Source: Clostridiales bacterium DTU070
GTDB taxonomy: Bacteria; Bacillota; Clostridia; DSM-8532
Length of the DNA: 35,985 nt
Reading direction: 5' to 3'
NCBI GenBank assembly: GCA_001513105.1
Contig: LFSH01000103.1
Coordinates: 24,405-60,389 of the forward strand
Numbering within the stretch: position 1 is the stretch's first letter; each line of letters starts with the position of its first letter. A program made the position numbers and the translations under genes. Below, in pieces: positions 1-35,985 of the stretch. The notes below the pieces were generated by a model that saw only the letters and a list, made by a program, of their open reading frames with translations, had not been told where the DNA came from and did not search any database.

Positions 1-2
1 GT

Positions 3-98
3 AAGTTTGACTGGAGTAAATTTGACTGGAATAAATATTTCTACTGGAATTCATGCAAAGATTATTTCAAGCCCCAAAATATAGGGAAAATTAAATAA
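3..98 (+). CDS. C-terminal end of an unidentified protein (5' end outside window)
   Basis: An open frame enters the window from the left and ends at TAA 96-98. The 31 visible residues are aromatic and lysine rich and begin with two near-identical five-residue units, KFDWS and KFDWN, encoded by a 15-bp near-perfect DNA repeat (tttgactggagtaaa/tttgactggaataaa). A strong terminator follows 20 bases later, which supports a gene ending here. The other two forward frames are also closed within 84 bases, so the frame choice is not proven. I do not recognise the family and assign no function. Confidence 0.45.
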   Translation, partial: KFDWSKFDWNKYFYWNSCKDYFKPQNIGKIK

Positions 99-118
99 CA
101 TACCAAAATTCTCCTGGA

Positions 119-182
119 ACACTCACAGTCCCATAACCGACTGTGAGTGTTTTTTATTATCACCCTTTTGGGTGATTTTTTT
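119..182 (+). terminator. Rho-independent terminator followed by a second small hairpin
   Basis: A perfect 12-bp stem (119-130 with 139-150, loop of 8) is followed by TTTTTATT. Immediately after, a second hairpin CACCC-TTTT-GGGTG (161-174) is followed by ATTTTTTT. The first closes the gene entering from the left edge. The second may be a back-up terminator. The 3' arm contains TGTGAGTG, which resembles the decamer repeats found at 4217 and 5602, but here it is explained by the stem. Confidence 0.85.
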
Positions 183-280
183 GACCTCCTTCTGCTATAT
201 ATTTTAAAACTGGCGTTTATCTCAACAGTTTCAAAAAACATGCGGATAAGAAGGATAAAGTATGGTATAATTCTATGATA

Positions 281-289
281 TGTTATAAT
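281..289 (+). promoter_or_regulatory. Probable extended -10 promoter for the SARP-type regulator gene
   Basis: TG-T-TATAAT (TG at 281-282, TATAAT at 284-289) is a consensus extended -10 element about 70 bases before the ATG at 362. No good -35 hexamer stands 17 bases upstream, which is common for extended -10 promoters. A second TATAAT at 266-271 is an alternative. The ribosome binding site is the GGAGGGGGG run just upstream of the ATG. Confidence 0.5.
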
Positions 290-361
290 AAAATGGGCAG
301 GTAATTTAAGAATTTGATCATTTATACCTAAACCGGCAGTTAATATTGGAGGGGGGAAATA

Positions 362-1552
362 ATGCTTGCAGAAAAAATAGCTGAGCATAATGAATGCAAT
401 CTTCAGTTTTATACTCTGGGAAGGTTTGAAATTTATCTGAAAAACAGGGGTTATTACAACTTGACAGGGAGATCCACCAAGCTGTGGTATCTTTTTAAGT
501 ATCTGCTTCTGAATAAGAGAAAAGGGATTCCTCCCGAAACTATTCTTGAAACCCTGTATCCCTATGAAGAATATGAAAACCCGAAAAACACGCTGCAGAA
601 TATTGTATATCGACTCAGGAAGGTTTTAAACCAGGAAGAGTTTTTTAGGGATTTCGGCTGCAATATTGTATATAACAACGGATGCTATTCGTTGTCTTTT
701 AATGATGATGTTTTCCTTGATACTGACTATTTTGAGGAATATATACATAAAGCCGAATCACTTAAGAATATAAACCCCGACGAAGCAACAGAATGCTATG
801 AAAATGCATTAAAGCTGTACTGCGGCGATTATTTTCCCGAACTCATCTACGAGGACTGGGTTATCCCGAAAAGGAACTATTATCGCAGGCTGTATATCCA
901 GGCAGTAATGGAACTGGTAAAACTGTACCGTAAGAATATGGATTATGACAATATTATAAGGATCTGTGAACAGGCAATACAAATTGAACCATATGAAGAA
1001 GAATTACATATCTGCTTCATGGAAAACCTGATAGATAAGGGCAGAATTACAGAGGCACAGAATCACTATGAGTCATATACTTCAATGCTTTACAAGCAGT
1101 TCGGCATAAAACCCACGGCAGAGCTTCAGCAGGTTTATAAAATGCTTAAGAGCAGCGGAGCTGAACTGAATGACGTTGATGCTGAAGAGACATACTATGC
1201 TGACGAGGATTCTGCCGGTGCTTTTTATTGCGACAGGAATACATTCAACTCTATATACGTACTGGAAAAACGCAGAAGTGAAAGAACCGGGCATATAGTA
1301 TTTGTGGTTTCGCTGACAGTGAATGAGAATCACTGTATATTCGGCGAGTTCAGAAAAAGCCTGGTTAAATCGCTGCGCAGAGGAGATGTTGTCACAACAT
1401 GGTCAGGTAATGTTATTCTTGTTTTGCTGCCAAGGATGGAGTATAAGCAGATTATAGCAATAATGGACAGGATTATCAGGCAGTTTGGCAATGAGAGCAA
1501 TAACTATGATATAAAGGTGAAAATCCTTACAAACCTTCCGGCAGACATTTAA
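362..1552 (+). CDS. SARP/BTAD-type transcriptional activator with a degenerate GGDEF-like C-terminus
   Basis: The 396-aa protein starts with an OmpR-type winged-helix DNA-binding region (about residues 14-105, containing RSTKLWYLFKYLLLNKRKG and NTLQNIVYRLRKVLN). It continues with an all-helical bacterial transcriptional activator domain of TPR type (about 115-260, GDYFPELIYEDWVIPKR, IEPYEEELH). This order defines SARP-family activators, which bind short direct repeats spaced by one helical turn next to the -10 element. The last about 115 residues look like a diguanylate-cyclase fold without its active site: RGDVVTTWSGNVILVLLP occupies the place where GGDEF proteins read R.GGDEF.vllP. That assignment is by eye. 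Start chosen for the GGAGGGGGG site. Likely target: the fibre locus downstream, where 11-bp-phased repeats precede two units. Regulator family is secure; ligand and target are inference. Confidence 0.85.
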   Translation: MLAEKIAEHNECNLQFYTLGRFEIYLKNRGYYNLTGRSTKLWYLFKYLLLNKRKGIPPETILETLYPYEEYENPKNTLQNIVYRLRKVLNQEEFFRDFGCNIVYNNGCYSLSFNDDVFLDTDYFEEYIHKAESLKNINPDEATECYENALKLYCGDYFPELIYEDWVIPKRNYYRRLYIQAVMELVKLYRKNMDYDNIIRICEQAIQIEPYEEELHICFMENLIDKGRITEAQNHYESYTSMLYKQFGIKPTAELQQVYKMLKSSGAELNDVDAEETYYADEDSAGAFYCDRNTFNSIYVLEKRRSERTGHIVFVVSLTVNENHCIFGEFRKSLVKSLRRGDVVTTWSGNVILVLLPRMEYKQIIAIMDRIIRQFGNESNNYDIKVKILTNLPADI

Positions 1553-1617
1553 ATACCATGTTTTCGATGAAGTTTATCCGGGTATGTTAATTATGCGGTA
1601 CAGTTCCGGGATTTTGG

Positions 1618-1646
1618 TTGACACAGGACAGGAAAATATTTAAACT
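1618..1646 (+). promoter_or_regulatory. Sigma-A type promoter for the DUF1538/PII-like unit
   Basis: TTGACA (1618-1623), a 17-base spacer and TAAACT (1641-1646). The -35 is perfect and the -10 matches 4 of 6 positions. It lies about 25 bases before the ATG at 1671, giving a very short leader. It indicates that the pair is transcribed independently of the regulator gene upstream. Confidence 0.6.
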
Positions 1647-1670
1647 TAAATAATAGCAGAATATTATTGA

Positions 1671-3209
1671 ATGGGTGATGAATTGAGCGAGTTAACGGGT
1701 AAATTCAAAGAAGTTCTGGCGTCAGTACTGCCAATTACATTCATTGTACTGGTACTTCATTTTACTATCAGTCCGCTGGAACCGAGCATGCTGTATGCTT
1801 TTCTCATCGGTTCTGCTTTGGTGATTATTGGTCTTACGATATTTCTGTTCGGAATAAGTCAGGGTATTGAACCAATAGGTCATGATGTCGGAAACGCAAT
1901 AACCCATATTAATATCTATTCGGTTGTAATTACAATTATACTGATACTTGGGTTTTTTATTTCATACGCCGAACCTGATCTGCACATACTTGCGAAGCAA
2001 GTGGCCAGCGTGACATCAGGCCAGTTTGATAATATCCTGATGGTAGTTGTTGTTTCGATCGGAATTGGTGTGATGATGACTCTTGGGATGCTTAGAATCC
2101 TAAAAAACATCCCGCTGAAATATGTGTTTACCGCTGCATATGGACTGATTCTAATACTGTCATTTTTCTCGTCGTCTGATTTTCTGGCTATAGCTTTTGA
2201 TGCTTCCGGGGCTACGACAGGAGCAATCACCGTACCTTTTATGCTTTCACTTGCAGCAGGGTTTTCGGCAATAAAAAAGGACAGTAAACTGAGTGAAGCA
2301 GACAGCTTCGGATTAGTCGGAATCTCTTCAACGGGTGCCATTCTCGGTGTTCTGATAACAAGCCTTTTTATCGGCAACGGTAAACTTAACGGTACCTTGC
2401 CCGAGGCAGAAACAACGGATGCAACATTATGGGAAATTTACAGCACAAAACTGGTAACCATCGCCTGGGAGGCGTTTTTAACACTGCTGCCCATTATAAT
2501 CACATACATACTCTTCGAGATATTTTTCTTCAAACACAAAAAGAGCAAGGTTATAGATGTCGTTCGTGGTATTGTTCTGACTTTCACCGGACTTGTGGTT
2601 TTCCTGCTGGGTGTAAACGGAGGTTTCATGGAAGTTGGAGCCCAGCTTGGAATACAGCTTGCATCACTGGACTCCAAGCTCCCGGTTCTCCTTGTTGCTT
2701 TGCTGCTCGGGCTTACCACAGTGCTTTCCGAGCCGGCTGTACATGTATTGACCCATCAGGTTGATGAAGTAACGGGTGGATCGGTCAGGCGCATACTGGT
2801 TCTTATTTTCCTGTCCATAGCAGTTGGCATGTCCATCTTTATGTCTGCACTGCGAATCCTGGTGCCGGAGATCCAGCTTTGGATGTACCTGCTTCCCGGG
2901 TTTGGTCTCGCTGTGATACTGTCTTTCCTTGTACCCGACTTGTTTGTGGGGATGGCCTTTGATGCAGGAGGAGTTGCATCCGGACCTATGACGGCAACCT
3001 TCTCTCTTGCTTTTGTTCAGGGTATTGCTGCCCGGATCCCTACAGCCGATGTGGTGGCAGATGGTTTTGGTATGATAGCAATAGTTGCAATGATGCCCAT
3101 TATAGCAATAGAACTGCTTGGTGCCATCTACCAGGCAAAATCGCGCAGGGCACCGAAAGCAGCGGTTACAAAAAAGCGATCAATTGGAGGTAATCATAAT
3201 GAACAGTGA
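1671..3209 (+). CDS. Tandem DUF1538 integral membrane protein, putative transporter
   Basis: A 512-aa, very hydrophobic protein made of two homologous halves. Matching signatures are AEPDLHILAKQVASVTSGQ (about residue 100) against SEPAVHVLTHQVDEVTGGS (about 350), and AIAFDASGATTGAITVPF against GMAFDAGGVASGPMTATF. Each half has several predicted membrane helices and polar re-entrant-like glycine-rich motifs, the layout of an inverted- or tandem-repeat transporter. This matches the DUF1538 family, whose substrate is not known to me. The stop overlaps the start of the next gene by 11 bases, so translation is probably coupled to the PII-like protein. The start is uncertain: ATG 1671 has little Shine-Dalgarno upstream, whereas TTG 1683 has GGTGAT just before it. 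Family call firm, transport role inferred. Confidence 0.85.
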   Translation: MGDELSELTGKFKEVLASVLPITFIVLVLHFTISPLEPSMLYAFLIGSALVIIGLTIFLFGISQGIEPIGHDVGNAITHINIYSVVITIILILGFFISYAEPDLHILAKQVASVTSGQFDNILMVVVVSIGIGVMMTLGMLRILKNIPLKYVFTAAYGLILILSFFSSSDFLAIAFDASGATTGAITVPFMLSLAAGFSAIKKDSKLSEADSFGLVGISSTGAILGVLITSLFIGNGKLNGTLPEAETTDATLWEIYSTKLVTIAWEAFLTLLPIIITYILFEIFFFKHKKSKVIDVVRGIVLTFTGLVVFLLGVNGGFMEVGAQLGIQLASLDSKLPVLLVALLLGLTTVLSEPAVHVLTHQVDEVTGGSVRRILVLIFLSIAVGMSIFMSALRILVPEIQLWMYLLPGFGLAVILSFLVPDLFVGMAFDAGGVASGPMTATFSLAFVQGIAARIPTADVVADGFGMIAIVAMMPIIAIELLGAIYQAKSRRAPKAAVTKKRSIGGNHNEQ

Positions 3210-3870
3210 ATATCAGTACATGATTATGACATTCATTCTGAGTGAACACCAATGTCACAGATTTGGTCGCATGGCAAAGGAGAAAGACATTCGCGGCGGG
3301 GTTGTAGTGCTTGGTAAAGGCACGGTAAACAGTGCTACGCTGAATTTACTGGGAATAAAGAGTCAGAAAAAGGAAATCGTGAATATAATGGTTGAAAGGG
3401 AAAAGGCCAACGAGTTACTGGATTATTTTGCAAAAGAACTCCAGCTGAACGAACCCGGTCACGGGATTGCCTTTACAACTTCTGCAATAATCGCCGACCA
3501 GATAATAAAAAACGGGGAGAGTGCATGTAATACAGCACATATTATGGAGGGAGATGTTATGTATAAAAAGCTGACGGTTATTGTGAATCGCGGGATGGCT
3601 GATACAGTTATGGATATTGCCCGTAAATCCGGTGTTACGGGCGGAACGGTTATGCATGGCCGGGGAACAGGCTCGGAATTTACCGAAAAACTGTTTGGTA
3701 TAGAGATCGTACCTGAAAAGGAACTGGTTGTAATATTAATGCCGGCTGAGCTTGTCAGCAGGGTAGTAGATGATTTGTACAGGGAACTTGAGCTGGATAC
3801 CCCGGGAAACGGGATTTTGTTCGTGGAACCTGTTGTTGAAGTAAGAGGCCTTGCAAAGAACAATCCTTAA
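3199..3870 (+). CDS. Tandem PII-like (nitrogen regulatory PII superfamily) protein
   Basis: The 223-aa protein contains two copies of a PII/CutA-like ferredoxin-fold unit, about residues 5-105 and 115-215. Each copy has a glycine-rich ligand-loop motif (GGVVVLGKGTVNS; GGTVMHGRGTGSE) and ends in a beta hairpin with GHGIAF or GNGILF. Classical PII proteins are single about 112-aa domains forming trimers, so a tandem fusion implies a different oligomer. The start at ATG 3199 is set by TTGGAGGTAATCATA before it and overlaps the DUF1538 gene. PII-like proteins encoded beside transporters commonly gate them in response to small ligands, so I infer it regulates the DUF1538 transporter. The usual uridylylated T-loop tyrosine is not evident. 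Confidence 0.85.
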   Translation: MNSEYQYMIMTFILSEHQCHRFGRMAKEKDIRGGVVVLGKGTVNSATLNLLGIKSQKKEIVNIMVEREKANELLDYFAKELQLNEPGHGIAFTTSAIIADQIIKNGESACNTAHIMEGDVMYKKLTVIVNRGMADTVMDIARKSGVTGGTVMHGRGTGSEFTEKLFGIEIVPEKELVVILMPAELVSRVVDDLYRELELDTPGNGILFVEPVVEVRGLAKNNP

Positions 3871-3919
3871 CATCAGAATTCAGCAGGAAATCCGTGCATA
3901 AAACGGTGTAATATATTAA

Positions 3920-3959
3920 GAACACCCGAAAGAATACCATTTTCGGGTGTTCTTTTTTT
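3920..3959 (+). terminator. Rho-independent terminator of the DUF1538/PII unit
   Basis: GAACACCCGAAA (3920-3931) pairs perfectly with TTTCGGGTGTTC (3941-3952) and is followed by a run of seven T. It lies 50 bases after the PII-like stop codon and separates this unit from the fibre locus. Confidence 0.9.
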
Positions 3960-3960
3960 A

Positions 3961-4210
3961 GTTTTCATTACGGCCTGTTTATCGCGACAGCTTTAAAACC
4001 TGCCTGGCTGGTCGTTCTTATCATATCACCCCTGGTACCGGGACTTAATCAAATTGCTTCCAACCTCCCCGGACAAGGAGATCATTTCATTAATGCATTC
4101 ATGCTGTCCTTAGGCCCGAACAGTCTTTGCGGTCTATAGACAATTTCACAGCACACAAAGCACATAAATTTTTCCTGCCGGGATATTTGAGCGTCCGGTT
4201 TCATAAACTC
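3961..4210 (+). other. Intergenic region without recognisable gene
   Basis: About 250 bases between the PII-unit terminator and the repeat-containing promoter of the fibre locus. Both strands are interrupted by stops, and I see no conserved RNA motif or convincing small gene. Its length suggests a long upstream control region for the locus. Confidence 0.5.
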
Positions 4211-4268
4211 TATTAGATGTGAGTGATATTAGATGTGAGTGAAATGTGACTGAAAAAAGAGTTATTTA
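4211..4268 (+). promoter_or_regulatory. Direct-repeat activator site and promoter of the first fibre gene
   Basis: A perfect 16-bp tandem duplication (4211-4226 and 4227-4242) carries ATGTGAGTGA at 4217 and 4233. A third copy, ATGTGACTGA, starts at 4244, exactly 11 bases after the second. About 9 bases downstream lies a TATTTA -10-like element (4263-4268). SARP-type activators bind such direct repeats with an 11-bp period overlapping the -35 position. A SARP-type gene sits 3 kb upstream and a second array of the same decamer lies at 5591. The binding protein is inferred. Confidence 0.65.
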
Positions 4269-4337
4269 TGACCGTCATCCATTAAAGTGGATAAGGAAAC
4301 AGAATTTATGCATTTATGCAGCCTGAGGGGTGTTATT

Positions 4338-5564
4338 ATGAAAAAAAGATTAATTCTGATTTTTTTGGTACTTGCAATGTCCGTGTCACTTGTTGTTGGT
4401 ACAACGATAGCGTTTTTTACGGCAGAAGCGGAAATAGACGATGTTACGTTTACCAACGGTAATGTAAAGGTAAAACCAGGAACAACAACAGTGTTTAAAG
4501 GTAAACCGCTAAACAATGTCAATCCGGGAGATTGTTACATATTGACATACAGATTTGAAAACTCCGGTTCAAAAAGGATTGAACTGAGAGTTACCGCAAA
4601 TCCGGGCGACGGAACAGACCCTGATGCTGACGTAAAGTGGACAGGTGTAAACCTGGAGCTTTACAGCCATGAGAGAGAAGATCTGACCTGGAATGATTTC
4701 TTTGGCCTTGAAAATGTTTATGTCATTCCTCATCCATCAAGCAATGACTGGGTATTATACCAGGAAAATAGAGATGCTCCGGTACAGGCCTATTACCTTG
4801 GTGGTCCGGTGATGCCGGGGGATGTTGTTGAACTTAATCTCCTGGTGTATTTTGACTTGCTGCTGACCGGCAATGCGTACCAGGATGCAGTTTTCCACCT
4901 TGGAGGAAAAGTTGAAGCCGTACAGGCTACAAACGGTGCTCCGGATGAAGCATGGAAAGATGCATGGAAAGCTGTCAAAAGTGGTGGTTATGAATTTACA
5001 TATCAGTACTGGTATGAAAAATGGCATGATTACGATCCGAAAAACATACCCTGTTATCATGCAGATTTGAATAACCCGGAACCGTCACCAACGCCGGATC
5101 CGACACCTACACCCGAGCCAACACCGACACCTGATCCGACGCCTACACCCGAGCCAACACCGACACCTGATCCGACGCCTACACCCGAGCCAACACCAAC
5201 GCCTGATCCTACACCCACTCCAGATCCGAACAAGCTGGGTGGGAAAGTGGACGATTTTGATTATTGGTTCTCCGTTTCGCACAAAAACGGAAGAACATGC
5301 TATGACTGGATAACCAGGTTAACTGTAAACATTGACAAAGCTGTTGATAATAATAAGAATTTCAGCGGTTTCAAGGATGTAAAAGTCAAAATACATTATA
5401 TCTACGGCCGTAGACTCGAATCAGAGGAAATTACGGTTAAGGATGTAGAGTTCAAAAAGAACGGGAAAGGCAGTTTTGAACTGGAGCTTGATGGATTTTA
5501 CTTCATATACAAAGTGGATATAGAGATAGACGGAAAGCTGAAGGAAAAATATGTAGTTTTCTGA
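4338..5564 (+). CDS. TasA/CalY (camelysin)-like exported protein with Pro-Thr linker and extra C-terminal domain
   Basis: This 408-aa protein begins with a SipW-type signal sequence: [14 protein letters not shown], then [14 protein letters not shown], with cleavage likely after TTIA. A TasA-like beta-sandwich domain follows (about 30-225), ending in [10 protein letters not shown] and [10 protein letters not shown], a signature shared with the other paralogues here. Residues about 248-295 form a linker of [12 protein letters not shown] repeats, and a separate domain of about 110 residues rich in aromatic and charged residues closes the protein. That last domain I do not recognise; it could bind wall polymer or polysaccharide. 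No LPXTG motif is present. The start at ATG 4338 follows GAGGGGTG; an upstream in-frame ATG at 4287 would put a hydrophilic stretch before the signal and is less likely. Expressed from the repeat-containing promoter. Confidence 0.8.
5097..5222 (+). repeat. 36-bp coding tandem repeat (Pro-Thr-Asp/Glu linker)
   Basis: Three nearly identical 36-base units begin at 5097, 5133 and 5169, and a half unit follows at 5205. Each encodes [12 protein letters not shown]. Units differ by one to three silent changes, so copy number probably varies between strains. The linker separates the fibre-type domain from the terminal domain. Confidence 0.9.
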
Positions 5565-5590
5565 GGACTGCAGCCGTGAGCCGGTCCCGG

Positions 5591-5646
5591 TTGTGACCGA
5601 AATGTGAGTGAAATGAGAGTGAGATAAGACTGGTTTTTTGTATAAC
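5591..5646 (+). promoter_or_regulatory. Four phased direct repeats plus -10: activator site of the second fibre unit
   Basis: Decamers TTGTGACCGA (5591), ATGTGAGTGA (5602), ATGAGAGTGA (5613) and ATAAGACTGG (5624) start exactly 11 bases apart. Seven bases after the last copy comes TATAAC (5641-5646), a good -10. The second decamer is identical to the copies at 4217 and 4233, and both arrays end in a GACTG variant next to the -10. No -35 hexamer is present, which fits activator-dependent transcription by a SARP-type protein. Gene 5682 begins about 36 bases after the -10. Confidence 0.7.
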
Positions 5647-5681
5647 TTAGCATTGAGGAAAATATTGGGGGACAAATACAA

Positions 5682-5957
5682 ATGGATAAGTACTGCAACA
5701 GCAGGAGAAAACTTAATAACGCAGGAACCGAAATAAAAAACTCTTCTTTTCTGTTGAAAATCAGATACAACCAGAACAATACGATACAGGGTTCCATCCA
5801 GTGGCTTGAAAAAAAGAAAACAATATGTTTCAGAAGCATGATGGAACTAATGAAGCTGCTGATAGAGGCAAACGGAAATGATGAGTATCGTACCTGGGAC
5901 GGGGAAGAGGGCGCAATATCCGAAGTTCAGATACTAAGACACATATCGAATTTATAG
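5682..5957 (+). CDS. Small conserved hypothetical cytoplasmic protein
   Basis: The 91-aa protein has no signal sequence or membrane segment. Its core reads SFLLKIRYNQNNTIQGSIQW, then a charged turn and ICFRSMMELMKLLIEA. I recall this QN-T-QG-I-W / FRS-ELM-L pattern from short uncharacterised proteins of Firmicutes, though I cannot search. Two or three short beta strands and one amphipathic helix are plausible. A GGGGGA ribosome site precedes the ATG. It is the first gene after the phased-repeat promoter, followed at once by the small exported protein and sipW, so a regulatory or chaperone role in the fibre system is possible but unproven. Confidence 0.7.
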   Translation: MDKYCNSRRKLNNAGTEIKNSSFLLKIRYNQNNTIQGSIQWLEKKKTICFRSMMELMKLLIEANGNDEYRTWDGEEGAISEVQILRHISNL

Positions 5958-5969
5958 GGGAGAATGGAA

Positions 5970-6302
5970 ATGTGCAGGCATGTTCGGAAAGATATGGAAG
6001 CCGGAAAGAAAAAAACTGCAAAAAACAAGTGTTATAAAATCCTTGCAGCAGTGATGGTTATGCTTACTTCTGCATGCTTCCTGGCTGCACATGAATCAGC
6101 GCTGCCCGGAACAAGGGCAATTTTCCGGGACAGCAAGGAAAGCCATGTAACCCTTACTGTTGCTGAGGATGTTTATTTCAGCACACAAGCATTAACGATA
6201 AACGGTATTTTGAATGATTTGGATACGACCGGTGAAGATCCGACCGTGGCAGAAGATGTTTATGATACAAACCGGTTCAGTAACAGGATAATCGGTGAGT
6301 AA
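5970..6302 (+). CDS. Small exported protein with minimal SipW-type leader
   Basis: The 110-aa product has a basic N-terminus, one hydrophobic segment (about residues 22-42, ILAAVMVMLTSACFLAA) and then ESALPGTRAIFRDSKESHV, which resembles the GTWA-AFND-K region that SipW recognises in TasA. The mature part would be only about 60 residues and contains VAEDVY twice (about 60 and 95). It is too short for the full TasA sandwich. Start: ATG 5970 sits 7 bases after AGGGGAG; ATG 5964 is in frame but too close to that site. It lies directly before sipW, the place occupied by tapA in Bacillus, so an accessory or assembly role is possible. Function unknown. Confidence 0.65.
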   Translation: MCRHVRKDMEAGKKKTAKNKCYKILAAVMVMLTSACFLAAHESALPGTRAIFRDSKESHVTLTVAEDVYFSTQALTINGILNDLDTTGEDPTVAEDVYDTNRFSNRIIGE

Positions 6303-6326
6303 TAAACAGGATGGGAGAGACAACGT

Positions 6327-6962
6327 ATGATGCAAAACGTTGAGCAGTTTAAAACAAAAAAATCAGCTTTCAGGACAGTTCTGGATGTTTTAAGCACACT
6401 GTTCCTGGTAGTTTTAGGGGTGTTTATTGTCTGCATGCTTGTTTTCATGTTCAAAGGCATGAAGGAAAACGATACACCTTCAATTTTCGGACATCAGATA
6501 TATATTGTACGCAGCAACAGTATGAGCCCTGCATTTGAAACAGGAAGCCTTCTGATTGTAAAGCAGGTTGACGCCCGGTCAGTACAGGTTAACGACGTAA
6601 TAACCTTCAGGGGTGAAAACGACTCGGTTGCTACAACACACAGGGTGGTGGAAATTGTTGACGAGGACGGGCTGCATTTTATCACCCGCGGTGACGCAAA
6701 CAACGTTAATGATCCGCTGCCTGTACCGGCTGATGAAGTAATCGGCAGGGTTGTATTCTCAATACCGTACATAGGCTATTTGCTCGGTTTTATCAGGACC
6801 AAGCAGGGATTGCTGATTTGCATTATAATACCGGCAATGATTATTATAGTTTCCCAGGTCCTTTCATTCGTAAGGGAATTAAAAAAGGAAAAAAAGAACG
6901 GCACAGAAAAGATTGGGACAGGTGTACAGGAACTGCTGAGCAATACGAGGCAGGAGGACTGA
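6327..6962 (+). CDS. sipW: ER-type signal peptidase I (SipW-like)
   Basis: The 211-aa membrane protease has a membrane helix near residues 18-44 and a second near 155-185. The catalytic serine lies in SNSMSPAF (Ser65), with the histidine in TTHRVVE (His105) and the conserved TRGDANN (Asp123). A His in place of the usual catalytic Lys marks the eukaryotic/archaeal-type signal peptidases such as SipW, which process TasA and camelysin precursors in Bacillus. Length agrees with SipW (about 190 aa). A GGGAGAG site precedes ATG 6327. It is embedded among TasA-like genes and its stop is 3 bases from the next start, so co-transcription and co-translation are likely. Its substrates should be the proteins at 4338, 5970, 6966, 7553 and 8858. 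Confidence 0.93.
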   Translation: MMQNVEQFKTKKSAFRTVLDVLSTLFLVVLGVFIVCMLVFMFKGMKENDTPSIFGHQIYIVRSNSMSPAFETGSLLIVKQVDARSVQVNDVITFRGENDSVATTHRVVEIVDEDGLHFITRGDANNVNDPLPVPADEVIGRVVFSIPYIGYLLGFIRTKQGLLICIIIPAMIIIVSQVLSFVRELKKEKKNGTEKIGTGVQELLSNTRQED

Positions 6963-6965
6963 CAG

Positions 6966-7484
6966 ATGAAAAAAGTGCTCTCGGTTACAATTTTGGTTAT
7001 TGCATGTATCCTGGTTGCCAGCGGATTAACCCTTGCCTATTTTTATGAAAGTAAAAATATACATCCCGTTCACTTTACAACAGGTTCGGTGAAAGTTGAG
7101 GTTGAACTGGAAAATGGCGACTGGGACGGCTGGAAACCCGGGAACGACAAGACAATAAAATGGTATTTCACCAACATGGGAACTATTGACGCCACACTGG
7201 CAGCAGAGATTAAAAAGGAATGGGACGTCAATACCGTAAACAGGAGTGTACAATATTCTGTTTATGAAAACCAGGACCAGGGCGAGCCCGAGGTAACATG
7301 GAAACTGATGGACGATAACTGGGAGCTTAATGATAACACCTACTGTTACAAAAATACAGTCAGGCCCAATGAAAGAGTACCCCTTGAGTTCAGTCTGTCC
7401 ATTGAAGACATACCCGAAGGGTATGCAGGGGCGGATTACAATATAACATTAACCATTACGGCAACACAGGTTTTTGACGAATAA
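6966..7484 (+). CDS. Short TasA/CalY-like exported protein
   Basis: This 172-aa protein has the signal MKKVLSVTILVIACILVASG followed by LTLAYFYESK; SipW cleavage is expected after TLA. The mature part is a single TasA-like domain: HFTTGSVKVEVE at its start, WKPGNDKTIKWYFTNMGTID in the middle and YAGADYNITLTITATQ at the end. These align by eye with the paralogues at 4338, 7553 and 8858. There is no anchor motif. AGGAGG lies 10 bases upstream and the gene follows sipW after 3 bases. The last 6 residues after the final strand are short, so this is the minimal version of the family. Likely a fibre subunit or minor pilin-like component, by family analogy. Confidence 0.85.
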   Translation: MKKVLSVTILVIACILVASGLTLAYFYESKNIHPVHFTTGSVKVEVELENGDWDGWKPGNDKTIKWYFTNMGTIDATLAAEIKKEWDVNTVNRSVQYSVYENQDQGEPEVTWKLMDDNWELNDNTYCYKNTVRPNERVPLEFSLSIEDIPEGYAGADYNITLTITATQVFDE

Positions 7485-7552
7485 ACTGCACAGGTAGACA
7501 AAGATTCGTTCATATTTTTTATGCACCCAAGTTGGCGAGGGGAGGTGAGAAA

Positions 7553-8680
7553 GTGAGAAAGAAACTGCTTATGAGTGCATTCTTCCTGGTCATTACTATT
7601 GCAATGGCTGCTGCAGCAACAATGGCATGGTTCACTGATAATGGCACCGCTGAAGATGCACAGTTTACTGCCGGAACAGTATCGATAGAAGCAGGAAGGA
7701 AAGTAATTTGTGACGGTACGGACAATAATGGTGAATACGCTGTTCGCAGGGAAGTCCTTCCGTTCCGGGTTGTGGAAGCAAAACAGGGTTATGCCGGTAT
7801 CAACAATGATTTGCCTGTCAAAGAGACAAGATCCAATGAAGAAGCTGTCCTGACCCTTGGTACCGAGCAAGACGAATCAAATTTCTACAGCCTTGGCTTC
7901 GGTGGTGAAATGATCCTGGAATTTGATGCTGCGTTGTTCGACCCAGAAATAGTAATTGTTGTAGAGGACACCTGGGGTGGAAATTATCCGGATGAAACGG
8001 CTGAAGTATCTGTAAGCATGGACGGACAAACCTGGATTGTCATTGGTGAGGCTAACAACGAAAACCTGGACAAAAACCAGACACTCAGCCAGTTTAAATT
8101 TTCTGAAATTGACGTGGATATAAACTACATTAAATATATAAAAATAAAGGATACGACAGATGTTAAGCCATTTCGGGACAGGAACTACTCCTCTTCCGAC
8201 AACTCGGTGGACGGGTTTGACCTGAATACCGTGAAGCTTACAGGTTATATCGCCGACGAAGATAACTGGAACCCGGGTGATACCAATTATACAAGGTATA
8301 CTGTTAAGAACACCGGAACAAAGGCCATTAACCTGAGAGCCAAGTTAACAGGCGGCTGGTATGAGTATAAGAAGGATAAATACGGCGGTAAATGGGAACC
8401 TGTTGATTTACCGGCTGATAACGTTGTCATTTCTCCCGTAAGTGACGGTTGGGAAGAGCACGATGGTTATTTCTACTACAAGCCCGATATACCCGGAACA
8501 TACACCGAACCGGACGAGAAGGAAAGAACTGTGGAACTTAGGGTATCCGTGCATCTGATCGGAGAACAGACCGACGACAGGTATCAGGGCAAACGCTATA
8601 TTCTGAAAGCAGAGTTTGAAGCAGTCCAGGCGTCCAATAACGCCGCAAAGGATGTTTGGAATGTATCCATTTACGACTGA
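7553..8680 (+). CDS. TasA/CalY-like exported protein carrying an inserted beta-sandwich domain
   Basis: The 375-aa protein has a SipW-type signal (MRKKLLMSAFFLVIT, AAATMAWFTDNGTAEDAQFT). The TasA-like fold begins with FTAGTVSIEAG, is interrupted by about 180 residues, then resumes at DEDNWNPGDTNYTRYTVKNT and ends with YQGKRYILKAEFEAVQAS. The insert contains GFGGEMILEFD, DTWGGNYPDETAEVSVSMDG, INYIKYIKIKDTTD and DGFDLNTVKL. This pattern I associate with discoidin/F5-8C-like surface modules that often bind glycans. The start GTG 7553 is placed by GGGGAGGTGAG just upstream; TTG 7532 would overlap that site. It likely adds a binding function to the fibre, which is inference from the domain. Confidence 0.83.
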   Translation: MRKKLLMSAFFLVITIAMAAAATMAWFTDNGTAEDAQFTAGTVSIEAGRKVICDGTDNNGEYAVRREVLPFRVVEAKQGYAGINNDLPVKETRSNEEAVLTLGTEQDESNFYSLGFGGEMILEFDAALFDPEIVIVVEDTWGGNYPDETAEVSVSMDGQTWIVIGEANNENLDKNQTLSQFKFSEIDVDINYIKYIKIKDTTDVKPFRDRNYSSSDNSVDGFDLNTVKLTGYIADEDNWNPGDTNYTRYTVKNTGTKAINLRAKLTGGWYEYKKDKYGGKWEPVDLPADNVVISPVSDGWEEHDGYFYYKPDIPGTYTEPDEKERTVELRVSVHLIGEQTDDRYQGKRYILKAEFEAVQASNNAAKDVWNVSIYD

Positions 8681-8709
8681 AACAATAAAAATAATCAAAT
8701 AAACAAAAA

Positions 8710-8802
8710 ATATTATTGAAAAAGGCAAACCTGTCGTCGAAAGGCAGGGACGCAAAGCTACAGGGCCTTCCGAAAGATGGCAGCCTGGCCGCCGGATAAT
8801 AT
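8710..8802 (+). ncRNA. GEMM-I riboswitch (cyclic-di-GMP class I type)
   Basis: The core GGCAAACC (8724-8731), a stem capped by a CGAAAG tetraloop (P2, CCTG pairing CAGG), the invariant GGGACGCAAAGC and a P3 arm with CAGG/CCTG pairing match the GEMM-I aptamer consensus. Closing helix P1 can form from ATATTAT (8710-8716) and ATAATAT (8796-8802). GEMM-I RNAs sense c-di-GMP, and a subset senses cGAMP depending on one base, which I cannot align with certainty. No terminator lies between aptamer and the gene at 8858. A second copy of the 3' P1 strand (8810-8816) offers an alternative pairing. It likely controls the downstream TasA-like gene. Confidence 0.9.
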
Positions 8803-8857
8803 AAATAAGATAATATAAATAATAAGAAACACAGCAATTTTAAAGGAGAGTGTTACC

Positions 8858-9550
8858 ATGAAGAAGAAAATGTTATTGATGTTATTGGCGGTAGCAGTTT
8901 GCGTATCAATGATCGCTGCAGCTACATATGCATGGTTTACGGATGAAGCTGATGCAGCAGACGCTGTATTCACAGCAGGAACGGTTGACATTGAAATCGG
9001 TAAACCAAAGGCATTTGATAATCAGAAATGGAATAACGTAAACCCCGGCGACAGTTACGAAGTTGAATGGAACATTCATAACGCAGGTTCAAAAGCCATG
9101 GTATTCAAGACCGACATCAGGGCATCATGGACCATTCTTGAAGAAAGAAAAGGCTTATTCAGGAATGCCGACAACAATAATGAAACCCTGAAAAACGTAA
9201 AAATCGCAATCTGGGACGAGGTTGACGGTGAATATTATGAAGTTAATGATGAAGGTTATGTGAAAACAAGTGAATGGGTATTAAGATGGGAAGGCAGAAA
9301 TCCTTATGACAAAGATAATACCTTTAACCTGAACAATTTTGCACTGTACTATGTTGGAAATGCCATAGCTTCCAAGGAGAACAAAACATTAAGGTTAAAA
9401 GTTACCTTTGACGGACCCAATACCCATAACGGTTACCAGGGAGCAACCTTCAACCTTGGTGGAACAGCTACTGCCGTACAGGCTTCCAACGGTGCACCCG
9501 AGGCCGTATTTGGTGATGTTTACGAAGGCTTCACCTATGTAAAGCCCTGA
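8858..9550 (+). CDS. TasA/CalY-like exported protein, probable main fibre subunit under riboswitch control
   Basis: The 230-aa protein has a SipW-type signal (MKKKMLLMLLAVAVCVSMIA, then ATYAWFTDEADAADAVFTAG, cleaved probably after TYA). A single TasA-like sandwich follows: NNVNPGDSYEVEWNIHNAGS, FDGPNTHNGYQGATFNLGG and AVQASNGAP. It is close in length to Bacillus TasA (261 aa) and has no linker, insert or anchor, so it best fits the major polymerising subunit. A strong AAAGGAGAG site precedes ATG 8858. A GEMM-I riboswitch sits in its leader, so its expression likely follows the cellular cyclic dinucleotide level, separately from upstream genes. The role as major subunit is inferred. Confidence 0.85.
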   Translation: MKKKMLLMLLAVAVCVSMIAAATYAWFTDEADAADAVFTAGTVDIEIGKPKAFDNQKWNNVNPGDSYEVEWNIHNAGSKAMVFKTDIRASWTILEERKGLFRNADNNNETLKNVKIAIWDEVDGEYYEVNDEGYVKTSEWVLRWEGRNPYDKDNTFNLNNFALYYVGNAIASKENKTLRLKVTFDGPNTHNGYQGATFNLGGTATAVQASNGAPEAVFGDVYEGFTYVKP

Positions 9551-9606
9551 TTGAAATAAACCATTATTAATGCCTGCATAACACGTAAACGAGAGGATGT
9601 TAATGA

Positions 9607-10509
9607 TTGGATAAGTATAAGAGCAAATCTCCGTTATCCATATTAATAGCAGTGATGATCCTTTTAGGCTGTATGGCCATGGGTTCAACAAATGCTGATG
9701 CGCTGGAAGTAGCTGGAGAGAATACAGGGCTAAGGATTAAGGTATCCGACGTACTCGTTGAAACCGACAATCTCGGCCCCGGCGATACTAAATCCTCCAC
9801 GATGACCATTTTCATTGATCCTGAAAGCGAAACATCCTCTCTGCGTGTTTGGCTCAAGGCCGAGATATACAAAAACGTATTGGGCAAAGAAGTCAACGGG
9901 AAAAGGGGTAACCTTGACGACAGGCTGATTCTGACAATAACCCATGAGAACGGGAAAGAACTGCACAAAGGACCGATCAGTAAGCTCAACAAAAACGTAC
10001 TTGTTGGTGATATACAGAAAGGTACCCCCGTTAATTTGACATTCACTGTTCATCTTCCCGGTGAGGCTACCGGCAATGAATACCAGGGTGCGTCACTGAA
10101 GGTCAGGTGGATCCTAACCGCTCAGTATGAGAGGAAAGACAGCGAACCTGATCCTACAAGGCCTTTATCAAGGCCTACGGACAGCCCCAGAACAACCATC
10201 CAACCACAACCACCTTCTGCAGGTCCGACAGATCCTGCAGCCCCCCCAAAACAGGATTCTGATACACCTTCCGGAATACCTGAAATAATAGAAATAGAAG
10301 ATGAAGAGATTCCGGAGGGACCGCCTGGTGGACCTGAAACATTAGATAAACCCGGTGAGGGTGAAACAGAAATAATAATTATAAAAGAAGAAGAAATACC
10401 AAAAGGGCTTCCGAAAACAGGAGAAATGCCTCCGATAATATATTACGGTTTAGGGGCTGTTTCAATTTTTGCCGGTATAATGCTGAACCGAAGGAAGCAT
10501 AAACAGTGA
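9607..10509 (+). CDS. LPXTG-anchored TasA-like surface protein
   Basis: The 300-aa protein has a conventional signal peptide (residues 1-32, ending NADA) rather than the SipW type. A TasA-like sandwich follows (about 35-175: LGPGDTKSSTMTIFIDPESE, VWLKAEIYKN, TGNEYQGASLKVRWILTAQY). Then comes a Pro-rich spacer with two related acidic units (IEIEDEEIPEGPP and IIIIKEEEIPKGLP). A canonical wall-sorting signal ends it: LPKTG at 268-272, a hydrophobic helix and NRRKHKQ. It should be linked to peptidoglycan by the sortase encoded next and could anchor or cap the fibre. The start is TTG 9607, preceded by GAGAGGATG; no ATG or GTG keeps the whole signal peptide. Confidence 0.85.
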   Translation: MDKYKSKSPLSILIAVMILLGCMAMGSTNADALEVAGENTGLRIKVSDVLVETDNLGPGDTKSSTMTIFIDPESETSSLRVWLKAEIYKNVLGKEVNGKRGNLDDRLILTITHENGKELHKGPISKLNKNVLVGDIQKGTPVNLTFTVHLPGEATGNEYQGASLKVRWILTAQYERKDSEPDPTRPLSRPTDSPRTTIQPQPPSAGPTDPAAPPKQDSDTPSGIPEIIEIEDEEIPEGPPGGPETLDKPGEGETEIIIIKEEEIPKGLPKTGEMPPIIYYGLGAVSIFAGIMLNRRKHKQ

Positions 10510-10514
10510 TGTAA

Positions 10515-10540
10515 TAAGCCGGAGGATTACCTCCGGCTTA
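10515..10540 (+). terminator. Intercistronic hairpin between the LPKTG protein and sortase genes
   Basis: TAAGCCGGAGG pairs with CCTCCGGCTTA around the loop ATTA, an 11-bp perfect stem. No T run follows directly, but a small AAACAAT/ATTGTTT hairpin with TTTTTTC comes next (10543-10562). It may be a partial terminator or processing/stabilising site that lowers sortase expression relative to the surface protein. Confidence 0.5.
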
Positions 10541-10576
10541 ATAAACAATATCATTGTTTTTTCAAGGGAGATCCAA

Positions 10577-11293
10577 ATGAAACTCAAATCAGTTCTGCTG
10601 ATTGCCGCAGGTATTATAATTGCGGCATATCCTGTTGTAAAGGATATCTATACAGAGTATATGCAAAACAGGATTCTGAAAGAATGGGAAGAGGAGAGAA
10701 GGGTATTTGAAGAGAGAATGCATGATAATGATGATGCCTGTGAAGTATCTGGGGATGCCGTAAATGCATACCTTAACCTTGATGAATCCTTTTCGGGTTT
10801 AAATGAAGCTGAATATGAAAACACGGAAAACAATGAAAATGAAGCCGGCACAGGCAAATCAAACAGGTTCGTTACACTGGGCATTATTAAAATAGATAAA
10901 ATAAATGTCAATTTACCCGTTATGGATGGCGCCACGCCCGAAATACTGAAAATCGGCGCAGGAAAGCTTAAGGGTACAACGGATATCGGCAAAATAGGGA
11001 ATACTGCTATATCAGCGCATAGAAGCCATACTTACGGGCGTAATTTCAACAGGCTCGATGAGGTGGAGGAGGGGGACATAGTAGTTATTTCCACCCTTGA
11101 CGCCGATTATGCCTACGAAGTATTCAATATCCTGGTAGTGGAACCTGATGACGTATCAGTTCTGAAAAAAAGTGAAACTGAAAGCATCCTTACACTTATT
11201 ACATGCCATCCCTTGTATACGGCGACACATAGGTTGATTGTCCAGGCAAGGCTGATTGATACGGTATTTCACAGTTCAAACCCTGAGGGTTAA
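10577..11293 (+). CDS. Sortase (class D-like)
   Basis: The 238-aa enzyme has an N-terminal membrane helix (3-22), a charged stalk (30-95) and a sortase beta-barrel. Catalytic residues are visible: His148 in AISAHRSHTYG, Cys210 in TLITCHPL and Arg219 in ATHRLIVQ. The TLITC form and short N-terminal region fit class D (or E) sortases of Firmicutes rather than class A or a pilus class C enzyme, since no lid region is seen. It cleaves LPXTG between T and G and links the protein to the wall. The only LPXTG protein in view is the adjacent one. An AAGGGAG site precedes the ATG. Last gene of the fibre locus. Confidence 0.9.
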   Translation: MKLKSVLLIAAGIIIAAYPVVKDIYTEYMQNRILKEWEEERRVFEERMHDNDDACEVSGDAVNAYLNLDESFSGLNEAEYENTENNENEAGTGKSNRFVTLGIIKIDKINVNLPVMDGATPEILKIGAGKLKGTTDIGKIGNTAISAHRSHTYGRNFNRLDEVEEGDIVVISTLDADYAYEVFNILVVEPDDVSVLKKSETESILTLITCHPLYTATHRLIVQARLIDTVFHSSNPEG

Positions 11294-11362
11294 CCGGGGT
11301 TTCGCTTCATATCTCATATTCGTTAAATATTTATAAATATGTTTTTTATTATCGGGTTTATG

Positions 11363-11371
11363 TGATATAAT
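11363..11371 (+). promoter_or_regulatory. Extended -10 promoter for the acetyltransferase-like gene
   Basis: TG-A-TATAAT (TATAAT at 11366-11371) lies about 80 bases before the ATG at 11452. A -35 hexamer is not obvious. The promoter separates this gene from the fibre locus. Confidence 0.55.
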
Positions 11372-11451
11372 AGACCTTGTTCGGTTAAATATTTTGGATT
11401 TCAGCATAGCTTATTGTATAAGGCTATTTTTTGTATTGGGAGGGGTACAAA

Positions 11452-12585
11452 ATGGTAGAAATTGTTGAGGTTAAAACACGGAAACAGCTTAAGGATTTTA
11501 TTCTTTTCCCGTTTAAAATATTCCAGGACAATCCGTATTGGGTACCGCCTCTTATCAGGGATGAATTCAATACCCTGGACAAAAAGAAGAATCCTGCTTT
11601 TGAATACTGCGAAGCCAAATACTGGCTCGCCTATAAAGACGGGGAACTTGTCGGAAGAATAGCCGGAATCCAGAATCATTCGTATGTTAAAAAGTGGGGG
11701 AATAAATACACCCGTTTCGGATGGGTTGATTTCGTAGATGATCCCGAGGTTTCCAAGGCACTGTTTGACACTGTGGAAGAGTACGCCAGGGAAAACGGAA
11801 TGAATGCCGTTCACGGTCCTTTGGGTTTCTGCGACCTGGATCACCAGGGCCTGCTGATTGACGGCTTTGAAGAAATGGGTACCATTGTTACAAACTATCA
11901 TCATCCATACTACAGGAAGCATTTGGAACAACTGGGATATGAGAAGGATGTTGACTGGCTTGAATACGAGATTCTTGTACCCGAGAAGGACGAAATAGAA
12001 AAGCTTAATAAAATTGCGGAAAGAGCCCTTGAAAAATATGACCTTCACATGGTGAAACTTGATCATAATAAACAGGCGCTGCCTTACGCAAAACAGGTTT
12101 TTGACATTATTAACATCGCATACGAAGAACTTTACGGCGTTGTTCCGTTAACAGAAAAACAGGTAAAGGTATATGTTGACCAGTATTTTTCCTTTATAAA
12201 CCCTGATTATATCTGTTTTATAGTAGATAAGGACGATAACCTTGTTGGTTTCGGAATTTCAGTGCCGTCATTGTCCAAAGCGGTTAAAAAGCATAACGGA
12301 AGGATTCTTCCATTTGGTTTTATTGATGTAATTAAGGCTATAAAGGATAACGATACCCTTGATTTACTGCTTGTTGCGGTAAAACCCGAATATAAACTGA
12401 CCGGCATACCGGCAGCGATGCTGAGCCACAGCCTTAAAAATGCGCATAAAAACGGCATTAAGAAAGCAATTGCATCGCCAATGCTTGAGAACAACTATGC
12501 TGTTCAGTCTTTATGGCGCTTTTTCGATACTCGTCCTCACAGGAGAAGAAGGTGCTTTATCAAACGGTTTGACGGGATCATTTAA
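11452..12585 (+). CDS. GNAT-superfamily protein (YghO-like)
   Basis: The 377-aa protein begins with a pattern typical of the YghO-like family: IVEVKTRKQLKDFILFPFKI, DNPYWVPPL, NPAFEYCEAKYWLA and GELVGRIAGIQN, an N-terminal acyltransferase-like lobe. The C-terminal half has a second GNAT-type core, with VGFGISVPSL, and LVAVKPEYKLTGIPAAMLSH as the CoA-binding region. The end NYAVQSLWRFFDTRPHRRRR is also typical. Substrate and physiological role are unknown to me. The start ATG 11452 follows GGGAGGGG; an in-frame ATG at 11431 lacks a site. It has its own promoter and no evident functional link to the fibre genes. Confidence 0.8.
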   Translation: MVEIVEVKTRKQLKDFILFPFKIFQDNPYWVPPLIRDEFNTLDKKKNPAFEYCEAKYWLAYKDGELVGRIAGIQNHSYVKKWGNKYTRFGWVDFVDDPEVSKALFDTVEEYARENGMNAVHGPLGFCDLDHQGLLIDGFEEMGTIVTNYHHPYYRKHLEQLGYEKDVDWLEYEILVPEKDEIEKLNKIAERALEKYDLHMVKLDHNKQALPYAKQVFDIINIAYEELYGVVPLTEKQVKVYVDQYFSFINPDYICFIVDKDDNLVGFGISVPSLSKAVKKHNGRILPFGFIDVIKAIKDNDTLDLLLVAVKPEYKLTGIPAAMLSHSLKNAHKNGIKKAIASPMLENNYAVQSLWRFFDTRPHRRRRCFIKRFDGII

Positions 12586-12849
12586 GATCGATTTGCTTAT
12601 ATGTTTATATATTTGAGCAGGTTTCAGCAGGACGTACGTTATGAACCAATTCACAGGGAAATGGTTTGTTGCTGATAACAGATAAAAGTTTTTGTAATAA
12701 TGATATTATATCAAAGCTTATTTCTTAATAAATGTCAGCAGCATAATAATTACCAAGGTTCATGCATAAGTCCTGTTTAATTTTTATTGCTGTTCCGGCA
12801 AAACCAGTCAGGGGATATGCTTAATAAAAGGTAAAAACCAAAACAGAAC
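12586..12849 (+). other. AT-rich intergenic region without recognisable gene
   Basis: About 260 bases between the GNAT-like gene and an inverted repeat. No open frame with a ribosome site, no RNA motif and no terminator with a clear T run were seen on either strand. Confidence 0.5.
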
Positions 12850-12877
12850 ATTCAACGAAATAAAAATTTCGTTGAAT
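12850..12877 (-). terminator. 12-bp inverted repeat, possible terminator of the VanZ-like remnant
   Basis: ATTCAACGAAAT (12850-12861) pairs perfectly with ATTTCGTTGAAT (12866-12877) around AAAA. On the minus strand it follows the VanZ-like stop by 35 bases and is followed by a broken T-rich stretch, so termination is plausible but not certain. Confidence 0.5.
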
Positions 12878-12911
12878 ATGGAAGGGGAAGTTCGGGCAAT
12901 CAGCAGAATAT

Positions 12912-13160
12912 TTATTTATTGAAATACTGTTGTTTACAGTTTTTATATATCATAAAACCTGTCAAGCCGCCCAAAGTGTTTGCAATAATGTCGTTTATAT
13001 CAAAGCACCTGTTTGTGGCGAATGTAAATACCATAACAATTAACTGGGTTGCTTCTATCCCGGCCGATGCCATGAGCGAAATTAAAAATACATTTTTAGC
13101 GGAATTATTCGCGGCTTTTTTCTTCAGGCATGGAAATGTTAACCTCTCTAATCTTACCTG
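12912..13160 (-). pseudogene. Remnant of a VanZ-family membrane protein gene
   Basis: Reading the minus strand toward the stop at 12912-12914 gives a clear VanZ C-terminus: NVFLISLMASAGIEATQ, then NRCFDINDIIANTLGGLTGF and MIYKNC. The SL-S--IE--Q / FD--D-I-NTLGG signature is diagnostic. The N-terminal half, with its first helices and NI--F-PFG motif, is missing. No start codon with a ribosome site opens this frame; the first ATG is inside the conserved core. An ATG near 13127 with GAGAGG upstream lies in another frame and stops after 8 codons. Intact VanZ proteins are about 150-200 aa; here about 80 codons survive. I read this as a 5'-truncated, decayed copy. Confidence 0.7.
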
Positions 13161-13168
13161 ATGTATAA

Positions 13169-13197
13169 ATATTATAATTTATAGCAAAATTTGTCAA
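13169..13197 (-). promoter_or_regulatory. Promoter reading into the VanZ remnant
   Basis: On the minus strand TTGACA (13192-13197) is followed after 17 bases by TAATAT (13169-13174); an overlapping TATAAT (13171-13176) has a 15-base spacer. The promoter is well preserved although the gene it would serve lacks its N-terminal part. Confidence 0.5.
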
Positions 13198-13419
13198 TAG
13201 TGTTATGTAAATATTTTCATTCTTTTCTGTATTACCGGGCATGTATCGTTATGGCAGCCATCCGTAAACCTTCACCCTCTTCCCTGTGGCTTGATTTTGG
13301 TGTTTAAATCCGTTATCATTAAATTATGTATATTGTTTTCAATAAAAACAGCAGTATTGTCAACAGCAAAAAATTCAATGGCAACAGCGAATTAAATAAT
13401 TATCAATGAGGTTTTACAT

Positions 13420-14394
13420 ATGATAAACGGTTTTGAAGAGGCACCGGTATTGCTTAAGGATTTTTTGAACTACCTGTACACCATCAGGGGAAAATCTGTT
13501 AATACAATACAGGTTTATTTCTACGATTTGCGTGTTTTCCTGCGTTTTATTAAACTTCATAAAAAACTGGTTCCCAAATCGGCAGAGTTTGATTCCATAG
13601 ACATATCCGATGTTGATGCAAATTTCCTGAAAACCATAACATTAAGTGATTTGTATTCGTATATGTCCTTTGTAAGCAACAACCGCTCGAATTCCGCATA
13701 TGCAAGGGCCAGAAAAGTGGCAAGCCTTAAGTCCTTTTTCAAATATCTTGCAAACAAGGCCAGGGTATTGGATGCAAATCCTGCAACCGAGCTTGAATCT
13801 CCGAAAATAATCAAGCGTTTGCCGCGGTATTTGAACATAGATGAAAGCAAGAAACTCCTGTCTTCTGTTGACGGCAGATACAGCGCCCGCGACTATGCCA
13901 TTCTTACTCTGTTTCTGAACTGCGGCATCCGTTTGTCGGAGCTGGTTGGAATAAATCTTAACAGCATTAAGAACAATACTTTAAGGGTTATCGGCAAGGG
14001 AAACAAGGAAAGGATTATCCCGTTGAATTCTGCCTGTATTGAGGCAATCAATGATTATATGAAAGTGCGCCCTGTTGAAGGCGTAAAGGACAAGGACGCC
14101 CTGTTTTTAAGTGAGCGCAAACAGCGTATCAGCAAGGCTACAGTTCAGCATATCGTAAAGAAATACATCAAGTCCGCCGGTCTTGATCCAAAGCGTTATT
14201 CAACACATAAACTGAGACATACGGCAGCCACTCTTATGTACAGGTACGGTCATGTGGATATACGGGCTCTGCAGGAACTGCTGGGACATGAAAGCATTTC
14301 CACGACAGAGATATATACCCACCTGGATGAGCATCATCTGAAGAATGCCGTTGAAAGCAATCCCCTGGCCGGTTTCAGCGCAAAAAAGAAATAA
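13420..14394 (+). CDS. Xer-type tyrosine recombinase
   Basis: The 324-aa protein has an N-terminal SAM-like core-binding domain (about 10-110) and a catalytic domain (about 135-315). Catalytic residues are all visible: Arg171 in CGIRLSEL, the beta-hairpin Lys194 in IGKGNKER, His263 and Arg266 in THKLRHTAAT, His290 in LLGHESI and Tyr299 in TEIYTHL. Length and motifs match XerC/XerD, the chromosome-dimer resolving enzymes, more closely than phage integrases, which usually have extra N-terminal domains. A TGAGG site precedes the ATG. No att-like duplication or phage genes lie nearby, so a housekeeping Xer role is favoured, but which Xer it is cannot be decided. Stop is 1 base from the convergent gene's stop. 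Confidence 0.88.
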   Translation: MINGFEEAPVLLKDFLNYLYTIRGKSVNTIQVYFYDLRVFLRFIKLHKKLVPKSAEFDSIDISDVDANFLKTITLSDLYSYMSFVSNNRSNSAYARARKVASLKSFFKYLANKARVLDANPATELESPKIIKRLPRYLNIDESKKLLSSVDGRYSARDYAILTLFLNCGIRLSELVGINLNSIKNNTLRVIGKGNKERIIPLNSACIEAINDYMKVRPVEGVKDKDALFLSERKQRISKATVQHIVKKYIKSAGLDPKRYSTHKLRHTAATLMYRYGHVDIRALQELLGHESISTTEIYTHLDEHHLKNAVESNPLAGFSAKKK

Positions 14395-14395
14395 A

Positions 14396-17300
14396 TTATC
14401 TGCTAATGAATTCACTTACGGCCTTTGTATATTCCTGATCGCTTCCGTCAACCTTTATATCTGCTTCTATGCCTTTTCCTTCAATATTGTCCTTTAAAAC
14501 ATTCCAGTAATGATTTACAAGTAATACTGCAAAGTGCTTTGAGCGATCATTATAAATAACCTGCCCCACTCCCCTCCCTGCCGTCTCGCTTCCAATAATT
14601 GTAACATTTTCGGCAAAGGTTTTCAGACCAAGGGCTAAAAATTCCGCACTGCCGGCAGTATTCCCGTTTACAAGAATTCCGATCTTATGGAATGAAGTAT
14701 GCCATTTCCCTGACGTATAGGTTCTGACATAACCGTCCCGATCAATTATATAGCCCGGAGTGCATTCTGAAAGCAGTGCATCCAGTATTATGGCCGCCTC
14801 CTCGGAAAGCCCGCGGCCTGTGTTCCTGAGATCAATTATAAGCACTTTATTCCCGGGATTTTCAATGCTCTGGATAAACTCCGCAAACTGAACTCCCGTT
14901 CCCGGATAAAGATTTTTGACAGTAACGTAAACATGGTTCTCATCCTGCCTTGTAATAATTGAACTGCCGTTTTCGGAGTTAAAAAACTGCTCATACTCGT
15001 AACCAGACAACAGGATTACTGAATCTTCAACGTTGCTGTTTATTGCATCCGCCAGTTTACGTACATCTTCGAGAGTATAATCGCTGCCTTTTTCAATTAT
15101 TGATTCAAAATTCCTGTCGGTTTCCTCGTTTTCCTTATAGTACAAGTAGTTTTCGGTGATGAAATCCACAAGTTTCCGGCCCGCGGTTGCAGACAAGTTA
15201 TAATCCAGGCTGTCAAGAAGATACTTCAGCAGGCTGTAATCCGGGTAAACTGCCTCGGCCCTGTCGGCATACTCTTTCGCCTTTTGGTAATTCTGCAGTA
15301 TTTCGTATTCCTTTGCTATATGGGTCATCGTTACAAAATCATTGGACGGATTTCCGGCGAGTATGCTTTCATAAACTTCTATCGCCTGCTCATGCCTGCC
15401 CCGGAGAGACAAGCACTGGGCTTTGATATACAATAAATCTCTGTCTCTCGGGAAATATTTCAGGGCTTCATCTATTGCCCTGATACATTTTGAGTAGTTA
15501 CCCATGCTATATAGCGTTGATACCTGGTTCATCCGGGACGTATAGTTATTACCGTCAAGAAGGACAGCCATATTGAAATATTCTTCCGCCGCTTTGTATT
15601 CTTCCTTTGCATGGGCGATACTGCCAAGCAGGTTATAGGCATTAATGCTTTGCCTATGCTTTAATGTTTCTTTTCCCATTTCTTCTGCCTTAAGCAAATC
15701 ACCCATGTTGAAGTAACACAGTCCAATTAAGGCAAATACTTCTGTATCCTGTTGATTAATTTCATGATACCGGTTGAAAACAAGAATTGCTTCCTCGTAT
15801 TTTTTCAGGTTGTAAAGCGATTTTCCCTTGTACAGGTACGCATTGGGCGATTTGTTGTAGAGAGCGATAGCTGTGTCAAAAAACCTGATTGCCTCTTCAT
15901 ATTTGCCTTCAACAAACCTTGATATACCGCTTTCGGTGTTTCTGTCGGCCTTTTCCTTTGCAATAAGCGTCTGGCTTACCGAATTCGGAAGTTTCAGGTA
16001 AGCAGCATTAAACTGGCTGTTTATAAACCTGTAACTATTGGTAAACTGCTTTATTTCATCATTTTCTCCCGTATTTGAGCTACACCTGGCAGTAAGATTC
16101 ATCTCTTCAATGTATTTTCTTCTCCTGTTTATCCTGATATTAAGCTCAACCCGGTCAATTTCAATATTTTCATCCAAATCAAGGTATTTCGCAACATTGC
16201 CGATAAACTCGGGAAATGTACCTTCGCCTTTTAAGGTATAACTGTCTTCGGTTTCATCAATGGTCAGGTTATTGCACAGTTCATTTGTGGGCTGAATATA
16301 GTCAAATATGGTTTTCAGCATATCAGCCGCTTCCTGTTTGCTTACCCTGGCAATATCCCATTGCGTTTCGCTGTTTTTTTTGGTATACAGATTTTCATGG
16401 TCAAGCCAGGTTTCAATATATGATTGCCCATCAATTGCGGTTTTCCTGTAGAGTAACGATCTTCCCCGGTTCAGTGTGCTTTCATGCATAATGCTGCTTT
16501 TGCCGTTGCTATTTTCAACCGAAGATGTCTGGACTGTCTGGAAACTGTTAAGCCCCCTGTAGGTTGTATAAACATCTGTAAGCAAACTCTTTACAGCATA
16601 ATAATCCTTTCCGTATATCCATGTATACTGCTGTATGTTTCCGCCGTAAGAATCCATGCAGAACAGCAGTTCTTCCGGTGTTTCCCTCCCCCTTACAACC
16701 GTATAAAAAACCAATCCGCCATGTACATAAATACTTCCGGGAATATCGTCCTTCTTATACTCGTTTATCGTAAAAACCTCGGAACCATCCTTTTTGCATC
16801 TGATTAACCTGTAGCTGTTTTCAAAGTTTTCCACGGCAAGGTAAAGCCATTCACCATTTGTATTGACCGATATCGGGGCTTTATCGGTAATCCGGTAAAA
16901 TTCCCCTCCGGCTGCAGGAACGCGGTACAACCCCGGTGCAATTTTCTTTCCGTTGGCATCTGTAATATCCTTATGGACTGAAATATATAAATAATCCCTG
17001 TCAATGAGTTCCAGGCCGACGATTTTCTCATTTGAAGATAAATCCCTGATTCTGCCCGTTAAGTTTTTCCTGTTTGAACCGTCTATTCTCACGCTGGATA
17101 CGGTTTGATCCTTTGTATTGATATAATAAATCCAGCCGTTGAGAACAAGCCAGTTTTTACCTGAGAAATCACCATTTTCAACCACTTTGTATGTTTCTGT
17201 GCCGTCGGTTTTTGTCCTGTAAAGAACTGAATCATCGGTTGATTCGCTGTAATAAATCCATCCGTTGATTATCTGCATGGAAATAACGGGCTTGCTGACA

Positions 17301-17986
17301 ACTATCTCTTTTTCGGAGCCGTCCTTTCTCATCCGGAATACCATTCCGGTTCCTTTATCCTCTCCGACGCAGTAAATCCAGTCATTAACAATATGAACGC
17401 TGCTTATTATTTTATCCGAGATTTTTTCCTTCTGTTTTGAAAAAATGTTTTCCCTGATCAGAACACCGTCGGGAAGTATATGAAAATAATGGCTGCTGTC
17501 GGCTGCAAACCTTCCTCCGTTCTGAATATTGCCTGATTCCTTATGTTCGGTAATATCATTTACAAAAACGGTTTTGGTTTCGTTTACCCAATCTACCCTG
17601 GCGCCTATTGCTTCGCTTATAAAACGGACAGGGACCATGACGCGGCCGTCGATTCCAACCGCAGGGACTTCCATTACATGGGGTATATTATTTACCATTG
17701 CTGTCCGGTTTCCCGGCTGAACACGAACCTCTGTTCCTCCCCTTGTTATGGTTGCAGTTTTCGTGTAGTTGTCCCATTCAACCTTTGCGCCAAGTGCTTC
17801 AAAAGCTGCACGTACTGGAACCATTGTAAAGCCTTTTATAAAAAATGGAGGAACATCAAAGGTGAGCCTGGTGTCATTAACATATACCTTGATTTCTTCT
17901 GATGATGAGTTTTGTTGTGCGAAGACCTGAACAGGCAGATTAAAAAGAATTACAAGCACTAGTACTAAGCAAAGTTTTTTACTCAT
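14396..17986 (-). CDS. Large secreted multidomain protein: copper-amine-oxidase-N-like, DUF5050-like propeller, TPRs, S41 peptidase-like
   Basis: The 1196-aa protein has a signal peptide (1-23, cleaved after VFA). It then has two copper-amine-oxidase-N-like units (about 33-145, MVPVRAAFEALGAKVEWD and MVPVRFISEAIGARVDWV), often used by clostridia as wall-associated modules. A propeller-like region of GWIYY / RTKTDGTE repeats (DUF5050-like, about 170-480) follows, and an uncharacterised stretch. At least eight TPR-like units (about 690-960) precede a C-terminal S41/tail-specific-protease-like domain. The nucleophile Ser1113 is in TAGSAEFLALG, but the position usually holding the base Lys is Arg1138 (ETAGRGVGQ), and no PDZ domain is seen. 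Start ATG 17986 follows AAAGGAGATTGT. It may be a tricorn-like or inactive peptidase acting at the cell surface. Confidence 0.8.
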   Translation of the reverse strand: MSKKLCLVLVLVILFNLPVQVFAQQNSSSEEIKVYVNDTRLTFDVPPFFIKGFTMVPVRAAFEALGAKVEWDNYTKTATITRGGTEVRVQPGNRTAMVNNIPHVMEVPAVGIDGRVMVPVRFISEAIGARVDWVNETKTVFVNDITEHKESGNIQNGGRFAADSSHYFHILPDGVLIRENIFSKQKEKISDKIISSVHIVNDWIYCVGEDKGTGMVFRMRKDGSEKEIVVSKPVISMQIINGWIYYSESTDDSVLYRTKTDGTETYKVVENGDFSGKNWLVLNGWIYYINTKDQTVSSVRIDGSNRKNLTGRIRDLSSNEKIVGLELIDRDYLYISVHKDITDANGKKIAPGLYRVPAAGGEFYRITDKAPISVNTNGEWLYLAVENFENSYRLIRCKKDGSEVFTINEYKKDDIPGSIYVHGGLVFYTVVRGRETPEELLFCMDSYGGNIQQYTWIYGKDYYAVKSLLTDVYTTYRGLNSFQTVQTSSVENSNGKSSIMHESTLNRGRSLLYRKTAIDGQSYIETWLDHENLYTKKNSETQWDIARVSKQEAADMLKTIFDYIQPTNELCNNLTIDETEDSYTLKGEGTFPEFIGNVAKYLDLDENIEIDRVELNIRINRRRKYIEEMNLTARCSSNTGENDEIKQFTNSYRFINSQFNAAYLKLPNSVSQTLIAKEKADRNTESGISRFVEGKYEEAIRFFDTAIALYNKSPNAYLYKGKSLYNLKKYEEAILVFNRYHEINQQDTEVFALIGLCYFNMGDLLKAEEMGKETLKHRQSINAYNLLGSIAHAKEEYKAAEEYFNMAVLLDGNNYTSRMNQVSTLYSMGNYSKCIRAIDEALKYFPRDRDLLYIKAQCLSLRGRHEQAIEVYESILAGNPSNDFVTMTHIAKEYEILQNYQKAKEYADRAEAVYPDYSLLKYLLDSLDYNLSATAGRKLVDFITENYLYYKENEETDRNFESIIEKGSDYTLEDVRKLADAINSNVEDSVILLSGYEYEQFFNSENGSSIITRQDENHVYVTVKNLYPGTGVQFAEFIQSIENPGNKVLIIDLRNTGRGLSEEAAIILDALLSECTPGYIIDRDGYVRTYTSGKWHTSFHKIGILVNGNTAGSAEFLALGLKTFAENVTIIGSETAGRGVGQVIYNDRSKHFAVLLVNHYWNVLKDNIEGKGIEADIKVDGSDQEYTKAVSEFISR

Positions 17987-18077
17987 ACAATCTCCTTTCA
18001 GACACTTCAGGCACAATTATTCTTATATGGTTTCCCGCCATCTGTCCTAATCCACTGTATACGTCTTTCCTAATTAT

Positions 18078-18106
18078 ATAATACACTTAATGTCGACACC
18101 TGGCAA
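18078..18106 (-). promoter_or_regulatory. Sigma-A type promoter of the large secreted protein gene
   Basis: On the minus strand TTGCCA (18101-18106), a 17-base spacer and TATTAT (18078-18083); both hexamers match 5 of 6 positions. It lies about 90 bases before the ATG at 17986. Confidence 0.6.
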
Positions 18107-18145
18107 TATTAACAAAATAGTTCGGGCTGAATTCCACTTTACATC

Positions 18146-18172
18146 AAAAAGAGAACCCGGTAAAGGGTTCTC
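18146..18172 (-). terminator. Rho-independent terminator after the M18 aminopeptidase gene
   Basis: Minus-strand GAGAACCC pairs with GGGTTCTC (18165-18172 and 18151-18158) around a 6-base loop and is followed by TTTTT. It stands about 30 bases after the stop at 18204. Confidence 0.85.
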
Positions 18173-18203
18173 CTGTGCCTTGTTTTATGCTTTATTAAAA
18201 CCA

Positions 18204-19637
18204 TTAGTCAAGTTTTTCATAAAACGCCTTATAACCCTTGTATGCTGAATAAACATCGGCCTTGCTGGTTATTTCAAAGGGAGCGTGCATGCTCAGTACA
18301 GGTACTCCGCAGTCCACAACATCAACTCCGAGGTTTGCGATATACATTGCTATTGTGCCGCCGCCGCCTTTGTCAACAGCACCAAGTTCGCTTGTATGCC
18401 ATACCACGTCATTCTCGTTGAAAACCTTCCTGATCTTTGCCAGGAGCTCGGCGTGAGCGTCGGATGCACCGGCTTTTCCGCGTGAACCGCTGAATTTCAG
18501 TATCGCAATGCCTTTGCCAAGGTATGCCGCATTATACTTGTCATGGGTACCTTCAAAATTCGGGTCAACTGCAGCATTTACGTCTGCCGACAGCATTATT
18601 GAATTATTAAGGCATCTCCTTAACAGGATGTCCGAATAATTTTCAGAACTCAGGAAGCAAAGATCGGCCATGAAGTCTTCCAGTAACCTGGATTCTGCTC
18701 CGGTATTGCCCACGCTGCCTATTTCCTCCTTGTCGGTGAGCACGCATATTGATGTGTATTCGGGATTCTGAACATCAAAAAGGGCAGTAAACGAAGTATA
18801 GGCGCATACCCTGTCATCCTGGCCGTATGCACCAATCATGCTCCTGTCAAAACCTACATCCTTAGCCTTGAATGCCGGAACCAGCTCCAGCTCGGATGTA
18901 AGGAAGTCTTCCTCGGTAATACCGTATTTTTCATTCAGAATCTTCAGGATATTAAGTTTAACCTTCGATTTTACTTCCTTGTCGTCATAAGGCATTGAGC
19001 CTACGAGGGCATTCATTGCCTCGGCGCTGACTGCCTCGGTGAGTTTCTTCTCCATCTGGTCCTTTGCAAGATGCGGCAGCAGATCGGTTATTGTGAAAAC
19101 CGGGTCATTTTCGTCTTCACCGACGCGAATTTCAACGGTTTCGCCGTCCTTTTTGATTATAACGCCGTGAAGAGACAGGGGGATGGCCAGCCATTGATAC
19201 TTCTTAATTCCGCCGTAGTAATGGGTTTTGAAAAAAGCCATGTCGGTATTCTCGTACAGCGGATTCTGCTTTATATCAATCCTGGGCGCGTCAATATGTG
19301 CGCCAATCATCCTTGTTCCTTTTTCAAGAGGTTTTTTACCCATCACAGCCAAAATTATTGCTTTGTTTCTGATGTTCCGGTAAACCTTGTCACCGGCGTT
19401 TAATGTGCTCTTCTTGTCAATGATTTCGTCCAAATCCTTATAGCCAAGTTTTTCGGCCCGCTCTATTATTTCCTTTACGCATTCGCGTTCGGTTTTGCCG
19501 GTATCAAGAAAGGCTTTATAATCTTCACAGTAGCTGAATATTTTATCCCTGTCGGGAATTTTTTCCCAGGCATTTGAAGTTTTGTAACCTATTTCATCCA
19601 TCAGCTTCTGTCCCTTGCTTTTTTCCTTTTCTCCCAC
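18204..19637 (-). CDS. M18-family aminopeptidase
   Basis: The 477-aa zinc aminopeptidase shows the M18 hallmarks: GAHIDAPRIDIK with the first metal-ligand His and Asp (about residue 115), DKEEIGSVGNTGAESR with the catalytic Glu pair (about 305), SADVNAAVDPN, and the C-terminal SMHAPFEITSKAD with the last metal-ligand His. GGGGTIAMYIANLG is also typical. M18 enzymes form large dodecamers in the cytoplasm and remove N-terminal acidic or neutral residues from peptides. Length agrees with bacterial members (about 430-480). The start GTG 19637 lies 7 bases after AAAGGGGA; longer in-frame starts have no site. Single gene with its own terminator. Confidence 0.92.
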   Translation of the reverse strand: MGEKEKSKGQKLMDEIGYKTSNAWEKIPDRDKIFSYCEDYKAFLDTGKTERECVKEIIERAEKLGYKDLDEIIDKKSTLNAGDKVYRNIRNKAIILAVMGKKPLEKGTRMIGAHIDAPRIDIKQNPLYENTDMAFFKTHYYGGIKKYQWLAIPLSLHGVIIKKDGETVEIRVGEDENDPVFTITDLLPHLAKDQMEKKLTEAVSAEAMNALVGSMPYDDKEVKSKVKLNILKILNEKYGITEEDFLTSELELVPAFKAKDVGFDRSMIGAYGQDDRVCAYTSFTALFDVQNPEYTSICVLTDKEEIGSVGNTGAESRLLEDFMADLCFLSSENYSDILLRRCLNNSIMLSADVNAAVDPNFEGTHDKYNAAYLGKGIAILKFSGSRGKAGASDAHAELLAKIRKVFNENDVVWHTSELGAVDKGGGGTIAMYIANLGVDVVDCGVPVLSMHAPFEITSKADVYSAYKGYKAFYEKLD

Positions 19638-19724
19638 GTTAATTCCCCTTTCATGTAAAAAACATTGGTAAATTTTGAACATTCATATTATACCACTACC
19701 GCAAGATAAATACCAATTCAAAAA

Positions 19725-19751
19725 TAAAAAAGACCCGGAAGAGAACCGGGT
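19725..19751 (-). terminator. Rho-independent terminator after spoIVA
   Basis: Minus-strand ACCCGG (19746-19751) pairs with CCGGGT (19733-19738) around a 7-base loop, followed by CTTTTTTATTTTT. It lies about 45 bases after the spoIVA stop. Confidence 0.85.
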
Positions 19752-19796
19752 AAAAAGAAGTGCGAGTTACATATATCAAGGCTTAAGCCCTGAAAA

Positions 19797-21278
19797 CTAC
19801 AGGATAATACAGATTAAGCCCCCGCTGCCTTCGTTGATTATTCTCTGCAGTGTTTCCTGGAGTTTCATCTGCGCATCTTCCGGCATCTTGTAGAGCTTGT
19901 TCTGCAGTCCCTCTGTTATCAGCTCATACAGGGACTTGCCGAATATATTCGAATCCCACAGTTTCTCGGGCTGGCCTTCAAATTCCTTCAGAAGATAATT
20001 CACAAGCTCTTCAGACTGCTTTTCCGAACCAACCAGCGGGGCTATCTCTGTTTCAATATCGGCGCGTATCATATGTATTGAAGGTGCACTTGCCCTGAGT
20101 TTTACTCCGAATCTGCTGCCCTGTCGTATAATTTCAGGGGGTTCAAGGGTAAGTTCATCAAGCTGCGGCGCAACCACTCCATAGCCTTTAACCTTGACTT
20201 CATGCAACGCATATTCGATTTTTTTGTATTCCTTTCTGATTCCCGCAAGCTCTTTAAGTACGCTGAACAGCTCATGCTCACCCTGGATATTGAGACCGGT
20301 TTCGGCATTAAGAATCTGGTAAAACAGGCCGTCCTCCATATTTATTTCCACATTGACCCGGCCGCTGCCCAGCTGCATCCCGGATATTCTGCCGTTTTTG
20401 ACGAAATCAAAATTATTCAGGCAGCATATATTGCTGCTGATCTGTCTTATTGTTGCATTGTCGGGCATAACTTCTCGAAGGGCGTTTAAAATATCATTTC
20501 TCAGCCAGTGCTGCGGATCCAGCCTTGTAACCCAGCGAGGAATGTCTACGGAAACTTCGCGGACAGGGAATTCATAAAGGATTGTGCGCATTGCGTCGTG
20601 AATATCCCTGATGGTCATATTAAGGCAATCCATTGGTATAACCGGCCGGTTGTACTTTTCAGACAGACTTTCGGCCAGCTGCCTGGTTTCAGCCTGTTCC
20701 GGAAATGCAGAGTTCAGAATGATAATATAGGGTTTCCTGTTATTCTCCAGTTCGGCTATAACCCTTTCTTCGGCCTCTTCATATTCCTCCCTCGGTACAT
20801 TTGTGAACGATCCGTCACTGGTTATTGCAACAACAATGGTTGAATGCTCGCGTATTACCTTCCTTGTTCCTGTTTCAGCAGCCTCCTCGAATGGTATCGG
20901 ATCTTCAAACCACGGCGTGTGAACCATTCTCGGCACTTCGCCTTCCATGTGCCCCAATGCGCTTTTTACAAGGTATCCTACACAATCTACAAGCCTTACA
21001 TTCATTACAGCGTTGTCATCCATAACAACCTTCACTGCTTCATTCGGTACAAATTTTGGCTCTGTGGTCATAATTGTACGTCCCGAACCGCTTTGAGGAG
21101 TTTCGTCAATAGCTCGTTCTCGTTCGTAAGGATTTTGGATATTCGGAATTACCAGTCCCTCCATAAATCTTTTTATAAAGGTTGATTTACCTGTCCTGAC
21201 AGGACCGACCACACCGATATAAATGTCTCCGTTGGTTCTTTCGGCTATATCTTCATAGATCCTGTAATCTCTTTCCAC
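19797..21278 (-). CDS. spoIVA: Stage IV sporulation protein A, spore-coat basement-layer ATPase
   Basis: The 493-aa protein is full length for SpoIVA (492 aa in Bacillus subtilis). It opens with YEDIAERTNGDIYIGVVGPV and has the Walker A GPVRTGKST (25-33) of its TRAFAC-type ATPase domain, then DDNAVMNVRLVDCVGYLV as the switch/Walker B region and the conserved SFTNVPREEYEEAEERV. The C-terminal region ends with GGLICIIL, the segment that anchors SpoIVA to the forespore through SpoVM. ATP hydrolysis drives polymerisation of the coat basement layer around the forespore. The start GTG 21278 follows GAGGGGG; longer in-frame starts overlap that site. Its presence shows an endospore former. Transcription by mother-cell sigma-E is expected from family knowledge. 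Confidence 0.97.
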   Translation of the reverse strand: MERDYRIYEDIAERTNGDIYIGVVGPVRTGKSTFIKRFMEGLVIPNIQNPYERERAIDETPQSGSGRTIMTTEPKFVPNEAVKVVMDDNAVMNVRLVDCVGYLVKSALGHMEGEVPRMVHTPWFEDPIPFEEAAETGTRKVIREHSTIVVAITSDGSFTNVPREEYEEAEERVIAELENNRKPYIIILNSAFPEQAETRQLAESLSEKYNRPVIPMDCLNMTIRDIHDAMRTILYEFPVREVSVDIPRWVTRLDPQHWLRNDILNALREVMPDNATIRQISSNICCLNNFDFVKNGRISGMQLGSGRVNVEINMEDGLFYQILNAETGLNIQGEHELFSVLKELAGIRKEYKKIEYALHEVKVKGYGVVAPQLDELTLEPPEIIRQGSRFGVKLRASAPSIHMIRADIETEIAPLVGSEKQSEELVNYLLKEFEGQPEKLWDSNIFGKSLYELITEGLQNKLYKMPEDAQMKLQETLQRIINEGSGGLICIIL

Positions 21279-21360
21279 GGCGTATCCCCCTCTGTTCAAT
21301 AGTTATAACGGGTCACCCAATCCTTCTATAATATATTGAACAAGTCCAATATTTATTACA

Positions 21361-21385
21361 AAAAAATAAAGCCTTTTCAGGCTTT
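21361..21385 (-). terminator. Terminator after the 71-aa membrane protein gene
   Basis: AAAGCC (21368-21373) pairs with GGCTTT (21380-21385) around a 6-base loop. The minus strand continues into ATTTTTTT and the plus strand into TTTTATT, so it can act in both directions. Confidence 0.75.
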
Positions 21386-21405
21386 TTTTATTACGGGGAT
21401 TATAA

Positions 21406-21621
21406 CTATTCCTCGGTCTTGCTGCTGTCCTCATCAGGCGCTGTATTTGCCGGTGAATTATCACGCCCGGTATTCTGCTTGCTGCTGTAATAAAAAAAGA
21501 ACAGTAAATACAGTATCAGGATACATATCGATTCGGTAACCATGTACTGTATAAACATTAAGTTCACCATTAGCGCAATAAATATTATCAGTGCAATCCA
21601 TGCCAGTATCCGTTTTTTCAA
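21406..21621 (-). CDS. Small two-helix membrane protein of unknown function
   Basis: The 71-aa product has two hydrophobic segments (about residues 5-24 and 30-46) and a hydrophilic, acidic tail rich in Asp, Ser and Lys. A GAGGTGA ribosome site stands 7 bases before the TTG start, and a terminator follows, both supporting a real gene. It lies 28 bases downstream of rarA on the same strand and may be co-transcribed. I do not recognise the family. Confidence 0.65.
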   Translation of the reverse strand: MKKRILAWIALIIFIALMVNLMFIQYMVTESICILILYLLFFFYYSSKQNTGRDNSPANTAPDEDSSKTEE

Positions 21622-21649
21622 CCCTGATTCACCTCGCTGCTATACTGAA

Positions 21650-22957
21650 TCACTGCTTCTTTCTGCCTTCCCTGCGGGATGAAAGCCAGTCATGTATTTT
21701 CGCCTCATACCCGTTTTTCGTCGGCTCATAGTATATCGTGCCCCGCATTTCTTCGGGCAGGTATTCCTGGTCCACAATATTCCCGGGGAAATCATGGGCG
21801 TACAGGTATCCTTTTCCGTAACCAAGGTCTGCCATACCCTTCACAGGGGCATTTCTGAGATGCATCGGAACCTCGCCGGTGTATTTGCTTTCAATATCTG
21901 AAAGGACCTTTTCTATACCTTTATAGCACGAATTTGATTTCGGGCTTGTGGCTACCATAACTGCAGCATGCGCAAGTATAATCCTTGCTTCGGGCATACC
22001 GATGCGTTCAATTGCCTGTGCTGCAGCTACCGCCGCCGTAAGCGCATTCGGGTTTGCCATACCCACATCCTCTGCCGCACAGATGATAATTCTTCTTATA
22101 AGGAATTCCGGGGTTTCGCCGGCATAAAGCGCTCTTCCAAGGTAAAACAGCGCAGCATCGGGATCACTGCCCCGCATCGACTTGATAAAGGCACTGATAT
22201 TGTCATAATGGGCATCAGCTGACTTGTCAAACTTCACAGCCCTTTTCTGCACGCATTCCTCGACAACGCCGGTATCAATTACATACTGCCCGCTGCTGTC
22301 TGTTTCTGAAGTCATGACGGCCAGTTCAAGGGCGTTCAGTGCAATTCTTGCGTCACCGCCCGACAATGCGGCAAGCAGTCCGAGTGCGTCATCGGTTATC
22401 CTTATTTTAAGGTTTCCGTAACCGCGCTCGGTGTCGCTTAAAGCATTCCGTATTATGGTTTTTATATTTTCTTCTGTCAACGGTTTTAGCATGAATACCG
22501 TGGAGCGTGATATAAGTGCCTTGTTTACTTCAAAAAAGGGATTCTCGGTTGTAGCGCCTATAAGGACGATGAGACCGTTTTCAACATAAGGCAGCAGTGC
22601 GTCCTGCTGGGCTTTGTTGAACCTGTGGATCTCGTCAATGAACAGCACGCATCGTCCCGACGGATTAATGAATTCATTCGATGTCTCTTCTACAATATCC
22701 TTGATATCCTTTACTCCTGCGGTAACAGCATTCAGCCTTCGGAAAACGGATTTCGTACTGTTGGCGATGACTCTTGCAAGTGAAGTCTTTCCGGTGCCCG
22801 GAGGGCCGTAAAGTATTATGGATGATATCCGGTCAGCCTGTATCATCCTGTTAAGCAGTTTGCCCTTCCCGACAATATGTTCCTGGCCGATAAACTCATC
22901 AAGGGTCCGCGGCATCATCCTGTATGCCAGCGGTTCTTTCTTTCTTTTTTCAGGCAA
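21650..22957 (-). CDS. rarA: AAA+ ATPase RarA/MgsA (replication-associated recombination protein A)
   Basis: The 435-aa protein begins with PLAYRMMPRTLDEFIGQEHI, typical for RarA/WRNIP1, and has Walker A GPPGTGKTS (51-59), Walker B VLFIDEIHRFNKAQQDALL (about 105) and the sensor segment LIGATTENPFFEVNKALISR. The C-terminal part, with MRGSDPDAALFYLGRALYAG and RRIIICAAEDVGMANP, is the tetramerisation domain specific to this family. RarA acts at stalled replication forks and interacts with SSB. A TTG at 22957 has AAAGGTGG 5 bases upstream; the GTG at 22966 in frame would overlap this site, so I prefer TTG. It follows trmD by 26 bases and may be in the same transcription unit. Confidence 0.95.
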   Translation of the reverse strand: MPEKRKKEPLAYRMMPRTLDEFIGQEHIVGKGKLLNRMIQADRISSIILYGPPGTGKTSLARVIANSTKSVFRRLNAVTAGVKDIKDIVEETSNEFINPSGRCVLFIDEIHRFNKAQQDALLPYVENGLIVLIGATTENPFFEVNKALISRSTVFMLKPLTEENIKTIIRNALSDTERGYGNLKIRITDDALGLLAALSGGDARIALNALELAVMTSETDSSGQYVIDTGVVEECVQKRAVKFDKSADAHYDNISAFIKSMRGSDPDAALFYLGRALYAGETPEFLIRRIIICAAEDVGMANPNALTAAVAAAQAIERIGMPEARIILAHAAVMVATSPKSNSCYKGIEKVLSDIESKYTGEVPMHLRNAPVKGMADLGYGKGYLYAHDFPGNIVDQEYLPEEMRGTIYYEPTKNGYEAKIHDWLSSRREGRKKQ

Positions 22958-22983
22958 TTGGACCACCTTTCCGGTTAAACTGT

Positions 22984-23703
22984 TTATTCTACGTTATTAC
23001 TGCCGCTCTCATTCTTCTTCAGGTACTTTTCATACAAATCAGGTCTCTTCAGGCGGGTACGCTCCAGCTTCTGTTCAAAACGCCATTTCTGAATATTGGC
23101 ATGATGTCCTGACAACAGGATGTCAGGCACTTTCTTTGACAGAAATACAGGCGGCCTGGTATATTGAGGATACTCCAAGAGTCCGTCATAATGGGATTCA
23201 TCGGAATAGGCTTCCTCGGATGGGAGTACGCCTTCAATCAGCCTGCTGACACAGTCTATAAGCACCATTGCAGGCAGTTCTCCTCCTGTCAGGACATAGT
23301 CGCCTATCGAGATCTCTTCATCAACAATTTCTTCAAGAACGCGTTCATCCACGCCTTCGTAGTGACCGCAGAGAATTATGATGTGCTTTTCTCCCGCAAG
23401 CCTTTTTGCAATGTCCTGGGTTAATACTTTACCCTGCGGGCTCATATAGATTGTAACCGGTTTATACGGAAGATCCTTTGTTACATGTTTCCATGCGTCA
23501 TACACGGGCTGCGGCGTCATAACCATGCCGCTGCAGCCGCCGTACGGATAATCATCGGTTTTTTTATGCTTATCCTTTGAAAAATCCCTGATGTTGTGGG
23601 TTCTGATTGTCAGGATCCCTTTCTCCCGTGCTCTGCCGATGATGCTTTCGGACAAAAATAAGTCAACGCTTTCAGGAAAAAGGGTTAATACGTCAAATAT
23701 CAT
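22984..23703 (-). CDS. trmD: tRNA (guanine37-N1)-methyltransferase
   Basis: The 239-aa SPOUT methyltransferase transfers a methyl group from S-adenosylmethionine to N1 of G37 in tRNAs, preventing +1 frameshifting. Family signatures include MIFDVLTLFPE at the start, IRDFSKDKHKKTDDYPYGG, MVMTPQPVYDA and the trefoil-knot segments ILCGHYEGVDERV and SIGDYVLTGGELPAM that bind the cofactor. Length is normal. Its ATG overlaps the rimM stop by 4 bases (ATGA), so the two are translationally coupled as in many Firmicutes. However, rplS does not follow and rpsP does not precede the pair. Confidence 0.97.
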   Translation of the reverse strand: MIFDVLTLFPESVDLFLSESIIGRAREKGILTIRTHNIRDFSKDKHKKTDDYPYGGCSGMVMTPQPVYDAWKHVTKDLPYKPVTIYMSPQGKVLTQDIAKRLAGEKHIIILCGHYEGVDERVLEEIVDEEISIGDYVLTGGELPAMVLIDCVSRLIEGVLPSEEAYSDESHYDGLLEYPQYTRPPVFLSKKVPDILLSGHHANIQKWRFEQKLERTRLKRPDLYEKYLKKNESGSNNVE

Positions 23704-24209
23704 GATTCTATCAGCCCTTCCGGGAGCTCAACCTGGATCCTCCTGTTTTCTATATCAACGTTCAAAACAACATTTTTAAGGGCCGGTATAAGTATTTCAC
23801 CGTATTTATCGCCGTTAACAACGTATACGTCATTGCTGCCCGTCTGCAGCACGCTGGTTATTCTGCCCAAAAGAACATCTTTTTCATAAACCTCGCACCC
23901 TTCAAGATCTGCGATGAAATATTCGTCCTCGCCAAGGGGGCGGGCATTTTTTCTGTCAACCTTCAGATAGCAGTTTTTCAGCTCGGCAGCCCCGTCCATG
24001 TCGTTAATACCGTGAAGTTTAATCAATACAAAGTTTTTATGGTATCGTACCTTCTCAACAAAGTATTCGGTGAGCTTGTCATCCTTTTCAACCCATACTA
24101 TCTTCAGGTAATCGAAACGACTTATATCCGAGGTTGACGGGATAACTTTCATTTCTCCCCGAACACCGTGGGTGTTTGTTATTTTTCCGACGGTAAGATA
24201 CTCGACCAA
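23700..24209 (-). CDS. rimM: 16S rRNA processing / 30S maturation factor RimM
   Basis: The 169-aa protein opens with LTVGKITNTHGVRGEMKVIP, the RimM N-terminal beta-barrel signature, and has a PRC-barrel second half (DEYFIADLEGCEVYE, GRITSVLQTGSNDVYVV, ILIPALKNVVLNVDI). RimM binds S19 and helps assemble the 30S head. The start is TTG 24209, 8 bases after GGAGGG. The 3' end overlaps trmD. A hairpin resembling a weak terminator separates it from yajC upstream. Confidence 0.95.
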   Translation of the reverse strand: MVEYLTVGKITNTHGVRGEMKVIPSTSDISRFDYLKIVWVEKDDKLTEYFVEKVRYHKNFVLIKLHGINDMDGAAELKNCYLKVDRKNARPLGEDEYFIADLEGCEVYEKDVLLGRITSVLQTGSNDVYVVNGDKYGEILIPALKNVVLNVDIENRRIQVELPEGLIES

Positions 24210-24230
24210 AACTTATCCCTCCGTCAATAA

Positions 24231-24260
24231 AACCCCGACCTTGCTTGATCGGCCGGGGTT
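24231..24260 (-). terminator. Hairpin between yajC and rimM, terminator or attenuator
   Basis: AACCCCGACC (24231-24240) pairs with GGCCGGGGTT (24251-24260) with one mismatch and a 10-base loop. On the minus strand it is followed by TTATTG only, a short T run, so some read-through into rimM-trmD is likely. Confidence 0.6.
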
Positions 24261-24266
24261 ATCGCA

Positions 24267-24611
24267 TTACTCCGAGATAGGTTTGTCAACTTCCTTTACA
24301 GCCCATTTTTTAACTGTTACCTTGGTTCTTTCGTTTCCGCTTTCAATAGTAAACTCATCGTCTTTAATATTGACAATTTTGCCTGAAATTCCGCCAATGG
24401 TGATTACCTTGTCGCCGACAATGGCATTGTCAATCATGTCACGGGTCTGCTTCTCCCTTTTTCTTTGCGGTCTGATAAGTATAAAGTACATCAGAGCAAA
24501 CATCAGGATCAACGGCCCAAACTGTATCAGAAAAAGATACAAACCGCTTCCTTCAGGTATTTCCGATCCCGCAGCAGCACCTTCTGCAAATGCAGTTAAC
24601 AACCAGTTCAT
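24267..24611 (-). CDS. yajC: Preprotein translocase accessory subunit YajC
   Basis: The 114-aa protein has one membrane helix (about 27-47, LILMFALMYFILIRPQRKRE) followed by the conserved cytoplasmic domain with IVGDKVITIGGISGKIVNI and TIESGNERTKVTVKKWAV. YajC belongs to the SecDF-YajC complex that supports Sec-dependent export. The ATG follows GAAAGGAGATATAAC. It has its own promoter about 80 bases upstream. tgt lies upstream on the same strand, the usual clostridial neighbour, but secD and secF are not adjacent. Confidence 0.95.
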   Translation of the reverse strand: MNWLLTAFAEGAAAGSEIPEGSGLYLFLIQFGPLILMFALMYFILIRPQRKREKQTRDMIDNAIVGDKVITIGGISGKIVNIKDDEFTIESGNERTKVTVKKWAVKEVDKPISE

Positions 24612-24662
24612 GTTATATCTCCTTTCAACAGATATGAAATATTCTTGTATAAAATAAATAAA

Positions 24663-24717
24663 ATGCTTAGTACCGTAAGCATAGAAACATTATACACAAT
24701 TAACATAGCCAATTCAA
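24663..24717 (-). promoter_or_regulatory. Promoter of yajC with a hairpin at the transcript 5' end
   Basis: On the minus strand TTGAAT (24712-24717), a 17-base spacer and a perfect TATAAT (24689-24694). The predicted transcript starts near 24682 and would begin with a 7-bp hairpin, ATGCTTA/TAAGCAT (24663-24682), followed by TTTATTTATTTT. The hairpin may stabilise the mRNA 5' end or act as an early attenuator. Confidence 0.6.
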
Positions 24718-24840
24718 CCATTTATTTCTTTTAGTTTTCCCTGTTTGCCCGGGTTTATATGTTAAGAGTGCCATCTGCTTTCGTAAATATGAAAGTATGC
24801 CGTATTGACCCGGATAAGCATAGTTTATATAAACAGTTTG

Positions 24841-25995
<1,155 letters not shown>

Positions 25996-26031
25996 TTACA
26001 GGTAATTTGTTTTAAATGCTTTGCCTGTATT

Positions 26032-26060
26032 ATATTAGCCCAGATTGTCGATATGGTCAA
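26032..26060 (-). promoter_or_regulatory. Promoter of tgt
   Basis: On the minus strand TTGACC (26055-26060), a 17-base spacer and TAATAT (26032-26037), about 50 bases before the tgt ATG. It shows that tgt is not simply co-transcribed with the genes upstream. Confidence 0.55.
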
Positions 26061-26231
26061 CGCCCAAATTCGGATAAGCTCGATAAGTAAATAAAAAAGA
26101 AAGGCATTGGATTATACCCTTCTTCTTTATCAGCAGATGCATATGTAATCGCCTGCCTGGAAGCCGCCTGCCGCAAGAATGCTTATGATTATCAGAAACA
26201 GTATGTTTCAGCTTCTGCAGGCCGGATGTTT

Positions 26232-26759
26232 TCAGTTGTCGGTAAAGTAATCATTTGAGCCGTTTCCTATCCGCCTGTCCTTAATCAGTATAACCAGCCC
26301 GGCAATAATTAAGCCTACAGGGATTATAAATTTTGAAAGGCCCGATAGTTTGCCTATTGTAAATGTAAAGAAGAACAATGATATACCCGACAGTATTCCA
26401 ACAGGAATCAAAAGTCCCCTTTCCCGGTTTCCGAAATAATACAGTTCAAAAAGCCCTACAGCAGGCGCCAGGATAATCCCAGGCCACATTACGTTATAAA
26501 TATTCCACAGCTCGGAAGTCTGGAAAACAACTCCCAGTGTCAAAAGAATACCTCCCGGTACCAAGAGACCAACGTCTTTTTTGTTGGAGTAATAACCTGC
26601 ATGGAATAACAGTGAAATAAATATCAGGATCATAGGCCAGAATTTCGACAAGAGTTTTCCGATACTCGGTATAATATTGAAAGTACTAAGTATCAGTAAA
26701 GTACCTATGAAAATCAGCGTCATACCCAGGCCAAATTTACTGTTTCTGCCTTTGCTCAT
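26232..26759 (-). CDS. LiaF/DUF5668-like integral membrane protein
   Basis: The 175-aa protein is almost entirely hydrophobic, with six or more short membrane segments grouped in pairs: FGLGMTLIFIGTLLILSTFN, FWPMILIFISLLFHAGYY, GLLVPGGILLTLGVVFQ, MWPGIILAPAVGLFELYYF, and two more after GLLIPVGILSG. The repeated FWP-I-I / G-LLIP-GILL pattern is that of the LiaI-LiaF-like transmembrane region of Firmicutes. The cytoplasmic or extracellular C-terminal domain of LiaF is lacking; only about 12 polar residues remain. GGGAGGT lies 7 bases before ATG 26759; an in-frame start upstream overlaps it. Role unknown, possibly envelope stress. Confidence 0.7.
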   Translation of the reverse strand: MSKGRNSKFGLGMTLIFIGTLLILSTFNIIPSIGKLLSKFWPMILIFISLLFHAGYYSNKKDVGLLVPGGILLTLGVVFQTSELWNIYNVMWPGIILAPAVGLFELYYFGNRERGLLIPVGILSGISLFFFTFTIGKLSGLSKFIIPVGLIIAGLVILIKDRRIGNGSNDYFTDN

Positions 26760-26845
26760 ATTTAAACCTCCCATACGGACAATTTCTATGATAGCATTTT
26801 ATATTACATTTATGAAAAAGCCCTTAGTCCTTCATTAAAATTTAA

Positions 26846-27673
26846 TTAGAATTTCCCGTTCCCGGAAAAAAGTCCGTCCAGCCACTCGATACATAAATCA
26901 ATCCAGCCTGATACATGCGGATATACCCCGATGTTCCCGTTATCGGTTTCCTTGTTGGCTAATGCCAAGCCATGAGGTCCGTATGGATAAATATGCAGCT
27001 CAAAAGGTATTTTGTATTTCTGAAGTGCCCAGGCAAACATCAGGCTGTTCTCTACGGGCACTGACCTGTCTTCAACGGTATGCCAGATAAAGGCCGGCGG
27101 TGTTTTTTCAGAAACCCTGGTCTCGGGCGACATTTCTTCAATGAGCGACTTATCAGCATCAGGTCCCAAAAGGTTTTCCCTTGAACCTTTATGGAAGAAC
27201 TCCTTCATACTGATGACCGGATAGGCAAGAATCATTGCATCAGGCCTGTTTTCACCTATATTAATACCTTCGGTTTCAAGGTAAGGCCTGTCAAAATTAA
27301 CACCGAGACTTGCGGCAAGATGGGCACCAGCAGAAAATCCGCATACAGCTATTTTGTTCCTGTCTATGTTCCATTTATCGGAGTTTTGCCGCAGGATGCA
27401 CATAGCCCTTGAAAGGTCAAGAAGGGGTTTCGGATGTCGGTTTGGTGCCGTTCTGTAATAAAGAACAAAGGCATGGCAGCCTTTTGCCGTAAACTGCATC
27501 GCGATTGGCTCTGCTTCCCTTGCTGAAGTGTAAGCATATCCTCCGCCGGGACAGATTAAAACCGCTCCCCGTTTTTTGTCTCCAGAAAGTATATATGTTT
27601 CAAGATACGGTTCGAATCCGTTGGTCATTTCAGCCGTAATCCCGTCCCAAATCCTTATTTTAAGGTTAATCAT
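26846..27673 (-). CDS. Alpha/beta hydrolase, acetylesterase-like
   Basis: The 275-aa cytoplasmic protein has the oxyanion-hole segment AVLICPGGGYAYTS, a nucleophile elbow GFSAGAH (Ser about 117), an acid region WHTVEDRSVPVEN and the catalytic His in YPYGPHGLAL. The order and spacing match the BD-FAE/Axe-type carbohydrate esterases of clostridia, some of which remove acetyl groups from xylo-oligosaccharides. There is no signal peptide, so the substrate would be imported oligosaccharides or other small esters. ATG 27673 is 7 bases after a GGGGGGA run. It lies 22 bases downstream of queA and may be read from the same transcript. Confidence 0.88.
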   Translation of the reverse strand: MINLKIRIWDGITAEMTNGFEPYLETYILSGDKKRGAVLICPGGGYAYTSAREAEPIAMQFTAKGCHAFVLYYRTAPNRHPKPLLDLSRAMCILRQNSDKWNIDRNKIAVCGFSAGAHLAASLGVNFDRPYLETEGINIGENRPDAMILAYPVISMKEFFHKGSRENLLGPDADKSLIEEMSPETRVSEKTPPAFIWHTVEDRSVPVENSLMFAWALQKYKIPFELHIYPYGPHGLALANKETDNGNIGVYPHVSGWIDLCIEWLDGLFSGNGKF

Positions 27674-27695
27674 TTTTATTCCCCCCGGTTTAGTC

Positions 27696-28721
27696 TTATA
27701 TAATAAACATTGCATCCCCGAAGCTGAAAAAACGGTATTTCATTTCTATTGCCTCTTTATACGCGGCAAGAATATTCTCCCTGCCTGCAAAGGCACTGAC
27801 AAGCATTAACAGCGTCGACTCGGGCAGGTGAAAATTGGTGATAAGCCCGTCAATAGCCTTGAACCTGTAGCCCGGGTATATAAAAATATCGGTTTCGCCT
27901 TCGGCCGGTTTAACCGTTCCATCCTCCGCAGCAACCGATTCCAGCACCCTGCAGCTTGTTGTACCGACAGCAATCACCCTCCTGTTTTCTTTTTTGGCTT
28001 CGTTTATTATGTCACAGGCTTCCTTGCCGATTTTAAAATATTCCGAGTGCATTTTGTGTTCCTCGATGGTTTCGGTTTTTACGGGTCTGAACGTCCCAAT
28101 ACCTACATGCAGTGTTAATTCAGCGAATTTTACCCCTTTATTTTTCAGTTCATCAATAAGTTCCCCGGTAAAGTGAAGACCGGCTGTGGGTGCGGCGGCA
28201 GAACCATTGTATTTCGAATACACCGTCTGGTACCGCTCCCTGTCGTTAAGTTTTTCGGTTATATACGGAGGCAGCGGAACAATGCCGACCCTGTCGAGCA
28301 CTTCTTCAAAGACACCGCTGTAATAAAACCTGACAAGGCGGTTCCCGCCGTCAATTATTTTCAATATTTCGGCCTTCAGCAGATTATCGCCGAATACAAA
28401 TCTTGTCCCGACCTTTGCCCTTTTCCCGGGTTTTAAAAGGACCTCCCATACGTCCTTATCATGTTTCTTAAGAAGCACAAACTCGATTTTTCCGCCCGTA
28501 TCCTCCCTCAAGCCCAAAAGGCGGGCCGGGATAACCCGTGTATTGTTTATTACGAGGCAGTCTCCGGGATTTAAAAGGTTTTTTATATCATAAAAATGCA
28601 GATGCGTTGTTTTTCCCGTTGCCCTGTCGAGCAGCAGCAGCCTTGACATGTCCCTTTTCTGCAGAGGGCTTTGAGCAATCAGTTCCTTAGGTAAATCATA
28701 ATAAAAATCCTTAAGTTGCAT
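27696..28721 (-). CDS. queA: S-adenosylmethionine:tRNA ribosyltransferase-isomerase
   Basis: The 341-aa enzyme builds epoxyqueuosine at position 34 of tRNA, using the ribosyl group of S-adenosylmethionine on preQ1-tRNA. Signatures: [20 protein letters not shown] at the start, [35 protein letters not shown] (the central active-site motif), [11 protein letters not shown] and the C-terminal [20 protein letters not shown]. Length is typical. An AAGGAAA site precedes the ATG. With tgt 1.7 kb further on it forms a loosely clustered queuosine pair. ruvB, a common partner, is not in the window upstream. Confidence 0.97.
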
Positions 28722-28934
28722 AATTTATCATTTCCTTTTTCAAATTCAGCCAAAACTTACCGTACGATAAACCGGTGTCTAATAACATGCAGTTTCCTTA
28801 AGTTTATTCTTAAATCATTGATGAATCAAACCGGTAAACGGCAGTATAAAAGTGTTCATCACCGTATCCTGATGATGACATAAGCTATAATACAGAAATT
28901 TTGCAGGCTGTACAAGGGGAAAGTTAACAAAAAA

Positions 28935-29648
28935 TCAGTCCCTGATTATATATTTACTGATTATTTCATGTTCAAGGTCATATAACTGCCTGTTGCTGAT
29001 ACTGCGCTCTTCGAAAGGCACGGGATTTTTTATTTCCCTCAGTATAACTGTGGGTTTGTCCGAAAGAATATATATCTTATCCGAAAGCAGAAGGGCTTCC
29101 TGTACATTGTGGGTAACCAGGATTACCAGGGGTTTTTGCTTTATCCATAAATCCCTGAACAGGTTTATCATCTGCCCCTGCCTTTTCAGATCGAGGGACT
29201 GAAAGGGTTCATCCATTAACAGGATATCGGTTTGGATAATAAAAGCTCTTGCCATTGAAAGGCGCTGACACATTCCTCCGCTTAATTCGGAAGGCAGATG
29301 GTCTTCATACCCTTTAAGGCCCACAAGTTCAAGCATATCAAAACACAGCGCCTTTTTTTCCGCTTTGCCCATACTGTCGGGAAGAACCAGTTCAAGGTTT
29401 TTCCATGCGCTTTTCCACGGCAGGAGCCTTGGCTCCTGGAAAATAAAAGACAGCCTCTTTCCGTCTACACCTGTAATACTTCCCGAATCTGCGCTGATTA
29501 AACCGGCCGCTGTTTTAAGGAGTGTAGTTTTCCCGCAGCCCGACGGACCTAAAACAGCGGTAACTGATTTTTCTTCAAACTCCATATTTATGTTTTCCAG
29601 GACAACTTCGCCGTTAAAACTCTTATTAATGTCCGAAAGCCTAATCAT
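28935..29648 (-). CDS. ABC transporter ATP-binding protein, NitT/TauT family
   Basis: The 237-aa ATPase shows Walker A GPSGCGKTT (34-42), the Q-loop FIFQEPRLLPWKSAWKN, signature LSGGMCQRLSMARA, Walker B DILLMDEPFQSLD and the switch His in VTHNVQEAL. The EPRLLPW motif after the Q-loop is characteristic of the nitrate/taurine/sulfonate importer subfamily. It energises uptake with the permease next to it, whose 3' end it overlaps by 8 bases, so the two are translationally coupled. Order in the operon: binding protein, permease, ATPase. Substrate cannot be read from this subunit. Confidence 0.93.
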   Translation of the reverse strand: MIRLSDINKSFNGEVVLENINMEFEEKSVTAVLGPSGCGKTTLLKTAAGLISADSGSITGVDGKRLSFIFQEPRLLPWKSAWKNLELVLPDSMGKAEKKALCFDMLELVGLKGYEDHLPSELSGGMCQRLSMARAFIIQTDILLMDEPFQSLDLKRQGQMINLFRDLWIKQKPLVILVTHNVQEALLLSDKIYILSDKPTVILREIKNPVPFEERSISNRQLYDLEHEIISKYIIRD

Positions 29649-30387
29649 TTTGGGTTTTCTCCCTGAAAATTATTTTTATAAGCAGGTCAAAGATAATGGA
29701 AACCGCTGCCACAATCAGTGCCCATGCAAAAATTCCCGCAAGATCAATCCCGATCTTGTGCATATACATCTGGGCTCCTATGGTCCTGTGGTTTACAAAG
29801 TTGAAAACCTCGGCAGTGACCATAACCTTGAAATTCAGTCCCAGTGCAGAACGTGAACCTGCAATAATATAGGATTTCAGCGAAGGAATATATATGTTTC
29901 GTATGATTTTTGCGTTGCTGAACCTGTAAACACGGGCCATTTCGATAAGTTTCACATCTACATTCCGAAGTCCCTCGGAAATGTTTGTATACAGTACAGG
30001 AAACACGACAAAATAGCATATGATAACCGGCGTATATGATAAAGGCAGCAGTAAAAGTGCCGTCAGTATTATTGCAACGGTCGGAATGGATCTTATGAAT
30101 CCTGTTATAAATTCCATCAGCCTGTATATGAACGGAACAAGCCTGCTTATTATTCCAAGGAGCAGCGCAGGCAGGAAGGCCAGGGCAAAACTCAGCAATA
30201 CTGCTTTTATTGTGTTGAAAACAGTGGGCAGAAAATAGGAACTGCCAATTATTGAATACAAAGAAACCAACACTTCATAAGGGGAAGGAAATATCATGGA
30301 TTTCCTTCCCAGCGACAGAAAATGCCATAAGGCAATAAAAGAAATTATAAAAATTATAAGAAGTAAGGTTTGGAGCCATTTTTTCAC
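29641..30387 (-). CDS. ABC transporter permease, NitT/TauT family
   Basis: The 248-aa protein has six predicted membrane helices and the BPD-type cytoplasmic EAA-like loop (about 150-175, DVKLIEMARVYRFSNAKIIR, then NIYIPSLKSYIIAG). The N-terminus, with WHFLSLGRKSMIFPSPYEVL, is typical of SsuC/TauC-like permeases. It forms the membrane channel with the overlapping ATPase and receives substrate from the lipoprotein encoded upstream with a 32-base gap. An atypical point is the short N-terminal region, without the extra leader seen in some nitrate permeases. Confidence 0.92.
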   Translation of the reverse strand: MKKWLQTLLLIIFIISFIALWHFLSLGRKSMIFPSPYEVLVSLYSIIGSSYFLPTVFNTIKAVLLSFALAFLPALLLGIISRLVPFIYRLMEFITGFIRSIPTVAIILTALLLLPLSYTPVIICYFVVFPVLYTNISEGLRNVDVKLIEMARVYRFSNAKIIRNIYIPSLKSYIIAGSRSALGLNFKVMVTAEVFNFVNHRTIGAQMYMHKIGIDLAGIFAWALIVAAVSIIFDLLIKIIFREKTQND

Positions 30388-30419
30388 GTATACTACCTGC
30401 TTTTTGCAAAATTTTTTAT

Positions 30420-31412
30420 TTAATCTGCCGCATAGTAAAGCTCGTCATCGGGTATCTTTCCGCCTATAGTATCGGGATTGAAATCGTACATTATTTCAAA
30501 AAGCCTGTTAAGTTCTTCTTTGACATCAGCAGCATATTCATGCCTTATATTGTTGCCCGGCATTGATTTTTCAACAATATCGGCAGCAAGTCCCAGTTCA
30601 AGTTCTTCAGCAATTGCACCGGCTTCCGCGGGATTTTCATTTATCCAGTCCATTCCAGCTGCCAGAACCTTGAGGTAGTCTTTTACCAGCCCGGGATCGG
30701 AATTTATAAGGTCCTCCTTTACAAGTATACCTGCCTGGGGATACCCCTGCAATGAACCGAACGCCTTGTTCCATTCTTCCTGCAGGTCAAGGAATACATT
30801 TGTATCGGGCTTTTTTGCCTTTACTGTTGTTAAAACCGGCTCGGGCAGCATGGATATCTTTGCGTTCCCGTTAAGGAAGTTCGGTGCCAATTCAGTTGCG
30901 CCCGAAAGATATACCAGGTTCACATCCTCATCAGGATCAAGCCCGTTTGCTTTTAGAAGCGTTCTTAATACTATATCGGGAACCAGGCCTTTACCCATAA
31001 GGTATACATCCTGACCCTTAAGTGCTTCCCATCCTTCTATGTTTTCGGATGAAGCAATGTAAAGGTTGCCCCATGTAATAACAGAAGCCAGTTTATACGG
31101 CACGTTTTTCTGATAAAGCTGGGCGGCCAGGTTTACGGGTACTACCGCAAAATCTGCTTCTTTTGAAGTTATGCGGGCTACAATCAAATCAGTCGTAGGA
31201 ACAACTTCATATTGTATTGTTGTTCCGTTAAGTTCAGTTGTGTCCTTCATTGCCTTTGAGATGCTTACAGCCGTTGCACCCGCCGGCGCTGCAACTTTGA
31301 TCTGTTCGGTTTTCACACCGTTGTCCTGCCCGGTCAGATTGCCTGCTGTGCAGGCCGACAGGAATAACACAAGCAGCATTAATGCGACTGGAATAAAAAC
31401 TCTTTTCTTCAT
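30420..31412 (-). CDS. ABC transporter substrate-binding lipoprotein, NitT/TauT-like
   Basis: The 330-aa protein has a lipoprotein signal (MKKRVFIPVA, lipobox LSAC with Cys21) and a type II periplasmic-binding-protein fold. Features include IKVAAPAGATAVSISKAM after the leader, EVVPTTDLIVARITSKEADF, VPVNLAAQLYQK, and NGNAKISMLPEPVLTTVKAK, the layout of NMT1/SsuA-like binding proteins. Substrates of the family include sulfonates, nitrate, HMP-type thiamine precursors and purine derivatives, and the sequence alone does not decide. First gene of the operon, preceded by GGAGG and by a structured leader with a terminator, so transport is probably controlled by attenuation. Confidence 0.88.
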   Translation of the reverse strand: MKKRVFIPVALMLLVLFLSACTAGNLTGQDNGVKTEQIKVAAPAGATAVSISKAMKDTTELNGTTIQYEVVPTTDLIVARITSKEADFAVVPVNLAAQLYQKNVPYKLASVITWGNLYIASSENIEGWEALKGQDVYLMGKGLVPDIVLRTLLKANGLDPDEDVNLVYLSGATELAPNFLNGNAKISMLPEPVLTTVKAKKPDTNVFLDLQEEWNKAFGSLQGYPQAGILVKEDLINSDPGLVKDYLKVLAAGMDWINENPAEAGAIAEELELGLAADIVEKSMPGNNIRHEYAADVKEELNRLFEIMYDFNPDTIGGKIPDDELYYAAD

Positions 31413-31428
31413 AGTATCAAACCTCCAT

Positions 31429-31545
31429 AAAAAAAACCCTCCTGAACCGAAGGGCGCGATTGATTACCTTCCCCTCCTCACGGATTTCTCCATGAATTCA
31501 GGTTTGTAATATAGAAATCCTTGCTGTAATTGAACCAATTACAGC
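31429..31545 (-). promoter_or_regulatory. Structured 5' leader with terminator/antiterminator, candidate riboswitch or attenuator
   Basis: On the minus strand, three elements precede the binding-protein gene. First, a 10-bp hairpin GCTGTAATTG/CAATTACAGC (31523-31545). Second, a long hairpin closed by GGATTTCT/AGAAATCC (31482-31520) whose loop contains CCTGAA. Third, a terminator CCCTTC/GGAGGG (31437-31454) followed by eight T. The GAAGG before it (about 31468-31472) can pair with CCTTC of the terminator and so form an antiterminator, and the CCTGAA loop can pair with TTCAGG inside the terminator. I do not recognise any known riboswitch consensus here (TPP, SAM, FMN, cobalamin, T-box, purine were considered). 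Confidence 0.65.
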
Positions 31546-31573
31546 TCAGATGTCTATTCAATTGTTTGTTATT

Positions 31574-31603
31574 ATTTTAACATATACTGCAATACAAATA
31601 CAA
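31574..31603 (-). promoter_or_regulatory. Promoter of the ABC transporter operon
   Basis: On the minus strand TTGTAT (31598-31603), an 18-base spacer and TG-T-TAAAAT (TAAAAT at 31574-31579), an extended -10. The transcript would start near 31567 and include the whole structured leader. Confidence 0.5.
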
Positions 31604-31658
31604 CCCTCTGTTTATACCGCCAGTTCCGGAATTCCGTCATGAAACCATGCGCATAATA

Positions 31659-31682
31659 AAACAGGTATATCCATACCTGTTT
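31659..31682 (-). terminator. Terminator after the GntR-type regulator gene
   Basis: AAACAGGTAT (31659-31668) pairs perfectly with ATACCTGTTT (31673-31682) around a 4-base loop. On the minus strand TATTAT follows the stem, giving a modest T-rich tail. Confidence 0.65.
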
Positions 31683-31694
31683 CTATATCTTCCA

Positions 31695-32435
31695 CTATTT
31701 ATGATTTTCAAACATAAGCCTGCACTTATCCGCCCTGTATTTTGATTCTATGTACTCAACCGCCTGTCCGCTTTTTGAGTAGAGGACATTATATACCTTT
31801 ATCAGGGCCTGACCGGGCTGGACCTGCAGCTGAGGAGCATCTACGGCGTTTGAAAAGTCAACCTCAAGGGTGCTTTTTGATGTGTACGGAACCAGGGGAT
31901 ATTTTCCCCTCAGAATTTCATAGGAAGGCTTTTTATTCCTGATATCCTCCCCTATGTCCGGAAAAAGGCTTTCAGGAATATATGAGGTGTTTACAGAAAA
32001 CACTTCACCGTTGCTTACATTCAGATAAGTTATGCATGTAAACTGAGCATTGTCGCTCTTAAGACTGAATATTTCCGTCAATTTGGCAACATCCCTTGCA
32101 GTTACCGAGGTTATTGAAAGAATTTCCTTTTTATCAGGTTCAAGACTGTCAAGGATTGAATCCGTAAAGCCGGTATAGTTTTTTATATTAATGCTGGATT
32201 TCCGTTTTGATACGAATGTCCCTTTACCCTTCAACTTATACAAATGCCCGTTGTTTGTCAGTTCATTAATGGCTTGCCTTACTGTAGGCCGGCTGATGTT
32301 GTATTGCTCGCACAGATCCTGCTCGGAGGGGATTTTTGTATCTTCCTTGTACTCACCTTTTTCTATCTTTTCCAGGATAATGTTTTTAAGCTGACAATAC
32401 AATGGCACATTACTGTATCTGTTTATGTTTGCCAC
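31695..32435 (-). CDS. GntR-family transcriptional regulator (HutC/UTRA type)
   Basis: The 246-aa protein has an N-terminal winged helix (about 8-75: VPLYCQLKNIILEKIEKGEY, KIPSEQDLCEQYNISRPTVR, GHLYKLKGKGTFVS), the GntR hallmark, and a C-terminal UTRA effector-binding domain (about 95-240). Typical UTRA features are SVNTSYIPESLFPDI and the end segment ALIKVYNVLYSKSGQAVEYI. UTRA regulators respond to small molecules such as sugar phosphates, histidine derivatives or phosphonates. The start is GTG 32435. It lies just upstream of the ABC operon in the same orientation, each with its own promoter and terminator, so control of the transporter is plausible but no operator was identified. Confidence 0.9.
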   Translation of the reverse strand: MANINRYSNVPLYCQLKNIILEKIEKGEYKEDTKIPSEQDLCEQYNISRPTVRQAINELTNNGHLYKLKGKGTFVSKRKSSINIKNYTGFTDSILDSLEPDKKEILSITSVTARDVAKLTEIFSLKSDNAQFTCITYLNVSNGEVFSVNTSYIPESLFPDIGEDIRNKKPSYEILRGKYPLVPYTSKSTLEVDFSNAVDAPQLQVQPGQALIKVYNVLYSKSGQAVEYIESKYRADKCRLMFENHK

Positions 32436-32716
32436 ACCTTATACCCCCAGTTCCTTTATTTTTATCTAAGATATAAGCCTGTTGCCAGGCATATAAAGAA
32501 ATTTCCCTGCAACTCCAACACAGCCATGACTATTAATACCGAACAGAATTTGCTGCCAGCCTTCTAATAAATCATTTAAAGGAATTATGTGGCTGTAATA
32601 ATGTTATTATGTTCTTACATCTTAACCGTTTTGAATAAAAAAATCAAGTATTATAAGCAAAAAAACAGCGCGATAAAATAGTACTTTAGTCCCATAATAA
32701 TAAACATCTGCAAAAA

Positions 32717-34144
32717 CTAAACATTCAAATCAACCTGAATATCATTAACAGGATTCGCAGCCAATACCGGTTCCACATAATCTCTCAGGAATTCCTCAAC
32801 CTGTTCGGCGCTTCTTCCCGTATAAAGCCCCGGGTTAAGAATTTCATTCAGTTCACCTTTATCCATGCCGAAAGCGCTGTCCAGAGAAATCCTTTCTATA
32901 AGATCGTTACTCAAACCTTTATTCTTTACCCTGTCGGCAGCAGCCATTGAATGCAAGCGGATTCTCTCGTGAAGTACCTGCCTGTCTCCTCCTCTTTTTA
33001 CCGCTTCCATGAGGATATTCTCGGTGGCCATGAACGGAAGCTCATCCGCAACTCTTTTTTCTATCATTTTCGGGTAAACCACCAGGCCGTCTGCCACATT
33101 TATATAAATGTTCAAAATTGCATCAACCGCAAGAAAAGCCTCGGGTATGCTTATCCTCCTGTTGGCCGAATCATCAAGGGATCTCTCGAGCCACTGGGTG
33201 GAAGCGGTAACCGGGGCGTTTAATGCATTTACAATTACATACCGTGCAAGGGATGAAATTCTTTCACATCTCACGGGATTTCTCTTGTAAGCCATGGCAG
33301 AAGAACCTACCTGATTCTTTTCAAAGGGTTCTTCAATCTCTTTCATATGCTGCAGAAGCCTTAAATCATTGCTGAATTTGTATGCGCTCTGGGCAATACT
33401 GCTCAGTAAGTTCAGAATTCTTGAATCCTGTTTTCTTGTATATGTCTGGCCCGAAACGGGAATAACCCTTCTGAACCCGGCTTTTTCAGCAACCAGTTTT
33501 TCAAGCTGTTTCACTTTTTCATGATCGCCGTCGAACAGTTTCAGGAAACTTGCCTGGGTTCCCGTTGTTCCTTTATTGCCGAGAATGTATAGATGCTCTG
33601 AAACAAAGCTCAGTTCCTCAAGATCAAACAGCAGATCCTGTATCCAGAGGCATGCCCTTTTCCCCACGGTAACAAGCTGTGCTGGCTGTAAATGAGTATA
33701 GCCGAGTGTTGGCAGATCCTTATACTTATACGCAAAGGAAGAGAGTTTTTTAATAATATTTAAAACCTTTGTCTTAACAAGGTTCAAAGCCTTGGAGAAA
33801 ATTATAATATCAGCGTTATCGGTAACGAAGCATGAAGTGGCGCCAAGGTGTATAATCCCCTTTGCTTTCGGGCACTGGGCGCCGTAGGCGTGAACATGGG
33901 CCATAACATCATGCCTTACCTCTTTTTCAACCATATGTGCATATTCATAATTTATATCATTCTGAAACTGTTTTAATTCGTCAATCTGTTCCTGGCTTAT
34001 CGGAAGCCCCAATTCTTTTTCAGCTTCTGCAAGGATAACCCAAAGGAAGCGCCATGTTCTGAACTTCATGTCGGGGGAAAAAAGAGCCTGCATTTCGCTG
34101 CTTGCATATCTTGTACCCAAGGGACTCTGATAAATGTCCTGCAA
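32717..34144 (-). CDS. purB: Adenylosuccinate lyase
   Basis: The 475-aa enzyme of the fumarase/aspartase superfamily cleaves SAICAR and adenylosuccinate, releasing fumarate, in purine synthesis. It has HVHAYGAQCPKAKGIIHLGA and TSCFVTDNAD in the N-terminal region, LGYTHLQPAQLVTVGKRACL in the middle and the signature loop GSSAMAYKRNPVRCERISSL with the catalytic serine pair near residue 275. This longer form (about 475 aa) is the type found in many clostridia and in eukaryotes. TTG 34144 is used as start, 7 bases after GGAGGA. No other pur genes lie nearby and no purine riboswitch was seen upstream. Confidence 0.95.
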   Translation of the reverse strand: MQDIYQSPLGTRYASSEMQALFSPDMKFRTWRFLWVILAEAEKELGLPISQEQIDELKQFQNDINYEYAHMVEKEVRHDVMAHVHAYGAQCPKAKGIIHLGATSCFVTDNADIIIFSKALNLVKTKVLNIIKKLSSFAYKYKDLPTLGYTHLQPAQLVTVGKRACLWIQDLLFDLEELSFVSEHLYILGNKGTTGTQASFLKLFDGDHEKVKQLEKLVAEKAGFRRVIPVSGQTYTRKQDSRILNLLSSIAQSAYKFSNDLRLLQHMKEIEEPFEKNQVGSSAMAYKRNPVRCERISSLARYVIVNALNAPVTASTQWLERSLDDSANRRISIPEAFLAVDAILNIYINVADGLVVYPKMIEKRVADELPFMATENILMEAVKRGGDRQVLHERIRLHSMAAADRVKNKGLSNDLIERISLDSAFGMDKGELNEILNPGLYTGRSAEQVEEFLRDYVEPVLAANPVNDIQVDLNV

Positions 34145-34310
34145 AGTACCATCCTCCGAAAAAAGTAGTCAGGAAGAGATGTAAAGACATCAGGTTATCC
34201 TTACATAATCTCAAATAAATTATTTGCAACAATTATTATATAATTATTCTTTCCAAAAATCCATATGTTAACAATATTTTGTCGGTATACTTTCGCTGAA
34301 AAAAGCGCAG

Positions 34311-34348
34311 AAAAGACAGGAATCGGAAAAATTGCATCGGTTCCTGCC
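34311..34348 (-). terminator. Terminator after the aminotransferase gene
   Basis: GACAGGAATCG (34315-34325) pairs with CGGTTCCTGCC (34338-34348) with one mismatch and one G-T pair; the minus strand continues with TTTTCTG. It lies about 50 bases after the stop at 34399. Confidence 0.7.
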
Positions 34349-34398
34349 CTGAAAACCCAAAGCCGCTTAATCCTGTTTTCCTTTTGAAAGTGCGGGGG

Positions 34399-35682
34399 TT
34401 ATGCTTCTGATTTAAGCACCTTGTTTATTGCAACAAGTTCGATACATGTACACAATACTTCAATCGCCTGTTCCAGCTCATTAATAGGAGGAAAAGTGGG
34501 AGCAATGCGTATGTTCCTGTCCCGGGGATCCCTTCCGTAAGGGTAAGTGGCTCCTGCTGAGGTAAATTTAACACCTGCCTCCTGCGCTTTCGCAACAACT
34601 TCCCCGGCACATCCTTCAGGGACATTCAGGCTTATGAAATATCCGCCCCTGGGCCTGGTCCATTCAGCTATATTCAGACCGCCCAGGTTCTTTTCCAAAA
34701 CGTTCAGAACCATCTCAAATTTAGGCCTCAGTATTTCAGCATGTTTTTTCATATGTGCCATGACTCCGTTGATATCTTTGAAAAACCGGGCATGGAGCAG
34801 GTGATTAATCTTGTTTGGACCTATTGTCTGGATTGATATCAGTTTCTTCATATATTTTGCATTTTCAACGCTGCATGCCATTGCTGCAACACCGGCACCG
34901 GGAAAAGAAATTTTTGCCGTAGACGCAAAAATGAAAACCCTGTCGGGATTACCTGCTTTCTTGCATTCACTGAGTATATTCAGGAGTCTGTCCCCTTCTT
35001 CATAAAGATGGTGAACAATATAGGCCGCATCCCAGAATATTGTGAAGTCCTTTGCCTTTGTTTTCATATTTGCAAACCTCTTAACCACTTCGTCAGAATA
35101 GGTTATTCCGGTAGGGTTGCTGTATATTGGAGTACACCAGATGCCCTTTATTTCCTCATCCTCTGCAGCCAGTTTTTCTATCATGTCCATATCAGGGCCG
35201 TCATCCTTCATCGGAACGGTTATCATTTCTATTCCGAAAAGTTCACAAATTGCAAAATGGCGGTCATATCCCGGGCTTGGGCATAAAAACTTAACCCTGT
35301 CAAATTTACTCCACGGAACAGAGTTTAAAAGGCCGTGGTTGAATGCCTTTTCAATGACACCGTACATAAGGCTGAGACTTGAACTGTCGCCTAAAATAAC
35401 CTCATCTTCGGTCACATCCAGTATCTGCGCAAATATCCTCTTCATTTCGGGAAGACCGTCAACAATACCGTAGTTCCTGCAATCCACTCCATTCTCGGAA
35501 ATGAAATCAAAGTTCAGTGCCTGCCGGTAAATGTCATTGGAAAGATTCAGCTGCTCAACACATGGTTTCCCTCTTGACATGTCAAGGTTGAAGTTTTTGT
35601 TCTTGTAGCCTTCAAATTTCAATTCAAGAGCATTTTTTCGTTCAATAAGCTGCGCCGGTGTAAAACCTTCGTATAGCTTCAT
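34399..35682 (-). CDS. PLP-dependent aspartate aminotransferase, subgroup Ic type
   Basis: The 427-aa fold-type I enzyme begins with FNLDMSRGKPCVEQLNLSND, typical of the PF12897 (subgroup Ic) aminotransferases. It contains GDSSSLSLMYGVIEKA (cofactor phosphate loop), CPSPGYDRHFAICE, IWCTPIYSNPTGITYSDEVV, the Asp-Ala pair FWDAAYIVHH and the lysine that binds pyridoxal phosphate in FASTAKISFPGAG. The C-terminal Arg in RNIRIAPTFPP binds the substrate carboxylate. Proven members convert aspartate and 2-oxoglutarate to oxaloacetate and glutamate. ATG 35682 follows CGGAGGAATAAATC. Single gene with its own promoter and terminator. Confidence 0.93.
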   Translation of the reverse strand: MKLYEGFTPAQLIERKNALELKFEGYKNKNFNLDMSRGKPCVEQLNLSNDIYRQALNFDFISENGVDCRNYGIVDGLPEMKRIFAQILDVTEDEVILGDSSSLSLMYGVIEKAFNHGLLNSVPWSKFDRVKFLCPSPGYDRHFAICELFGIEMITVPMKDDGPDMDMIEKLAAEDEEIKGIWCTPIYSNPTGITYSDEVVKRFANMKTKAKDFTIFWDAAYIVHHLYEEGDRLLNILSECKKAGNPDRVFIFASTAKISFPGAGVAAMACSVENAKYMKKLISIQTIGPNKINHLLHARFFKDINGVMAHMKKHAEILRPKFEMVLNVLEKNLGGLNIAEWTRPRGGYFISLNVPEGCAGEVVAKAQEAGVKFTSAGATYPYGRDPRDRNIRIAPTFPPINELEQAIEVLCTCIELVAINKVLKSEA

Positions 35683-35743
35683 GATTTATTCCTCCGTATA
35701 TGTAACTGGTATTAGTTTTTCTCTTTAAATCCAATTCTACAAC

Positions 35744-35772
35744 ATAATAATATATTTTTTTGTTTTTTGCAA
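35744..35772 (-). promoter_or_regulatory. Promoter of the aspartate aminotransferase gene
   Basis: On the minus strand TTGCAA (35767-35772), a 17-base A-rich spacer and TATTAT (35744-35749), about 60 bases before the ATG at 35682. Confidence 0.55.
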
Positions 35773-35843
35773 GTTGGAGAATAAAAAATTTCATTTTTCG
35801 GATCTAGAGAAGTCAAACATATGTGACACAACCTCTGAAAAAT

Positions 35844-35967
35844 TTTCTCTGAACAATGCTGTAACTGCCCTTAATTGCAAATAATTATTTTGTCAAGGAG
35901 GAAAGCGGAGCGATCCTTGATTAAATAATTATTTGCGATACCATACTAAACAGCATTTTCAGAGAAA
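35844..35967. repeat. Nested long inverted repeat, possible MITE or mobile-element end
   Basis: An outer imperfect arm TTTCTCTGAAcAATGCTGT (35844-35862) matches ACAGCATTtTCAGAGAAA (35950-35967). An inner perfect 14-bp arm GCAAATAATTATTT (35877-35890) pairs with 35923-35936, and TCAAGGA (35893-35899) pairs with TCCTTGA (35914-35920) around a G-rich loop. The whole can fold into one long hairpin of about 124 bases. An ATG at 35970 runs in frame to the window edge (5 codons), too short to judge. No transposase is visible. Possible identities: MITE, IS end, or large structured RNA. Confidence 0.55.
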
Positions 35968-35985
35968 TAATGTTCTACCAGCTCA

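Follow-up and report, generated by a model that had tools for sequence, protein, structure and literature searches.

How TasA-type fibres are started, terminated and attached to the cell is still an open question in Bacillus, where, to our knowledge, no covalent anchor of the fibre is known and the role of TapA is debated. A gene cluster that bears on this question lies in the window analysed here, a stretch of 35,985 nucleotides from Clostridiales bacterium DTU070 (contig LFSH01000103.1). Its sequence offers a candidate protein for each end of a fibre, and the question therefore becomes testable by single deletions. The cluster (positions 4338-11293, forward strand) encodes four TasA-like proteins with SipW-type leaders (hereafter Tas1 to Tas4), a SipW-type signal peptidase, an LPKTG protein, a sortase and two small proteins. 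All open reading frames of the initial annotation, including the two small ones, were recovered at the same places. The second small frame has two possible starts (5964 or 5970), while the genes of Tas3 and of the LPKTG protein start with GTG and TTG, respectively.

Features of the TasA-like cluster and of the upstream regulator gene in the window
Feature	Position	Strand	Description
BTAD/SARP-type regulator	362..1552	+	BTAD E 1.5e-18; degenerate GGDEF-like C-terminus
Tas1	4338..5564	+	408 aa; SipW-type leader, TasA-like domain, Pro-Thr linker, extra C-terminal domain
Small conserved protein	5682..5957	+	91 aa; no Pfam or NCBIfam match
Small SipW-leader protein	5964..6302	+	leader (TRAIF) and one strand, without TasA core
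SipW-type signal peptidase	6327..6962	+	TIGR02228 above cut-off
Tas2	6966..7484	+	172 aa; minimal BsaA/TasA-like subunit
Tas3	7553..8680	+	TasA-like; insert of about 180 aa behind the first strand
c-di-GMP-I (GEMM) riboswitch aptamer	8715..8797	+	60 nt upstream of the Tas4 start codon
Tas4	8858..9550	+	230 aa; TasA-like, nearest to plain TasA
LPKTG protein	9607..10509	+	AxA-type leader, TasA-fold domain (predicted), acidic/Pro-rich stalk, sorting signal
Sortase	10577..11293	+	PF04203 113 bits

The initial annotation had proposed four TasA-like proteins with SipW-type leaders, and such leaders (TxA-W/Y/F-F) were indeed identified in all four. The cut-off of PF12389 (22.5 bits) was exceeded by Tas1 (27 bits), Tas3 (29 bits) and Tas4 (54.5 bits), and reached neither by Tas2 nor by the LPKTG protein. 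Tas2 matched the BsaA family only (TIGR04090), weakly and under the cut-off (E 9e-7); scores of the locus proteins against this family were 24-29 bits for a cut-off of 60 bits, and only 32 and 19.8 bits were obtained against the TasA equivalog NF046066 (cut-off 450 bits). Judged from their sequences, the Tas proteins are relatives of B. subtilis TasA and not its orthologues. A profile built from 17 subunit sequences retrieved TasA (8aur, E 4e-8; 5of1, E 5e-8), which was not found when Tas4 and the LPKTG protein were searched as single sequences against the PDB.

Structures were predicted for Tas4 and the LPKTG protein. The best PDB match of the Tas4 model (AF2) was the fibre form of TasA (8aur, Foldseek E 7e-6), with moderate scores (TM 0.40; VIA Z 6.8, rank 24, behind unrelated Ig-like folds). 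In VIA, integrin and other Ig-like folds stood slightly above TasA with Z values of 7-8, a range which VIA calls common. For the LPKTG protein, in which Pfam detects the TasA-like domain weakly (E 0.055), 8aur ranked first in both Foldseek and VIA (Z 9.5), followed by TasA monomers. The predicted folds thus agree with the earlier view that the wall protein shares the domain of the subunits, and models unlike TasA, named beforehand as grounds for giving up the interpretation as a TasA-type locus, did not occur.

A segment of 15-16 residues, running from an aromatic pair to a conserved glycine, is present in 33 subunits from this and related loci. Other parts of the subunits are diversified, as had been noted earlier: the Pro-Thr linker of Tas1 is real and recurs in two further loci (L037, L039), and the insert of Tas3 is likewise real and shows 37-47% identity to sequences in four other genomes. 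This insert matches F5/8-type-C below threshold, and no confident family assignment was found for it or for the C-terminal domain of Tas1. The minimal subunit Tas2 is kept in relatives.

The proposed ER-type signal peptidase was recovered well above the cut-off of the archaeal/ER-type family (TIGR02228, 122.7 bits; cut-off 51.85). It also resembles SipW of Bacillus (NF046067, E 7e-37), with 126.8 bits under a cut-off of 190. The small protein encoded at 5682 is conserved at about 61% identity in G002 and G007 and at 41-43% in the more distant loci L113 and L081. The small SipW-leader protein is encoded directly upstream of sipW, which is the position of tapA in Bacillus. With its leader and its donor-like N-terminus it has the position and leader expected of a TapA-like initiator, as far as can be read from the sequence. 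It gave no match to the TapA family (TIGR04087, cut-off 80 bits), against which Tas2 scores 13.3 bits. In seven loci, which belong to four families, sipW is preceded by a core-less protein with a SipW-type leader; L036, L037, L038, L041, L113 and L117 have such a protein there.

The C-terminus of the LPKTG protein consists of the motif, a hydrophobic stretch and basic residues, and is recognised as a sorting signal (TIGR01167, 17.8 bits; cut-off 15.9). Its leader is of the ordinary AxA type and not of the SipW type. In 12 of 13 anchor proteins the corresponding stretch after the leader has about 9-12 residues, with the signature [LIVFY]x[VIL]xGxxxG[LI] and without the aromatic pair; no such signature is seen in L041, nor a clear LPXTG motif in L081. 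The LPXTG proteins retain the TasA domain and a short N-terminal strand, without the donor segment of fixed length, and some donor function may persist in them. The sortase assignment was confirmed (E 8e-33), and the catalytic His, Cys and Arg motifs are present. By sequence the enzyme is nearest to class C sortases (NF033745, 146.5 bits, under the cut-off of 160), and neither a DP[FWY] lid motif nor a C-terminal membrane segment was found in it. Apart from this pair inside the cluster, the genome encodes no sortase and no clear LPXTG protein; for this reason covalent wall anchoring of the LPKTG protein is the natural reading, as initially suggested.

The gene order, whole or in part, was found in at least seven other genomes, which include relatives and several other families of Clostridia. 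Because the same order recurs in this way, the cluster is not a chance arrangement, and scattered genes, the outcome that would have spoken against the earlier interpretation, were not what was observed.

Taken together, the cluster probably encodes a TasA-type fibre joined by donor strands, with a TapA-like start, a wall-anchored acceptor end and control by c-di-GMP. Cleavage of the Tas1-Tas4 leaders by the SipW-type peptidase would expose a new N-terminus made of the aromatic pair, about ten residues and a phenylalanine, which would serve as donor strand. Such a role has been described for residues 28-38 of TasA, with TapA as the first donor (PMC9674648, PMC10151520). The donor strand of one subunit would enter the groove of the next. 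The small SipW-leader protein, a leader and one strand without core, would give the first donor like the N-terminus of TapA. The LPKTG protein, predicted to be a TasA-fold unit with a groove and without a donor, would accept the last donor and terminate the fibre, and the sortase would join it to peptidoglycan. The extra domains of Tas1 and Tas3 may bind ligands.

BsaA of C. perfringens is a known clostridial SipW-dependent fibre; its polymers are found chiefly outside the cells, can form in E. coli in the absence of any helper, and are not affected by deletion of the nearby sortase gene srtB (PMC7395162). By analogy, the present locus could encode an ordinary secreted matrix fibre which is shed, next to an LPKTG protein and a sortase that do not touch it, and the lack of a SipW-type leader in the LPKTG protein fits with this. 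Such a reading is nevertheless unlikely: the wall protein is itself predicted to adopt the TasA fold, in the majority of loci its gene follows directly 3' of the last subunit gene, such genes are found together with those of SipW and TasA in different families, and the protein forms with the sortase the sole substrate/enzyme pair of the genome.

A covalent pilus, in which a class C-like sortase would link the Tas proteins as pilins, was suggested by the nearest relatives of the enzyme. It was rejected as highly improbable, because there is no sign of polymerisation by sortase: Tas1-Tas4 contain neither LPXTG nor a pilin (YPK) motif, and the sortase, under the class C cut-off, lacks the hallmarks of that class. 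A role of the Tas proteins as adhesins of the surface or as enzymes of the camelysin type, without fibre formation, is hardly more probable. PF12389 is named for camelysin, which is described as a metallo-endopeptidase, and the additional domains of Tas1 and Tas3 would suit adhesins; however, the pattern and length of the donor segment are kept across subunits, as expected for assembling subunits, and the fold predicted for Tas4 corresponds to TasA as it occurs in the fibre.

The donor-strand fibre proposed here shares with TapA-SipW-TasA of B. subtilis the SipW-processed leaders, the TasA fold, a donor segment with conserved aromatics and a core-less donor-like protein directly upstream of sipW. 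It differs by several diversified subunits, a TasA-fold LPKTG wall anchor, a dedicated sortase and a c-di-GMP riboswitch, and by the lack of a TapA-family match. The sipW-bsaA operon of C. perfringens also combines a SipW-dependent polymer with secreted proteins encoded alongside and a sortase gene close by, but BsaA carries no LPXTG motif, its control involves BsaRS, temperature and pilA2, and the proteins described here score below the BsaA family cut-off. Sortase-assembled pili of Gram-positive bacteria likewise have a dedicated sortase and a wall-anchored base protein, unlike the present subunits, however, theirs bear LPXTG and pilin motifs. Donor-strand joining, as proposed here, is the principle of chaperone-usher type 1 and P pili, and the folds predicted for Tas4 and the LPKTG protein also match FimA/FimG/FimI-type subunits; in contrast to those pili, the locus encodes SipW export and sortase anchoring instead of a chaperone and an usher. 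A search of the open-access literature gave no paper on a TasA system that is anchored by sortase or controlled by c-di-GMP. The suggestion of an undescribed clostridial matrix fibre or pilus-like organelle would apply to the anchored system, and not for clostridial fibres as such, given BsaA, nor for a covalent pilus.

The aptamer upstream of Tas4 scored 56 bits with RF01051 (gathering score 35) and 57.5 bits (E 3e-11) with RF03167 (c-di-GMP-I-GGC), just below the cut-off of 59; aptamers of relatives at the same position reached 63-68 bits with RF03167. An aptamer precedes Tas4 at the same place in G002, G007, G008 and G183. Further class I riboswitches accompany such loci in Alkaliphilus, Tissierellaceae, B1Sed10 and G249 (three in tandem), against a background of 150 class I matches in 118 genomes, and class II c-di-GMP riboswitches lie upstream of sipW in G379 and G159. 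In G001, of the same genus, the locus is present and no riboswitch was detected at the gathering threshold. A variant ligand, suggested by the GGC label, was dropped, because an A stands where the RF03167 consensus has a G, in the aptamer of the window as in every other aptamer read in the forward direction, and because RF01051 is above its cut-off; no ligand of the GGC variant was found in the open literature. No terminator or stem masking the ribosome site is visible at the riboswitch of the window; in L113 and L077 the 3' strand of the aptamer is complementary to the ribosome site. The riboswitch would tie fibre production to c-di-GMP, most likely by switching Tas4 on at the level of translation. 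Neither the riboswitch nor the specialisation of the termini had been noticed in the initial annotation.

Surface proteins of C. difficile that depend on sortase and are switched on by c-di-GMP riboswitches are known (CD630_28310 and CD630_32460; PMC6200980), but these are single proteins and not a TasA fibre locus. Through two unrelated classes of RNA switch at the same kind of locus, anaerobic Firmicutes would have a direct link between c-di-GMP and the production of matrix fibres. As a tentative generalisation, at somewhat less than even chances, a widespread clostridial fibre could consist of a donor-only initiator, subunits that are donor and acceptor, and an acceptor-only terminator bonded by sortase, gated by c-di-GMP through repeatedly acquired riboswitches of both classes. 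Such a fibre would be a Gram-positive counterpart of donor-strand pili with a covalent base. Many Clostridia would then carry a surface organelle whose parts are at present annotated as no more than scattered proteins, either hypothetical or SipW-dependent.

Six GGDEF genes are carried by the genome. The GGDEF-like C-terminus of the upstream regulator is below the cut-off (E 0.0018), and a PVT1_3 match at 1308-1400, under its cut-off too, was dismissed as chance. Homologues of this protein, a candidate regulator of the cluster, adjoin the loci L036-L038, L040, L042, L113 and L117.

All genes named in the initial annotation, which had proposed a TasA/CalY-like surface-fibre locus with SipW and a sortase, were found in the window. 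SipW-type leaders were detected in four proteins, three of them above the PF12389 cut-off, and Tas2 (gene 6966) is a relative of the BsaA family with a score under the BsaA cut-off. Gene 6327 encodes a SipW-like signal peptidase of the archaeal/ER type, while 9607 carries an LPKTG sorting signal. The sortase 10577 and 9607 are the only sortase and the only clear LPXTG protein, respectively, in the 2.89 Mb genome containing the window. No family match was obtained for the 91 aa protein of the window (see table), which has relatives in the loci L113 and L081.

A search profile built from 17 subunits of the window and its relatives was run against all PDB sequences and retrieved TasA (E about 4e-8). 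For Tas4 (8858), modelled by AlphaFold with a mean pLDDT of 78, the TasA fibre 8aur was the top Foldseek match (E 7e-6), though the TM-score of 0.40 and the VIA Z-score of 6.8 were both moderate. For the LPKTG protein, modelled confidently over residues 41-170, 8aur was ranked first by both Foldseek and VIA (Z 9.5 across 139 residues). Two TasA crystal structures came next in rank, and the matches after them included CanA and an archaeal bundling pilus. The predicted structure therefore places the wall protein itself on the TasA fold, in agreement with the domain initially assigned to it.

The conserved gene order comprises the BTAD regulator, a small protein, a leader-only small protein, sipW, Tas2, Tas3, a Tas4/Tas1-type subunit, the LPXTG protein, the sortase, GNAT and xerC. 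It is retained, whole or as far as the contig ends, in four genomes of the same GTDB-type family (G001, G002, G007, G008), Tas3 being missing from G001. The same general arrangement was found in more distant genomes (Alkaliphilus pronyensis, a Tissierellaceae genome, G050, G067, G127, G183, G249, G389 and others); in G183, from a different family, even the small protein and BTAD regulator recur, together with the riboswitch position. The BTAD/SARP-type regulator adjoins such loci in several families and might sense a nucleotide signal. The two-gene set that follows it in the window also occurs in G001. The frameshift in the Tas1-type gene of G001 is either an error or a phase change.

Features of the window and of related loci
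Feature	Location	Details
BTAD/SARP-type regulator	window 362-1552	degenerate, GGDEF-like C-terminus (E 0.0018; G079 homolog 0.00013)
Two-gene set between BTAD gene and Tas1	window 1671-3870	512 aa multi-helix membrane protein, 250 aa PII-like protein
Same set, close to the G050 locus	L042 5010-6053	
91 aa protein	window 5682-5957	conserved core FLLKIRYxQNxxIQGxIQW...FRSxxEL
c-di-GMP-I aptamer	window 8715-8797	RF03167 57.5 bits; RF01051 56 bits, cut-off 35
Tas1-type gene of G001	L036 7100-8229	frameshift ahead of Pro-Thr linker
c-di-GMP-I riboswitch	L044 about 5303-6192 (G000:C28)	
c-di-GMP-I riboswitch	L041 14487-16012	
c-di-GMP-I riboswitches	L078 2164-3192	tandem
c-di-GMP-I riboswitch	L045 about 8669-8758 (G000:C102)	3' of AgrB-like gene

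The locus is real and conserved, and a variant of the TasA/BsaA kind. In C. perfringens, BsaA forms a polymer that depends on SipW, and the srtB next to it is dispensable (PMC7395162). SipW-exported TasA-like subunits and a sorted wall protein of TasA fold are very likely encoded together. In C. difficile, sortase-dependent surface proteins are under c-di-GMP riboswitches (PMC6200980); no paper linking TasA-type fibres to a sortase anchor or to such riboswitches was found in the open-access literature.

Sortase 10577 displays the catalytic motifs. Because it lacks both the DP[FWY] lid motif and a C-terminal membrane segment, and no LPXTG or YPK motif was found in the Tas proteins, it probably joins 9607 to peptidoglycan rather than polymerising the subunits.

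The donor strand of TasA spans residues 28-38 past the SipW cut, with Phe29 and Phe39 being important, and the N-terminus of TapA is regarded as the initial donor, TapA residues 44-57 being enough for biofilm (PMC9674648, PMC10151520). In 33 subunits from 15 sources, the stretch that runs from an aromatic pair to a conserved Gly measures 15-16 residues. Twelve of 13 LPXTG proteins have an ordinary leader and a mature start of [LIVFY]x[VIL]xGxxxG[LI] without the aromatic pair, about 9-12 residues from the same Gly, and the alignment of the LPKTG model with TasA starts no earlier than residue 43. The product of gene 5964, which lies immediately upstream of sipW as does tapA in Bacillus, lacks a TasA core but has a donor-like strand besides its SipW-type leader; counterparts of the same make-up and place occur in six loci (L036, L037, L038, L041, L113, L117). 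From these features we infer that the locus proteins would comprise donor-only, donor-plus-acceptor and acceptor-only parts. An acceptor-only anchor is the somewhat favoured role for 9607.

The aptamer of the window recurs ahead of the Tas4-position gene in G002, G007, G008 and G183. In Alkaliphilus, Tissierellaceae and B1Sed10, too, subunit genes have class-I aptamers upstream; three stand in tandem at the operon head of G249, and class II aptamers precede sipW in G379 and G159. Across 118 genomes, 150 class-I hits set a background of about 0.5 per Mb. Against this, about 0.3 Mb of locus DNA contained 15, a ratio raised by related genomes, hits ahead of neighbouring genes and ascertainment. 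In a less biased set, 3 of 28 loci had a c-di-GMP riboswitch, with about 0.05 class-I hits expected in 90 kb. Six GGDEF proteins are encoded in the genome, and control of Tas4 by c-di-GMP appears likely.

In eight cases examined, 29-60 nt separate the aptamer end from the start codon. The complementarity of the aptamer 3' strand to the ribosome site (CCGATT to AATCGG-AGG in G183, CCAATT to AATTGG-AGG in Alkaliphilus) suggests that translation is freed there on ligand binding. As no such pairing was seen in the window riboswitch, its direction is taken from these two by analogy.

The riboswitches in L044, L041 and L078 lie upstream of genes for secreted proteins, transglutaminase-like in appearance, which in L041 and L078 adjoin the TasA locus. 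The riboswitch in L045, whose target falls within masked sequence, is the third of the c-di-GMP-I class in the genome of the window.
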